Below, piece by piece: positions 1-64,000 of a DNA stretch of 64,000 nucleotides. Position numbers and translations under genes: made by a program. Origin of the DNA: Fistulifera solaris (Eukaryota; Bacillariophyta; Bacillariophyceae; Naviculales; Stauroneidaceae); NCBI GenBank assembly GCA_030295235.1, contig AP026138.1:186001-250000 (forward strand). The letters run 5' to 3'. The notes under the pieces were generated by a model. It worked only from the letters and a program-made list of their open reading frames with translations, was not told where the DNA came from and searched no databases. Position 1 is the stretch's first letter. Each line of letters starts with the position of its first letter.

Positions 1-391
1 AATCAAGGAAGGAACTATCAATGGAATACTTGTAGCTGTTACTACGTATGATTGATGTTGTCGTTTGGTTTATGTTTTTGTTTTGTTTTTCGTCGCAACA
101 AATAATAGACTATAAATAGAGGGGCGAAACAAGACTGATTTTCCGTTGAAACATCGAGGTACACTCAAGTGCTATAGTCTTATTCCACGTAACCTGAACC
201 TTACGACCGACAGCTAAAAAAGCGGTGCACTTTTTTTGCGTTGCAGGTTGCAGCACAATTAAACAAAGAAGCATAATCAACAAGGATCCTTTGACATTCA
301 TAACATTCGTTCGTCTTTCTTCTCATTCTTCTATTATTTCTTGTTCTCCCTGTTTCACTTTTTCCTTCGCGAAGCGAAAAGAGCATTCATC
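1..391. other. Left-edge non-coding region, 5' flank of the DUF4116 gene
   Basis: I see no convincing coding sequence here. The stretch is T-rich just upstream of the ATG at 392 and probably holds the promoter and 5' UTR of the DUF4116-repeat gene. Short open frames on the minus strand lack family features and are not annotated. Confidence 0.5.
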
Positions 392-2603
392 ATGAGTACG
401 AACAAGAAGAAACACGATACTATTATGCACCGCAACGAATCCATTTTACGCTGTCAAGAACAGATTCGGACCTTACGACACCAACTGCAACAACACAAAC
501 GGGCTTGGAAACAGCATTATACTACAACTGCCCTCCGAAGGATCGGAGGAGATGCCTGGCTGGATTTGTCGATGAAAGAACAAATCTCGAAATCGAATTT
601 GTTGCTTCTCTTGCAGAAAGAAAACGAAGCTTTGCCGTATCCCCTTGGCGGCAGTCACTTTTGGACGCAGCAATTGCCATCGCATTTACAGAGTGATAAA
701 GAGTTGTGGCTGGCACGCTTGAAACGACCGGAATTGGGTTGTTTGAGCGAAGTGTGTGGCATAACGTTACCCGAGTCGTTGCTGCACGATCGCGATGTGG
801 TGATCGCGGCCGTTCGGGCGTGTCCCAAATTCTTGCTAGAATGGGAGACTTTGGCTGTAGCAGAATCCTTCTGGGACGATCGGCGCGTGTTTCAGGCCTT
901 GTTAGAAGCCCAAGGCCGTCGTGATCCTTATGTGCGACTCTTTTCGGTATCTTTGCGCAGTGACGCGGAACTCATGTTAGAGGCGCTGCGGCAGGGCATT
1001 CGTGTGTTTGAAGTCTTGCCGAAAGCCCTGCGGAATTCCAAATCATTTGCGTTGCAAGCTGCGGCTATTTTACAAACGTCGAGTCATAAATCGTACGGAC
1101 TAAAATCTCTCAAGGCTTTTTCGCCGCGCTTAAAGGCCGATTTGGAGGTGGTACGAGCGTTTTGTCAAGCCGATGGTACGTCACTGGCATGTGCATCGTA
1201 TGCGGCACGTCGGAATCTCGACATTGTGCGGACGGCGTGTTTCCAAGAACCGACGGCTTTTGTGTATTGTGTCAAAGGAAGGACACGGACCAAGCTCAAT
1301 CAGCATCCTTCGTTTTGGTTGGAAGTGCTGCAGCGCGCTCAAGTTTTGTGTGAATGTTCCCTGACGGTCGTCAACGGCAAACTTGTTTTGGATCCACGCA
1401 TTGCGTTATGGGATCGATTATGGGAGAATATGCCACAGAACATTCGGACGAACCGCGAAATTGCTCTGCTCCTGCTCGAAAAAGCACCCTCGAGTAGTCG
1501 GTATCGGTCACTCCCGTTATCGGTCTGGTCGGAACCGTCCTTTTGTTGCAAGTCGCCAAAATGGGTCGATTGCATTCATTGCCCGTGGCGGACAATATGG
1601 AACTGGGTCTCATGCCATATCTCCATTTGGATTTTTGTTGTCAGCTGGTGTCGCACGAGTACCTGTGTCCCCATGTCGTCCAAGCGATGATGCACCAGCT
1701 CCCTACGGCGGCATCTCAACGGCGTTTTTGGGAATCTTGGAATCCGAGCCAAATGGAGGAAACCTTGGAATTTATTTGGGAGCAAATGCCCGAAGACATT
1801 CTGAACGATAAAGCCATTATGATGAAATTTGCAAAATGCGACGAAGCGGCGGAGCATTTGGCGCGTATTATTTTATGGGAACCCGAAGATCGAGATATTT
1901 TGGAGCAATTGTTGCGCACGTATCCCGAGGCCCTCGAGGAAGTTCCCAATCACATCCAAGAGCTCTATCCGGATCTAATTGCTCAGTGCATTGCGGATTT
2001 ACCCGAGGATAGTTACCTTTTGGAGGGGCTGCATGATGTTATTTGCGAGGAATTATGGGGTCATCGGGAGGTCGCACTGGCGTGGATTCGCAAAGGCGGT
2101 GAAGATTTGTTCTTTTGGAGGATTACTTTGACGATGACGAAGAAATCTTTCTGGCTGTTGCGGAGCACAACTGGGAAGATTTCAATGTGGCTTCCGAGTC
2201 TTTGTTGAACGATAAGAAATTTTTGATTCAAGCGGTGACAAAAAATGAACAAATATGGACAGTACTGGAGACAGAGATGAAAGAGGATTTTGATATTGCA
2301 TTGACCGCGTTTGCGGCTCATCCGAATTTACCCTATTACGCTGCCGACGATGATTTTTCATTTCTGGTAGCGTTTGCTCGAAACGTTAGGGATCGATTAG
2401 AGATTCACGACTCCTTCGTCGAGCTAGTCCTTTGCTCCATGGACCTCCCTTCCTCGACCAACATTTTCACGACATTGAATCAGGGACGACACACGACTTT
2501 GCAATACAAGAAAAGCATCGCCGAGTATATCGGTTTACCCATGGGGAGCTATTTGGTGAAGCTGAAAAAGGCCTCCGAGCATCTAGCCATTTGGGGCTTC
2601 TAG
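392..2603 (+). CDS. DUF4116-repeat protein, frame broken twice
   Basis: The protein starts at ATG 392 (MSTNKKKHD) with a short basic coiled-coil-like N-terminus. It then shows many Leu/Trp-rich repeats of about 45 to 50 residues, with units such as 'DRDVVIAAVRACPKFLLEW' and 'NRKEIALLLLEKAP'-like segments. These match the DUF4116 style, which is common in protists; I know of no established biochemical role. The reading frame changes twice, each time by -1: near the TTTT at 1541-1544 and near the TTTT at 2113-2116. Repeat homology continues smoothly across both joins (VWSEPS to VLLLQVAKMG, then GGEDLF to LEDYFDDDEE). No GT-AG intron of suitable phase explains either join. One extra T at each site restores a single protein of about 737 residues. 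An assembly error is more likely than a pseudogene. Confidence 0.7.
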
Positions 2604-2873
2604 GACTAGACTAGACTAGTGTAGAGAAGAATTGAATTGAATAAACAACTTAGTTTACTTTGCTGTACTGTTCAATGAGCAGTAGACTTAGAACCGATGT
2701 GCTGGGATCACGTTTCGCAGTCTTTCGAAAAAACTTGCGCGATGTCATTCGAATGCAATCAAGTCGTGCTTGTTCATGCATATTCGATATTACCTTATTC
2801 ACTTGTCATTATCATGCACAAACGAATCACTTTCTAGGAGCTTTTATAACCTCGTGTTTAATTGAATCGGAAC

Positions 2874-4456
2874 ATGCAGTTGCAATGGCTTTTCCTTGTT
2901 TCTCTGCTCATGCAGCCGGCTTGGTCGTTTTATCCAGCAACATTCGGCACGAAGCACTCCATCACGGCTCTATCGCTTTCCACGCGCACCGAAGAGACCG
3001 TACAAGCTCTGGAAAAATTACTGAAACAACAAAAAGCGGAATTAGCGGAAACCGAAAAACTGTTGCAGGCGATTCGTTCATCGTCCGACGACAACGAGAT
3101 GATTCGTTCGACCGCGGCGTCCTTAGCGGCGGGCTTTGAGTATGGTTTCAAAAGTCGGAGTGACGGTCCGGTGCTCAATCGAACTGTCGCAGCGTATGGA
3201 GGTCCTCCCGCAAATTTGTGGACGATTGGGACGACGCAGTTTTGGAGGAATTGGAATGCCATGAAGGGTGAATATGAAGACGAAGACGATGAGATCGACT
3301 TGACACAACAGCAACGAGATTTCCGTCATGAATTAGAACAGTTGACACTCAATTCGACCGAAATATGGGCCAAAGAGTTCGCCGATGGACCGATTGTGGC
3401 ACCGTGGATCATCAAGATCCCCTATTTGGTCGTTTGTTACATGCTAGACGTTCTTTTCGAAAAGAATACGTATTTGCGAGGTTCTTTTTACTCGAAACGG
3501 TGGCTCGGATGCCTTACTTCTCCTACATTACCATGTTACATTTGTATGAGACGTTGGGGTTTTGGAGACGCAGTGCCGACATGAAGCGTATACATTTTGC
3601 CGAAGAACTCAATGAGTTTCGACACTTGCTCATCATGGAATCCTTGGGGGGAGATCAGAAGTGGTGGGTGCGATTCCTGGCGCAGCATTCGGCAATTGTA
3701 TACTACGTCGTTCTCTGCGTACTTTGGGCTGTATCCCCGTCGCTCTCCTACAGATTTTCTGAGCTCCTGGAAACTCACGCGGTCAACACATATACGACGT
3801 TCCTAGAGGAAAACGAAGTTCGTCTCCGCCAGCTTCCTCCATCGATGGCTGCTGTCGAGTACTATGCTTTTGGTTCTTCGGATAGCTTTTACGCCGAGTT
3901 TCAAACATCTGCTCTGGTGGAAGGGGGTGAGGTAAGAGTTTGGAAACATTGTCCGTTACCTTCTTCTATGAACCTCTGCTCACACAATTGTTTATAGATT
4001 CGTAGACCAGGTTCGCAGATAAGATCCTTATACGATGTCTTTCACACAATCCGCGACGACGAGTCCGATCACGCCAGTACAATGGCTTCTTGCTTAAATC
4101 CGGATTCGAATCTTAGGTCTCTGTCCATCGAAAAGAAATTTTTGACGTCCATGGTTGTATTAGGAGCTTCCTCCTTGCTCCTCTACGCGAACGAGCTGAA
4201 CAGTGTTTCCGAAACGGCAGACATTGCGGCAGATATGGCGACCGACGCGGCGACGGCTGGCGGCGACTCGATGTTCTTGGATGCCGTGACGGCAGGCGCC
4301 ATGGGCATGATGCAGAATCTAATGGGAGAAGAGAGTGAAGAACTAACTTTAGCAGCAGGTCGTGCCGAAGGAGCTGGAACCCTTTTCCAAGTTATTGTTA
4401 GGGGAACTGTGGAAGTTCTCGAAACAATTGGACGCTTTTTCATCTCTTTTCTATAA
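2874..4456 (+). CDS. PTOX: Plastid terminal oxidase (alternative-oxidase family)
   Basis: This is a di-iron quinol oxidase expected to oxidise plastoquinol in the plastid. ATG 2874 begins a hydrophobic signal peptide ending in AWS-FYP, an ASAFAP-type plastid cleavage site, followed by a Glu/Lys-rich stretch. The iron-ligand motifs are all visible: [25 protein letters not shown] and, after the intron, [12 protein letters not shown]. The intron is 3932-3997 (66 nt, GTAAGA...ATAG, in phase). There is one frame shift near 3454-3463 (TTTT then AAAA). The reading passes from the LDVLFEK frame to the [15 protein letters not shown] frame, and one added T or A joins them. The predicted length is about 505 aa. 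The C-terminus carries a hydrophobic segment and a Met/Ala-rich tail. PTOX rather than mitochondrial AOX is inferred from the presequence and the motif spacing. Confidence 0.88.
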
Positions 4457-4673
4457 GGGGATTTGCATTTGAGGAACATCATGATTCAGTGATTGAGAGA
4501 GTAGTGATAGATCCTTGTTCACATTTCGAATAACCTAGACAGTTTTGTAGTTTTACTTATGGTTTGATCTAAACCCTATTTTCAAATATTTGTCTGGTAC
4601 GAAGCATGTTCACAGAATACAAAAGTCAGCACGAAACGAGGGGGGTGCAAACACACTAATGTTATTGATGCGT

Positions 4674-5106
4674 TTAAAGAATAGAACCAGCATTGGCAGC
4701 AATACGGGGCCACAATTCGGCACACTCCTTGGCAACAGGTCCTGACACAGCAGATCCCTTCATTTCTCCCTTATTGTTGACAATAACACCGGCACTGTCC
4801 TCAAAGTGAATGAACACACCTTCCTTTCGGCGGAACGCCTTGCGTTGTCGCACCACAATGGCGGGCATAACTTTTTGCGCAATTCCGGCTTTCCTTTTTC
4901 ACGGAGCACATGACCATATCACCCGAACCGGCCTTGGGAAGACGATTCAAACGTCCACCAATGTTGCATACGGCAATAATGTGCAAGTTCTTGGCGCCCG
5001 TGTTGTCGGCGCAGTTCATGACAGCCGCATTGGGGAGACCAGCTGTTACTCTGTGCTTAATTCCGGAAGCAATCGCTCGTCCACGTGCAGCGCCTTTTTC
5101 ACCCAT
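4674..5106 (-). CDS. RPL23: Large-subunit ribosomal protein uL14 (eukaryotic L23)
   Basis: This cytosolic 60S protein contacts rRNA and sits near the intersubunit surface. The N-terminal part ([19 protein letters not shown], then [16 protein letters not shown]) and the C-terminal part ([15 protein letters not shown], then [16 protein letters not shown] and [18 protein letters not shown]) are near-identical to the universal family. The two halves lie in different frames. The conserved linker ([15 protein letters not shown] in the family) is recovered if one base is added to each of two homopolymers on the coding strand: the GG opposite 4893-4894 and the A-run opposite 4872-4876. The gene is essential, so I read both as sequence errors. 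The start is ATG at 5106 in the context CAAAATG. The gene converges on PTOX and is divergent from calreticulin. Confidence 0.92.
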
Positions 5107-5756
5107 TTTGTTTCACTGTTAAAAAATAAAATAATCCGCGAACGAAAGAGAAACGACGGGAAATTGTGAGCCGATGAAATTTCAATTCAGTTCGAAAAGG
5201 CATGAAATTATCTGCTACGCGATTTCACACAAGCTTGTTGTTGCTATCCACAGCTTTAGCAAGCGATGAAACGAACTTACATTATTTTTCTTTGATTGAT
5301 AAATCTACAACGAGTTCAATAGCAACACCATCTTGATGCTTCGTTTCGAGGCGGTTTAGTAAATCGGTAACTCACCAACGGGTGAAGACAGACGCTGCGC
5401 GCGTGGTGCGCGCGTGAGAGATCAAGTCCCGATACTTCTGGACTGGCCGCTGGCCCGCGCCCAGAGCCAACGGACAAAAACGGGGTCATTTCATTCGTTG
5501 CGATGAAAAGTTCCACGTGTACCCCTTTACTATGACGAATTATATGGCGAAATAATTCGATTTTACGGAATGATGCAAGACTTCCTCGTGTAAGTAGACC
5601 ACAGTACATGTTGCACGATACACTCGAACAGCGCAAAGGATCCGCATCATCGCATCCTTTCGGCGAACAATAAAACACCCTCGGCATTGCCTCGTTTGTA
5701 TTGCATTCTTGTGCATCTCCTCTAATATCTATTAACCTACAATACTAACAATAATC
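5107..5756. promoter_or_regulatory. Divergent intergenic region uL14 / calreticulin
   Basis: These 650 bp separate the divergent starts of uL14 (minus) and calreticulin (plus), so they probably hold both promoters and 5' UTRs. The middle (about 5390-5465) is GC-rich and includes an alternating purine-pyrimidine run (GCGCGCGTGGTGCGCGCGTG). I could not assign a defined TATA box or factor site. Frames on the minus strand here lack conserved features. Confidence 0.4.
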
Positions 5757-7020
5757 ATGAAGTTTTCGCAAGCTTTGTTTTGTTTAGTTGCGGCCGTCCC
5801 TGCGGCTGCGGATGTTTTCATCAAAGAACAGTTCAACGATGAGGTACGTCGTCGTCGTTGTTCCTTCGGTCCATCTAAAAGAGGACTCGCTAATCTCTCA
5901 CTATTCTCTAAAAAAGGCATGGAAGACTCGATGGACCGTTCCGAGCAGCTGGAAATCGAAAAGTGAACTCGGAGAATGGAAACACACCGCCGGAGCTTAC
6001 TTTGCGGACGAGAACGATCAGGGCATTCAAACGTCGGAAAATCACCGCTTCTACGGTCTTTCCGCCAAGATGGATAAGCCGTTCGTCTCGGGAGACAAAG
6101 AGCTGGTCATTCAATATTCCGTTCGACACGAACAAAAGTTGGATTGCGGAGGTGCTTACATCAAGTTGCTGCCCGGTGGGGATGCCTTTGATGCCGACAA
6201 GTTTGGGGGTGATACGCCCTACGCGGTCATGTTTGGTCCGGATATTTGCGGATCGGCCAACAAACGAACGCACGTTATCTTGAATTATCCGGCGAAAAAT
6301 GAGAACTTGTTGATTAATAAAGAGATTCCGCCGGAAAAGGATAATCTTTCTCACTTGTACACTCTCGTGATTCGTCCCGATAATACCTTTGAAGTGTTTG
6401 TTGACAACAAATCGGTTCGATCGGGCAAATTGGAAGACGAATTCGATTTCTTGGAACCCAAGCAAATCAAAGACCCGGATGCCAAGAAGCCGGCGGATTG
6501 GGTGGATATCAAGAAAATCCCCGACCCTGAGGATAAGAAACCGGAAGGTTACGACGACATTCCCAAGGAAATTCCGGATCCAGAAGCCACCAAGCCGGAA
6601 GACTGGAGCGACGAAGACGATGGTCAGTGGGAACCTCCGATGATTGATAACCCTGAGTACAAGGGAGAATGGAAGCCAAAGATGATTGACAATCCTGAAT
6701 ACAAGGGCAAATGGGAACATCCCATGATTGACAACCCCGACTACAAGTACGACCCCGATATGTACAAGGTATGCAAGGATGGTTGCACGCATATTGGCTT
6801 TGAATTGTGGCAAGTGACGGCCGGCACCATGTTTGATGATATCCTTGTCACCGACAGTCTCGAAGAAGCTCAAAAATTTGGTGAAGAGACGTTCTTCAAG
6901 AAGAAGGATGCCGAGAAGGCGAGTTACGACAAGTTCAAAGAGGAGGAAAAGAAGAAGGAGGCGGATGAGGAACCGGAAATCGATCTTTCGGATTTCGACG
7001 GAATGGGCGATGAGTTCTAA
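5757..7020 (+). CDS. CRT: Calreticulin, ER calcium-binding lectin chaperone
   Basis: This is a soluble ER chaperone for glycoprotein folding and calcium storage. The first exon (5757-5843) encodes a signal peptide (MKFSQALFCLVAAVPAAAD) and FIKEQFNDE. The intron is 5844-5916 (73 nt). The second exon carries the globular lectin domain (KLDCGGAYIKLL; the motif YAVMFGPDICG follows), then the P-domain: three 'IxDPxxxKPxDW'-type repeats (IKDPDAKKPADW, IPDPEDKKPEGY, IPDPEATKPEDW) and three 'GxWxxxMIDNPxYK' repeats. This 3+3 arrangement and the lack of a membrane segment indicate calreticulin, not calnexin. The C-terminal tail is acidic and Lys-rich. The final residues are GDEF rather than KDEL/HDEL, so retrieval may use a variant signal. 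The protein is about 396 aa. Confidence 0.95.
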
Positions 7021-7152
7021 GAACGTGAAAAAACTTTTCCCTCTTTCATCGGCAATCTCGCTCGGTAGTCTTGCCTTTTGATTTTTAATAGCGCAATTAC
7101 ACACTTGTACGCTTTATCTAATTAAAAAGCAAAATAGAAATTGCGATGGTAT

Positions 7153-8682
7153 TTACGATCCCCTCGTTGGAGGTGGAACCAGCAAACGACCTCGTCGCGA
7201 TGCGGTTCGACCCAGTTCTCGTTCGGATTCTTCCAAACCGTACCGACGGGCAATAGCTCCAAACCAACTGACCGTTTCCAGAACAATGTTGCCAACTCCC
7301 ACAACGGCAAAGAGAGGTCTTTCATCTACGTGTTCATTCGGTGCGGTCGGCGAAAATCGAGACAATGCTTGTGATCCCGCCCCATCGATGCGGACTTTTC
7401 CCGACTGACGATCAAATCGACTGTCTGGTTCAGCACTCTTATTCTCCACCACCGCTGTCACATACTCTAATGTATTCGTTGCAAAACTGGCGTCGCTCTC
7501 TTTCGAGAATGCGGGTGACAGTAACTGTATTTTCGTTGTTGTCGAGTCATCGCTCTGTTCTTTGGTTGGGTTGTCGCATAACTGTTTCAAAATTTTACCA
7601 ATCATTTCGTCGTCGTCTTCTTCGGCCAACAGACTTCCCGTTTCCAGTAACGTTTCTTTGGCTTGGAGACATGAAAGCAGTCGAAGATCCGCCGCGACTT
7701 TGCGATCCACAGTAATGGCAACATGACCACTATCCGCCGTCACAAGGCTAACACTCCCCGCCGATAAACTGTCAACGTGTACCTGGCAGGATACCCAGTT
7801 GCTGTCGCTATAGGACGACGATTCTTGTATTGATACTTCGCACTGTCCATTGACTCCTCCCAATTCAACGATCGGATACTGCATCTGAGTAAATTCATTT
7901 CGTTCCGTGGGCCGAGGTTGACCATTCGCTTCAATCAGAACGGGCCCGTGATTGGATTTGATTCGTACTGCTCGATGAGAAAGAGTACGACGAGGATGAA
8001 CTCGGATGCTAGCTCCACTCCCAGCATCGTTGCCCGTCGAAATGAACAACGCACTGATATCAACGAGTGATTTTTCATCGTCCGGATCGTCGACGGTGTG
8101 CTGGCGGGGCAAATCACTATCGTGTACTTGAATGTCGGCCTGTGAACAATGAACTTGTTTGGCACGGAAGCGGCCCGTAGATTTGACGCGGAAACGAGCC
8201 GCTTCGACCAAATCCTCCACAATAATGCTATGTGCTTTCAAATCAATGTCGTGCCCACGTAGTTTCTTGGCATGTATCGCTCCATTTGTGTTCAGTGCCA
8301 CATCTCCTTCGATTTTTCCGGGAATCGAAATGAAACTCCCTTCAGCAAATAAGCTGCAGCTGAGATTGATTTTTTCGGGTACTTGGACGGTAATCTGCGG
8401 TAAGGAATTGTTGGTCGGAAGGAATGTTGTCAAGGCGGTGAGTGGCTCGACATTGACCGATATGTGAGGGGCTATTCTTCCTATTGATGTTTGTAGCTCT
8501 GTTTCACAAACGTCTAAGCGGATGCTGCTGTCTTCGGAATAAGAGATGACACCATCATCTCTCCATTCGGGTTGAAAAACGACCGAACAGGGCACATGGG
8601 AACGAAAGGTAAAAGTCGACCCTTGTGAAAGTTGCGCTAAAGATTTACGTATCAAATGTCGTGCGATGGCATTACTTGTCAT
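7153..8682 (-). CDS. FAM185A-like / DUF4097-type beta-repeat protein
   Basis: This is a single uninterrupted frame of 509 aa from ATG 8682. Residues 1-30 are basic and Ser-rich (MTSNAIARHLIRKSLAQL), like a mitochondrial presequence. The body is rich in short beta strands, with repeated themes such as 'GKIEGDVALNTNGAIHAKKL', 'GHDIDLKAHSIIVED' and 'FRVKSTGRFRAKQVHCS'. These resemble the 'putative adhesin' (DUF4097) beta-solenoid fold of animal FAM185A. The family's biochemical function is not known. The C-terminal third is acidic and Ser/Thr-rich, and ends in a basic tail (RRGRLLVPPPTRGS). The gene converges on calreticulin with about 130 bp between the stops. The family call is from pattern only. 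Confidence 0.6.
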   Translation of the reverse strand: MTSNAIARHLIRKSLAQLSQGSTFTFRSHVPCSVVFQPEWRDDGVISYSEDSSIRLDVCETELQTSIGRIAPHISVNVEPLTALTTFLPTNNSLPQITVQVPEKINLSCSLFAEGSFISIPGKIEGDVALNTNGAIHAKKLRGHDIDLKAHSIIVEDLVEAARFRVKSTGRFRAKQVHCSQADIQVHDSDLPRQHTVDDPDDEKSLVDISALFISTGNDAGSGASIRVHPRRTLSHRAVRIKSNHGPVLIEANGQPRPTERNEFTQMQYPIVELGGVNGQCEVSIQESSSYSDSNWVSCQVHVDSLSAGSVSLVTADSGHVAITVDRKVAADLRLLSCLQAKETLLETGSLLAEEDDDEMIGKILKQLCDNPTKEQSDDSTTTKIQLLSPAFSKESDASFATNTLEYVTAVVENKSAEPDSRFDRQSGKVRIDGAGSQALSRFSPTAPNEHVDERPLFAVVGVGNIVLETVSWFGAIARRYGLEESERELGRTASRRGRLLVPPPTRGS

Positions 8683-10630
8683 GAAGAAGCGTTGTTCGAC
8701 GTTAGAAGTTCTTTGTTCGCTTTTAGATCCAAGGAGAGCAACTTTTTTTATTGCTGGAACGACAAATGAAAGAATTGCAACGCAATAATGAGCTGTTTAC
8801 TGTTTACTGTACTATCAGTCCATTGTGGTCAATAAGTTGAGGGTGTCGAAAAACCAGGAAATTTACCTGACATTACCAGACTTGAGTCTCTCTGAAAAGT
8901 AGGGCACCGGTACCGAGTACTCTCCTAGTATGGTTGAAATGCAGTGTAAGGTGAAGAGATCAATTTTGTGGTCAATAAGGTGGAAGTGGTGAAAAGTCAG
9001 GATCCCGCAAATCGCGAACGTGTCACTGGTCGTCTCGCTTATTCATTAAGTTCTTTCTCATGAACTTTCATCGCCCTCGAAGAAGGAAAAAATACTTGTA
9101 GCCGTTCAACTTGTTGTGAATAAAGAGACAACGTGACGACAAGAGGAGAATTTGACGCTGGTTTGGTTAAAAAGAATCAAGTATGGAGTCAGTATACAGA
9201 CTACGATCGACACAAGAAACGTTTCTTGGTCTGACCAGATGCAACTCTTTTTGGCCAAGGAATTCGCCAAGGCCTAATTATTGCATGCTTGCTTGTTGCC
9301 GGTGCAGAGTATTAGTTGCCTCAACACATTTGTGTCGTGTTGCGAAAACGACGGAACAATCGGTCAATTAAGCTACCAATCCTTGCGAATGGAAAGATAA
9401 TGGTTGCAAAATAAAAACGAAATCTTGCCCATTGTTGCAACGCATGCTCTAGTAATTGAGCTCGTCTAGTCGGTTTAATGTGAGCCGGGCTAGACCTATC
9501 ATCGTCTTGAACATGTGTCGATTATGGTCAAGGAGTTGAGGGTGTCGAAATTTCCTGGCTTTTCACCGATGGCAGAAACTCGACACTACTTTGTACGCTA
9601 TACTATCAAGAGGAGGAAGTGGTCAAGAAGTTGGTGGTGGGTGAAGGGGGATTTGGAAAGTCGAAACGGGCGTCCGTGTCAATGAAATTGTTTTTTCATG
9701 AAAAGAAAAAGTCCGTCGAGTGTGACCGCGATCAGACCAAAGGATCGATGAAACCAGTACACTTTTCAATCATTTCATTTCTATAAAAGATAAAAGAACA
9801 AAAGATAAAAGATTAAGGAATTTTGGAGAAGGGCATGGCTTGCTTTCGCTAGACTGATGACAGAGAACATGTGTAACGGAGACAACCCGCGACAATGACT
9901 GGACAATACGCGAGATGCACGATGCACATCGGGCATCGGTGATGAAAAAACAAAGAAACCAGTCTTTTTAAAACTAGTGTGACTGACATGCCATTAATGA
10001 CGTTTTTCATTTGAGGGATATGAAATAGCGCTGCTCTTGAACCAATGACGATCCACTCCATTTCGTAAAGCGTCTTTTCTTTCTTTCGGGATTCAGTTGC
10101 CTTTTTGTTTATGGTACGTGGTCCTTCGAGCAAATGCGGCACGAAATGCTTCTACCTGGCACTATGCTATAGCGCCACACTTTGTACATATTCTCCATTC
10201 AGTAACTGTTTCAATCAAGCTGCTGTTTGTGCGGAGGAATGCAATTCTTGTCGTAAACCTCCATGTTGAATTCGCAAGTAAACCCAGAGTAAGGGCCGTA
10301 CCAGGTACCTCTCAAGGCTTGACAAAAAGCAATTATAAATAAAACAATGGCATCTATCACTTAGCTGCTAAGTGACTGGAGTAGGCTGGCATGCAAGCAA
10401 AAGAGATTGAAGAACGAATGAGAGCAATTATTTTCAGCGGGATCCAGCGTGGTCAAGAAGTTGGAAGCAAGGTTGAAGTCAAGAGGTCCATTTTGCAGGG
10501 GTCGTTCGAGTCATTGCTCCACTTTTTGATCCATACTACGTACATTGGAAACGAAATGACCGCATACAGCCCAGTAAGGTTAAGGCTACTGTAAGAGCTA
10601 AAAGCGCTCTTTTGTATCCCATCACTTATC

Positions 10631-10755
10631 AATTCAATGCATTATTTCCGCTTGTTCTTGATGACAATCAAGCGTCAAACCAAGACCCACTAATCAATTC
10701 AATCCATTATTTCCCCTTTTTCTTGATGACACTCAAACTCAAACCAAGACCAAGA
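10631..10755. repeat. Two-copy direct repeat, period 65 bp
   Basis: The words 'AATTCAAtgCATTATTTCC' near 10631 and 'AATTCAAtcCATTATTTCC' near 10696 are followed by similar 'TTCTTGATGACA' and 'CAAACCAAGACC' blocks, giving a spacing of 65 bp. The two copies are imperfect. The repeat lies in non-coding DNA and I see no link to a gene. Confidence 0.6.
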
Positions 10756-10840
10756 GCTCAAGCTCAAGCTCAACAGTTCCAAATTCCCGGTTACCGGTTA
10801 CCGGTATTTAACGGTGGTCAGTGGTCAATGAGTTGGGAGT

Positions 10841-10878
10841 GTCGACTTTCCAGGTTTCCATGAAAGTGGAAAGTCGAC
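10841..10878. repeat. Perfect 11-bp inverted repeat (hairpin)
   Basis: GTCGACTTTCC at 10841-10851 is exactly complementary to GGAAAGTCGAC at 10868-10878, with a 16-nt loop. It directly follows one of the GTGGTCAA-type repeat copies. It could be the tip of a fold-back element or simply chance palindromy. Confidence 0.7.
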
Positions 10879-11128
10879 ATGCCAGGAAAATCTATCCTCA
10901 TCACTAGTCGCGTTAAAAATTGGTAGTAAAAAATGCGTGCACATCGCGTCGACGGCGAACCCAACCTTCATTCGCATTCTGATAAAAAACAATAAACAAA
11001 CCCACACGTTGGGCCTCTACATTCTATCCCTCGTTTCCTGTTTTGCTTCCTCGCAGAACATGATCCACTGATACCGCTGCTGGTACCGCTATTAGGCTCA
11101 AACCGCTTGGCGAACGCAAAGACACAAA

Positions 11129-12251
11129 ATGTGTGTACTTCGACGACGAAAGATCGCGCACCTATTTTTCGCGACGATTGTGACATGTTGTCGAGAGGTA
11201 GCAGCGTTCCCAACAACTCTCCCTCCCGTATCCAAATTGAAACAATGTCGCGGCTGGCAATCGGATGCTGCTTTGTGTCAGTCACTCAGTGACGGAGACG
11301 GTAATCTCAACGACAATAACAAGGATACTCCACAAGTCGTCCTACAACAAGCCACCGTCCAAATGACATCAAATTTCCAGCGATCTGTACTCTTTTCCAT
11401 CGGCATGACACTAGCGGGGGCGACGTTGGGACCCTTTCTGGATACCTATCACTCGACATTTGGAGTTTTGCACTACGAACATCCCATTACGGCGGCCTTG
11501 TGGTCTCGGCCGATCCCGCACTCATTACCGCCTGGTGGGTTCCGGAATTGTTTGGAGTGGCGGGCTTTTGATTGGTTGGCTGTACATTGGATTGGATGCG
11601 GGATTGTCTTCGTCATCGAAACGTCCGTCGGTGCCGAAAATACTCGTGGGAATCTCATTCTTCACCTTCCAGTACTGGTTCTCCGGAGTCCTCGTGGCGA
11701 TGGGAGTGGATCGTGTGACGATACTGAATATTATGTCCGCTATGGCAGCCATTGGTTTTGTCGCATTGGATGGAAGTCTGGCGGGCCTGGTGACCAGCAC
11801 GGCCACGGCGGTCGGCGGGCCTTTGATTGAAATTGGTTTGCTGTCCTTGACGCGGGCGGGCATGTTGGGAGAAAATGGCTATGCGTACACCGATTTGGGT
11901 GAAACGGGCTTTTTCCCTCTTTGGATCTGTCCCGTTTACTTTTTGGGGGGACCCGCCAATGGAAATTTAGCACGCGGGCTTTGGAACGCCATTTCAGAAC
12001 GTTTAGGAATTCCCGCTGAAGCATTGCCGAACAAGGGAGTTGACTGCAAGGTCTGCCAAAATACTCGCACAGTTCCTTGTCCGAATTGCGATGGAACAGG
12101 TGATTACATTGCGATGGGTGGTCGCAGAGTGTCGTGTACTTCGTGTCGCGGTCGAGGCTTTGTCATTTGCCGCGATTGTTTTGACGAGTACGGCGAAGAC
12201 CCCTACGACATTGAAGCTATCCGTGAGAAAATGTCCCGAATGCCGGACTAG
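11129..12251 (+). CDS. Plastid-targeted INSIG-like membrane protein with DnaJ-type zinc finger
   Basis: ATG 11129 starts a signal peptide (HLFFATIVTCC) ending REVAA-FPT, an ASAFAP-type plastid site. The middle resembles the INSIG fold: 'LITAWWVPELFGVAGFLIG' (after correcting the frame), several hydrophobic helices, then 'LWICPVYFLGGPANGNLARG', like the INSIG ending with Pro, Phe-x-Gly-Gly and Gly-Asn-x-x-Arg. The C-terminus has four CxxC pairs (CKVC, CPNC-DGTG, CTSC-RGRG, CRDC), a DnaJ/BSD2-type cysteine-rich zinc finger. Two -1 frame shifts break the gene: one in 11485-11510 and one at the TTTT at 11566-11569. Animal INSIGs control sterol synthesis in the ER. Here the location and the extra finger suggest a different, plastid membrane role. 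I cannot name it. Confidence 0.65.
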
Positions 12252-12417
12252 AGGCACTCACATTGAACTCAAAGTTTTGCTGCTATTTCTCGAAATTTAA
12301 CCTTATTTTACAGAGAGTGATTTAAATGTATGTAGAAGAGTGCTTGTTCTCGTAGTGAAATGTACGTTGATTGACTCGTTGGGAAATACGATTAGCGGTT
12401 TCTGCAGGAGAGAGATC

Positions 12418-13177
12418 TCATAAGCCTGTGTCGTTCCATGATGTAGAAGTAGAGAAATTCTGTTGCGTGTCAGAATTGTGTTGCAGCTGCCTGCCGTCAA
12501 CACCTTGTTGCATTTGCTGGAGGAGCGTTCCAAACTGGTTGGAAGGATCTTGAGCGAGCTCTTGAGGAACGGCTACCATGTTGTTGATGCCCTGTGTCTC
12601 GCCGACTTGTTGGTTGCCTTCATACACGGGAGCGGCAGAGGTCATGCCCCGAGGTATAATATCGATCAAGAAATCGAAGGTCTCGTCTTCCCCGACCGCC
12701 GCATGAATGTCGGCCCGTTGCAAGGTTCGACGTCGGCTCCTCTCGGTATGTTGCCAAGCACGAATGGTGAGCTCTTTAATCATGAGTTCGCAGGCCTTGG
12801 TCACTAAAACGGGGGCTTCCTGAGAAATCATGAACTTCATTTTTGTCGGTCTCTTTCCAAGGGAGCCCCAGGATTCGCTTGCCTTTGGCGTTCGCGCTCC
12901 AACTCTTGTGCAATGAAGTCTTCGCTTTTCATAATTTTCTTGATTCTTGCGAGCGGGAGCGACAAATTCTTCCAGTTTTCGGTTTCTTGAGAATCGCGGG
13001 AAGGGAAGAGATGAAATCTGTGAGACTATTATTATATACCTTCTATCGTCGAAACAGCATGCTTGACTTACTTGGATCAATTTGTTTGATCTCACGTACA
13101 GCAGCATTCCACACATCATCCAATGTCACTTCATTTTCGATCTGGGAAGCTGCGCTATTTTCATCATTTTCGTTCAT
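12418..13177 (-). CDS. NFYC: NF-YC / HAP5 histone-fold subunit of the CCAAT-binding factor
   Basis: This is one of three subunits of the NF-Y transcription factor and pairs with NF-YB through a histone fold. The first ATG is at 13177 ([12 protein letters not shown]); longer upstream frames have only non-ATG starts. The intron is 12986-13071 (86 nt), joining IDPK to TENWKN. The core reads [18 protein letters not shown], then after a frame shift [47 protein letters not shown] and [11 protein letters not shown], all hallmark NF-YC motifs. The shift lies at the T5 run 12840-12844 on the plus strand; one added base gives DRQKMKFM in frame. A 20- to 25-residue insertion (Glu/Arg/Gln-rich) between the first helix and the MKFM segment is unusual for the family. 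The tail is Gln-rich, as in activators. Confidence 0.88.
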
Positions 13178-13753
13178 CTCTTCTTGAGTTCTTGTTTCGC
13201 TTTGCGGGCGTTTTATTCTAATTCTGACTCTATAACTCTCATTAATCACTTAAAGTCTTCGTCCCTCGGTCGTTGCTTCTTAAACGCCAAGGGAGCGATC
13301 AGTGTTTCGATTTCACTTGACGCTTCAATGATGATGGACGGCAGAGGTTGCGATGATTGATTGGTTGATGTCGATGGGCGATACAACAACGGAGGAGAGG
13401 TGGTATGTTTCGTACGCCCCCCCGCCAACAGCTATCAATGACCATGTGTTTCGGACTTGCGCGCATTGACGCACGAATTACAACGTGACGTTTCTTGTTC
13501 TGTAAATCAGCCGTTGGCTGCGGAAAGACGTAGGAACATTATATACCGCTACGAAATTGGGTTTCTGTTCTCTGCCGAAACGTGAAAGAAATTGCATATA
13601 CGTACGTAGTACGTACAGTCCCGCCAGCTATCAATTGTGAAAACCGAGTAACTCAGGGTGAATCATCATTCGTCATCGACATTTTTCATTCATTTTCATC
13701 GTTGTGTGACTCCGGATTACCGAAAAATATGCGTCTCTGTGTAAAATCTAAAC
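13178..13753. other. Intergenic region upstream of NF-YC
   Basis: These 576 bp lie between the NF-YC start and the stop of the threonine aldolase gene, both on the minus strand. The part nearest NF-YC may hold its 5' UTR: an open frame continues upstream but lacks an ATG. A palindromic ACGTACGTAGTACGTAC stretch occurs near 13599-13617. No gene is supported. Confidence 0.4.
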
Positions 13754-14972
13754 TTACAAGTTCAACAGAGTTTTTACCATAGAATCGGCGATGTAATCAA
13801 CGTCGTCTATGCTGACCCCTAGATGCGTAACTACCCGAAATAATTTTCCGCCTGTGGAGTATCCGCCTGTTATCTTGATGCCGTATCCTTGTTCAAGTCG
13901 CTTACAGTATTCGCTTTTTGACTGAAGCACACTCTCTGGCAAGGAGAAGTAGAATATGTTTGTTTCCACTGCCCGAGAGATCTGAAATCCATAGTTTTCG
14001 AGTTTTGCTGCTAACTGCTTTGCAAAGTAATGATCCACTGATAAGCGCTCGACATTGTTTTCAAGAGCATACAAACCCATTGAAGCTACAACTCCAGCCT
14101 GTCGCATACCTCCTCCACATCGCTTTCTAGCCCGTTTCGCTAATCGAATGAACTCGTTATCACCAACCAAGACACTCCCTACTGGGGCTCCCAGCCCCTT
14201 GGAGACAAAGGGAGACGCTGTCAGCACCAGCACACAGCGAAGCTATAGATACGCCTTGGGCAACGGCTGCATTCGCTAATCGAGCTCCTGTATCATGAAG
14301 CAATGAGTGTAATGATATGTCCTCCCGAAAAATATAAAAATATTCATTGTACCTACCATCGACGTGTAATTTCAGTCCCAGTTCACGACAGATCGAACTC
14401 ATACCTGCCATGTACTCGACGGGTAAGGCTACCCCACCTAGCATATTGTGGGTATTCTCCAAGCACAGAAGCACGGTCTTGGAGCAATGGTCGTCACTGT
14501 CATCTCGAAAAAAGTCGCGAATATCCCCTTCCGAAATTTGAGCTGTTTCTCTGTCCTCAGGTAGCTGACGCGTGTGAATACCTCCCACGATAGCTGCATT
14601 CCCACCTTCCCATAAACTTATGTGGGACTGTGCACCGATCATGACTTCCGCTGCTCGATCGTACAGGCAGTGCGAAGTAAGAGCCACAAGATTCGCCATG
14701 GTTCCGGTAGGAAGGAAGAGACCGGCCTCGAAGCCTAACATGTCTGCCACATATTGCTGTAATTTCTGAACGGTTGGATCTTCTCCCATCACATCGTCAC
14801 CGAGCGGCGCGTTCAATGAGTACTTGATCATTTCTGGGGAAGGCAAAGTCACCGTATCACTCCGCAAATCAATAATGCGACGTGGAGATGATGACAATTT
14901 TCGACGACGGCAAAGCGACTTGCGGCGCAGCTGCTGCACAACATTAGCCAGCACGGATCTAGTAGTCTTCAT
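13754..14972 (-). CDS. Low-specificity threonine aldolase (PLP-dependent)
   Basis: It cleaves threonine or allo-threonine to glycine and acetaldehyde. The N-terminus (MKTTRSVLANVVQQLRRKS) is basic and looks like a mitochondrial presequence. Family motifs follow: IDLRSDTVTLPSPEM, then PLGDDVMGEDPTVQKLQ, FLPTGTMANLVAL, LCLENTHNMLGG and LKLHVDG|ARLANAAVA. The intron is 14288-14356 (69 nt) and interrupts the HVDGAR motif. The PLP lysine sits in LSKGLGAPVGS. Just before it the frame breaks near 14201-14205, where the sequence needs two extra bases (a CT unit) to keep SLCLSKGLG continuous. The rest (RKRCGGGMRQAGVVAS...) is intact to the stop. The gene is probably functional, with a local assembly error. 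Confidence 0.9.
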
Positions 14973-15780
14973 TGAAACAAAGCTAAAATTTATGCATTAA
15001 TGAGTTTTTTATGGCGACGAGAACAAACATATGAAAGCAACAACAGAAGCGCATTTTGCGATTATTGCATTGCGCTGTTCACGGTCAATTCAGTCACGTG
15101 TGCGGAATGCTTCCGCGAATTAACCGATGACGTGGACTACGTATCTCGCCTAATGGTTCCGGACAGGCTATCAAGTCACGTCGATAATGAAATTTTCAAA
15201 CACACATGGAGCTATGATTGGCAATTAATTTTGACTGAGCCAGTGTTTTGCCTAGAGCCAAACTTCTATGTTGTTGTGATAAATGTACCGGCACCTAATA
15301 TATTACTGGAGTAATAGTTTGTTAAACTCGAGAATAAAATTCCCTTGTCAATCCGATTCGAGCTAACTGAACTTACTTCGACTATGAGGCTATGAAGTTA
15401 TGGCAACGATCTCGTAGCGTAACCAGAACGAGGACTTAACGATGGCAATCTTGGTTGCGCTACTAATCGGTGCAGTTTTTCCCTTGCAATTGGCTTGTGA
15501 CGAAGCTTAAATACAAGTTGAAAATCTTCACTGAAGTACAACAACATATGTTATACCGGAGAATACACTCGAAATAAATATAACGCCACGTTCAACGAAA
15601 GTTTGTTGTTCTAAAACGACAACCGGGCTAACGCTTGCTATTCGTTGTTAACGTGCGACAGTTTTCTGCCAAAGGGTTCCGCACCTAGCTCAGCCGCAGA
15701 TATTATACAAGTATTCTGAGAAAGCAGGGATGTACAATTCGAATTGAGAAAAAGCGACTGCGCAGGAATAATCCAGGATT
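14973..15780. other. Intergenic region aldolase / HIG1
   Basis: About 800 bp lie between the aldolase start and the HIG1 stop. A 104-residue plus-strand frame at 15000 has no recognisable features and I do not call it. I see no repeats or RNA genes. Confidence 0.4.
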
Positions 15781-16163
15781 TCACTCGGCACTACCATCTT
15801 GACCTTGCTGTGCTTGCGCTTTCTTGGCATCTTGATACATGGGAGCGATTCGAAAGTCCAGTTTTTCCACTCCCAAGTATCCAATGAAACACATGAGAGT
15901 AGCAAATTGTGCCATGACACGAGCCTTCATCATCCGCTGACTTTTGACCGGATCACGATCGCGGAAACTTTTGATTCCGCTCGCCAAAAAATAAGCGGTC
16001 GCCGCGCATCCAATGGGTACCAGCGGTTGCTGTGAGAACTGCGTTGGGGAAATTGAAACGTTATGAGAGCTATTTCCTCGATGTAGCAAATTTGTATTGA
16101 AGCGCAACACACGAATCGTACCTTCCGCCAAATTTTTTCTTCGAGTGATTCATTGCGCGGCAT
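15781..16163 (-). CDS. HIG1-domain (RCF1-like) mitochondrial membrane protein
   Basis: This is a small protein of 100 aa in two exons. The first exon (16122-16163) encodes MPRNESLEEKIWRK. The intron is 16039-16121 (83 nt, GTACG...CGCAG). The second exon starts FSQQPLVPIGCAATAYFLA and carries the HIG1 signature: a hydrophobic helix after PxxPxG, a polar turn with QRMMKARVMAQ, then a second helix (FATLMCFIGYLGV). HIG1/RCF1 proteins sit in the inner mitochondrial membrane and help respiratory complexes III and IV associate. The tail is Gln/Ala-rich and polar. The short N-terminus ahead of the first helix is typical. Confidence 0.82.
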
Positions 16164-17026
16164 CTTCGGAGGCCCTCATCTCGGCTCGATTCACAAGCCG
16201 TACGCATAGTTGGTAGCCATCCCATCTTTGTTATTCAATGCTTTCAAAAGATCAACAGTAATAAATAAACGTGTTCACAACTCAATGCAGCGCAGAAATG
16301 CCGTACAATCTACAATCCCTTTTATTATTGTCGAATGTGACGACGATGTGACTCACGAAAACTGCATATTTCGTTTGTTGAAAAGGTTAAGGTTCATTTG
16401 TACCAGTAAAGAAAGAGAAAGAGCGTGTCACTTTATGTTTCGATTTTCGATCGTATTATTCGTGCGCGAGAACGACTGTAGGCAAGAAAGTGATCGATGT
16501 TCCGAATTTCAAGATCAAACGACTTAATAACTGTCGTCATTTGAAATATAGTACTTTAAAGTAGAACTAGTTTCGGTTGAAAACCGTATCTTTCTAGGCG
16601 CTTTGCCGTTGAAGACCCTCTTTAGGCGCCAAAGACGGAACTCGGCCTACGGGCGTGCCCGTGCTTGCGCCGTTGGCGCATTGGTTCGAAAAGACCGTAA
16701 ATACCATGGTACACGAGCGGTTGGTTGAAATTCGATGTCTTTGTTGAAATTCGGCTGCATCGTTGGAAGGATTTAAGACCATTTGAACCGCAATTGCCTT
16801 GAGTATTGACAAACAACAAGATAAACGAAGTCTCATTGCGGTTTAAAGTGGTTATTCCTGATTTTTAAACGGAAGCGTCAAGCAAATCAATTGTTATCTC
16901 TCCTGGTTGACATCAGTACTGCAATTCTTCCCTTCGAAAGTGCTCCTGCCCTTTTCATTTATTTCGCTTTATTAGGCGGATTTCATAACACTCTTATTAA
17001 GCGCCGCGATTATTACGCATTTTTCA
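16164..17026. promoter_or_regulatory. Divergent intergenic region HIG1 / CTD phosphatase
   Basis: These 863 bp separate two divergent starts and probably contain both promoters. Small open frames around 16210 and 16600 lack supporting features. I could not assign a specific factor site. Confidence 0.35.
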
Positions 17027-18228
17027 ATGACACAGGTTACAAGCGCTGCCGCTAAGGAGGCTCCGAAGACACCGGCAAACCAAAAAACACCCAACCGCAT
17101 CACCAACAACTATGCTGACGCTACTACCCCCATCACCAGCATGAAGCCCAAACGCCCTCGCTCGTCGCTGAACGGTGCACCTGCTTCTTCGGCTCAACCC
17201 GGACGTCTTAGCAATACCGAAGTTCCGTTGTCGCCGATGCATCCGGTAAAACCGGTACACCGAGACGCAAATGATGGGGTAGTCAAACTTGCCGAAGAAA
17301 CGAAAGGATCCAGTTCTTGGGTAACTCGCAAAGTCGATGCTCTTTTCAGTCCGGTGTTACGGATGCTGGAGCACAGCGACGAAGACGAGGTGGTGGTACA
17401 CGGTCTCCCGCGCGTTCAATCGGAAGAGGAAGAACACAGTGACGACTGTAGCATTTCCATTCAAGGGCAAGAAATGCCCGAGTCGGACGAATTCAATCCA
17501 TGGCAATTTATTCAGTCGTTGCCGCCCTATCAAGAGATCAGCTACCTTCGTCCGAACGTATGCCTTCCGCCGAAAGACCCGCAGGCGCCCCCGATCACCT
17601 TGGTGTTGGATCTGGATGAAACGCTGGTGCACTGCAGTGTCGAACCCGTGGATGATGCCGACTTGGTGTTTCCGGTTGATTTCCATGGGATCACGTACCA
17701 AGTGCATGTTAAGAAGCGACCGTATTTGGAAACATTCTTGGAGGCATGTTGCGGAAAGTTCGAGGTGTTGTTGTTTACAGCCAGTCAGAAAATTTATGCC
17801 AATGAGCTTCTCAACCGTATTGATCCTGGTGAGTCAACTGTGTTTGAGTTGACTTTAATGGGTTGTGTTTCATTTTCTCACGTCTTTCTTTCTCTCTAGA
17901 AGGAAAATACATCCAACATCGGTTGTATCGCGACTCGTGTCTCCCGGTCGAAGGAAATTTCTTGAAAGATCTCACCGTCCTTGGTCGAGATCTGGCACAG
18001 ACCATTCTGGTCGATAACTCACCACATGCTTTTGGTTACCAAGTTGAGAATGGGATACCTATCGAATCCTGGTTTGAAGATCCAGATGATCGCGAATTAA
18101 TTAAACTGGAGCGTTTCTTGCGGCAGCACTGTCTCGACGTTCCGGACGTGCGCCCCATCCTCGACAAAAAATTTCAGTGCCGTCGGCTGGTTAACGAAGC
18201 ACCACCTATCTTATTCGGGGATGAGTAG
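17027..18228 (+). CDS. FCP/SCP-type (CTD small phosphatase-like) HAD phosphatase
   Basis: This is a Mg-dependent aspartate phosphatase of the HAD superfamily, of the type that dephosphorylates the RNA polymerase II CTD or related nuclear substrates. Residues 1-180 are low complexity (Pro/Lys/Ser-rich, then acidic). The catalytic motif VLDLDETLVHC is at about residues 190-200, with VKKRPYLETFLEAC and FEVLLFTASQKIYANELL following. The intron is 17829-17899 (71 nt) and splits the codon in IDP|EGKYI. The second exon completes the fold: LPVEGNFLKDLTVLGRDL, TILVDNSPHAFGYQVENGIP and FEDPDDRELIKLERFL. All catalytic Asp, Thr and Lys positions seem present. The protein is about 376 aa. Confidence 0.93.
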
Positions 18229-19039
18229 GTCATGTGAAAGTAAATATAAAAGAAAGATCTGTCTAAGCTTCGCTAATATTTGTCAGTCATTTTTAACTGT
18301 TAACCTAGGTCATTTAGTTTGCTGTTTAGAAATGAGAACCTGTTATTTGTAGATGGCTCAAGCCATTCTGAAAGACTTTGTAATTCAATACTGCTTCATT
18401 TTCTTAGTCCTGCGTCCTGGAATTTAGAACGTATAACCTGGAATGTATTTTTGCCAGTGGACTCGCCCTAATATAGTTTTTGTCTTCAATTTTATAGCCT
18501 TCTTATCCTCGCTATCGGTTATTAAACTAGCCTTGCGCATGATCCTGCTTCTGCCGCATTTTCATGAGCTAATATATTAGACACACGCTTCAATTGACTT
18601 AGACCTTAGACCTTAGACGTGCAAGGCTAGTTAGGATTCGTGGTAATACGAAATGGTTTGTACAGTAAGGCTTACAATCTCGCTAGCTTCATTACTTAGA
18701 GCAAATATCGCTAAATACCTGCTAAAAATTCAAATACTTAAGTTTTTTGCAATACCACTCTAATGTAATCATATACTAGAAAACATGCAATCTCCTAAGT
18801 ACTTTTTGCATCATTGGCTTTTCTATCAACGAGGAAATCGCCGGACTGGTCTCATAGGTCTAAATAAACGTAGCGGATGACGTTTGTCGTGATCTTGAAA
18901 CTCGTCCCATCGTTTGCGACAACGAACAAGCTCAATAACAGCAACAATTTTCGTTTTCTTTCGCCCTTGAAGACGATCGACTTGCCGGAAAGATCATAGT
19001 ATTGTACCTTGAGTTTCAAGCAACGTCGTCAATCTCACC
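18229..19039. other. Intergenic region
   Basis: These 811 bp between two plus-strand genes are AT-rich and have no supported gene. A small tandem run, (CTTAGAC)n, is visible near 18597-18617. The right end is the likely promoter of the membrane-protein gene. Confidence 0.4.
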
Positions 19040-19924
19040 ATGAGTGTCGCGTCCTACGCTCTAGCCAATCCTACAAAGGTCCTATACGGTGCCCTCGCAA
19101 CTTGGTGGTTTGGTGGTATCTTAGCCATAATCATTCCGCTTATAAAATGGCGACAGTCTCGCGAAGCTTACTATAACATGTTCGGTCGATACATTGAGTA
19201 CCAGAACGCACAACGCCAAGCGGAACGTAACCAAAACCAAAATAATCAGATGTACAATTACAATGGGTATACGATGAAGAACTGCTCATGGTGGCAATGG
19301 GGATGCCGAAGGCAGCAATACAAGTACCATCAGCAGTATTATCAGTACCTTCAGCAAAACGGGGGCGCACAAGCGCAGCGCCGAGTCTATACGCCACGCT
19401 GGTACAATTTTTTGGGAGGAAAGATGCCCGAAGAGGATAATCGTCACCGTGAAGAAATGGGTTTCGAACAAAACAGCGGAGGCGGTGTCAAGTTTGTTTA
19501 TGCATGGTCACTTATCATGTTTGTAGCCTTGTTGCTGTATGCGTCGTTTGTCATGTACCGACAGTACCAGTTCCGGGACAAGTTGACATTCAGCGTCGGC
19601 ATGGTTTGGGTTCTTCTTCTGACCGTTTTCCAATACAGCTTTCTCATGCTCGTTCTGGTACCCCAAGGAGTTATTGAGACAGATGATCGAGACCTCGAAA
19701 ACTTCGCTTATGGATGGTATGGGCAGTTCCCTATCCTTCTTGCTTACTTCCAGTTTGCCGTAGCTTTGTTTTCTGGAATTTCGTTGTTGCTGCTCACGGG
19801 CATTCTATCCTATGTGCAGCGCATCAAGTCCAAGTCCAGCTCCGTTGCCGAAGTGGTTCAGGATGTTTCCAAAAGTGACACGGTGGGAAAAATCGCAGGC
19901 GATGGATACGATCGCTTGGCTTAA
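19040..19924 (+). CDS. Multi-pass membrane protein of unknown function
   Basis: This 294-aa frame starts at ATG 19040 in the context CACCATGAG. I see one hydrophobic segment near residues 17-36. A polar Asn/Gln/Tyr-rich segment follows (about 50-115, with NQNQNN and KYHQQYYQYLQQ). Three more hydrophobic segments lie near 150-170, 185-207 and 228-258. A Cys/Trp cluster (NCSWWQWGCRR) lies in the polar part. The C-terminus is a short Ser/Lys-rich tail. I do not recognise a family. The composition and a single clean frame support a real gene. Confidence 0.75.
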   Translation: MSVASYALANPTKVLYGALATWWFGGILAIIIPLIKWRQSREAYYNMFGRYIEYQNAQRQAERNQNQNNQMYNYNGYTMKNCSWWQWGCRRQQYKYHQQYYQYLQQNGGAQAQRRVYTPRWYNFLGGKMPEEDNRHREEMGFEQNSGGGVKFVYAWSLIMFVALLLYASFVMYRQYQFRDKLTFSVGMVWVLLLTVFQYSFLMLVLVPQGVIETDDRDLENFAYGWYGQFPILLAYFQFAVALFSGISLLLLTGILSYVQRIKSKSSSVAEVVQDVSKSDTVGKIAGDGYDRLA

Positions 19925-20218
19925 TGAAGTAAATATTCAATGGTAACACTAGTGCAGTTTTAATTTTAAATTCATTTGTTCGGGTGCTAAAAAAAGAAGT
20001 CCACGATAGATATCTGAAAACAGATCGCTGATGATCATTAAAGAAGCTACCTTCGGTTTGAGCTACGTTACAGGTTGACGGTTAGTGCAGGCAGGGACGA
20101 TTCCTTTCGCCCTACGGCACCAATTAACTAGAGAGAGGGATGCTATCTTTTGACATGAAGGCATTACATTAAGTTATAATTCATAATTTTGTGTACTTAC
20201 TTCTTTTGTGTTCGTCGT

Positions 20219-20930
20219 TCAGTACTGACCCAAAGAAGAGAAAGCATCGGTGCTAGACGAGGTTCTTGCTTGCAGTTGCAAACGCTGTTTTGATGCTGCG
20301 AGCTCTGAGAGGAAGGCTAGCTCATTCGCAGCAGTGTCCACGCGTGGATGTTGCAGTTGCATGAGGAGCTTATTAATATTGTCGGCGGTGAGAAATTGCT
20401 GCCGTAATTGCAGATTTGGCACAGATTTATCGTGAGCGAGAGAAAAGTCACTAGCCCCTCGTTTGGATCGAATCATTGCTTCCCTGAGCTGCGCGTTCTC
20501 TCTACGAGCAGCCTCGATTTCAGTCTCCAGCTTTGCTGCAGCACGGCAGCTTTCTTGATAATCTTTCGATAGGGATGAAACGGTTTTCTATGCAAGAATA
20601 AGAAGAGGTTAGTAGTGAGAATGCTGAAAAGGCCTTCTAGTTAATGACATTCGCTTACCTGCAAGTCGGCAATGATTTCCTTGCGTCGCTGGCGAGACTG
20701 AAAAGCGGCAAGACGGTTTGCGGCACGTCTCGCCTTTTGCGGTCTGCTTCGGATAAATTCCCTTTCTGAGCGGCCTCGAGCTTCGCTTGAAGGAGGGCCG
20801 TTTCACACAATGATCCTTTCTTCACCAATCGCCGTCCATCGGATCTGCGCCGATCCTCAACAGCCGCCTCACCACTATGCTTTTCACTTGACGTGTATGA
20901 CATTGATTCAGAGTTGTCTGCAGTAGACAT
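20219..20930 (-). CDS. bZIP transcription factor
   Basis: The basic region reads ARRAANRLAAFQSRQRRKEI, matching the N-x7-R bZIP signature. It is followed by a heptad-like helix (LQKTVSSLSKDYQES, then LETEIEAARRENAQLREAM). The first exon starts at ATG 20930 (MSTADNSESMSYTSS). The intron is 20588-20658 (71 nt) and falls inside the helix after IIADLQ. In exon 1 the frame slips at the T4 run 20735-20738 (A-run on the coding strand); one added base links LSEADRK to KARRAANRL. The C-terminus has a Gln/Leu-rich stretch and no other domain. Diatoms encode many bZIPs, and nothing here shows the target genes. Confidence 0.85.
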
Positions 20931-21703
20931 TGTTTTCTAGAGTCCCAAGTCCCAAAGAGGCAACGCAACAAGTGACATAAACCCGATCGAGTTGGGTGTT
21001 TTATGCGCGTGTTGAGAGTGAGAAATCGGGTAAACGATCCAAGACCTCGCGTGGAAAGGCTACCAGACATCACGCAGCAATAAACCGGTCTTTTTCATCT
21101 TCAGTTTTCGCAACACGTATGGTTTTTACGTAAGGCGCACGTAGAAAAACACAAGTTCCGAGACAAGATTTCTGGGTGCCCAGAACAGTATTTCTGCTGC
21201 ATCACACCAACTTCCCGCGGAGTTTCGTCCAAACTCGCCACTATACATCAAACTGTATGAATTACCAGTGAAAAGGCTAGACGTTGATGATGCAATGATG
21301 CATGATGCATGATTGTATTGTACTATTTGAGAAATGCTGCGGCATGCACTCGTGATGCATTCGCGCGTATTGTAAAACTGGTGTGACATGGGCGGCGTTC
21401 CGCGACCTTCTTTGTTTCACAACCATTCATCACGTTTTTGTTGTGTGACGCACGCAGCGCATAAGCATGACGACATCTGTCCCTAAAGCCTAAAGCTACT
21501 AAGGCGTAAATTTCTAGAGAAGGTGCTCCTGTCAAATTCGATGCTTTTAGGTAAATAGTCTGAATATCATAAGGGTATGAACGACTTCTCATCGCTCTCG
21601 TTTTTTACAAAACATTTTCAGCTCTCTGGGTTGGTCTCAACGTTTCAGCACTATCTGACAAAAGAAGTCTTTAGTTTAGAGATGGCTGTAATAGACCTTA
21701 CTT
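20931..21703. other. Intergenic region bZIP / CUL4
   Basis: These 773 bp lie between the bZIP start and the cullin stop. Short ATGATGCATGATGCATGAT-type repeats occur near 21283-21313. I support no gene here. Confidence 0.4.
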
Positions 21704-23980
21704 TTAAGCCAAGTAGTTGTAGCGATTTCGGTCCTTAGCATCTCTTTCCATATATTCTCGTTCAATCAACGACTCTATTCGACTCTTAACATCAGCGGCT
21801 TGGGCAGGAAACTTTACTTGTTCCATAACTTGAGGGATCAGCTGCTGATGCAGCACGGTCTTCCGCGCCTTGAGAATACGAACCAGGACGGCGTCAATTA
21901 AGTAAAGCCGATCACGAGAGACTGTTTCAACAGTTTTGTCGCGCTCTTCCTTAGTCTCTTTCATCATAATATTTTGGATGCGAATTCGACGCTGGTTCGA
22001 AACGAAGGCTGTTTGGATAAGAAATTCATCTTCGTCTTGAACTGTCATGCGCGGCTTCTTTTTTCCGTCGGGGTCCAGTTTTCGTAAGATGCGCGTGCCC
22101 TCCTTTCCCAAGGCGAGAGATTGTAAGATACGCTCCATTTCATCGCGATCTTCTAATCCGATTGCTTGCATAAGACCCGGCAGTGTCCACTTCGTTTCGG
22201 CGTCCGTAAATTGGATCAAAACAAGCGCTTGAAGCAAGCTGACATTCAGCTCATAGGGTTTCGAAAATCCGTTCGTTTTGACAAGACAGTTGCCTAGCGC
22301 GTATTGCCATGCGACGCGGCGGCCGTGGCATTTCTTTTTATAGAAGGCATCAAACGAATTTTGGCGCTCGAGTAGACTGGAGGGAAGCTGTAAATTCTGG
22401 TACTGGGGATACACAGGCCAGTACCCTGTAGTAAGAATCTGAACTTCCATTTCCACCCTGTTATCTTGCGAAGCATTTTGTTCCGCTGCCTGCTTGTAGA
22501 CCAACATATGCTCTCTGCTCAAATCAATATCTTGGAACATTCCTTCCATTTTGGAGGTATAGCCGGCGCCACATTCCGCCTTCAAAAATGAGCAAACTTG
22601 CTTCTCAATGTCCATGCTGACAACTTTGTTCCACAGCAATCGCTTTGCCAGATCACGCTTGTAAAAGGCTTCAAAGATGTCTTTGGCTTGCAGCGGAACG
22701 AATATTCCTGTGACGACGCTACTCAACCAATCGGCTGGCTGCACATCCAACTTCTTTGCGGACTTGAGGATTTGATCGAGATGTTTTGCCAATGGTTCGG
22801 CAAGAGACTCCTCACTATTAACAACTTCCTCCCAGACGCTCTTTAGTGAGATCACCTCTCCGGCTCCGGGTAATCTCGCAATCGTTTGCTTGACCATACT
22901 TTGCAGTGCCAACAGATCCGCAACAGATTGACTTCGTCGTAAACCTTCTTGTTTCACAAACGATGCTATCACTTGAGCCACCTTGGCGTGTCCTGAGGGT
23001 AATCGTCCACACAATAACCAGAGTTGTGTCAGTGGCACCGAGGTTGCTGATGTTACAAGTTCTTGCTGCAGGAAAGGTTGCCAGAAACGCTCTTGAGCCA
23101 GCAGTCCGTCTAAAATCAATGGCTGCGTGATGCAGGTATCCAGGACGTGACCAAGCCATTGCACGGGCAACCAAGGCCAAATGGGGATGACACTGAATTG
23201 TTGATGTGTCCAAGTAATGAACTGCGCGGCTGCTCCTTGACTATTGGAGGAGAAGGACTCCCAAACTTCCTTACTGGTCCGTTCCCAGTACTCGTGCAGA
23301 TCTGCTTCAATGGGAAGACTCGACAAAACTTGTAGATCTTGCCACATGTACCAGATGCTTTGTAGTACCGGTGTGCTGGTGGCGATCTTCCAATCTTGAT
23401 AAATCCAAACCTGAAACCATTCTTGATAGATAGTTTTCAAGTAAAACTGAAGCTGTTCCGCAAAGGCTGCAAGACCCGCCGTCCAAAGCGTTTGTGCGTG
23501 CGCCGAGACAGGGACGGCCGTTGTCCCGTTCCATCCGTGCGTTCGATCCAGAGGAAGTAACACGTGCTGACAGCACAACAAATATTCCGTATAAATCCGG
23601 TAAAGTTCCGGAATAATTTGCAGAAGAGGTCCCTGTCCTAGACCAGTGTGCGGTAACACAATGCGGACTGCTTGCTTCATGGATTGAATCCAGTCTTCGT
23701 AAAGACGGGGACCGTACTGGTGTCGCACCAAAGTCACCACCGACGTGTACGCATTTTGCAAGCTCAAGTCGGTCTGTTTTTCGGTTTTCTCTCCTCTATA
23801 TTCCGCCAGTTGTCGATTTAATATCTCTAGCGTCCCATCCAGTAATTCTTTCACGGTTTGTTCGTAATAATTGGCGGGCAAGGAAGGAGGCTTGGAGAAC
23901 GGACGAATGACTATCTTGCTCGTTTTTGCCTTGTTGCGGCTCGTTGCTGCGGCGTGCTGATGCATCAAATTGCGCGACAT
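21704..23980 (-). CDS. CUL4: Cullin-4-type scaffold of a CRL ubiquitin ligase
   Basis: This is the scaffold that links a RING E2-recruiting subunit to DDB1-type adaptors. The single exon encodes 758 aa from ATG 23980. The N-terminus KIVIRPFSKPPSLPANYYEQ resembles the CUL4 start (K-L-V-I-x-x-F ... P-x-L-P-x-N-Y). The cullin homology region includes FEAFYKRDLAKRLLWNKVVS and AECGAGYTSKMEGMFQDIDL. The winged-helix C-terminus has LYLIDAVLVRILKARKTV, with the neddylation lysine at about residue 704. The protein ends YNYLA. No frame break is present. The start codon is only 147 bp from the edge of the inserted MULE, so its promoter may be altered in this allele. Confidence 0.93.
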   Translation of the reverse strand: MSRNLMHQHAAATSRNKAKTSKIVIRPFSKPPSLPANYYEQTVKELLDGTLEILNRQLAEYRGEKTEKQTDLSLQNAYTSVVTLVRHQYGPRLYEDWIQSMKQAVRIVLPHTGLGQGPLLQIIPELYRIYTEYLLCCQHVLLPLDRTHGWNGTTAVPVSAHAQTLWTAGLAAFAEQLQFYLKTIYQEWFQVWIYQDWKIATSTPVLQSIWYMWQDLQVLSSLPIEADLHEYWERTSKEVWESFSSNSQGAAAQFITWTHQQFSVIPIWPWLPVQWLGHVLDTCITQPLILDGLLAQERFWQPFLQQELVTSATSVPLTQLWLLCGRLPSGHAKVAQVIASFVKQEGLRRSQSVADLLALQSMVKQTIARLPGAGEVISLKSVWEEVVNSEESLAEPLAKHLDQILKSAKKLDVQPADWLSSVVTGIFVPLQAKDIFEAFYKRDLAKRLLWNKVVSMDIEKQVCSFLKAECGAGYTSKMEGMFQDIDLSREHMLVYKQAAEQNASQDNRVEMEVQILTTGYWPVYPQYQNLQLPSSLLERQNSFDAFYKKKCHGRRVAWQYALGNCLVKTNGFSKPYELNVSLLQALVLIQFTDAETKWTLPGLMQAIGLEDRDEMERILQSLALGKEGTRILRKLDPDGKKKPRMTVQDEDEFLIQTAFVSNQRRIRIQNIMMKETKEERDKTVETVSRDRLYLIDAVLVRILKARKTVLHQQLIPQVMEQVKFPAQAADVKSRIESLIEREYMERDAKDRNRYNYLA

Positions 23981-24127
23981 GCTAGCGGTAAATTAAAACA
24001 GTAATGCAACGCTAGACGAGGGTTGAAACGGCGGTCAAAGCTAAGAATGATAACAAAGACATTGACCGGTTGCGTTGTACGGAGTAACAAGCTTGTCACG
24101 CGGTGTCGAAAACAAGAAAGGGGAGGA

Positions 24128-24257
24128 GGGAGACTTCCGTTAGGTCTCCAACCAGGGTGAACCTCTTCCGATAGCTCTCCCGTTAGGAGAGACGTTAACT
24201 GACTACATTCAACTTTACAGTAGAGTACGCGCCATTGGATGTGGTACTAATTACTTA
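24128..24257 (+). repeat. MULE left terminal inverted repeat (130 bp)
   Basis: It matches the right repeat exactly in reverse complement. It contains an internal short palindrome (CTCTCCCGTTAGGAGAG) that may be part of a transposase binding site. The 9-bp duplication AGGGGAGGA lies just outside, at 24119-24127. Confidence 0.97.
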
Positions 24258-24473
24258 AAGGCCTTCCATCCATCATTAGTTCTACTTAGGTCACGCACAA
24301 TAACCGCACAATCGTTCGCGTTGTGCGTTTGTTCCGTTCCGACTGCCGACAAGATGATCAGAACGCTGCATTCCTTATTGTCATAGTTGCCCTTCCGTTC
24401 CTACTGTTGCTCTTTTACAACATTAACATGTCGATCATTGAAGCGAAGGGCGGCGATCATTAAATCCGCGATT

Positions 24474-26915
24474 ATGCAAAAATATGGGGCACTTCCTCCA
24501 ACCGGTCCGTATGATTTTGAAAAGTTTCTCTATGACAAACCGATCCCTGAGGATGATCACGAGGAGCTTCTCCGCAGCATCGCTTTTGTGTACGATCGAA
24601 AGCTCTTACGAGATGTCAGCAAGCACGGAGAAAGCCCTTGCTACGTGTGCACTTGCTGCAAAACGTTCTCACTTAAGTTCAAGGAAGAAAACGGCGAACT
24701 TCGATTGCTACACGACCATCCTAGTACTAACTTCAGGCACAGTTTGTTTTGCACTCCAACAAAACGACCTCCCAAAGGACTGCCGCAGAAAATCAATGAT
24801 AGTGCAGAACATTCCTGCTGTTCAAGACTTCTTCAAAACATGCTTCCAGGCACCAAACTTCGACAGTCATGCTACTCGCAAGAATCTCAACGCCGTCCTC
24901 AGGAAAGAGGGTTTCGACATCGAAGTTGGCCCGACAATGCATTCAAATCTCAAGAAACACTTCCGTGAGGTCTACCGAAAGGATTTGTTGATGTACAATG
25001 AGCTGTTGGCCCAGTATCTTCGGAAATATGTCGAGCTAAATCCAAATGCCTCCGTCAATTTAGAAACTGACCAGAACTCATGCTTTTTTCGGTCAACTGT
25101 GTTCATTGAGAATGCCGCGCACTTCTTTAGAAATGCCTGCATTCCTGCAATCTTTTAGACGGAACACACATCCGTATACCCGAACACGATGGAATTGGAG
25201 TCCCGATCATAGGGGTCGATGGAAATGGAAGTAACATTCCACTTGGTTTTGGGTTGATTCCCTCGGAAAACAAGCAAGGGATGATATATATCCTTCTCAT
25301 GATGTATCAAGCTGGGTTCAATTTCGAAGAGTTTCCAGTATTCACTGACCGAGGACACATTCTCGCCGCTGTCCGGCGTTGGCAGAACATTATGGACTGG
25401 TTGTTTCCGTGAAGTATTGCTTGATTCATATTCTTGAAACATTTACCATCTATTCAATATCAATCAACGATCGCTGAGAGGGCAGAGCGGTCGCTTGGTT
25501 TATCATAGCGAGATGCAAAGCGCTCCAGATGTTAACGCCTTCTTGGATGCTGCGAAGAAGCTTGTCAAAGCGCTTCCACAAATTGAAGAAAACGAAACTC
25601 TTAGTACCGGTGCGAATTGTTATCTATGTTCTTGGGACAATTCATCCTACTCATTGGACTGTGTTTGGAAATACACCGAGTCAACATGAATCTATGTGGG
25701 AGCCCCTATATTTTACCTATCTAGCTGAAGTGAATGGCTTCACAGAGATAAGTGGAGACGTCGGCGAATGGAGGTGGTTGCTCAACGATCACGTGCCAGT
25801 TGGAAACAAGTTCCCTTTATATGGTTTCTGTTCAACAAATCATGTCGAATCGGCCCAGCAGTGGCTTCTACATCATGAAGTGAGGACTAATACCCCTCCA
25901 CTAGCCATTTCTAACTTTTTGATGGCGGCTGCCGAATCTCTTCGACAATTTCGAGATGAAATAACAACCAAATCTGCTAGGTTCCTCACCATATACTTTC
26001 GAAGCTTGCAAGATACAGGCAATGAAGATCTAGATTTTGTAATAGAGGATGCTGAAGGATGCCCGATGGCAGTTTGAAATTCAAATTATGCGGCTGAAAA
26101 GCACAAGAAGACGGAGTATGTTACTTATGAACCCACGAGCACTCCGTCCCTGTACTGCTCCTGCAGTAGAACAGCGATGCGGGAAATCTACTGCGGCCAC
26201 ATCAACCTTGTTTCACGTACAAGATCCTCAACTTGGCCCTCAATCCCACCCTCTGTGTTTTCGCAATTCTCACGAAGAGTTTGGAAAAGTTCCGACAAGT
26301 GGTGATCGTCGGCTTCCTTACAGAGTTTCTTAACAACTATCCGGCGACTTGGCGTCCCGGGATTTGGGGATATCAAGCTTGCTTATCAATCAGAAAACAT
26401 TTATCCATCACCAACTTACACTGACAAGCTTAACTCGGGGAACAGAATAATCAGTAATGGTGAACCCGGGACCACGTAAGTCAAAGAAAAAGAAGCAATC
26501 GGCGCTGGAATCAGCACGAATGACAAAGGAGTATGAGCCAAGTTCAAAGAACAAGCTCAGTCGAAATAACGATGCAATAGCAGAAGCGATTGCCGCCGAT
26601 GGTCTGTTTGATTTTGGGACCAAACCAAAGGCGGAACACATGCAACAGCTAGAATCAACTCTTGGACGTAAGCGTAGAGGCGGCAAGCCCTTACCTCGGC
26701 ACTGCTTTCACTGCAGATCACCGAATCACACAATTCGACAGTGTCTGGACTACCTCAAAGATGATCGAAGGTACATGGATCCTGCATTACTTGAAACTGG
26801 CGCAATTCTGGTCAACCATTTCCCAACATGCGTCATTGACATGGATGCAGGAATTACTTCTGAAGATTTGGACAACGATGATACCTCCGGGAGGACATGG
26901 CCTTCACAATATTGA
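24474..26915 (+). CDS. MULE transposase (frame-broken) with SWIM finger and CCHC knuckle
   Basis: ATG 24474 begins MQKYGALPPTGPYDFEKFLY. An N-terminal Cys/His cluster follows (CYVCTCCKTF ... HDHPSTNFRHSLFC). Catalytic-like motifs are DGTHIRIPEHDG (from 25158), FTDRGHILAAVRR (near 25355) and NHVESAQQWLLHHE (near 25840), giving a D-D-E set. A SWIM zinc finger CSCSRTAMREIYCGH lies at 26156-26200, typical of MuDR-type transposases. A basic segment (RKSKKKKQS) and a CCHC knuckle (CFHCRSPNHTIRQC, near 26702) follow. The frame changes several times (near 24780, 25156 in a TTTT, 25410, 25600, 26080 and 26460). I treat this as one transposase gene, broken either by real mutations or by base-calling errors. 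Confidence 0.85.
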
Positions 26916-28486
26916 CAAGATTGGCTTAGTAGAAGACTCTGATGCAGCCAATGCCATTGTCCAGTCACGGATTTTAAAGCTTACTGGAGAAGACGCTGCA
27001 GAAATTCACGCTGAAGACGACAACGAAAATAACTATCTTCTGGATATGGACCTTGCTCCGTCAGGTAGTAACCGAGATATTGTAGTAATTATTCGTGACA
27101 AGGATTACACGGAAAGAAGAAGTCACGAACAAGAATTGACCATGGTTGATGATGTCGAGGTAGGCATCCATGACGATTCCCGTCTGAACAGTGCACACTC
27201 GGGTCATCTGTCGACAATTCTAGAGGATGAAGATGTGGAACCAAGCACCGCACATAATGCTTTTGCCTCAAGTCCCGCAACAACAGAATATTCAGTAAAT
27301 GAAATGCCAACAACTAGAACAAAGAGGAGATCCAAACAAGTAAACGAATTTAAAAGCATGAAGGCAAGTCCATCTACCGCCAAAGTCATCGATATTGAAG
27401 ACAGCGACCGCATCCAGACCGAATTTGAAACCACCGCCGACCACAACAGCTTGTGCTTCCAGTCCAGCAACAACAGATTTTTCATTAGTCAAAATGGCAA
27501 CGAGAAAGAGGAAACGGCCGAAACAGCCACCAAATCAAAAAGCTGAAGGAACAAGTCCCGCCACAACTGATTCGTCAATCTTTGAGAGGCCGACCATGAA
27601 GAGTCAAAATCTGAAGCCACCACCTGATATCAGAGCTCATGCCTTGACTATCGAGTCTTCAATGAATGAGAATACAACACAAAAAAGGAAAAGATCGAAA
27701 CTGACAGCAAATTCCAGAGCCAAAGGCCCGACTCATGCCCGTAAAAAGAAGTTGAAACCGCCACCGATTGCAGAAGCAAAAGCAGGAAGTCCCGCCACAG
27801 CAGTTTCTTCCATAGTTGAGATGCCAACTATGAAGAGGGGTAATCTGAGAGCACTGCCAAGATCTCATTCGAAACAGTCCAACAACCGAAGTATCACGAT
27901 TCCTGAAGATATGATTATAAAGATACCGAAGACAGAACCCACTAATGCAAGTCCCGCCACGTCTGCTAGTGACGATTCATCACATGTATTTAAAAGGCGA
28001 TTAGACATCCAAAAGAAGAATGCAAGTCCCGCCAAATCCGGTAATCTCAGTGACGATTCGTCGCATTTCCTGAAAATGCCGCTAGATCTGCGAAGAAAGA
28101 ACTTGGCACAAAATGAAGCTCTCAAGTTCATTTTCAGTGGGTATTCCGAAAACCAGAAGAACTTCGTGAGAGCTATAACAAGTCCCGCTACTGCCACTAG
28201 TGGGACCTCATCACAATTCTTGAGAACACCCTTCGACCTGAGACGTAAGATTGTAGATCCCAGAAATGAAAATCAATTTTCATTACGTCGACAACAAGTA
28301 AGGCAAATTGGAGTAGCCCCTTTGCAACCCCCAGTCATTACTGATGAACCATCAAAGATCGTATCCTATTTTTACGACACAGCTTATCCATTTGTGGGAA
28401 CCATTGAGCAATTAAATTGTTTGGTTCAAGAACACGAGTTTGATATTCCAGAATCATTTCACGGAAAGCGGAAACAAATGATTTAA
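26916..28486 (+). CDS. MULE internal region with tandem 'SPAT' modules
   Basis: An acidic segment (EDSDAANAIVQS, EIHAEDDNENNYLLDMD) leads into a Lys/Pro/Ser-rich region with repeated modules. Each has S-P-A-T/K-(T/S) followed by S-S, then a short motif of the type (E)xPTMK and RNLKPPP. I count at least six copies between 27270 and 28215. At the DNA level they share the word AAGTCCCGC. Stretches like RKRKRPKQPP could be nuclear localisation signals. The frame shifts near 26890 and 27410. No known domain is visible. It may be a linker between transposase and Ulp1 domain in one long protein, or a separate ORF. Confidence 0.55.
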
Positions 28487-28819
28487 CGATGAAAAGAAGG
28501 GCTTCAACCCAGCAAGGGCGCAAACCAGCGAGGACTTGTGAGTGAGAACAATATTGCAATCCACGTGCGCGGAATACTCTTGCAGAGACAGCAAAAGGAA
28601 AGAAGTGGAATAGAATCATTTATCACTGTAGGGACAAGAAAGAATGGAAACGATCTGATTTACAACAAAGAAGATGCCAGGGGATCTCTTCGGTCACTCC
28701 TTTTTGCAATCCAGTGCAAAGGGCGTTGATAAAGGTCGCGGAGTCGTCCACGACCTGAAGAGGGAAAGAAGCATCATATCAAGGTGCTAAGTGGTGCCAC
28801 GGCATCCATAACCAGTGAA

Positions 28820-29491
28820 TGCCTTGAAATTATGAACTCGCAATGTTATTTCAATGACGGCGATTGTGAACAGTTTCCTTGAAAGCATAACAAGCAAGAC
28901 CGTAACGGATGAGGGAGTTATTGCACACCCGTCGTATGTCATGAGTAATCTGTGGGATTCCGCCAACCAAAATATTAAGAGAGAGGGTAGACTGCAGCTT
29001 AGTTCAGCGTTTGTGGCATTGAATTCTATGACAAAATCGAACAATTTGGGCATTCATTTATTCCCTATGTGCAAGGAGAGGCACTGGTGGTTGATGGTGG
29101 TTGATGCCGATAATCGAGTTATTTATTCGCTCGACTCCCTCGAAGATCCGGACGATCACTACTCTAATGCTGTCTGGCTTTCAGGTTTATTTAAATTGCG
29201 TGCGGTGAGGCAGCAATTAGAATCTTAGCGTCAACAAGCGAGCAGCAGGAATCAACATTACCCGATTTAGCTCCGTGGGAATACCAAGAAATGCGTCTTC
29301 CCAATAAACTATTGCAACATGATGGCCATAGTTGCGGACCATATGTATGTTTTTATGCGGCGACAATTCTGAAACATGGTCGACGTGCCCTCAATGAGAG
29401 GACATGGTTCCTTGACTCTATTTCGGAGATTGGAGTCGGAGATGATCTCCGACCTTTTGTATTTGATGTTATGTTTCAATTGGCTGAATGA
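28820..29491 (+). CDS. Ulp1/C48-type cysteine protease encoded in the MULE
   Basis: The motifs fit the SUMO-protease-like C48 fold: an FND..AIVNSFLES start (near 28848), RHWWLMVVDADN with the catalytic His at 29082-29084, YSLDSLEDP with the Asp at 29133-29135, and LLQHDGHSCGPYVC with the oxyanion Gln at 29315-29317 and the Cys at 29333-29335. The frame shifts near 28856 and between about 29186 and 29260. Ulp1-like genes captured by MULEs are known from plants. Whether this one cleaves SUMO, NEDD8-like or other substrates cannot be told. The stretch 28487-28819 upstream is probably coding but too broken to read with confidence. Confidence 0.8.
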
Positions 29492-29589
29492 CACGTATAG
29501 AGTAATGTGTGATATTAATCAACCAAGTCTAGTTTGAAACTGAAATTGTGTAGATTGGGTTTTGATTATTTACACGAAGTAGTTTTCGA

Positions 29590-29760
29590 CGAAAGCCTTG
29601 ATCGGTGGAAGGTCACGTAGGCTGGGTTTTTCTTTATTGGAAGGTCGCGCTCGCTGCATCAGGGTCACGTAGGCTGGTTTTTCTTTATTGACAATTGAGA
29701 GCGGTCGCGCTCGCTGACTTTTCTTTATCAAGAGCGGTCGCGCTCGCTGACTATTGTTTA
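29590..29760. repeat. Subterminal short tandem repeats of the MULE
   Basis: Two motifs alternate: GGTCACGTAGGCTGG-TTTTTCTTTATTG (two copies) and GGTCGCGCTCGCTG (three copies, two extended to GAGCGGTCGCGCTCGCTGACT). They sit about 100 to 260 bp inside the right terminal repeat. Clustered subterminal repeats in other transposons serve as transposase binding sites; that role is only an inference here. Confidence 0.7.
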
Positions 29761-29856
29761 TTGAGGATTTGGTTATCTTAGAGGGGTGATTCATGAATCA
29801 TCCGGGACTGTCATTCATAAGGCTTTGTTACTTTATCGAGCAACCTAAGTAGATTC

Positions 29857-29986
29857 TAAGTAATTAGTACCACATCCAATGGCGCGTACTCTACTGTAAA
29901 GTTGAATGTAGTCAGTTAACGTCTCTCCTAACGGGAGAGCTATCGGAAGAGGTTCACCCTGGTTGGAGACCTAACGGAAGTCTCCC
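29857..29986 (-). repeat. MULE right terminal inverted repeat (130 bp)
   Basis: It is the exact reverse complement of the left repeat. The right copy of the 9-bp target duplication, AGGGGAGGA, follows at 29987-29995. Confidence 0.97.
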
Positions 29987-29995
29987 AGGGGAGGA

Positions 29996-30386
29996 GCGCG
30001 ATGTTCTACATGTTGAGTGTATAGTCAAAACGTCCTCACTCATCACAAAGGCGAGGCGCGCAAGGCGCAAGGAGCAAGGAGGCGCGACAAGACTCGATCT
30101 CTCTACTGAGTCTATGTTCACCGGGACTCAGGTTCGCCTATCGCGTTTTGGCTAATGGCATGTCTGAGAAAGGTAGGGCGAACCTTGTTTGCGCAAGAGA
30201 CTAAAATATCTCTGGAAGATATTATTTAAGATTTGTCTCTCTCTGCAAGTAGAAAAAGGTTACCCGACTGCAGTGGGTTTAAGATGTGCCTCCTATCGAA
30301 TGTGTCAGGGTTTACAATTTCGCCGAACACATAAGACAAGTCACAAAAAATAAGGCAGATAACTTGCTCTAGATGATAAAACCATT
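29996..30386. other. Intergenic region right of the MULE
   Basis: This is the host sequence that adjoined the CUL4 upstream region before insertion. It includes a GC-rich stretch near 30045-30085 (GAGGCGCGCAAGGCGCAAGG) and no supported gene. Confidence 0.4.
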
Positions 30387-31093
30387 TTAAGCTCCGCGCT
30401 TCTCGTCATCTAATGCAGCGACTTCTCGAAATTGATCTTCCAAATCGGCATATTTCTCCAGCAAACTTTCAATGGCCTCGTCGCTGACATTGGGCATGAT
30501 CAATTTATCTACCACAGTCTCATCCATTTCACACAGATCAACAAATAGGTGACGCGGATTGATTACTGTTCGTCCCTGAACCGCCATGCCGCGAATGAGG
30601 ACTTGCGCTAAGATGCGATCTTGTCCTGGGGTAGGATACCGAAAATTTTGCATGATCCAGATGTTGTTGTTATCATCCAAGCCGGCCACGGTCGTTTCAA
30701 TTTGAAAGCGACAGAATATGGGACGAATTTCACGACGGTACCGAACCGCTGAGCCGGCGACCAAGAAAGCGATATTGTTTTTCATCATGGCAGCGAGTAA
30801 GCCGTTGTGAGATGTCATTTCCCATCGCGCTAGTTCGGCATGACTGAGATACGCTGCATTATTCAGATGACCCAAGTAATCGACGTCAAAAGACCAGCTC
30901 GAGCTGTGTAGATGTGGGCATCCGTCAAGCCAACGTTCCGTTCGGGGGGAAGTTTGGCGTTTCACCAGACCTTTACGAGCGAAAACAAAACGCGTGGGGT
31001 GTGTATCAATCCCATGCTGCTCGGTTTGAACTCTCAGAAGCTAATATGATGCGAGGTTGATGGTTTGGCTCGACTTCCTCGGTTTATGGGCAT
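30387..31093 (-). CDS. THEM6-like hot-dog-fold thioesterase
   Basis: The core reads WSFDVDYLGHLNNAAYLSHA, ELARWEMTSHNG, SAVRYRREIRPIFCRFQIET and VAGLDDNNNIWIMQNFRYP, the pattern of 4HBT/THEM6-type acyl-CoA thioesterase-like proteins. Their substrate is often unknown. The main frame has only a GTG at 30965. An upstream ATG at 31093 (MPINRGSRAKPSTSHHISF) joins the frame if one T is added in an AGCTTCTG sequence near 31040. I therefore propose 31093 as the start, with moderate confidence. The C-terminus is acidic and helical (DEAIESLLEKYADLEDQF). The start could instead lie in an unseen upstream exon. Confidence 0.7.
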
Positions 31094-31972
31094 CCGAATA
31101 GATCTCCTTCACGACAAATGTTTTGTTCTGTTCCATTGGTTTCTTCTTTGGCCTCTCGGAGTCGGAGTGACGCTTCGGGACTAAAATGGTTTTTGTGTCT
31201 TGTTTTATCTCCCCTCCGGGTTTGTGACGCCGTTGTTGAAGGTTTAAGGCAAAAAACTGTACTTAGAAAAGTATCAAGTGTACACTTTCTATTCCACAGC
31301 TCAAATTTACTTAAGCATCAAAACCTTATCGCGCACTTTGGTATAAGATATTATGTACGTGAGATAGCCAGTGAACTGTGAGGAACGTTAGACGCGCGTC
31401 CGTCGAGCCCTCTCTTTGTACTTTCAACTATCGCATTGCCGTCCGCGCACCACTTTTTTACAATAATGTATCTGCTTAAACGAAGATGAGTGTAGAGAAT
31501 ATAGTACAAATTCTACCCGCGCCCCTGATTATAGGCAGCTGCTGCCACATCTTGCGCTTTTGCTGCCTCCACTTTGTGAGACGACGACGGCGGAAGCGGA
31601 GGTCACTCTTGTCGATCGTATGGATCCACAAAACTGCTTCATCTGCTTGTGAACGTTGTTGCTTGATCCATCAATTCATTTGTATCGGTATGTCAAGTAA
31701 CTTTTAGAGTTATCCCGTTGTTGTTCAACGGAACCGCAAAGTGAGGGATTCTGGCCGAATTGTGGGTGGAGTTTATCCAGGGTCGCGGCGTCGCGGACTT
31801 GTGTACTTTTCTACGTAGATTTCTACGGGGCAGCGCACCACGATACCTCGATTTTTCGTGTTTCCGCTCACAATCTCACCTTTCGATTTCGATTATTCAT
31901 CTTACTCACGTCAAATATCTCTCCTTTCTCTGTATACAGACTCCTTTTAGATTAAAAGTAGATTAGTGCATC
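31094..31972. promoter_or_regulatory. Divergent intergenic region thioesterase / zinc-domain protein
   Basis: These 879 bp separate two divergent genes. Small frames (for example at 31118 and 31486) have no family features. I found no clear motif; promoters of both genes are expected. Confidence 0.35.
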
Positions 31973-34900
31973 ATGTCTGGCTACGGAACTGGTCAGTTCA
32001 ACGACAACGCAGAGATGCACGCAGAAATGCACGCGGAGCTTGAACGTCTTCGTCGTCAACAGCAAGCCGCGACTTGGTCTGCATTAGCAGCAAGAGCTCG
32101 GCAGCAAGGCTATCCTACAGCGTCACCTGCACATCTTGGTTTGATGGGTGCTGCGGACGCTTCAGCTTCGTACTACGCTCGCGCTCCTGCTTACGCCCGA
32201 TATCCGGGATTGTCGGATCCTGCGTACGGAGCACGAGTGCAAGCCGACCAGAACCAGCTGGCACAGCTCCACCATGCCGTTTTCGGAAGACAACCTGCTG
32301 TCCAGCAGCTGGCAAGCAATTATACATATGCAGCTCCGGCTGGAGCTGTGACTGGGTACGCAGAGACTGCTACACCTACACATCGATCGCCGCCTGCAGA
32401 ACAACAAAGGTTTCCCTACGGTCTCAACTCGGGCACTACCCCTTCTCCGGCATCGTATGATAACTATGCATCCCGTAACTCCTACGTTAGTCCACCGAAA
32501 CCAGCGCCGAGTTCAGCTTCCGCACATCGTCCTCCAACTTCTACTTTGAGCTCCACCAAGGTCCCAGCGAAGTCTACACCCAAAGCAAAAGCAACCCCAG
32601 GAAAAAGCCCTGCCGTAACTCCCGCCAGTTCCAAAACTACTCCGAAAACTCCCAAATCAGGAAGTAGTTATGGCAGTAGCATGTCTAAGGCCAGCGAGAA
32701 ATCGAAAGAACAAAATACGCAAAAGCGTGTCGCGACGAGTGATGGCAAAATCCTTGTCGATGGGAAAGAAACTTATTATTCGGGACATGTACCTGTCGGT
32801 TTTGACGAAGACAAATATTGGATCTCAGAGCTACAGGTGTATTTGCGGTCGCATTTTGCCGAGGCTTTTGCTGCTACAGAGGAAGATGTTGCGGCTCCGA
32901 TGCATGGTCGGAACAAGCCGATTGTGTTGGGACAGGTGGGAATTCGTTGTATGTACTGCAAAGGTAAGATATCGATTCATTCTATGTTGCTCTTTATGCC
33001 TACTCTAACTGTTCCAATAATGTTCTGCAGGAGATAATCCAGCCGAACGAGGACAGCAATCGACCTCGTACCCCAGTCAAATAAGTGGCATCTATAATTC
33101 GGTGCAGCAAATGCTGCGTCTTCACCTTGATTGTTGTCTTTCAATGCCTGCTGAAGTGCGCTCGAAGATAGAATTTATGAAAGAGTGTTGCAATAGCCGG
33201 GGTGGCCGCAAGCAATACTGGATTGAGGCGGCAAAGCGCCGGGGTTTAGTCGATACGCCAGATGGTATCCATTTTGGACGTGACCCGTTGGCACCATTGC
33301 CAGATCATGTGGGCCCCTCGGTGACAAAGGACGGTCGCCGAAAGCGTGTGATCAAGACTTCTGAAGAAGCTGTTGTGGTTCCCTCTCAAGAACTTCCGCC
33401 ACCGCCTCCTCCTGTTGACGATAGACCTTTGGTCTTCGAGGAAGATCGTTCACTCATTAGTGATTACTTGTATCTGACACTGGAGCAGATGGCTCCGTGT
33501 ACTTTAATGGAAGCAGATCGGGTTGGATGCTACAAAACCCGCAAGGTTGGCTTTCCTGGTTTAGCCTGCAAGCACTGCGTGGGTCAAGCTGGTTGTGGTA
33601 GATATTTTCCTGCTTCGGAAGCTTCGCTTTCACAGACAACCACTTCACAGACCATCATGAATCACGTTCGCAACTGCCGTCGTTGCCCTACCGAAATTCG
33701 CGAGAACTTTGAAGTCATGAAGCGCAATCGTATGGGGCCTGATGGGAAGCGCGCTGATAAACCGAAACATGGCGGGCGCAAGGTATTCTTTCATAGATTG
33801 TGGTGCCGCATTCAAGGCCTGGAGATTCATGAAGAAGAAATAAAACTCGATGACACTACGCCTAAAAGGAGGAAGCCTTACGCTAAAAAGTCGAGAAAAA
33901 GATCATATGATAGCGACGGTGAATCCGGTGAGGACGACGGCGAAGTAGTGACTTCCGAGGGTGAAAGTGACTCGGAGGCCGAAAGCGAGGCCAGCGATAA
34001 GAAATCCCAAAGACGTAAATCGTCCCCGGGAAAAAGGAAGCCGGAAAAAGAATCTTGGTTTGAGGGATGTGTTCGCCTCACCAAAACAGACGACCCACAT
34101 TGGCTCTCTGAAATGGAATGTTTCGCCAGAAGCGATCTCGTCGAATTATTTAGTCTCGGCAATGAGGATGAACTTGAAAGTTACACCGGTAGAAAGGAGC
34201 CAGCAATTGGGCAAGTGGGTATTCGATGCGCCTTCTGCAAGTCACTTCCGCCTCAAGATCGGCCCGCTGGGTCTGTCGCGTTTCCGGAGTCGCTCCCAGC
34301 AATTCATTTGAAGGTGACAGACATGATTCGATTGCATTTTCCAAACTGCCCATCGCTGTCAGACGAAGCAAGAGAAACATTTAAGTCGCTTCGTGGCTTT
34401 GATGCAAAAGTAGCTAGCGATGATGCGCAGCAGTACTGGGTCGATGCTGCCCGTGACATTGGATTGGCTAACTTTCCAGTGGATGGAAAGAGCGATGCTT
34501 GGGGAATTGCTTTCCGGCGTGATCCCCTTCAGCCAAGTCCTGCAGATGAGTTAGATCTTGAAGTCGGTAACCCGAAGGATGTTTCCAGCAAAAGCTCACT
34601 TGTCAAAATCGACGATAGGGGATTGTGCACTGATCAAGTAATGCTACTACTGCGCCAAGTCATTCCCTGTCGCTTCAAGAAGAGCGACCGCCGTTCCGGG
34701 CCCGGGTACCGGGGTAGAGATAGGTCTATGGGGTTCCCTGGCTTGTCGTGTAAGCATTGTGCAGGGAAGAACACTCTGGGTCGATACTTTCCAGTATCCG
34801 CGAAGAACATGACCGATTGCACAAGCAACTCTTTACATACACATATTGCCTCTTGTGCTCATTGTCCCGAACCCATTCGCGCTTCATTGGCGTATCTTGG

Positions 34901-35381
34901 CCATCGCAGCATCCTCCAGAAGGCGGAACTCCGAGGATGCTGGAAGAAAGCATTCTTCAGAAAGATTTGGGATAGGTTGCATGTTGAGCGTAAATGGATA
35001 TCGGCTGATGACGGAGCAGGGCCTTCTAACATGAAAAATGATGAGCATATACACGGAGATGATGATGTGAGCGAAGATGGTGTAGAAGGCGGCGGGTCTT
35101 ATGATGACGATGATGTTGGTGGGGAAGAGGATGACGACGGTGGAGAAAGTGACAGCGACAAAGAGGAAGAACTTGGAGATCAGATGGAAGCTTTGATCAA
35201 AGCCGCGGCAATCTGGCTTACTGAACAAGATGCTGTCACGGATTCGGCTAGGGCAAACGCTCGAGCGTCAAAGCAGCAATCGCGTGCTTTGCCTTCCAAG
35301 AGACCAACAAGCGGCAGTAGCTCCAACCGCGCTCGAGGAGAACAGAGCATGCCAACTAAAAGGAGGCGTGTGCACTTTTGA
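31973..35381 (+). CDS. Large protein with two tandem copies of a Cys/His-rich double domain
   Basis: There are two exons with an intron at 32964-33030 (67 nt, GTAAGAT...TGCAG, splitting a Gly codon). The protein is about 1,114 aa. Residues 1-265 are low complexity (Gln/Ala/Tyr, then Pro/Ser/Lys). Then a two-part unit appears twice. Part A: W-x-SE ... LGQVGIRCMYCK ... QYWIEAAKRRGLVDTPDGI ... RDPLAPLP, again as IGQVGIRCAFCKSLPP ... QYWVDAARDIGLAN ... RRDPLQPSP. Part B: CYKTRKVGFPGLACKHC ... GRYFPAS ... HVRNCRRCP, again as RSMGFPGLSCKHCAG ... GRYFPVS ... HIASCAHCP. The CxxC and H-x4-5-C-x2-C spacing suggests zinc binding. Acidic runs and a basic end (PTKRRRVHF) suggest a nuclear protein. I do not know a named family; it may be diatom-specific. 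Confidence 0.82.
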
Positions 35382-36020
35382 AGGTGTCACTGAATTAAGA
35401 TAGCTATCGCGGTGTCTCTTTAACAACCTCGGAAAAGCAGGGAGACACGAGAGGAGTCGACAACGCCTTGGTGCATAATCTCTCAAAAGAAGGTGTAAGC
35501 TAACTGTAGTAGGTGACATAACTCAAATGGAGTAATTTTAATAATTTGGGGTATTTTTTTTAATAAAAAAACCTAGAGACATCATCAAACTTTTTGATCG
35601 TTGTTGATTGCATAGTCATTACCAACGAGCTGTAAGGATAAGGATAACCGTCATTAATGACCTAGAAAAGTCATTGTCGGTCTTGTTTCATGCACTATTA
35701 CTAATGTAGTAACACTTTTGGGTTACGTCGTTAATCGTAAAAACTGAAAGGTTAAACTAAGGTCTAAGCCATAATGTACAATTTATACCGAGTGATATAT
35801 ATGTAACTCTGAATAGTACATAGCCTTTCAGTTGGCACAAAAGATCTTTTCCCTTTCCCGCACTCGCACGGACATTCGAAACGGAGCAGTCATTCTCGCG
35901 TTGTTCCTCGTGCCTGCATTGATCTGTTTGAGATCTCTCTGATAGGCATCTTGAAAGGAGAGAGATAGCTTGAAAGATATTATATACTTCACAAAAGTCT
36001 ATAGTTTCCTTTAGTTAACA
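35382..36020. other. Intergenic region
   Basis: These 639 bp lie between two plus-strand genes. They contain T- and A-runs near 35553-35570 that suit a 3' processing region. The right half is the likely promoter of the acidic glyoxalase-like gene. No gene is supported. Confidence 0.4.
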
Positions 36021-36322
36021 ATGTCGGATTCTGATGATAGTTCGAATGCCGGCCCGACGGAAGAAGACCGAAAAATGAAAGAGATGCTGGCCGAATGGGA
36101 TGAAAAAGATGACGACGACGATGTTTACGAAGACTCGGACGACGATGAGGATGATGACGCTGCCAAGGCCAAGAAAATCGCTCTATTGAGTGCTGCTGCC
36201 GACTCTGAAGAAGAGGAAGACTCCGATGAGGAGGAGGAAGAAGACGATAAGGGAGACGATGATGACGAGGAAGAAGAAGACGAGGAGGAGGAAGAAAGTC
36301 AGGAAGAGGAAGTAGAAGAAGA

Positions 36323-36357
<35 letters not shown>

Positions 36358-37568
36358 AAGAAGAAGAAGAAGAAGAAGAAGAGGAGGAGCAGCCGGCGGT
36401 AGAGGAAGAAGAATCTGAAGAAGAGGAAATTCCAGTTGAAAAGAAAAAGAAAAGACAAAAAGGAGAAGAAAGAAAAAAAGGAGAAGAAGGAAAAGAAGGA
36501 AAAGAAAAGTAAGAAAGACAAGAAGAAAGATGTTGATTCCGACGATGAAGATGATGAAGCGGATGAAGAAGAAACTGTGAACAGAGGTGAAGAGATTGTA
36601 GATACCCTGAAAAAGAAACCCAAGAAAAAGAAAAGAAAAAGGTCAAGACGAAGAAGATAACGGATGTGGACGAAGACGACGATGAGGAAGCCATCAAGAT
36701 GAAGCAAATGATGGCAGGTTGGGACTTGAACGGAGATGATGACGATGACGACGATGATGAAGATGCAAGTGATGACACCAGTGAAGAGAGCGAGCGTGAA
36801 GTCATCCTTGACGACAACGTGCTCGATCACATCGTTCTTGCCGCACCTGACCTCGACGACGCAATCAAGGAGTTCAAGAAAAGAACTGGGACCGAACCAG
36901 TCATTGCTGGAACGATCAAGGGTCTGGGTATCAAGTGTGCACGTGCCTCTTTTAATGATACCAGCTACATCGAGATCATTGCCCCGGATCCAAAAGGACC
37001 GGGTCCCATTGGTGAACTTCTCAAGTCAAAGGCGATCACTGAGCTGACTCCTTTCCACTATGCCATCAGATCATCTAAAACTGAGGCTTTGAAGGATGAA
37101 GTAAGCCAATTTGGTTACACGCCAGACCATATTACTATGTTTGGAGCTAAAGCTGATGGTAGTCCGCGCAAGTGGGAGATGCTGTACTTGTACGGCCACA
37201 AGATGGGCGGTATCTGCCCCTTCTTCATTAACTGGAACAACTCAGACCACCCATGTGCTACGCTCCCGGTTGTGGGCAAATTGAAGAAGTTTACTATTCG
37301 CGCTCCTGAAGGCGATCCTGTACATGAACTACTTGAGCACTCTGGTGTTGACTCTATCAATATCGAGACAGGTAAACCAAAGATTTCTTTTCAATTTAGC
37401 AGTGCGGAAGGAACAGTAAAGTTCTCTGCTAGCAAAGCCGTTGGGTTCAAATTCCCTGGCTTCGAAGACGAGGACGGAGAAGATGTTAGTGATGAAGACA
37501 TCGAATTCGAGTCTCCAGCTGCGCCGGAACTTCTTCCTGTTGGAGATCTCGATGATGATAGCGAATAA
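36021..37568 (+). CDS. Acidic / Lys-rich protein with C-terminal glyoxalase-like domain
   Basis: ATG 36021 starts MSDSDDSSNAGPTEEDRKM. A motif KMKEMLAEWDEKDDDDD near the N-terminus recurs later as KMKQMMAGWDLNGDDDDD (near 36699). Between them are long Glu/Asp runs and a (KEK)n segment. The C-terminal 260 residues look like a Glyoxalase_3-type vicinal-oxygen-chelate domain: LDHIVLAAPDLDDAIKEFKK, TGTEPVIAGTIKGLGI, SYIEIIAPDPKGPGPIGELL and LTPFHYAIRSSK. No enzyme activity is established for such domains in this context. The frame shifts at A-rich runs (about 36440-36490 and about 36630-36660), consistent with homopolymer miscalls. The Asp/Glu runs resemble those of nucleolar or chromatin proteins. 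Confidence 0.75.
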
Positions 37569-37656
37569 AGTATACGTAATCTTGCCGGTTCTTTAATGAT
37601 ACTATTTTAAAAAAATATTCTATTGAAAAATTTTGCGCCCTTCTCGCAAACCAGTG

Positions 37657-39537
37657 TCAGCGGTTCCACCAAAGCTCATTCGCATCAAGGTCGCGAACGC
37701 TTTCAATGCGCTTCAGGTAGATCTTGCTCTTTCGAACGTGGTTATATGTTGCTTGGCGACTTGGAGGTAGTTCTTCAACCCCAACTTCTTCGAACCCCCG
37801 TTCCAAGAACCATTCCATCGTTTGCGTACTGAGCACGAAGATAGAGGTGCATCCATGCATGACGCACATCCGTTCCAGATAGCCTAGCATGGCATCGCCA
37901 CGCCCACCTTTTCGGTATTCGGAATTCACCACTAAACAGCCTATTTCAGCGTAGCCCTTTTCGAACTTTTTTTAACTGGCCACAGGCCACGATAAGGTTG
38001 TCACGGGTATAAACATAGTACATTTCTATGTCTTTCTCGAGAACGTTTTTGGTCGATCAATAAGTGTGCCCATTTTTATCAGAGGTGAAATCAATTCATA
38101 AATACCGCTCACATCATTCACATTTGCTCTGCGGATACCTTCATAAAGGTCTCCCGAAAGGAGAGTTCCACTTCCGTCTCGCGTGTATAACTCTTGCAAG
38201 ACTGAGCCATATTTGGGAGAAATGATGTGAGCTCGTTTTACCCCGTTCTCGACCGCTTCGACAGACCATCCTATCTTGTGCAGCATGTCAACCGTTGATG
38301 GGTCTTTGCCGTCCATTCGTTCGTTTATCGTCGAGAATCCCTTTTATTAATCGAGAGGCCTGAGTAATTGAGTAAAGCTTTGGCGTCCGAAAACCTCAAA
38401 CTCTGTATCTTTTTGCCATGTACAGTGCTTCTCAGTTCGGTTTCTTTCTCAGTGAAGAAAATGACTTTACTGGCTTTCATTGCCCCAGCAACGGTTGCCG
38501 CCAAACTTTCTGAACACACATTGAAAACTTCCCCGGAAGGACTGACTCCCAAAGTGGTTAGGAGGCAAATGTCACGGTTGTCGTGTAAGCGCTTAATTTT
38601 ATCAACTTCCACTTTCCGCACGAAGCCCGTGTATCTAGAGAAAAAACAACACATAATGAGAATGCCGATGTACAAGCGCAACGAGAATTATCGGTCATAC
38701 GTACTCGTAATCAATCCCATCTAGAATACCTAGCGGTTGCGCGGAGTAGAAGTTACCCGAGACTACATTTCCATCCATTCCCGAGCTCTGAAGTCGCAGT
38801 GCCCGAGCCAATTCGCGCTCCACTTCAAATCGAACGTATCCAGCTTCCTCTTTCACAACTCGAAGTGTGTCTTTGTCGGTTACTCTGACACCGGCCAAAC
38901 GATGTTTTTCGTTCAATCGTTTCTCAATCTGATGTCGGCATCCTACTACCAAGACGACCTTCATACCCAACAACCAAGTCAGGGCGATGTCATTCATGAG
39001 ATTTCGGAAAATTGCCGGGTCTTCTAGATCGAGAAGACCACCGGGGATATGGTAAACGGCGAGAGTATTTCTATGGTTGGCGATATAGTTGGCACTGCCA
39101 CGGAACATGGAAACGAAAGGCAGGTGTCGAAGCTGTTCTGCGACATCGGGGTCGATGGGGTCGGCGGGCGTATGGATAGTGACGATTTCTATTTCGCTGG
39201 GATCAATGGATAACACAGAAGCTAGAACCGATTGATATGCTCTGCTTTCTGTTGCATTCAAACCGTTGAGTGAGTCGGACTGAGCATCTTCGTAAGAAAG
39301 GGGGAAAGCGACACCGCCGGTTGGTCCACTACTTTGACTCGTTTCGTCTTTTTCGAAGCTATTTGTTGTTGATGATAAACGCCCCAGTCTTTCACGACGA
39401 TGAAGCGATAGAGCTCGCGATCGAGGTGTGAATCCATCAACAAAATAGATCCATAAGCATGAGAAATAAAAAAGTCTGAGGAGTCGAACATCCGAACACT
39501 TTCGCGGCGAAGCTAGCGCCCGTCGTCTTTGTGTCAT
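37657..39537 (-). CDS. NAGS: N-acetylglutamate synthase, plastid-targeted (ArgA-type)
   Basis: It catalyses the first step of arginine synthesis, acetyl-CoA + glutamate to N-acetylglutamate. The first ATG in frame is 39537 (MTQRRRALASP). A hydrophobic segment ending YFVDG-FTP is an ASAFAP-type plastid signal. The amino-acid-kinase domain follows (FRGSANYIANHRNTLAVYH, IALTWLLGMKVVLVVG, LGILDGIDYEYTGFVRKV), then a GNAT domain (EIGCLVVNSEYRKGGRGDAM, MCVMHGCTSIFVLSTQTMEW, FLERGFEEVGVEELP). The intron is 38635-38704 (70 nt). Three frame problems all sit in A-runs of the coding strand: opposite 38341-38344, 38046-38050 and 37967-37973. Joined, the protein matches the whole bacterial-type ArgA layout. 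The gene is convergent with the glyoxalase-like gene. Confidence 0.9.
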
Positions 39538-40248
39538 AGGCAGCTGCTTTTGTGGCTTAACCTGTTTTTGAGCAGCGTATTCGCTAGATGTAGTAAGGAG
39601 CTGAGTGAAATAAGTCCTTTGCAAAAGCGCCGAAGCGGAAGTTTGGAACTCCTTTTTTTTGCGGATGCTGCAGTTTGCGAAAGCAATCGCAGATCGCAGC
39701 ACGTTTTCGTAAATGTCGTAACGGGTCCTGCAACTTCCCCGTAGTCCGTAGTGTTCTATGCGTGCCGCAACGACACACTCTGATACCAGGTACTTACAAA
39801 ACAGATATTTACGATCAATCCTACATTATGAGGTACAGTCATTTTGGGAGAGGATACAAAGTAAGGTCCAAGATCGAGACACACGACACACCGCAGCCAT
39901 CGCAGCGGCAGCGTGGATCATTCATCATAGTGTTGAGCTCCAGTACAAAATGTACGTGCCATTTTCGTCCGACGACTTCGACTGGAGGCGCAGCGCGGTA
40001 ACACGGGTTTACGATGAAGTGTTGCATCGACTGTTATTAGCATCAATAATAATCAGCATCGAAACAATTAAGAGATCCCTTCGATATCGCAATAACCCTT
40101 CGTTGCGTCCCTAAGAAAAATCAGGAGCGCTCAAGGTCCCTGTAAAGGAGAGCTGCGGTGGACTCTTTGAAGGGACTTGGGTCTGCTTTCTTTCGTACTC
40201 CGCCTATCATTCTACCTGTTCTTGTTCGTTTGTAGGAAGCATTCAATC
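39538..40248. promoter_or_regulatory. Divergent intergenic region NAGS / low-complexity protein
   Basis: These 711 bp lie between divergent starts. A 118-residue plus-strand frame at 39758-40114 (with EVQSFWERIQSKVQDRD) has an ATG but no recognised family. I leave it uncalled. A TTTGTAG just before ATG 40249 could be a splice acceptor of a 5' UTR intron. Confidence 0.35.
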
Positions 40249-42154
40249 ATGCCTCGAACTGCTGATTTGAAGAAAAAGCAGTTCGGACAAAACTCTGAAC
40301 AAGCTGGTCGTAAAACCTCCCCCGGTTGTGGGTAGTGGAAGTGGCGTTCAGCGCAATGGGCTGCTTCTGTTGAGCGCCACGAAGAAAGAAGGCGGACTTC
40401 TTTCGACACCGTCCGTTAGCACAAACGCAGGAGCTGCGGCGAAATTGCACGAGTCTACAACCGTATCGACTCATGATGCACTCCTATCAGCTGTAACGGG
40501 GAAGGTAGACAGAGATTCGAAACAGTTAGACGCTTGGGGTGTCGCTGACAAACAAGACATAGAACCACTTGCGCAACCACCAGCACCAGCTCCAGCTCCA
40601 GCAATTCAGGAAGTGAAAGTTACGGAACCCGTTCAGGAGAAATCTACGAATCATAACGAAGCTTCTGGTTTAAACTGGGATGACTATGGTGGGCGTGAGA
40701 CGGACTCTAACAGACAATTGAAGCAAGTCGCGGTGGATGGCGATCTCGATCAACAGGCTTACATGTCAAAGCTAGCCAAGGAACGCGCAGCACGATTAAG
40801 CACCGAGGAATCGATGAGAAAGCGGGAAAATGAATTACGATCGGCGGCGCGGTTGAAGGAGCTAGATGACAGAAAAGAAAAAGAGGCGCCGACTGTAACC
40901 CGCTCTATTTGGGAGCCAAATAGAGGAGATAAATCTTCTAGCGGACAACAAAACCGCCAATCTTCTGATGAGAGTGGAACGGCTTCAATAATGCACGGGC
41001 GGCAGTCTGAGGGCCCAGTCATTCATCTCTCCAGCTATGAAGATCGTGATAGGGGCGAAAGTCAATCATCATCTTGTCCTCGGATGTTGTATGACCCCAA
41101 AAGTGGAAGTATGGTAGCGGTGAAAATTCGAGAAGAGAAAAAGAAGCAACTAGTCCGCAAACCAAAGAAAGATAAGAAGCTTGAAACGAGGGAGGATGTG
41201 AAGCAGCCCCTAAAGGTTAAGAAGGAAACATCCAAGCAGCAAGGGAAAAAGTTTCCGCGCACGTGCGGCGTTCTTTATGAGCGCGATGCAACAGGCCAAA
41301 TACGCTGTGCTGACGGTTGTGAAGGCGATCTGGGCTATGGGGCACATAGTGTACCTGGTGGAAAGGTCAATAATCCAGATGCTTACGTAGAGCTCATGAA
41401 GGCACAGGATGCAGGGAATGGGGCTTTGAACTACAACTCTAGATCGTTGCAATTACTAGGACTGAAAGGTTCCGACATGGCTCTTCAAACAGGATTGATG
41501 GGCACAAATGATGATCATGAATCAAATCTCTTTGCGATGAATTCTTTCGATCTAGTTACAGCTGATGACAAGCTTGAGCTTGTTACCGGGGTTGATGATT
41601 CTCCAACTTTGAAACCGACAGCAAAAGAATGGGCTCCCAGTCAGGCTGCAATAGCTGCTATTGTTGCTTCCAGAAATAAAAATCCAGAGCCCCTGGAAGA
41701 TAGTGATGAAGACGAAGAGGAAGATGAGGGTTATTTGGTCGATGGCTTAGGGAGCGATGGAGACGACGGTCCCGTGGGCCTTGGATTTGATCCAACTCAA
41801 GACATGGACGGACTAATGCGATCTCCTCCTCGTACGGCGGAAGGCACTGACCAATTGGCGGCTGCCGTCGACTTAGAGTCACTAAAGATTGACCCACCCA
41901 TTTTTAGTTTATCATCTCAAGCTGGGCCTCTCTCTGCGCAAAGCAATATTTTTGCCTTTGGGACATCGAGCACATGGGGCACCAAGTCCGGTGATACGAA
42001 TGGCGACGATTGGGCGATGCCTGCGGGTATTAGCGGTGCTGGTGCTGGATTGTTTGGCGGTATGAACGCTTTCACCCAAAACAAAAATGACCCAACTGGT
42101 CAGACGTCACCATTCCTTGGCGGAGGGACATGGACGGCACCAACGCAACGATGA
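40249..42154 (+). CDS. Low-complexity protein with conserved-looking Cys core, unknown
   Basis: ATG 40249 starts MPRTADLKKKQFGQNSEQAG. The frame shifts at the C5 run 40319-40323, after which a 600-residue frame continues. Visible parts: a disordered N-terminus, a short PAPAPAPA run, a charged coiled-coil-like stretch (KLAKERAARLSTEESMRKRE), and a compact block (RTCGVLYERDATGQIRCADG, then CEGDLGYGAHSVPGGK) that looks like a folded core with three Cys. An Asp/Glu-rich segment (DSDEDEEEDEGYLVDGLG) and a Gly/Phe-rich tail follow. I do not recognise a family. A nuclear or RNA-linked role would be a guess. Confidence 0.72.
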
Positions 42155-42613
42155 TCTGACAACAACTGAGTTACGAGTGTTTACTTCTGAAGTGTTTCGT
42201 TCTTCAAACAGATCCTTATTTTGCGAGAGAATTTGCGGCTAGGCAGATGTTAACAGTTGCCGCCATGGCTGCGCCTAGCATGCTTTCAGACTTAAATCAG
42301 GGCAAGTCTCCAGTACCCTCTGCTCTTATATAATAATATGTTATCCATATGGTAAGCAGCACTGCAGTCGAGGTTGCAAGAATCAAGCGCAAGCCACAAA
42401 GGGTTGATACATAGGACTTAGTTATCGAGTACGACTTCTCATTACAATAATATTAGCTTACCTAGGTTAGTGCTCATAGAGAGAATCGCGTTGAAAGCAA
42501 ATTCAGCACAACGATAGATTCGACGAAAAAGGGCATAAACGAAAGCTCTACGCTACCAGTAGTGCGTGACGCTTTAAAAACATCCATTAAATCAAAGAGC
42601 TTTAGTTATTCGT
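42155..42613. other. Convergent 3' intergenic region
   Basis: These 459 bp lie between the stops of the low-complexity protein gene and the proteasome gene. I see nothing beyond expected 3' UTR sequence. Confidence 0.4.
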
Positions 42614-43351
42614 TTACCAGCCTCCGTCGTCTTCAAGCTCACCAACGGATTGACGATAAGCTTCTGCCTGCCAAGCGGCTGCGGTGTCTAATTCATACGG
42701 TTCCGACACCAAAACTTCATCGTATGCGCATTTCGCGAGCTGAATACGGGGTGAAGCACGGCAATCACGGAAAAAGAGGATCTTCATGCAATCTTCGAGA
42801 AGAGCCCGAGCCTCGCCTTCTGTTAGATCGGGTCGCCACTTCTCTCGCAACAAAGGCATCGCCAAGTAAGCTCCGAATCCTGTGGCAATAAAGTTGTCGC
42901 GGACTGTAGTACCGATTTTGTCCACGCTCCCCAAGAACGGCTTTCCTTTCAGATCTTTTCCAGCAACCAACAACTCGTTCCAGAAAGGGTTAAATTTACT
43001 TCGGCGACTGTAAAGAAGCATGCGAAGATAATTCCAAGTATTTTCCGCAGTCATGCCGCTTTCTTCCGTGTACAAAGAGTCCATGACACTTGTAGTAGTC
43101 TCTTCCAAGGCCTTGGCCTTGAGAATTTCCAGGATGCGCTGAAAGTCCGAATATTCACCAGATGCGCCGATTACAGTATTTTCCACGACATGTAGACGAG
43201 GAATGTTTTGCGCCTTTGCCATACTACCATACGAGAGCAACGTATCAGCTGCTAACAGCACACCTTTGTCGTAAACGATCCCCAAAACGGAAGTTCCTGT
43301 TACCATCGGTTGCACCGTGTGTTGACGCGAAGGAACAGCGGCCGGGAGCAT
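42614..43351 (-). CDS. PSMB4: 20S proteasome subunit beta-7 (PSMB4 type)
   Basis: This is a non-catalytic subunit of the 20S core inner ring. The first ATG is 43351 (MLPAAVPSRQ); the longer upstream frame has only TTG. After a short propeptide, HTVQPMVTGTSVLGIVYDKG matches the PSMB4 processing site region (T-x-x-P-M-V-TGTSVLG). Further hallmarks are VLLAADTLLSYGSMAKAQNI, TVIGASGEYSDFQRILEIL, NPFWNELLVAGKD and FIATGFGAYLAMPLLR. The length (about 245 aa) is normal and the frame is intact. Confidence 0.93.
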   Translation of the reverse strand: MLPAAVPSRQHTVQPMVTGTSVLGIVYDKGVLLAADTLLSYGSMAKAQNIPRLHVVENTVIGASGEYSDFQRILEILKAKALEETTTSVMDSLYTEESGMTAENTWNYLRMLLYSRRSKFNPFWNELLVAGKDLKGKPFLGSVDKIGTTVRDNFIATGFGAYLAMPLLREKWRPDLTEGEARALLEDCMKILFFRDCRASPRIQLAKCAYDEVLVSEPYELDTAAAWQAEAYRQSVGELEDDGGW

Positions 43352-46300
43352 TGTAATCAGAAAAAGAAAGGAAAAGAGTCGAATGGTAGAAGATGCGTTA
43401 GCTCGGAGTATCACTTCGTTCAAGAGCAAGAGATCTATTTCGGATATTCGCTTTGTCTTGCTCTTTATTGCGATGTTGTTGCTGTTGCAGCGGAATGCGC
43501 CCGCATCTTTCGGTCGCCTTCACTGAACATCATTGGGACCCATGATGACGATGCATGCGTGACTGAACATGGGAGATGGTGCGACATCATCAACATCGAA
43601 CATCGACGGTTGACGACTCAACTCTAATATTTCCCACTTTAGCTAGACAAGACCTAGACGTCATAATCAATGAAAAACATAAATTAAACGATCATTAACA
43701 CGAAGCGGGTCATACCTGGTATGATCGAAAGAATCCCTGCCTCGCGATAAGCAAGAATGCTTGTGCTGCTGCTACATCAGGACAGGAATACATGGTGAAG
43801 AGATTCAAAAACGATGTGAAGCGGTAGGCCGCATTGTTTAAGCTCAAAGGTTGCTACCACTCCAAAGAGATGGCCGTGCATCGTGTAACCTGGTACTGAC
43901 TGGTATCGGTAGCATCAATTCTGCATTTCACCGATCGGCTCTCCTTCGCCTTCGAAACCTATAGACCATCGAGTCTTTAAAGCTTGTTCGACAGTCGGGA
44001 GAGGAAAGCTGTGATCGGGCCAAACGATATGTTCACCAGTAGCAAACGTACGTAAACGACGGCTCTTCAAAAAAATTCACTCTGCTTGTGTTGTAAGCTT
44101 CAGCAAAAACCGCTCTTACTTAGCTCACCGATCGACTTTACGTTAGGGACAGCCCTAAAATTCCACTGGGACCACATCAGCACTTTTCGACTCTCATTGA
44201 TGAAATTACGATCATTTGCGGGTCAATGCCCTTGATTTTTCGTTAAAGTGCTGGTATGGGGCCCTGTGGAAATTAAAGTCCTGGCCTGGGACATAGGTCC
44301 GCTCACCAATAAATAGGCCAAGTAAACGAAATCCAGGCTTTTTAAGAATAAACTATACCTATCGACAACACTTATTCGCAGCGATCCCAAATATCAATGT
44401 CAAACGAACCACCGAGTAAAATGGTAGCTTATACTCAAACACAAAACATAGAGTGATGCACTTACACCAGAATGAGTAGACACAAGCAGATGATTTCCGC
44501 AATATAAAAAAAACTATGGAGTTTGCGACAGGTTCAATAATGCAATGAAATGCCGCTTCCAGCAAGATAATATTTGCCTTATGACGTACCTTGTGCAAAG
44601 ACTCGCAATCAGAATAAAATGACTCATCTGCCATATGAGCATGGATAATGTATGGAAAGAAGCAACCAAATGTTTCATCGCTCATCTTTCTTCTGATGAT
44701 ATTGCCTACAGTCAAGACAGAGGTTATAGTCTGAGGGCATACTCCACACTCCCAATTCACCTTGATTTAACAATCTTGTCCTAATTGGTTGACTGCCAAC
44801 GACTTATGATGGTGTAGCCATACGAAAGGGCTATAAGCGGCGTATATGGGCTCTCTTCTGCCGGTAGCAAAAAATCATGGACACTTTGACTGCTTATCCT
44901 TCTATAGTAGAAAATTGAATTTATCATTTCTTTGAATTGTAAAAATAACTCAAATAATTGTATACTTAAATCGGCCTATACTTGCTAGCGATAACTAAAA
45001 CGAAAACATTTTTTTAACATAAAAGGCGAAACAATGGGGTAAACGTTACCCACCAGCAAATCGTCAGCAAAGGTTTTGTTTTAACTATCGCATCGGCTTG
45101 ATATGTTTCGACTATATAAAGTCTTCATTTACACGTTTGAAGAAATAGGTGGGTTTTGCTGGTTATGTAATTTTTCGACTAGCACCGATAGCACTTTCAG
45201 ACTTTGACTCAGGGCCCTTTTTTACTTGACAAGATAAACAATTCTAGATGGCTGTTTACCAAACAGTCATCTTCTAGCCTTTACGTTTTTGAGACTTCTT
45301 TTCTTTTTATAATAGCGGGCAATCGACTGGATGAAGTTTTTTCTAGTATCAATCTACACCGAAACCTATGCAAGTGCCCTTTTTAATGATGTCTTGCGCT
45401 TATCTATGCAGAGGAGGACCAACAGATCCCTATTTAGAAAAATTAAGATCGGTCCACTACAATGACTTGGATATGTTACTCGATGATCACCTCACACTTA
45501 TTTTGTACCGAGGATGGATGCTTATTAATCTGTTTTCAGTCACTAAACTCAAGATGTCTATTACTTGCGAAAAACCTGATCTTCGAACGTGTGTGCTTAT
45601 GAAGAAATGGACTCGTAACGAATTCAACCGTGAAGATTTTCAAGAAAACATTTTTTGCTGCTGAAAGTGTCTTCTTTTTGAAAACCGATAGTCTTCATTG
45701 GTTTGACAGTCGTATGGCAGTGAATCCCAATCTCGGACTCAATTTGAATTATGTTGTTCATATTCGCAGCAGTATATCAGGATAAGATCGTGTATTGAAT
45801 GTTTAGCGCAGACTTTCATGTCGAAATTGAGTTAGTTTTAAAATTGATGGTACAAGGTTTCGTTATGATTGATTACAACAACTTGTTGATGTTAGCAATC
45901 TTTTTCGCTTTCTTGTTTTTTTCAGTACAATGCATCTGTCGCTCTAAAAAATTCAGTTACTTTTGTAACAATCGATCAAAAAGTCGCCAAAGTAGCTCTA
46001 AGGTCGTCTTATCTAGTGGTGTTACATTTCATGCCTCATTTCAAGGAGTGTTTCGAATAGAAGTGTTTGTTGCATTTCGTGATTTCAATTTTCATGGAAC
46101 GTTCGATTCATGTTGACCGATGTTGATGTTTGAGGGCGGTATTCGTTGATAATGTTCTGACTAGAGTATACAGGCAATGAGTTATTACTCATTGTACACA
46201 GGTGCTGCCATTGTCGAAGGCTTGTCAGTTTGCCACGGCTCATCTCGTCTATTTTCTATGAAATGGTAGGGAAAGGAGAGACTATCGTTTATTTTTGGCA

Positions 46301-46696
46301 ACCAAGGGTTACAATATGTTTGCCTGAGTTTCTGCAGGGTCGTTCTTAGTCAGTGTGCCAAGGCTTGATTTCGAACAAGGACGAGGGAGCTCCTTCGTTT
46401 AGGCTTCATCGATGAGACTTGCTTTTATGGTCTTTAAGTTTTTTTTAGTGAAGAGACAGCAGCCGCTTTCAAGAGCACATTTTATTCGAAAGTTCCTGTT
46501 CCTTGTTTGCAAAAGTTTCGCAGGAAGTGTTTTTCAAACAAACAAGGACTTTTACTTTATTCTCCCTAGTTTTGGACGCCGCACGCGGCACCCGCACAGA
46601 CAGACAGTTTGCGCACGGAAGGTTCTCACGTTTCGTCGCCTTCGATTTGAAGCGACGCTTTTTTTCCATCTCATTATTTTTCTCATTTCAAGCAAA
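43352..46696. other. 3.3-kb gene-poor AT-rich region
   Basis: This is the longest stretch without a supported gene. The left part is the promoter side of PSMB4. An imperfect inverted repeat lies near 44155-44278. Open frames at 44359-44760 (minus), 45368-45664 and 45799-46116 (plus) have no recognisable motif, unusual Cys/Phe-rich composition and no paired exons. I treat them as chance frames. It could hold a non-coding RNA or decayed transposon, but nothing proves it. Confidence 0.45.
44155..44278. repeat. Imperfect inverted repeat
   Basis: CCACTGGGACCACATCAGCA on the left pairs with a segment near 44250-44272 whose reverse complement reads CCACAGGGCCCCATACCAGC, with AAAATTCCAC / GTGGAAATT extending the outer arm. 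Pairing is about 80 percent over roughly 30 to 45 bp. It may be a decayed fold-back element or a structured RNA. Confidence 0.5.
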
Positions 46697-47359
46697 ATGC
46701 AGCTCAAACACAACATATATCTGGTTTGCCTCGTCTTTGGCATTTCAGAAGCATGGCTTCAACAAATTACGTCAAAAAGGCCCTTCGTTGTACGCCGATT
46801 GTCGGACGATTGGTCGTCTTTTCAAGTTGTAGACGACGACGATGAGGATGAAATCGTTTTCGGCCGCAAGCTTGATCGAACCACTTATGCGACAGAAAAC
46901 GATGATTCTGATTTGAAAGCGACTGTAGGTGCTTCATTAAGTGCTCCTTCAATAGAAAGAGACGCTGAACCTATCTTCCTTCCTGCCGGTAAGTGATGTA
47001 GGCACTGCTTCCTTGTTCACGGCGATCTTTGCTCACCGCGTTTATGTCGATGGCTAGGCTCTGAACTGGAGCTTTCGGAGGAGAATGTGCTGGGAGTCCT
47101 CGCCGCCTGTCGACAAGAGGTCGGGACGCTATTTGGGTACACAGCAGAAAATAGGGGCGTCGGTATCACTGGCGGGGTAGATTTGGTTGACCTAGATGGG
47201 CCCACTATTATTCTGAGATTGAAGGGAAGATTTTGGCATGAACGAAAGACAGTATTAGAACGCGTTGCAAACTATTTACAACAGCGAATTCCTGAAATTA
47301 TAGACGTGATTGTGGAGGATCCGTGGCAGTTGACCAATGAAGCTAACGAAGTTTGGTAA
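46697..47359 (+). CDS. Plastid-targeted NifU-C-like protein lacking the CxxC motif
   Basis: ATG 46697 begins a signal peptide (MQLKHNIYLVCLVFGISEA) followed by W, an ASAFAP-type site. The intron is 46989-47057 (69 nt) and splits a Gly codon in PAG|SELELS. The C-terminal domain (VLAACRQEVGTLFGYTAENR, GVGITGGVDLVDLDGPTIIL, then VANYLQQRIPEIIDVIVEDP) resembles the NifU C-terminal fold: DGG-like turn, D-G-x-x-I-x-L-x-L-x-G strand, and IPEI ending. The Cys pair that binds an Fe-S cluster is replaced by a KGRFWHERKTV segment. It is therefore unlikely to carry a cluster in the usual way. Family assignment is tentative; the protein has about 198 aa. Confidence 0.68.
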
Positions 47360-47497
47360 ACTAGAAAATATGACGTAAAGGTTATGCGTCCGAACAGACC
47401 GGCTACAAAGCAAGCGTTGATTAGCTCCATGCTTTATAATATTATACTAGATATCGTTTTTGATTATCATGCGTTTTCCAGGTCTCGATAGTTTTGG

Positions 47498-49431
47498 TTA
47501 CAAGAGTTCTGACAGACACGACCATAGACCTGCAACTAAAGCTACCACACCGAAGAGGCAAAAGAAAATGGCTTCAAAGAAGTTTGGCCATTCCGGGTGG
47601 ATCTGAATGTCGGGCTCTATTACTATTTCATCATCGACCTGTTTCGTCTTCTGTTTTTGTAGGATTTGTTGACCGATCTGTTGGTTTATCGATATGTTAG
47701 ACGTGGAAAGACCATCGCGATTGAGAGATGGCTTCAGTTGCAGTGATCCCGAGCGCTTCATGTTTCGCAATGACACCGTAGTCGTTTCATCGGTGCGGCG
47801 GTATTCAAAGTCTCCAATACGTAGAGGATGCGGTGACTTCAAAGCTTGGAGATGCATGTGGGCTGAGAGATTGGATTGGCCGAACGAAGCGATTGCACAC
47901 CATACTGGCATCAAGAGAAGATAAGATAGGCACGTTTGCATTGCAACTATGAGAACTGAAGTATTCTCGTCACCGTTTGGATTATCGATCATGTCAACAT
48001 CCTCAGTCTCTATCTTTTGAACATCAAGTAGCGACGTAGTTTCATTAGGCGCACCTTCATTTCCATGTTGCATGGTACTTTTCACAACAAGAGTGTCACT
48101 AAACACAGAATTTCTATACCATGCGCCCAACAGCTTTGATTCTCTGACAAGCTCTTTGAACCGTTCGCCATGCACGGCAAGGTAGACTGCTCCGGGTCCA
48201 AGATACGACAAACAACTGCCTCCAATCGCACCCGTTACGGCAAGGACATTTCCAAGATTTTTGAACAGACAAGCAGGGATTACAGCACTCAAATATAAAG
48301 CTGTCGTCAATCCAATGCGGCGATCGGCACGATTCAATAGTGCCGAGTCTTCATTTCCCTCGTGAGCTCGTCGACCTTGGAAGAAAAGTGCCACGATAAC
48401 GTGCCGGGCTACGAAACTTTCAAGCGGATAAACGCAAAGCTTACCGAGCGAGACTGAGTTAGTCTACTATGTTGAGAAACCGCTCCGGAGAAAGTCGAAA
48501 TACGTACCATTGTGGATCCTAGCATGGCCCGAGCAGCATTTGCTGTAAATGTGCTAGGGAGACTCAGTAGTACATTCCCCTGTATATCTTGACCGTACGC
48601 TAAATAGCCGCTAATACCACACACCAACGCTAATGTTCCGCAAATAATGAGTGAAACAGTAGTAACCGTAGTCCATCGGGCGTGTGTTGGTCTCGAGAAA
48701 CTTCCAGCGATCAAAAAGGCCGAGTGTTGACATACAAATGCGAATGAAAGAACCCCCAGTCCAACAAATAAAGTGCTTGGGTTTATTGCTTTCTCTTCAT
48801 GCAGTTTCAACGGCACATCTTCAAAGGTGATGGGTGCGTTGTAAGCCACAAACGCCACTATAATGGTATCGAATACGACGCTGATGCGACTGGTGAATGC
48901 CAAATTTGCCATATCGCGCTGACAAGACAGTGGTAGGATGATAATTGTAGATATGAGAACGAGTGTTGCTCTCTGTAGTTCGATCGTTTCAATCCCTAGC
49001 AAAGAGGAAGCTGTATCCTTGACGATCATGAGATAAGAAAGCATTGCTCCGTAAGCCATAATAAGCATATTTGCAGCGACGAAAACAAATCCGGCACTTC
49101 CAAAACCTGCCTCTGCGAGAGTCTCGTAACTCCCCGTGTGACAATGCTTTGCTGTAGCGATGAGAATCCGAAGCGATTGCCGTGTAAGGACAGCGCAGAG
49201 TACGATAAGTCCAATACCTGCCGCCCATCCTGCTTGTGAAACAGCGTATGGGATACCCACGATACCAGATCCAACAATTGCGTTGATCATATTTGCGGAA
49301 CAACCCATTAGTGTTGATTTGGCTTCCTTGATTTCGTCATTCTGTAATCCTCCTCCGGTCGTATCGGCTGACCGACCTTCTGAAGGTCTGAAGAAAGGCG
49401 ATTTCTTTTGTTCATTATTTCTGCGACTCAT
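47498..49431 (-). CDS. Amino acid transporter, AAAP / SLC38-like family
   Basis: It is a multi-pass membrane carrier, probably moving neutral amino acids at the plasma or vacuolar membrane. ATG 49431 leads a polar N-terminus, then the signature MGCSANMINAIVGSGIVGIP of the family, followed by about ten hydrophobic helices. The intron is 48454-48507 (54 nt, in frame, GTACGT...CTCAG). Just after it the frame must gain one base, at the AAA at 48436-48438 on the plus strand, to read SVSFCVYPLESFVARHVIV. A long polar loop (about residues 425-600) contains Thr/Asp-rich and Gln/Lys-rich segments before the last helix. The protein is about 627 aa. The substrate is not determinable from the sequence. 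Confidence 0.87.
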
Positions 49432-50421
49432 GACAAGCAGGAAAGATAATAAGGAAACGGTTTGCGAGTGAATGAAGGGTAAAGTTCAGAGGTTCTTATG
49501 AATTATGGCTTTGTCTCTCTAGCAGGAGCGCAATGGTGTCATTGTCGATGCAACCAAGATGCAACTGCACTCGCGCTGTCTGGCCCGTCGTCGGCTTGGA
49601 TCAGTTTTGCTCCTCTCTATAGCGCATTATGGTTAAACGTTATGGATGAATACGGTTTCAAGGTCAACGTTCAACATAGTGATTGCTCCTGGGATGGGAA
49701 TTTCCCGTTTCCCGGGAAATGAGATTCAAATTTCCCGTCCCGTTTCCCGCTCAAACCAGCGGGAAATAACGGGATGGGAAATCCGTCTGTTTTCGCACGT
49801 ACAAACCCCTTATTTTGTACGTGTCCGCTTACTTTCAGCACTATCACCCGTTGCAATACGGGTAGGGATAAAGTCTTTGTACACAATAGCTTATACTACA
49901 AGATACGACGTACGAACCATTTCCCATCCCGTTATTTCCCGTTCCCAGGGATTGAGGTGGCCATTTCCCGTTTCCCATCCCGGTCCTCCGAAAAGAACCG
50001 GGAGCAATCACTAGTTCAACAAGTTCCGTGTTCCGTGTTCCGTGTCTATAAAATTTAATATTGCCTTATCTCTCAGTCGGAAAGTACACATGAGTTTATT
50101 CATAGAATACTTATAGTACACTTTACTTGATACAATTGGGGCTTGATTCACGATACTCTCCTTCGTGCGTCAGCCGAAAGTACCAGGTACCGTACTAAAT
50201 AATTGGAGCGTTGTATTTATCCTTCGTCCACTCAGGACTCACAAAACTGCAGCCACTTTTCACTTTTACTCTTTTCGCCCCGACGATCTATTTTACGTCA
50301 AAATCAATATCCTGGAACCAATGATTCCAAAGATTCTGGTCGAAGGTCTTCAATCGGCAACGTGAGCGGTCTGTGCAGTATTTCCTGTTGAAATCAAAAG
50401 TCTTGTTCTACGGCTGTCATC
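49432..50421. other. Divergent intergenic region containing a MITE
   Basis: This lies between the divergent starts of the transporter and the VRF-type protein. It contains a 337-bp transposon-like insertion at 49677-50013 and, just right of it, a short GTTCCGT tandem (about 50022-50044). The remaining sequence should hold both promoters. Confidence 0.5.
49677..50013. mobile_element. hAT-like MITE, 337 bp
   Basis: The ends are inverted (TAGTGATTGCTCC at left; GGAGCAATCACTA at right). Exact 8-bp duplications, GTTCAACA, flank them (49669-49676 and 50014-50021). Internally a perfect 23-bp inverted pair occurs at 49760-49782 and 49919-49941, and TTTCCCG words recur many times. An 8-bp duplication, TAG-type ends and subterminal CCCG repeats suit a hAT-superfamily non-autonomous element. 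It has no coding capacity. Confidence 0.88.
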
Positions 50422-51306
50422 ATGCCTCCCTTTGCAAAGCAATTAGCTGACGAGTCGGAGTCAACCTACAGCGGACGAAGTGGCGAGAAGAGAGCAAGGA
50501 AAACTGTTCGATTTGCGGTTGAGATTAATGTTCGGCATGTGCAGCACTGGAGTCACTATGTTGTGGATCGTTCGATCCTTTGGTTCACACCAGGAGAGAT
50601 TTTACAAATTGCCGAGCGCGATCGGTTGATTGTTGAGTTTATGCGCCAAGGACGCTTTCATGAAACAGATGAACATTCAAGTAGAGGCTTATCTATTGAC
50701 TCTGCTCAGGATCTTAGGATCCGCCAAATGTCGGCGGCCATATTGCTTGCCGAGCAGTTTAGACAGCTTGCCAGTGGTCACTACAGACCTGATGAACTAG
50801 CTGAAATGTCAAGAACAATTTCCAGAGACCATGTTCAATTAGCGCTCAAGCGGGCAGAAAGCGACTTACTGGCATCTATTCAATTTATGCTTGAATCTCT
50901 TTCCCAGTATAGAGCTGAATCTGTAAATGGACCCCGTGATCGGTGGAAAAGAAATTCATCAAAGACTTTCGCTTCGTCCCACTCTGACGGAACCACATCA
51001 ACGCAATCGAAAGTGCTCTCAAGACCTGAGCTAAGTCCGCGACGCAAACAGGATGCCGCTGTTTTCAGCGGCTCGCGACTTGAATATGCAGAAATGAGCG
51101 AGACGTGTTCTTCTGAAAACAATAATCTACCTTTACTGGATATGGACTTGCCATGGGTGTCATGTGGAGAGTGGATAGGACACCGGTCTTTCATGGAGTC
51201 AATTCCAACACCTAGATCAAATCGTTGGAGTATTTGGGATGGGGCTTTAGAACTGCTGCAGAGTTCGGCGTGGGTATCCTGTGGAACATGGAGCACCGTA
51301 GCCTAA
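50422..51306 (+). CDS. Unknown protein with 'VRF ... WF..GE' N-terminal domain
   Basis: This 294-aa frame starts at ATG 50422. Near residue 28, KTVRFAVEINVRHVQHWSHY is followed by ILWFTPGEILQIAERDRLIV, a layout I recall from a large family of short diatom proteins of unknown function. A helical Ala/Gln-rich part follows (ILLAEQFRQLASGHYRPDEL). A Ser-rich linker leads to two similar Trp/Cys motifs, LPWVSCGEWIG and SAWVSCGTWS, near the end. No enzyme signature is visible. Confidence 0.72.
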   Translation: MPPFAKQLADESESTYSGRSGEKRARKTVRFAVEINVRHVQHWSHYVVDRSILWFTPGEILQIAERDRLIVEFMRQGRFHETDEHSSRGLSIDSAQDLRIRQMSAAILLAEQFRQLASGHYRPDELAEMSRTISRDHVQLALKRAESDLLASIQFMLESLSQYRAESVNGPRDRWKRNSSKTFASSHSDGTTSTQSKVLSRPELSPRRKQDAAVFSGSRLEYAEMSETCSSENNNLPLLDMDLPWVSCGEWIGHRSFMESIPTPRSNRWSIWDGALELLQSSAWVSCGTWSTVA

Positions 51307-51742
51307 TCCAATTTGTGAGGCAATCTTGAAAGTTAAAATACATTGCATGAAAACAGGAATAGACTAATGATAACATTACAGTAAATACCTGTTGTTTAGT
51401 TGTTTCATTTCCGTAGACTTAGACTAAGGGTCTAGCGCGTTAAAACCTTGTTTTAAAATACATCCTAGCGGTACCCAATAACACTTCCTCATCGCACGTC
51501 GCACCTTTTCACACGCGCGCAGGTTCGTACGTCAGCCCAAACTGGCATGATTGCATTTGGTATCTTTTCGACCGCGTCCGTGAAAGCGATGCGTGAGAGT
51601 GAGAAAGAGGTGTGTGGCACCTTGCAACGTGTCTTGTTGTGGTGAATGGTCTGACGGGAGACTGCCGCTTTTGTTCGACATTATTTTGTCATAACTTATA
51701 ATCCTTTCGTTGTTTTACGCAAGCACACGGCGACTGAACAGT
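51307..51742. other. Intergenic region
   Basis: These 436 bp lie upstream of the plastid repeat protein. The T-rich stretch ending at the ATG probably holds its promoter and 5' UTR. No gene is seen. Confidence 0.4.
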
Positions 51743-52573
51743 ATGAGACTCTACGAACTTTTCGCTGTGATCTCCTCGGCTTCTGCATTCACGGCACTTT
51801 CAGTGGGAAGATCAAGCTCGGCCTTGCAATCAACTATAGTGACGGGGCCTGGAGGAAAGCCTGCTTCATCTGCTGATGAAGATTTGCGATTGACATTACA
51901 GATCATTATGGATCATGAATCGCGATCAACGACTGTATCGAAAGAGCAATTCATTAGCCAAATGAAAGAGGCTGAACAAGTTGCCGACGAAGTTGTCGAC
52001 GTATCGATCCCTTATGATGCCGCTGCAAAACTAGCATACGAAGCCAGCGATAAGTCAATGAAATATGCTGATTTTAAAGTGAAGTACGAGGAAAATGCGG
52101 TACTCGAAGTGAAAGCTAAGAGGCCTGTTGATCTATCCATACCGTACGATGCTGCCGCAAGAGTTGCTTATGAAGCCAGTGATAAATCTGTGGATTTTGC
52201 TGACTTTAAAGTCCAGTACGAAGAGAAAGCCGTGGCAGAGGTCAAAGCGAAGCAACCAGCTGCAGCGGCGAAACCCGTTGCTAAGGCTGCTGAAGCGACG
52301 ACCTCGGTAGATTTGAGTATCCCATACGACGCCGCCGCAAAACTGGCATACGAAAAATCCGACAAATCGATGGATTTTAGTGCATACCAGAAAGTTTACT
52401 ACGATGAGACAGTTGCAATGGTAGCGTCAAAGAAGGCTGTCGACTTGAGTATCCCTTATGATGCTGCTGCACAACTTGCTTTCATGAAAAGCGATCGGAC
52501 CACACCGTTTGCTGACTTCAAAGAGCAATACCTTGCTCAAGCTGTCGCTGAAGTCAAAGCGAAATCTTCGTAG
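51743..52573 (+). CDS. Plastid-targeted protein with four ~42-residue repeats
   Basis: ATG 51743 starts MRLYELFAVISSASAFTALS. The signal peptide ends in a textbook ASA-F motif and is followed by a Ser-rich transit-like segment. After a helical linker the protein consists of four copies of a unit beginning VD(L/V)SIPYDAAAKLAY, with E/K-x-SDKS, then a D/Y-F-x-x-Y-x-E motif and AVAEVKAK. Copies start near 51997, 52128, 52308 and 52440; an Ala/Pro/Lys-rich linker separates copies 2 and 3. I know no named domain of this kind. Regular helical repeats suggest a structural or binding role in the stroma. Length is 276 aa and the frame is clean. Confidence 0.82.
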   Translation: MRLYELFAVISSASAFTALSVGRSSSALQSTIVTGPGGKPASSADEDLRLTLQIIMDHESRSTTVSKEQFISQMKEAEQVADEVVDVSIPYDAAAKLAYEASDKSMKYADFKVKYEENAVLEVKAKRPVDLSIPYDAAARVAYEASDKSVDFADFKVQYEEKAVAEVKAKQPAAAAKPVAKAAEATTSVDLSIPYDAAAKLAYEKSDKSMDFSAYQKVYYDETVAMVASKKAVDLSIPYDAAAQLAFMKSDRTTPFADFKEQYLAQAVAEVKAKSS

Positions 52574-53783
52574 GTGTCGAGGAGTCAGGCGGTCACACCG
52601 TAGCTTAATCATAAAGTCTTATTGGCGTCTTCAAAGTTCAAAGTAGGAACTCGTCAGTTTACCTGATATAGGTAGTGCTCGGATGACAAGTATGGTAATA
52701 CCAGGTATTCTGTAATAGACGACGTAACCTTTGCTGGTACAGGTAGTTTTGCTCGGAGTAGTCTATTTGGGGTTTAGACGCGAATGATGATTCATTCGTC
52801 ATCATCATCATCTCATCTATCACTCAAGTACCACGGACGAATTGCAACTAAGGTTGAGACTATAAAGGGCGTTGTTCCGCGACAGCGAGTCACATGCTCT
52901 CTTAGCGATTCCAACGGACAAAGTCCTACAAAATACACTATAGCCATTTAATTTGATAAGTAGATATCGTAGGGTATCGCCTAATGAGTACGCTTCGGTG
53001 TAGAATTTGTTATCTACGAAACACAAGCTAAGTTTTTAGGTATCGGAGGCTAGGGTTCCGAACGGGTCTTACCCGGCCAACCCGTCCACCCGTCCCGTCC
53101 GGGTGGACGGATCCGGGTCCATCTTGTTGGACGGGTCTGGACGGGTGCTCATAACCTGTCTAGGAAGTTGTCCTAAACGTTCCACGTGGAGGTCATGTTG
53201 CACATACTGAGTCTCCATTCATTGCTTTTGATTGCTATATCGTAGAAAGTTTCAAGTTTAAATATTTTATCAACAATTTCAACGACAAAGCTTGTTTGAC
53301 ACGTTATTGAAACGTACACAATCGACAGTTTCCACTTTGGATTATACCTCATGAAGTAAGCCACTCATGGAAAGCATACTTATCTCTTCAACTACACGCA
53401 TAAAACTCCAATTAGATCTGGCCTACAGTAAACTAATTTTGATAGAAGAAATGATTCTTTTGGCATCAAATAGAACCAATATTTCAATTTTTCGCCTGCG
53501 GCGGGCAGACGCCGTCCGGCGGAAGGGCCCAGTCCCGCTTCTTTGGGGTCGCGGGACTGGACCCGTCCACCGGACGGGCGCCGGACGGTACGGGGGCCTC
53601 CGGCCACCCGTCCAAAGGACGGGTCAAAACCCTGATCCGTTCGGAACCCTAATCGGAGGCACATTTCCACTTTTGCCCACAAGAGATGATAAGAAAGGCG
53701 CAATAACAAAGACAGTCAATTCAAGTTCAAGATTACCGTGCACCAGTGCTTCCCGATTCTAGCAAACTTGGTGTTTTTCATTC
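52574..53783. other. Intergenic region containing a second MITE
   Basis: This lies between two plus-strand genes. It includes a 601-bp transposon-like element at 53051-53651. The rest shows only short repeats such as (CAT)n near 52798-52812. Confidence 0.5.
53051..53651. mobile_element. MITE, 601 bp, CCCGTCC-rich ends
   Basis: The termini are inverted: TAGGGTTCCGAACGG at left and CCGTTCGGAACCCTA at right. Identical ATCGGAGGC sequences (53042-53050 and 53652-53660) flank them, an 8- or 9-bp target duplication depending on where the terminal A is placed. GC-rich subterminal blocks repeat GGACGGGT / ACCCGTCC many times on both sides, with an AT-rich centre (53180-53480). There is no transposase. 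A hAT-type origin is likeliest; a Mutator-type one is possible. Confidence 0.85.
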
Positions 53784-54269
53784 ATGTTTAAAATGACAAG
53801 AACGTTCGTGATACTACTAAGCTGCGCAATCATGTCGGCAATGGCACTTGCCGACTCTTCTCTGTCCGTGACATCCGAACAGGACCCGATGGAACGATCC
53901 CTTTTGTTCCGTAGACTGTGCGGTCGTCACCAAGGTCCGACAAAGCTGACAGCAGGAAAGCTAGCCGCGTTTGATATTAAAAAAGACCAATGGTTAGCAT
54001 ATGTTCTCGAAGGTGTTCCTTCGGGTCAAAATTGCGTTTGCGAAACCTCGTGCGCCTTTGCGCCTCTCAATATCGATCTGTACTCGAATACGGACAAGGA
54101 TATCACCTTGGATACGGCTTTCGCCTGGGATGATGCTTCCACGGAGACTGATAGCAAAGAAAGCACCACAGTGACACTCAACAATGGGTCGAAATACAAC
54201 TGCTATGCTTACGTCCTTGGAAAGGAAAAGGCTGATGGCTGCTTTATCGAATGCAATACTCAAGCGTAA
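53784..54269 (+). CDS. Secreted Cys-rich small protein, unknown
   Basis: ATG 53784 (or 53793) begins a signal peptide (TRTFVILLSCAIMSAMALAD) with a likely cut after ALA. The mature part has an RRLCGRHQGPTKLTAGKL start. It contains eight further Cys (the VCETSCAF, KYNCYAY and GCFIECNTQ regions) and an NGS N-glycosylation site. The strand pattern (LAAFDIKKDQWLAYVLEGVP ... NIDLYSNTD) is reminiscent of prepeptidase-C-terminal beta-sandwich domains, but this is only an impression. A secreted or cell-wall role is likely. The frame is intact. Confidence 0.72.
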   Translation: MFKMTRTFVILLSCAIMSAMALADSSLSVTSEQDPMERSLLFRRLCGRHQGPTKLTAGKLAAFDIKKDQWLAYVLEGVPSGQNCVCETSCAFAPLNIDLYSNTDKDITLDTAFAWDDASTETDSKESTTVTLNNGSKYNCYAYVLGKEKADGCFIECNTQA

Positions 54270-54662
54270 AGTAAGTGCTGAACAGAAGATCGTTTAAGGT
54301 CACAATGGCTTGGTGATTGAAGAGAAGCACATTTATTCAGAACATCGACAGACATGTTGTAGAAAAGAGAAAATGCCTCGACTATGATAGCTGAGACGAA
54401 AATCAAAAACTCAAATTATATTTATCAGTGTCTTTCACGTTGTAATTTCCAATTATACTTCGACTAGTCTAGCTCTAGGCTTATCTTAACAACTTAAGCT
54501 CGATTTCGGAAAGCGTTGTCGTATTTGTTGTTTCCTAACCCTAATGCATAAAACTATAGCACGACTTGCATTATTTTGCAAAACAATAATGTGGGCTTAT
54601 TTTCAAGCGACGTTCTATTATTTTTAATAAAGAATACTGGTACAATCATTTAAACATCGAAA
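54270..54662. other. Intergenic region
   Basis: These 393 AT-rich bp lie upstream of the UBA-like gene. No gene or repeat is seen. Confidence 0.4.
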
Positions 54663-55119
54663 ATGGCGTCGAATGGGACTATGCACCGCAAATCGTCGAG
54701 TCTTGGCGACAAGCACTATTCCATGCTGGAGCCGTGTCGCGTCGTCATTCAAAGCTCGACAAGGAAAGGACTGCCTACCGTGAGACTGCCCGCGGAGTGC
54801 GTTGCGGCCAGCGAGACACCGCTGCCTCCCATGTATAATTTTACTTTAGGTGCGTAAAGTTGTTCCTCCTTCATTTTGCGACTTTACCGATGATCCAACG
54901 CTTGTGTGCGTGCTCGATCACTTAGAAAAACAAGTCATTAGCCGTCAAAGCGAACGACATCAACAGCTTCAGTTAGGAGAAACTCCAGAAGTTATAAAGC
55001 AAGGAGTCATTAATCGTATGAAAAGCGTCACAAATGCTGAAGAGGACCTTTGTATTGCAATTTTGGAGGACAATAAGTATGATTTGAAAGCTTCCCTTGA
55101 CGCATTTTTTCAATCGTAG
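54663..55119 (+). CDS. Small protein with C-terminal UBA-like domain
   Basis: There are two exons with an intron at 54850-54925 (76 nt, GTGCGTAAAG...CACTTAG), joining NFTL to EKQVISRQ. The product is about 126 aa. The C-terminus (TNAEEDLCIAILEDNKYDLK, then ASLDAFFQS) matches the three-helix UBA/CUE pattern, which binds ubiquitin in many proteins. The N-terminal part contains VVIQSSTRKGLPTVRLPAEC and no known motif. An alternative reading without the intron stops at once. Confidence 0.68.
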
Positions 55120-55247
55120 GAGTGCACGCCGAAGGAGCACAAGCAGGAGGGCACACTTGGATATAAATTGTGCTTTGAAAGTGATTATTTACATTCTTAT
55201 ATAGCTATTCACATAAGGGATTTTCTCTTAAAAATTGTGCAACGTAT

Positions 55248-56201
55248 TCATGTCGTAGAAACGACAATGTAGAGATACGAGTCAGGGTGACACAAACACT
55301 CCCATAAATCTAGAACTAACAAATCAAGCGAAGGATGACTTCCTTGAATTTTCCAACATGCTGAAGAAAAAGCCGCAAGCGATTCCTGGTGCGTATCCTT
55401 CGTTCTGTCGAACCCAAAGTCAGGAAGCCATTCCGTCAAAAGTTCACCCAAATGTAACTGCCGATCCACCAAGCACGACTTTTGCAAACACGGCAAGGAC
55501 CCAGAAGAAAGCAACACACGCACTGGAATTCGTTGATTCGCAACGTCCTCGGTGATTCGGGAGCGCCATTCGTGGCGAGTTGCGCATTTGGTTTCCTGCA
55601 AACTGTTCCACAATTCGTCGTGGGCCTCTTTCGTCATCCATTGCAAGGCTGCACGACCCGACCCCGCCCGCAAGGCAATCGCTTGTTTGATTGAATTTTG
55701 AAAATGTGACCGCAGTGACTGTATGGAAAATGGTAAAAGCTGGGAGGGAAAATTGTTAAAGTGCAAACGCAATCGCCAAGGCAGTGCATGGTTCGCGTGC
55801 ATGTCGTAGAGAACACCCGTAAACAATTGCCATCGTAACGGAGCTTGAGTGACCTCGTCTTCCCACCAGCAATCGGGTAAATCGGATTTTGAGTTGTCTA
55901 CTAATTGGAGTGGTTCTTTGGTGTCAGTTTCTTCCTCTAACTCGCCTGGATCGGGCTCTTGCCATTTCAGTCCTTGAAATGCAATAGGGGCAAACTGATG
56001 TAAGCGACGGATCGCAGTAGAGAGTCCCAAGTGTAGGTACGTTTGTCTCGAAACCATCAAGTGCAAAGGTAGCGGTCCTGTTGGAGCTGAAAGCGACGTT
56101 GGTGCCAAGGTAACGACAACAGGGATACGACCCTCGTTGTTGATTCGTTTCACGGTTTCCGAGTCGAAATGATGAGGCGATTGTTCTTGGCTCGGGCTCA
56201 T
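55248..56201 (-). CDS. ATG5: Autophagy protein ATG5
   Basis: ATG5 is joined covalently to ATG12 and with ATG16 forms the E3-like complex that lipidates ATG8. The start is ATG 56201 (MSPSQEQSPHHF). Family features are IPVVVTLAPTSLSAPTGPLP, MVSRQTYLHLGLSTAI, WQLFTGVLYDM, LPWRLRLHFNNFPSQLLPF, IPVRVLLSSGSLPCLQ, LHLGELLTEWLPDF and the ending LWECLCHPDSYLYIVV. The conjugation lysine is probably the K in FQNSIKQAIALRAGS. The single frame of about 317 aa is uninterrupted. The start is 370 bp from the divergent mitochondrial carrier. Confidence 0.92.
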   Translation of the reverse strand: MSPSQEQSPHHFDSETVKRINNEGRIPVVVTLAPTSLSAPTGPLPLHLMVSRQTYLHLGLSTAIRRLHQFAPIAFQGLKWQEPDPGELEEETDTKEPLQLVDNSKSDLPDCWWEDEVTQAPLRWQLFTGVLYDMHANHALPWRLRLHFNNFPSQLLPFSIQSLRSHFQNSIKQAIALRAGSGRAALQWMTKEAHDELWNSLQETKCATRHEWRSRITEDVANQRIPVRVLLSSGSLPCLQKSCLVDRQLHLGELLTEWLPDFGFDRTKDTHQESLAAFSSACWKIQGSHPSLDLLVLDLWECLCHPDSYLYIVVSTT

Positions 56202-56571
56202 CTTGCGGGGCTTGGTGCAAAGAAAGAATGGCAAAAACCAAACGAAAATCAGCCTCTGTGAGATATTATGAAGGAGAAATTGCAAGAAGAGGATACCCGC
56301 AGAGTCTTCTGAAGGTGCAATAGGTGCATGTTTTTTTGCTTTCGACGAAAAAAACAGCGATATTATAAGTCTCAGTTAGTCCCCAGTGTAATTACGAGTC
56401 ACGAGTCGCTCAGTCGCAGCGGTGACCTTTTTGACGCCACAAAATTCGCTTTCCGAGTTCGAAAACATGCCGAGAAAGAAGACCATTGAAAAAAGCGAAA
56501 GCCGACGAGATCCCATCGTTTTTCTCATTTATCCTGCCGATAGTCCATCACCTTCTTTTTGACGTATCACC
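56202..56571. promoter_or_regulatory. Divergent promoter region ATG5 / mitochondrial carrier
   Basis: These 370 bp are shared by two divergent starts, so they should contain both promoters. I found no specific motif. Confidence 0.4.
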
Positions 56572-57514
56572 ATGTCGTCTGCCTCAGAACCACGTGCGGT
56601 CGCTCGTGACATTTTCTCGGCGACGATAGGGAGTATTTGCTGTTGCTATGTCGGCCAACCATTTGACACGGTCAAGGTAAGAAAAAATGGATCCTGCCTG
56701 ACTTTCATACAAAACTAACACATCCTTGATTTAGGTACGAATGCAAACGAACCCTTCCATATATAGCAACGTCATGGCATCCACCCAAGCGATATGGATG
56801 CAAGAAGGCGTGACCGCGTTCTGGAAGGGTGCCGTCCCGACGGCCATGGGGATGGCGGCCGAAAATGCCATGGCGTTTGGTGTCAATGCCGCTTTAAAAC
56901 GCGCGTTTCCGGATCCAGTCACCCAAAGCGAAGAAGGGCCGCCGAGTCTACTCAAACCCTTTGCCATGGGCGCCATCACGGGATGCTGCTCGGCATTCGT
57001 TCTTCTCCCGAGCGAAATTGTCAAGGCGAAACTGCAAGTCGTGGTTGGTAAAAACATTACAGTGCAGGAAGTCATTCAGAGTATTTTGAAGCGTCAGGGG
57101 TATTCGGGTATGTTCGCCGGACTGGATGCTCAGTTAGCGAGAGATTCTTCATTTTACGCTGTTTTCTTTGGTGGATACGAGCTGTTTTGTTATGGTTTTC
57201 GCACATTCGTACCATCTATGCCTGATGAATTGAATTACTTTATCAGCGGTGGGCTTGCGGGATGTGTCGGATGGACGGTTGCGATGCCTTTTGATGTACC
57301 AAAGACAAATGTACAAGCAAGCTACGATTCCAAAATTGTTGGAACTTACGTTCCGGAGCTACTAAGAATCGCAAAGCAACGTGGGATTGGGGGTCTTTAT
57401 AGTGGTCTAGGGCCTACATTAGTTAGAGCATTTCCAGCAAATGCTGCTCTTTTCTTGGGTGTGGAGACGGGTAAAAAGCTTTTTGATAATGCAGTGTGGA
57501 AAGAGGCAGCTTAG
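56572..57514 (+). CDS. Mitochondrial carrier (SLC25 family)
   Basis: This is an inner-membrane solute exchanger with three repeats of two helices. Exon 1 (56572-56676) encodes MSSASEPRAVARDIF and the first signature QPFDTVK. The intron is 56677-56734 (58 nt). Exon 2 starts VRMQTNPSIY and holds the second and third signatures, LPSEIVKAKLQ and MPFDVPKTNVQ. The matching [FY][DE]GxxP-like loops are FWKGAVPTAMG, FAGLDAQLARD and YSGLGPTLVRA. The total of about 295 aa is normal. The second repeat (AQLARDSSFYAVFFGGYELF) resembles ornithine/carnitine-type carriers, but the substrate is not certain. Confidence 0.92.
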
Positions 57515-57666
57515 TATGATATGCAGCACGTCCTTGCTGCGCTTAACGCAGTTTTGTCTTCCAAGCACTGTGAGCCTGACTCTGTTTTGACTTGATCCAA
57601 AAAAGCATACAAATGGCAGAACGAACACATTACTATTTTGATCAACATTATTTATTAGACAGCGCA

Positions 57667-60600
57667 TTACTCGTCGTCGAGCTCCTCTTGTGGAATCGAG
57701 CGAAGCGGTTTTGTTCGCTTGGGCCGTTTACTCTTTTTGGCCTTTGCAGCGTTTTTGCCCCACTGCCTCATTCTCGGCCTCAATTGCTGCAGTTTCGCTT
57801 ATCTTGTTCTCCCACTCGTCCAAGAATTGACGAGATTCTGGTTTTGCGGACTTTTTCGCTTTCCCAACAATCATCAAAAACTGCTTCTTCACGTCCTCGT
57901 TGCAAAGAGCGTCTTTGTAAAGCTTGAAGCTGTCGGACAAGCACTTGATTGTCTTCTCGTTCATTTTGAGTTGTGATATGCAAAAACAAGATCAGCTGTT
58001 TGCTCTAGGGATAAGCACTTCGGGAAACGTTGACAAAGTTTCTCTGTCAGCATCTCGTTCTGTCTGTCTTTCTTGACGTAACCAAGCAAAAACGACATGA
58101 TACCCCTGAAATCTTCTTTTTGCATTGATTGTTGGCTCAGCTGGCTGATGATATCTGGCAAAAGATTGTAGACAGGGTTGTTGCTCCTCTTGCTGAGTTC
58201 ATGGAACAGTAATCGAGACATATCACGAATTCGAGGATCATTATCTCTTAGACAAAGGGCAATTTCACAGACCTGGCCCTTGACTTTGACCATGTCGTTC
58301 AAGACTAGATGAGTTAAGACCATCAGAGTGTGTCTTCGAACCTTGGTCGAGTTATCACGTAGGCAGGCGTACAGATGAGGTGTGTACGGTTCTACCTCGT
58401 TAGGAAAACGAAAGGCCAGATCGCCAAGCGCAACAACGGTGTTAGCTCGGAGGGTAGTATCACCAGGTGGCGCTTTTGACAATGCTGTAAACAGAAGTGG
58501 TAGATGCTTTTCGCAGAAATGGCTCGAGACACACATGAATTTAGTCAAAGCTAAAACCGATGCTTCCATGAGAATCTTGGACTCGAATCGCCCTCCGTCG
58601 TTAGCTACGACACGGGCAAGAAGCGGTCCGAACTTTCCGATGAGTCCCCTATTCAAGATTTCCCTTTCGGATATCTCGGCCATATTCCTTTCATTTTCTG
58701 CTTCAGCTGCTTGAGCAATACCCAGTTCGGCCTCGATATCATCGTCTTCATGAGTACTAGCACGGCATTTGGCCTTATCCGCTTCTTCCTGCATCTTCAC
58801 GGCACGTTTCGCATTACCTCGTCGAACGCTTCCGCTTAGAGCCTCTGTATATACCAGCAAATTGAGCGAAATTTGTCCAAGCATGTGGAAAAATCGTGCT
58901 AAATGAAGTGGGTGACAAAGAGAATTTTGTCTTTCAAAGGTGAAATGACTCATAGTAACGATAATAGAACGACAAGCCGCCTCTGGCTCGGGGCAGATGA
59001 CAAAGAGAGCTTTTATTGCTTGCTCTGCTGCTGAAAACCATTGGAGAGTATCGGCTTCGCTGGCATCGAGACACCAGTCCCCTTGAGCGACTGCGCACAA
59101 CTGTTCCATCAGACGCTCAAGAATCAAATATTTGGCATCGCTCAAATCGATTTTTGCACGGGGTACACGCTGCAACAAAACCGCAGCTGCACCAATGGCA
59201 GCCCAATCCCGAGAGTCTTGAGCATGATCGCCTAAAGCCGCGTCTAGCAAAAGTTTGAGACGACTTTTACTATCAATGATGCTACGATCAGCAGTGGCGC
59301 CCATAGCTATCAGCTGAAGGGCGGAAGTGCGATTTTCATGGTCATTGGCCACGGCCGACCATAAAATACCAAAAACTTCGGCAGGAATGCGGTTTTCTTT
59401 AACCAAATGACTTATGGCTTCTTCAATCGATGCCAGCTCACTCTTGTTTGCCTTGTCAACAAGTTGAACCAGGTTATTGGCGATGCGCTTACCAGGAAGA
59501 TTCTCCGCCCCTACTGAACCAGGAACGGTTATGAAAACCTCGACAAATGCTTTTAATACTTCCTCACGAATTGCTACCTCTGGTGACCACATGAGAGCTA
59601 GCGCATGTTTCATGCCGGTGACTGCACATGGTAGTTGGAAGTGCTTCGCTTTTACAAAGAAGCGCAGGGATTCGGTCACATCGGTGGTGTTATTTGATAG
59701 CATCAAACTCTCAAAAGCCAATGTAGCGTCTTCCAACACATCGATAAAATCGAGGGCGGATTGCGTAAACTTCAAGGCCTGCGCCTTCGTGCAAAATTCC
59801 TTATCTGCGCTGGAGAGGTTTTCGGTATCTTCGAGCAGCGTGTCAGCTTCTGCTAGAGACGCTGCCAGGGCAGCTCGCTCCACTTCTTGCATCGCGACCG
59901 CAGATTCGGACTCCTCGGCATCCTTCATTGCTGCTTCATTTGCTTCGCGGATATGTGCGGGCATGTTCTCTTTCATGTACGTATAAAGTTCATTCAACTT
60001 CGCGCGATAGGGTGCAGGATCTAGATTTCCCATAAAAGGGTTGTTTTCCAAGAGCTCCGAGAGAAGCTGCGATAAGATTGTTGTGAGAGGTCTCGTCGGG
60101 TCAACGGTAAAATTCGTTCGGCATTCGCACTTACCAACAATGCTTGTTTGCGAACAATTACAGTTCTATCCTGTAATCGGTCTACTGCCATTCGCGTAAC
60201 AGGCAAAAAATGATCCTTTGGTAAGCTCTTGTTCTGGATCAAACTTATCCATGTTCGTAGGACGGTTGCTCGCGTGTATGAGCTTGTGTCGTAGAGCCGT
60301 GTAGAAAGCACAGACAACAAATTCTCCCGTGCTTTATTAGCATCGAGCATGGCCGATTCTTCGGATTTGGCGTTGTTGTGTGCTAGTGATTGGAGAATAT
60401 GGCCGATGGCTGTGACGAGGGCATTGCGCATGGTGTATGGTTCGCTGTCAAGAAAGAACATGAGTTGCGGCATATGTTTCAGCACCAAGCGAGGTTGCGA
60501 TGCCGCAAGACTTGAGACAAAAGGCGCGACATTCTTGATGCCCATGCTGTCCAATCGTGCTACTTCTCGAAGAAGTTCAACCGACAGAGTTTCGCTCTTA

Positions 60601-61503
60601 GCGCATAATTCAGCCACGATACTGGACATGTGCTCCAATGAATGCATCATATCCATGAGGGATGTCGTAATCAAGCTTAAGATTGAAGTGTGGCTCAATG
60701 AAACTTCAAGAATCTGTAGTGCAGTATCCCCACAGGCGGTTTTTCGATTGATCACTCCGCTGGAAACTTCGAGCAAGGTGTAGGCAGTTCGACAAGGCAA
60801 AATGATAACGCTCTCGTCCACGACACCACGTTGCCAGAGCAAATTCGGATATTTCGCCATATGGTGAGCTGCAGTCAACAGAGCTCCCGCTGCAATGCTG
60901 CGATATTCGGAATCAAAGCCAGCTTCTTTGCGATTAGCCTCGTTCAAGAACGTGAATGTGTAAATCATGTAGACGTGGCAAGCCCAAGCATCACGGAACG
61001 CTTGAGATACCACATCATTTGATGTTACTAAAATATCCGCTAGCGACTTCATTGCATCAGCGAGGACCTGAACAAGATCGTTTCTTGTTTCGACTGAAAG
61101 TGAAGTAGATTTTCTGAACAAACAAAACGGTTAGCATGCGAACTCGAAAGCTTTTTAAAAGATCAATCACTTACCGAACGAGCGTATACAGAGCTTGCAT
61201 TCGCTCTTCATCCAACCAGACGTCTTCATCTTCTGAAAACAACCGGTGATCACTATTCTTCAGCACGTGGTTTCCTTGCTCGAGTTTGTTCACCAATTCG
61301 GTGAATGAGTCCGCGCGGGCAGCCTCGTTGTCGTCGGCGAAATCTTCCGGATAAGGAAGAAGGTCATAAGGAGCTCTTTCCAAGTCCTGGATAGAGGAAG
61401 GGATAGGAAAGCGAGACTTCATGGTGTTATTAGCGGCTGGACGTCTCGATGAAGTCCATTGTGAGACTTTGGTTGTTTGTTCGATGGTTGGATCGATCAT
61501 CAT
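57667..61503 (-). CDS. NCAPD2: Condensin complex subunit 1 (CAP-D2), HEAT-repeat protein
   Basis: It is a non-SMC subunit of condensin I that drives mitotic chromosome compaction. ATG 61503 starts exon 1. The introns are 61114-61174 (61 nt) and 60067-60134 (68 nt), the latter joining VRKQALL to LLSELLENNPFMG. The C-terminal HEAT block is very characteristic: VRRHTLMVLTHLVLNDMVKV, KGQVCEIALCLRDNDPRIRD, RLLFHELSKRSNNPVYNLLP, then DIISQLS. The frame shifts at the T4 run 57964-57967; one added base links AYHNSK to MNEKTIKCLSDSF. A second shift near 57755 is needed to reach a basic/acidic tail (AKKSKRPKRTKPLRS ... EELDDE). I set the stop at 57667-57669 on that reading. The protein is about 1,236 aa. 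Confidence 0.92.
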
Positions 61504-61885
61504 TGCTTTGCGGTGAACGATGCTCGCGAGCTCGTTTTACAGTTAATGAGTAAGTATTATTACTTAGGGATTCTCAGGAATCCTTGCGTCACACAATCCA
61601 CTGTTGTAAGTTCAAATTTTAACGATACGGTACTGCCACATCTATCAGAAAACCAAGAGTAGGGTGCGTAGATAACACTTGATACAGAGCTAGTAGCGGC
61701 TTTCGACTATGATGTATGAAGTTGAATCGGTACCGCTACGATCTCATTCACAAAACGCGTCCGAACCGCCGCAAAAAAATCTGGCGCAGAAGACGAAGCT
61801 GTTTGCGTCGTCGACACCATTGAGATGCCCATTACAACCGTTTCTTTCCTGAGTAAGCTCATATTTGTGTGATTTATCAACTGTG
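61504..61885. promoter_or_regulatory. Divergent intergenic region CAP-D2 / membrane protein
   Basis: These 382 bp lie between divergent starts. No clear element is visible; both promoters are expected here. Confidence 0.35.
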
Positions 61886-64000
61886 ATGGATCCAATGGAA
61901 GAACTTTCTTATTCGGAAAACGTCGATGAGAGCGAAGAATGTAGTGAACGAATGTTCCACGGAAGTATTAAAATGAATGATATGTACGATGATGAAGAAG
62001 CTTACGATATGATGGATTATGGAGAGGTATCTCCTGAACCTATCGAAAGTGAAGTAATTTATGACGCTCCATTCGTTGACGCCGGTTTGGATCCGCTGTT
62101 TGAAGTGAGCGAAAATACGCTAAGTTACGACGAGGAAGGAACGACCGATCCCCAAACAATCCGGCCTAGTAGTCAACCTGGGAATTCGGCCGAACGAAAA
62201 TTTGCATCCAGTTTTTCTGGGGGAGGTTCCGAGCCATTTTCAATTTTACCGGGGCGAAAAGGAGATAACTTGCAGTCATCTCGGCAAGAGCCGCGTCGCC
62301 GGATAACTATATCGGGGCCTGGAAATAATGAAAGTGATCTTCCTTTACGATCGTCCCGACGTCGGAACCTTTACCGACCTTCTTTGACAGAATCTTTGGC
62401 GGACTCTTCCGTATCTTCCGATGGGAACGACAGTTCACGTCCAAAGTCACGCAATGCGACAGTCTTTGCGGTGAGTCGCATTTCGACACGCCGAAATACC
62501 TTGAAACGAGAAACGAGCAAAGACTCCTTAACAGCTGCTGTCGATCGTCTTGCGGAAAACAACAATGATTGGGAAAATGTGGCAGCGGCTGCCGCCGTCG
62601 TGGCCGCATCTACCCATACACTGGCCAAGCGGAGTCTTGTTCAGTTTGGTCGAGGCGACCACGTTCTGGTCATGCTGACTCTTCTTAATATTACCAATCA
62701 GCTCGATGATAAAGACATGTTTACGACAGATCCTGTCAACTGCTTCGGTTACGCCGCAGGCGAAGGCACCAATGAAGCTCAGAGACATGGGCCTTATAAG
62801 TATCTACTCTGTCAAGTACAAACGGTTCATTTCGACGAAGACGAGCGATATTATACAGTGACTCGAATGGATACTGGATCTCAACAACGAGCCGATCCGG
62901 GCTGGATGGAACCCATCAAGGACCCGCGGGCGATCGAAAGTGCCTTACGTGCCGCACGCCGGACTCCACGAACCCAAGACGCGCCGAAAGCAGAGACACC
63001 GGGGCTTTGTTTTTGGTTGGCCGTTTCACCGTTGCGCTTCTTGACCACAAAAGCGCTTCCTTTTTATAAGCACACGAAGCGATCCACGAAGCGGCTCGTG
63101 GAAAGTATTGTTCACGGCAAAGATGGATACGAACTTCGTTTCCGCTGTACGGCAATCAACTTTTTGGTTCTTTGCAGTTTGATTTATCTTTTCATCGACG
63201 TTGTTGCGCTGGCTTTCCTTTCTACTGAGACTGACTTTGCTGTCTCAGTTGTTGCATCGTAAGTTTTAGTGCGATGAATCTTTATTCCAGAAAAGAGTTA
63301 ACTGACTATTTTCAGGTTCGTTTGGGTCGTTCTACTTCTCGAACTCTTGTTTGAGTGCATGATCCGTCCTTCAAATTACTTTTCTCTTATAGAAACAGAC
63401 AAGGCCTATGCACCACTAACAGCGCGAAACATAAATAGGTTTCATCTTGGTTTTGAGCTCATTGCGTTGCTGATGTTCGTCCCATCAATGTTGTGCATCA
63501 TGACCGATTATTGTGAAGAGAATATATGGCTCAACGGTGTCGAGGCTGCTTTGAGCGCAGTCAAAAGTGAGAATGCTTGGCGAGCCGCAATAGGGAGATT
63601 TAATTTGAATCTGACATTTCTGCGATGCTTTGGGCTAGTAAGACATTGGAAACAAATGTGGATCGCACATACCCTCGAAGGCAAAGACAGCAGTCAAAAC
63701 AGTAAGTTGTCGATAGGCGAGATGGGCTACGTTCAATTCTTGACATCTAATGGCATTGTTGAAAGATTTTACTCGTAAATTGTTTCTCATGGACCATGAT
63801 CACGGTAAACGAGTTAAGAAACGCTTCAGCAAAGCGAAAGCGAACGAAGAGGTGAGTACAACCTTTTAATCTCTTGTGACTGTGCGACGCATAAGCAAAC
63901 TAAGTTTACGACATGTTGAAAAATAGGACGATGAGACAGAAATCACGGTTGATAAAGACGTCGAATTGAAATCACAATCGAAAGAAAATGATCAGCAGCT
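61886..64000 (+). CDS. Membrane protein of unknown function, 3' end off the window
   Basis: The first ATG is 61886 (MDPMEELSYSENVDES). Residues 1-270 are acidic and then Ser/Arg-rich and disordered. A folded part follows (FGRGDHVLVMLTLLNITNQL, YKYLLCQVQTVHFDEDERYY). Next come at least three hydrophobic segments (INFLVLCSLIYLFIDVVALA, FVWVVLLLELLFECMI, LGFELIALLMFVPSMLCI) and a LRCFGLVRHWKQMW stretch. The introns are 63259-63315 (57 nt), 63702-63765 (64 nt) and 63852-63926 (75 nt); splicing gives a highly charged tail. The helices and the Arg/Lys-bearing segment loosely recall a voltage-sensor-like fold, but I would not call it a channel. Confidence 0.75.

Follow-up and report, generated by a model that had tools for sequence, protein, structure and literature searches.

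Introduction

Mutator-like elements (MULEs) carrying a Ulp1 protease domain, termed Kaonashi or KIU, have been described in Arabidopsis, with similar elements in grapevine, melon and rice (PMC13317346; PMC2528002). A group from Stramenopile hosts, MULE-Diatoms (group 37; Dupeyron et al., 2019; PMC6446971), is listed with one ORF and with a target-site duplication (TSD) given as none or not indicated. The element described here lies in a window of 64,000 nucleotides, that is, the whole stretch of DNA analysed. It is read as a member of a family of Mutator-like DNA transposons that spread recently, at a probability of roughly 0.83.

The host had initially been taken for a diatom, as is borne out by 23 silicon-transporter family matches (best E = 3.5e-222). 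Two parental chromosome sets appear to be present in its genome, and the paired contigs would fit Fistulifera solaris as described in two reports (PMC5935921; PMC13276009).

Structure and genomic copies of the element

The features of the window copy are listed in Table 1, together with two relative families from the same genome, L046 and L047, of about 4.3-4.4 kb.

Table 1. Features of the window copy (window positions) and location of the two relative families.
Feature	Position	Strand	Basis or remark
Left TSD, AGGGGAGGA	24119..24127	.	equals right flank
Left terminal inverted repeat (TIR), 130 bp	24128..24257	+	100% complementary to right end
Transposase N-terminal part (MQKYG... to ...CIPAIF)	24474..25155	+	several frames in window copy; one frame in L031
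Segment absent from three short copies (L020, L029, L032)	24535..27190	.	identical breakpoints
Catalytic block, first two D residues (LDGTH, 25155-25169; FTDRG, 25341-25355)	25131..25409	+	Pfam and relatives
CxxH motif YCLIH	25415..25429	+	YCLEH / YCVEH in relatives
Block with third catalytic residue (NHVES, 25838-25852)	25529..26077	+	49-54% to L046, 43% to L047
SWIM-type zinc finger pattern YCSCSR...YCGH	26153..26200	+	pattern, 15/23 copies as read
CCHC zinc knuckle pattern CFHCRSPNHTIRQC in ORF 26457-26915	26703..26744	+	pattern, 19/23 copies
Stretch with seven SPAT/SPAK peptide repeats	27271..28486	+	repeat and motif reading
Ulp1/C48-like protease, first half; His (ERHWW, 29076-29090), Asp (SLDSLED, 29127-29147)	28854..29228	+	Pfam, relatives
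Ulp1/C48-like protease, second half, Q/Cys block (LLQHDGHSCGPYVC)	29291..29491	+	motif and relatives
Short direct repeats near right end, role unassigned	29606..29761	+	repeat families D4, D5, D7
Right TIR, 130 bp	29857..29986	-	reverse complement of left end
Right TSD, AGGGGAGGA	29987..29995	.	read directly
Relative family L046	C2:963000-971500		TIR 243 bp exact
Relative family L047	C46:571500-578000		TIR 120 bp exact and 98 bp at 99%

The inverted ends and the 9-bp duplication claimed in the initial annotation were confirmed, the two ends being exact reverse complements at 130 of 130 positions with AGGGGAGGA on both flanks. The genome search with the terminal repeat that had been proposed as a check was run on the assembly and returned 24 almost identical copies, the window copy included, spread over 17 contigs. 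The ends are beyond chance, because the identical 130 bp recurs at 47 of their 48 ends. Among the 23 copies with both ends, 17 have an exact 9-bp target duplication at the edge, five have a 9-10-bp repeat, either 10 bp in length or one base off (judged by eye and by script), and one has none. A 9-10-bp repeat is therefore present in 22 of the 23, within the 8-11 bp used to define MULEs. The identification as Mutator-like thus holds, given the long exact TIRs, these duplications and the DDE motifs with CxxH discussed below. An Rfam scan of the window at gathering thresholds gave no matches.

An uninterrupted counterpart site was found on another contig for 11 of the 24 insertion sites, and was looked for but not found for 11 copies. 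For the window insertion, the counterpart on contig C24 is single, uninterrupted and similar to the target site. One copy is nested in a different repeat, which is uninterrupted at seven places (99-100% identity), and over its left 1014 bp this host repeat matches an uninterrupted copy at 99.8% identity. The identical ends could also be expected if the copies were old and had been homogenised by gene conversion; the dispersal over 17 contigs, the duplications flanking nearly all two-ended copies and the nested insertion in a near-identical repeat make this extremely improbable. The recent insertion proposed initially is accordingly upheld as far as movement is concerned, and the window element is a genuine member of a MULE family that moved recently. 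The unusual right side of one copy (L033) was considered a fragment of some older element related to the family, a reading dropped after comparison with contig C15 indicated flank homology and a disturbed stretch.

Three sites hold a short form of 3.2 kb, produced by one common deletion that takes out the transposase, and these copies were therefore probably mobilised in trans.

Differences among the copies

The copies differ at 108 variable spots, 91 of which adjoin CpG and 15 homopolymers, with two adjoining neither. Variable CpGs amount to 128 of 258 inside the element versus 1 of 20 within its outermost 200 bp, and the variant-free zone spans about 200 bp at the left end and about 245 bp at the right, exceeding the 130-bp repeat. 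The states are almost unlinked, as the four-gamete test was failed by 1057 of 1176 site pairs and the mean r2 of sites less than 100 bp apart was 0.086 versus 0.053 expected. Some structure remains, with a variance of pairwise differences of 29.6 versus 16.3 for shuffled data, none of 500 shuffles reaching the observed value, and no effect of assembly strand on the variants was seen (permutation p = 0.84).

Nanopore consensus errors are known to cluster at methylated motifs and homopolymers, the motifs there being bacterial Dcm sites (PMC6591954). We infer that long-read consensus errors, arising at CpG and homopolymers, account for most of the differences; the true copies would then be nearly identical and the burst young. 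Dating by raw copy differences was dropped, since these are nearly unlinked and lie in error-prone contexts.

Alternatively, the differences could be real if the host mutated repeated methylated DNA by small indels at CpG while sparing the ends. The concentration of variation in the element interior, mainly in CpG context, would fit, as would the weak presence of the pattern in another repeat. In this second repeat (three copies), 17 variable places comprise 13 substitutions and four gaps, and 11 of the 17, all four gaps included, adjoin CpG versus 42% of bases; two long open frames occur in the one copy translated. With such substitutions and long frames, not all repeats show the pattern. Real mutation is considered very unlikely, however, given that states are almost unlinked even at short distances, that homopolymers are affected as well and that errors of this technology concentrate in the same contexts; the clean zone also extends past the terminal repeat, as expected if flank-anchored reads had corrected the ends. 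Caution is advised with young repeats in this assembly, whose frame breaks and seeming differences may stem from consensus errors.

Transposase and reading frames

The order of the motifs along the transposase was read in the window copy. Each of the four DDE and CxxH motifs occurs in 20 of 23 copies, the remaining three being the short copies without that segment, and together they indicate a MULE-type DDE transposase with CxxH. The catalytic block scored 17.7 bits against Pfam MULE (PF10551), below the cut-off of 27.6, while L046 by itself reached 25.3 bits, rising to 27.8 when its frame neighbours were added. Identity to L046 and L047 is 39% and 50% over the catalytic block, and 29-53% and 28-35%, respectively, over the N-terminal part (tblastn pieces); window pieces matched L046 at 38% (E = 2.5e-15) and 34% (E = 6.9e-15). 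When viral contigs were scanned with the catalytic piece, no relative emerged, and two pieces searched against PHROGs gave no matches.

All the D-D-E, SWIM and CCHC patterns annotated initially could be read, but they are distributed over several frames, and the two zinc-binding patterns come without a passing Pfam score: the L018 piece holding the SWIM pattern gave no SWIM hit, and the CCHC pattern scored 12.8 bits against zf-CCHC (cut-off 20.8). The motifs of the window copy are split by a frame shift near 25150, between the N-terminal part and the catalytic block, and another near 25408, after FTDRG. No open frame longer than 420 aa exists in the 23 copies examined, nor does any of these have an intact transposase frame in this assembly.

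The two shared frame changes and the missing intact frame make a defective family with an unseen helper possible, all copies then having been moved by an element elsewhere or absent from the assembly. All 20 aligned copies, of 20, show both changes in identical form, and mobilisation in trans is suggested by the three copies carrying the deletion. Against this, a single frame runs through both places in L046 and L047, each of which has its own frame changes elsewhere; both places sit at a T run or CpG, where other differences cluster; and assembly searches gave no further close member as a possible helper. Such a family is thus a somewhat unlikely explanation, if one that carries appreciable weight. 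Most frame breaks look like consensus errors instead, and for that reason coding capacity cannot be judged from this assembly.

For a recently spread family with its own transposase, the DDE enzyme with its putative SWIM finger and CCHC knuckle would bind the 130-bp ends, excise the element and reinsert it with a 9-bp stagger, and may act in trans on the 3.2-kb form.

A Ulp1-like gene behind the transposase

A Ulp1/C48-like block missed in the initial annotation lies behind the transposase (28854-29491). Its first half matched Pfam Peptidase_C48 with 18.6 bits (E = 0.0018; cut-off 20.7) and, as its sole PDB match, the Ulp1-like SUMO protease 6dg4 (E = 0.31). The second half scored 11.9 bits against C48 (E = 0.19), and is 36% identical to L047 (E = 3.5e-13) and 30% to L046 (E = 5.6e-6).

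Like the window family, L046 and L047 have long TIRs and a transposase followed by a Ulp1-like block in the same direction, with 28-54% protein identity by block; unlike it, no 9-bp target duplication was found in them, and they did not match the stretch of SPAT repeats (best E = 0.61). The gene has the same place and orientation in all three families, the first half being 33-43% alike and the second 30-36%, and the HWW, S[IL]DS and Q..[NS]CG blocks are kept throughout. Its riding with the transposase in three divergent families suggests, from sequence comparison, that the protease-like gene serves the transposon. It might instead be a passively captured host fragment with no role, as MULEs often capture host genes (PMC6446971; PMC13317346) and a stop interrupts the second half of the gene as read in L046; the shared position, orientation and motifs at 30-43% identity speak against this and render it unlikely. 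As a gene serving the element, it may encode a SUMO-protease-like enzyme whose most likely benefit to the element would be to counteract silencing by the host or to act on chromatin or the transposase. A broader scenario is distinctly speculative: a diatom-own TIR Mutator lineage with a working SUMO protease, acquired apart from Kaonashi and helping the element to evade or undo host silencing, the present family having burst in a hybrid (allodiploid) diatom once its two parental genomes had come together.

The co-occurrence of the protease-like gene with a transposase in three families opens a way to test, beyond plants and animals, the role of SUMO in transposon control. Furthermore, a young burst in a seemingly two-parent genome offers ready insertion sites for testing present cut-and-paste movement in a diatom.

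Comparison with known elements

The family resembles MULE-Diatoms group 37 in its Stramenopile host and putative SWIM finger, with TIRs of 130 bp versus 123-124 bp, and differs from the published description by its 9-bp TSD, CCHC pattern and Ulp1-like gene (PMC6446971). Because of the Ulp1-like block and the TSD, it was not filed in that group. No Ulp1-carrying MULE in diatoms was among the matches listed in the literature searched, most subscription journals being outside its scope.

Like Kaonashi / KIU, the family is a Mutator-like element with a Ulp1 protease domain, here a putative one at 18.6 bits against a C48 cut-off of 20.7, with motifs kept in two relatives. The Arabidopsis group is described as non-TIR (VANDAL), whereas the present family, from a diatom, ends in long exact TIRs; with its 130-bp TIRs it is thus not a Kaonashi member, and at most the same idea. 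Ulp1-carrying MULEs are already known in plants.

Structure and probable recent spread of the family

By its TIRs, target duplication and transposase motifs, the window family is a Mutator-like element (MULE). The 130-bp arms of the window copy are exact reverse complements of each other, and AGGGGAGGA lies on both sides as a 9-bp target duplication; in these respects, as in the coordinates of the element, the initial annotation was correct. The D-D-E motifs, SWIM pattern and CCHC pattern that it reported are likewise present, but they are distributed over several reading frames. The copy lies upstream of a cullin gene, 147 bp from the start codon.

The genome search with the terminal repeat that had been proposed as a check (51.7 Mb and 61 contigs, the window's own genome) returned 48 candidates, all 40 scored being at 100%. 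Internal probes recognized 21 long and three short copies, and fetching all 24 gave the exact 130 bp at 47 of 48 ends; it was not found at the right end of L033, the copy on C16. Length is 5846-5873 bp in those 20 long copies that have both ends and 3197-3210 bp in the short ones. Seventeen of the 23 copies having both ends carry an exact 9-bp repeat directly at the edge, and five a flanking repeat of 9-10 bp, identified partly by eye (10 bp long in L023; one base off in L022, L029, L030 and L034); L012 is the sole such copy from which a flanking repeat is absent. Tandem arrays with a unit slightly above 200 bp occur on many contigs, and adjoin L012 and L029. Because the same segment is gone from all three short copies, these represent one deleted form at three sites, which presumably moved in trans. 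A MULE family with recent spread is the best explanation (probability about 0.83).

Locations of the features discussed (window positions unless a contig or locus is named)
Feature	Location	Remarks
Cullin gene (ORF)	21704-23980	minus strand
Window copy	24119-29995	
Arms	24128-24257, 29857-29986	
Segment absent from all short copies	24535-27190	includes transposase
SPAT/SPAK peptide repeats	27271-28486	seven, between zinc knuckle and protease
Ulp1-like block	28854-29228, 29291-29491	two halves
Tandem array, L012 right flank	C18:853967-854302	
Tandem array, L029 left flank	C1:95977-96294	
L033, right side	C16, from ~898500	element-like and flank-like stretches in a disturbed mix; may be truncation or a fault of assembly
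Repeat hosting L016	L042:241-2269	
MULE L046	C2:963000-971500	
MULE L047	C46:571500-578000	
Third protease match	C18:126636	
Open frame, L048	L048:792-3488 (C38)	899 aa
Open frame, L049	L049:757-3006 (C39)	750 aa

Uninterrupted counterpart sites

Contig C24 holds a second version of the window-copy flank (92% identity), in which both flanks adjoin without the element. The joined flanks of 22 other copies were searched, with 40 candidates scored per search, and ten further copies gave matches through the junction or close on both sides, at 72-96% identity by piece: L015 (on C14), L018 (C11), L020 and L021 (C7), L022 and L023 (C8), L024 (C6), L025 (C3), L030 (C34) and L031 (C27). The L020 and L022 counterparts are based on two pieces each, and that of L024 on one piece reaching about 27 bases past the junction and a second piece. 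For L011, L012, L013, L017, L019, L026, L027, L028, L029, L032 and L034, none of the candidates scored matched across the junction, and the result for L033 was ambiguous. L016 is nested in another repeat, which is uninterrupted at seven places (99-100% identity). This 2-kb repeat occurs at least seven times, has open frames of 330 and 347 aa in the copy translated, and is by appearance what we take to be a Tc1/mariner-type transposase.

The uninterrupted sites record insertion later than the divergence of two sequence versions, not differences between strains. Paired contigs such as C23/C24 are suggestive of two parental chromosome sets, an arrangement described for Fistulifera solaris (PMC5935921, PMC13276009). 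Since C7 and C8, an apparent pair, each carry copies, the element probably entered both sets. The 23 matches to PF03842 silicon transporters support a diatom host.

Differences between copies and age

The 20 long copies differ pairwise by 0.14-0.74% substitutions, plus many gaps, mostly of 1-3 bases. Ninety-one of the 108 variable spots are no more than 3 bases from a CpG, as are 33% of window-copy bases; 15 are at homopolymers and two elsewhere. All four combinations occur in 1057 of 1176 pairs of informative spots, and mean r2 is 0.063-0.086 across distance classes (0.053 expected). Only one of 20 CpGs in the outer 200 bp varies, against 128 of 258 further inward (Fisher p 7.6e-5). These differences are probably long-read consensus errors at methylated CpG and homopolymers, correction by short reads being possible only where reads would reach unique flank. 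We infer that the assembly came from nanopore-type reads and that the CpGs in question are methylated; in nanopore consensus, errors have been described as clustering at homopolymers and methylated motifs, namely bacterial Dcm sites (PMC6591954).

That the CpG and homopolymer differences are real mutations is very unlikely. Against the error reading, pairwise-difference variance is 29.6 vs 16.3 in shuffles (0 of 500 as high), and given this excess, residual ancestry or unequal error per copy is present. In a second repeat (3 copies compared), 11 of 17 variable places (13 substitutions, 4 gaps), including all four gaps, abut CpG, as do 42% of its bases; the CpG pattern is there in weak form at most, and because its variation leans to CpG too, the repeat is blurred as a control.

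Setting CpG and homopolymers aside leaves 3203 of 5856 columns, of which seven vary, four of these through substitutions. The per-site diversity is 3.6e-4, or about 1.0e-4 when position 25436 alone is counted, the other three substitutions being adjacent and resembling a single shift. The variant at 25436, where four of 20 copies (the window copy among them) have G, looks inherited. With the Phaeodactylum mutation rate given as 4.77e-10 per site per generation (PMC6604790), the age comes to between about 1e5 and 4e5 generations. This gives no more than the order of magnitude, as the rate is from another species and leftover errors would inflate the estimate.

Coding frames, the Ulp1-like gene and related families

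No open frame above 420 aa was found among 23 copies examined. Frames pooled from different copies give N-terminal, catalytic, knuckle with SPAT-repeat and Ulp1-like parts, all on the plus strand. The catalytic part has two frame changes, near 25150 and 25408, where the surrounding stretches show no difference among all 20 copies aligned; L046 and L047, MULEs of two further families, run in a single frame through the equivalent positions and have their own frame changes at other places. The changes that the copies share may be systematic errors or real defects.

The first half of the Ulp1-like (SUMO-protease-like) block matched Pfam Peptidase_C48 at E 0.0018, slightly below the cut-off, and the second at E 0.19; a PDB search gave a single match, an Ulp1-like SUMO protease (E 0.31). 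In the genome, the first half was recognized in all 24 copies and at three other places, including L046 and L047. Both have long inverted ends, exact or near-exact (243 bp; 120 + 98 bp), a transposase and an Ulp1-like block downstream in the same direction; a 9-bp target duplication was not found at either. Their tblastn identities to the window family are 39% and 50% in the catalytic piece, 33% and 36-43% in the first protease half, and 30% and 36% in the second, which in L046 has an internal stop as read. Each of the three families has His-Trp-Trp together with S[IL]DS and Q..[NS]CG blocks. Being kept across such divergence, the protease-like gene is likely to serve the element.

The frames of L048 and L049, a homeologous-looking pair, match the L046 transposase at 24-25%. 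They have lost the second D and CxxH (by eye), retain a SWIM finger above the Pfam cut-off, and show dN 0.035 and dS 0.233 over 722 codons. From sequence, the pair resembles a transposase that has been domesticated, is catalytically dead and is under selection.

Comparison with known systems

The published MULE-Diatoms group resembles the window family in TIR length and in its SWIM finger, which the window family has as a sequence pattern, and, per its listing, differs in TSD and gene number (PMC6446971). With the plant Kaonashi elements, the window family would share at most the idea of an Ulp1 gene; those elements lack TIRs, which the window family has. According to a review, Ulp1 in plants is carried by non-TIR MULEs, where the domain's precise function is unknown, and Ulp1-carrying elements are able to reduce methylation of their kin (PMC13317346).
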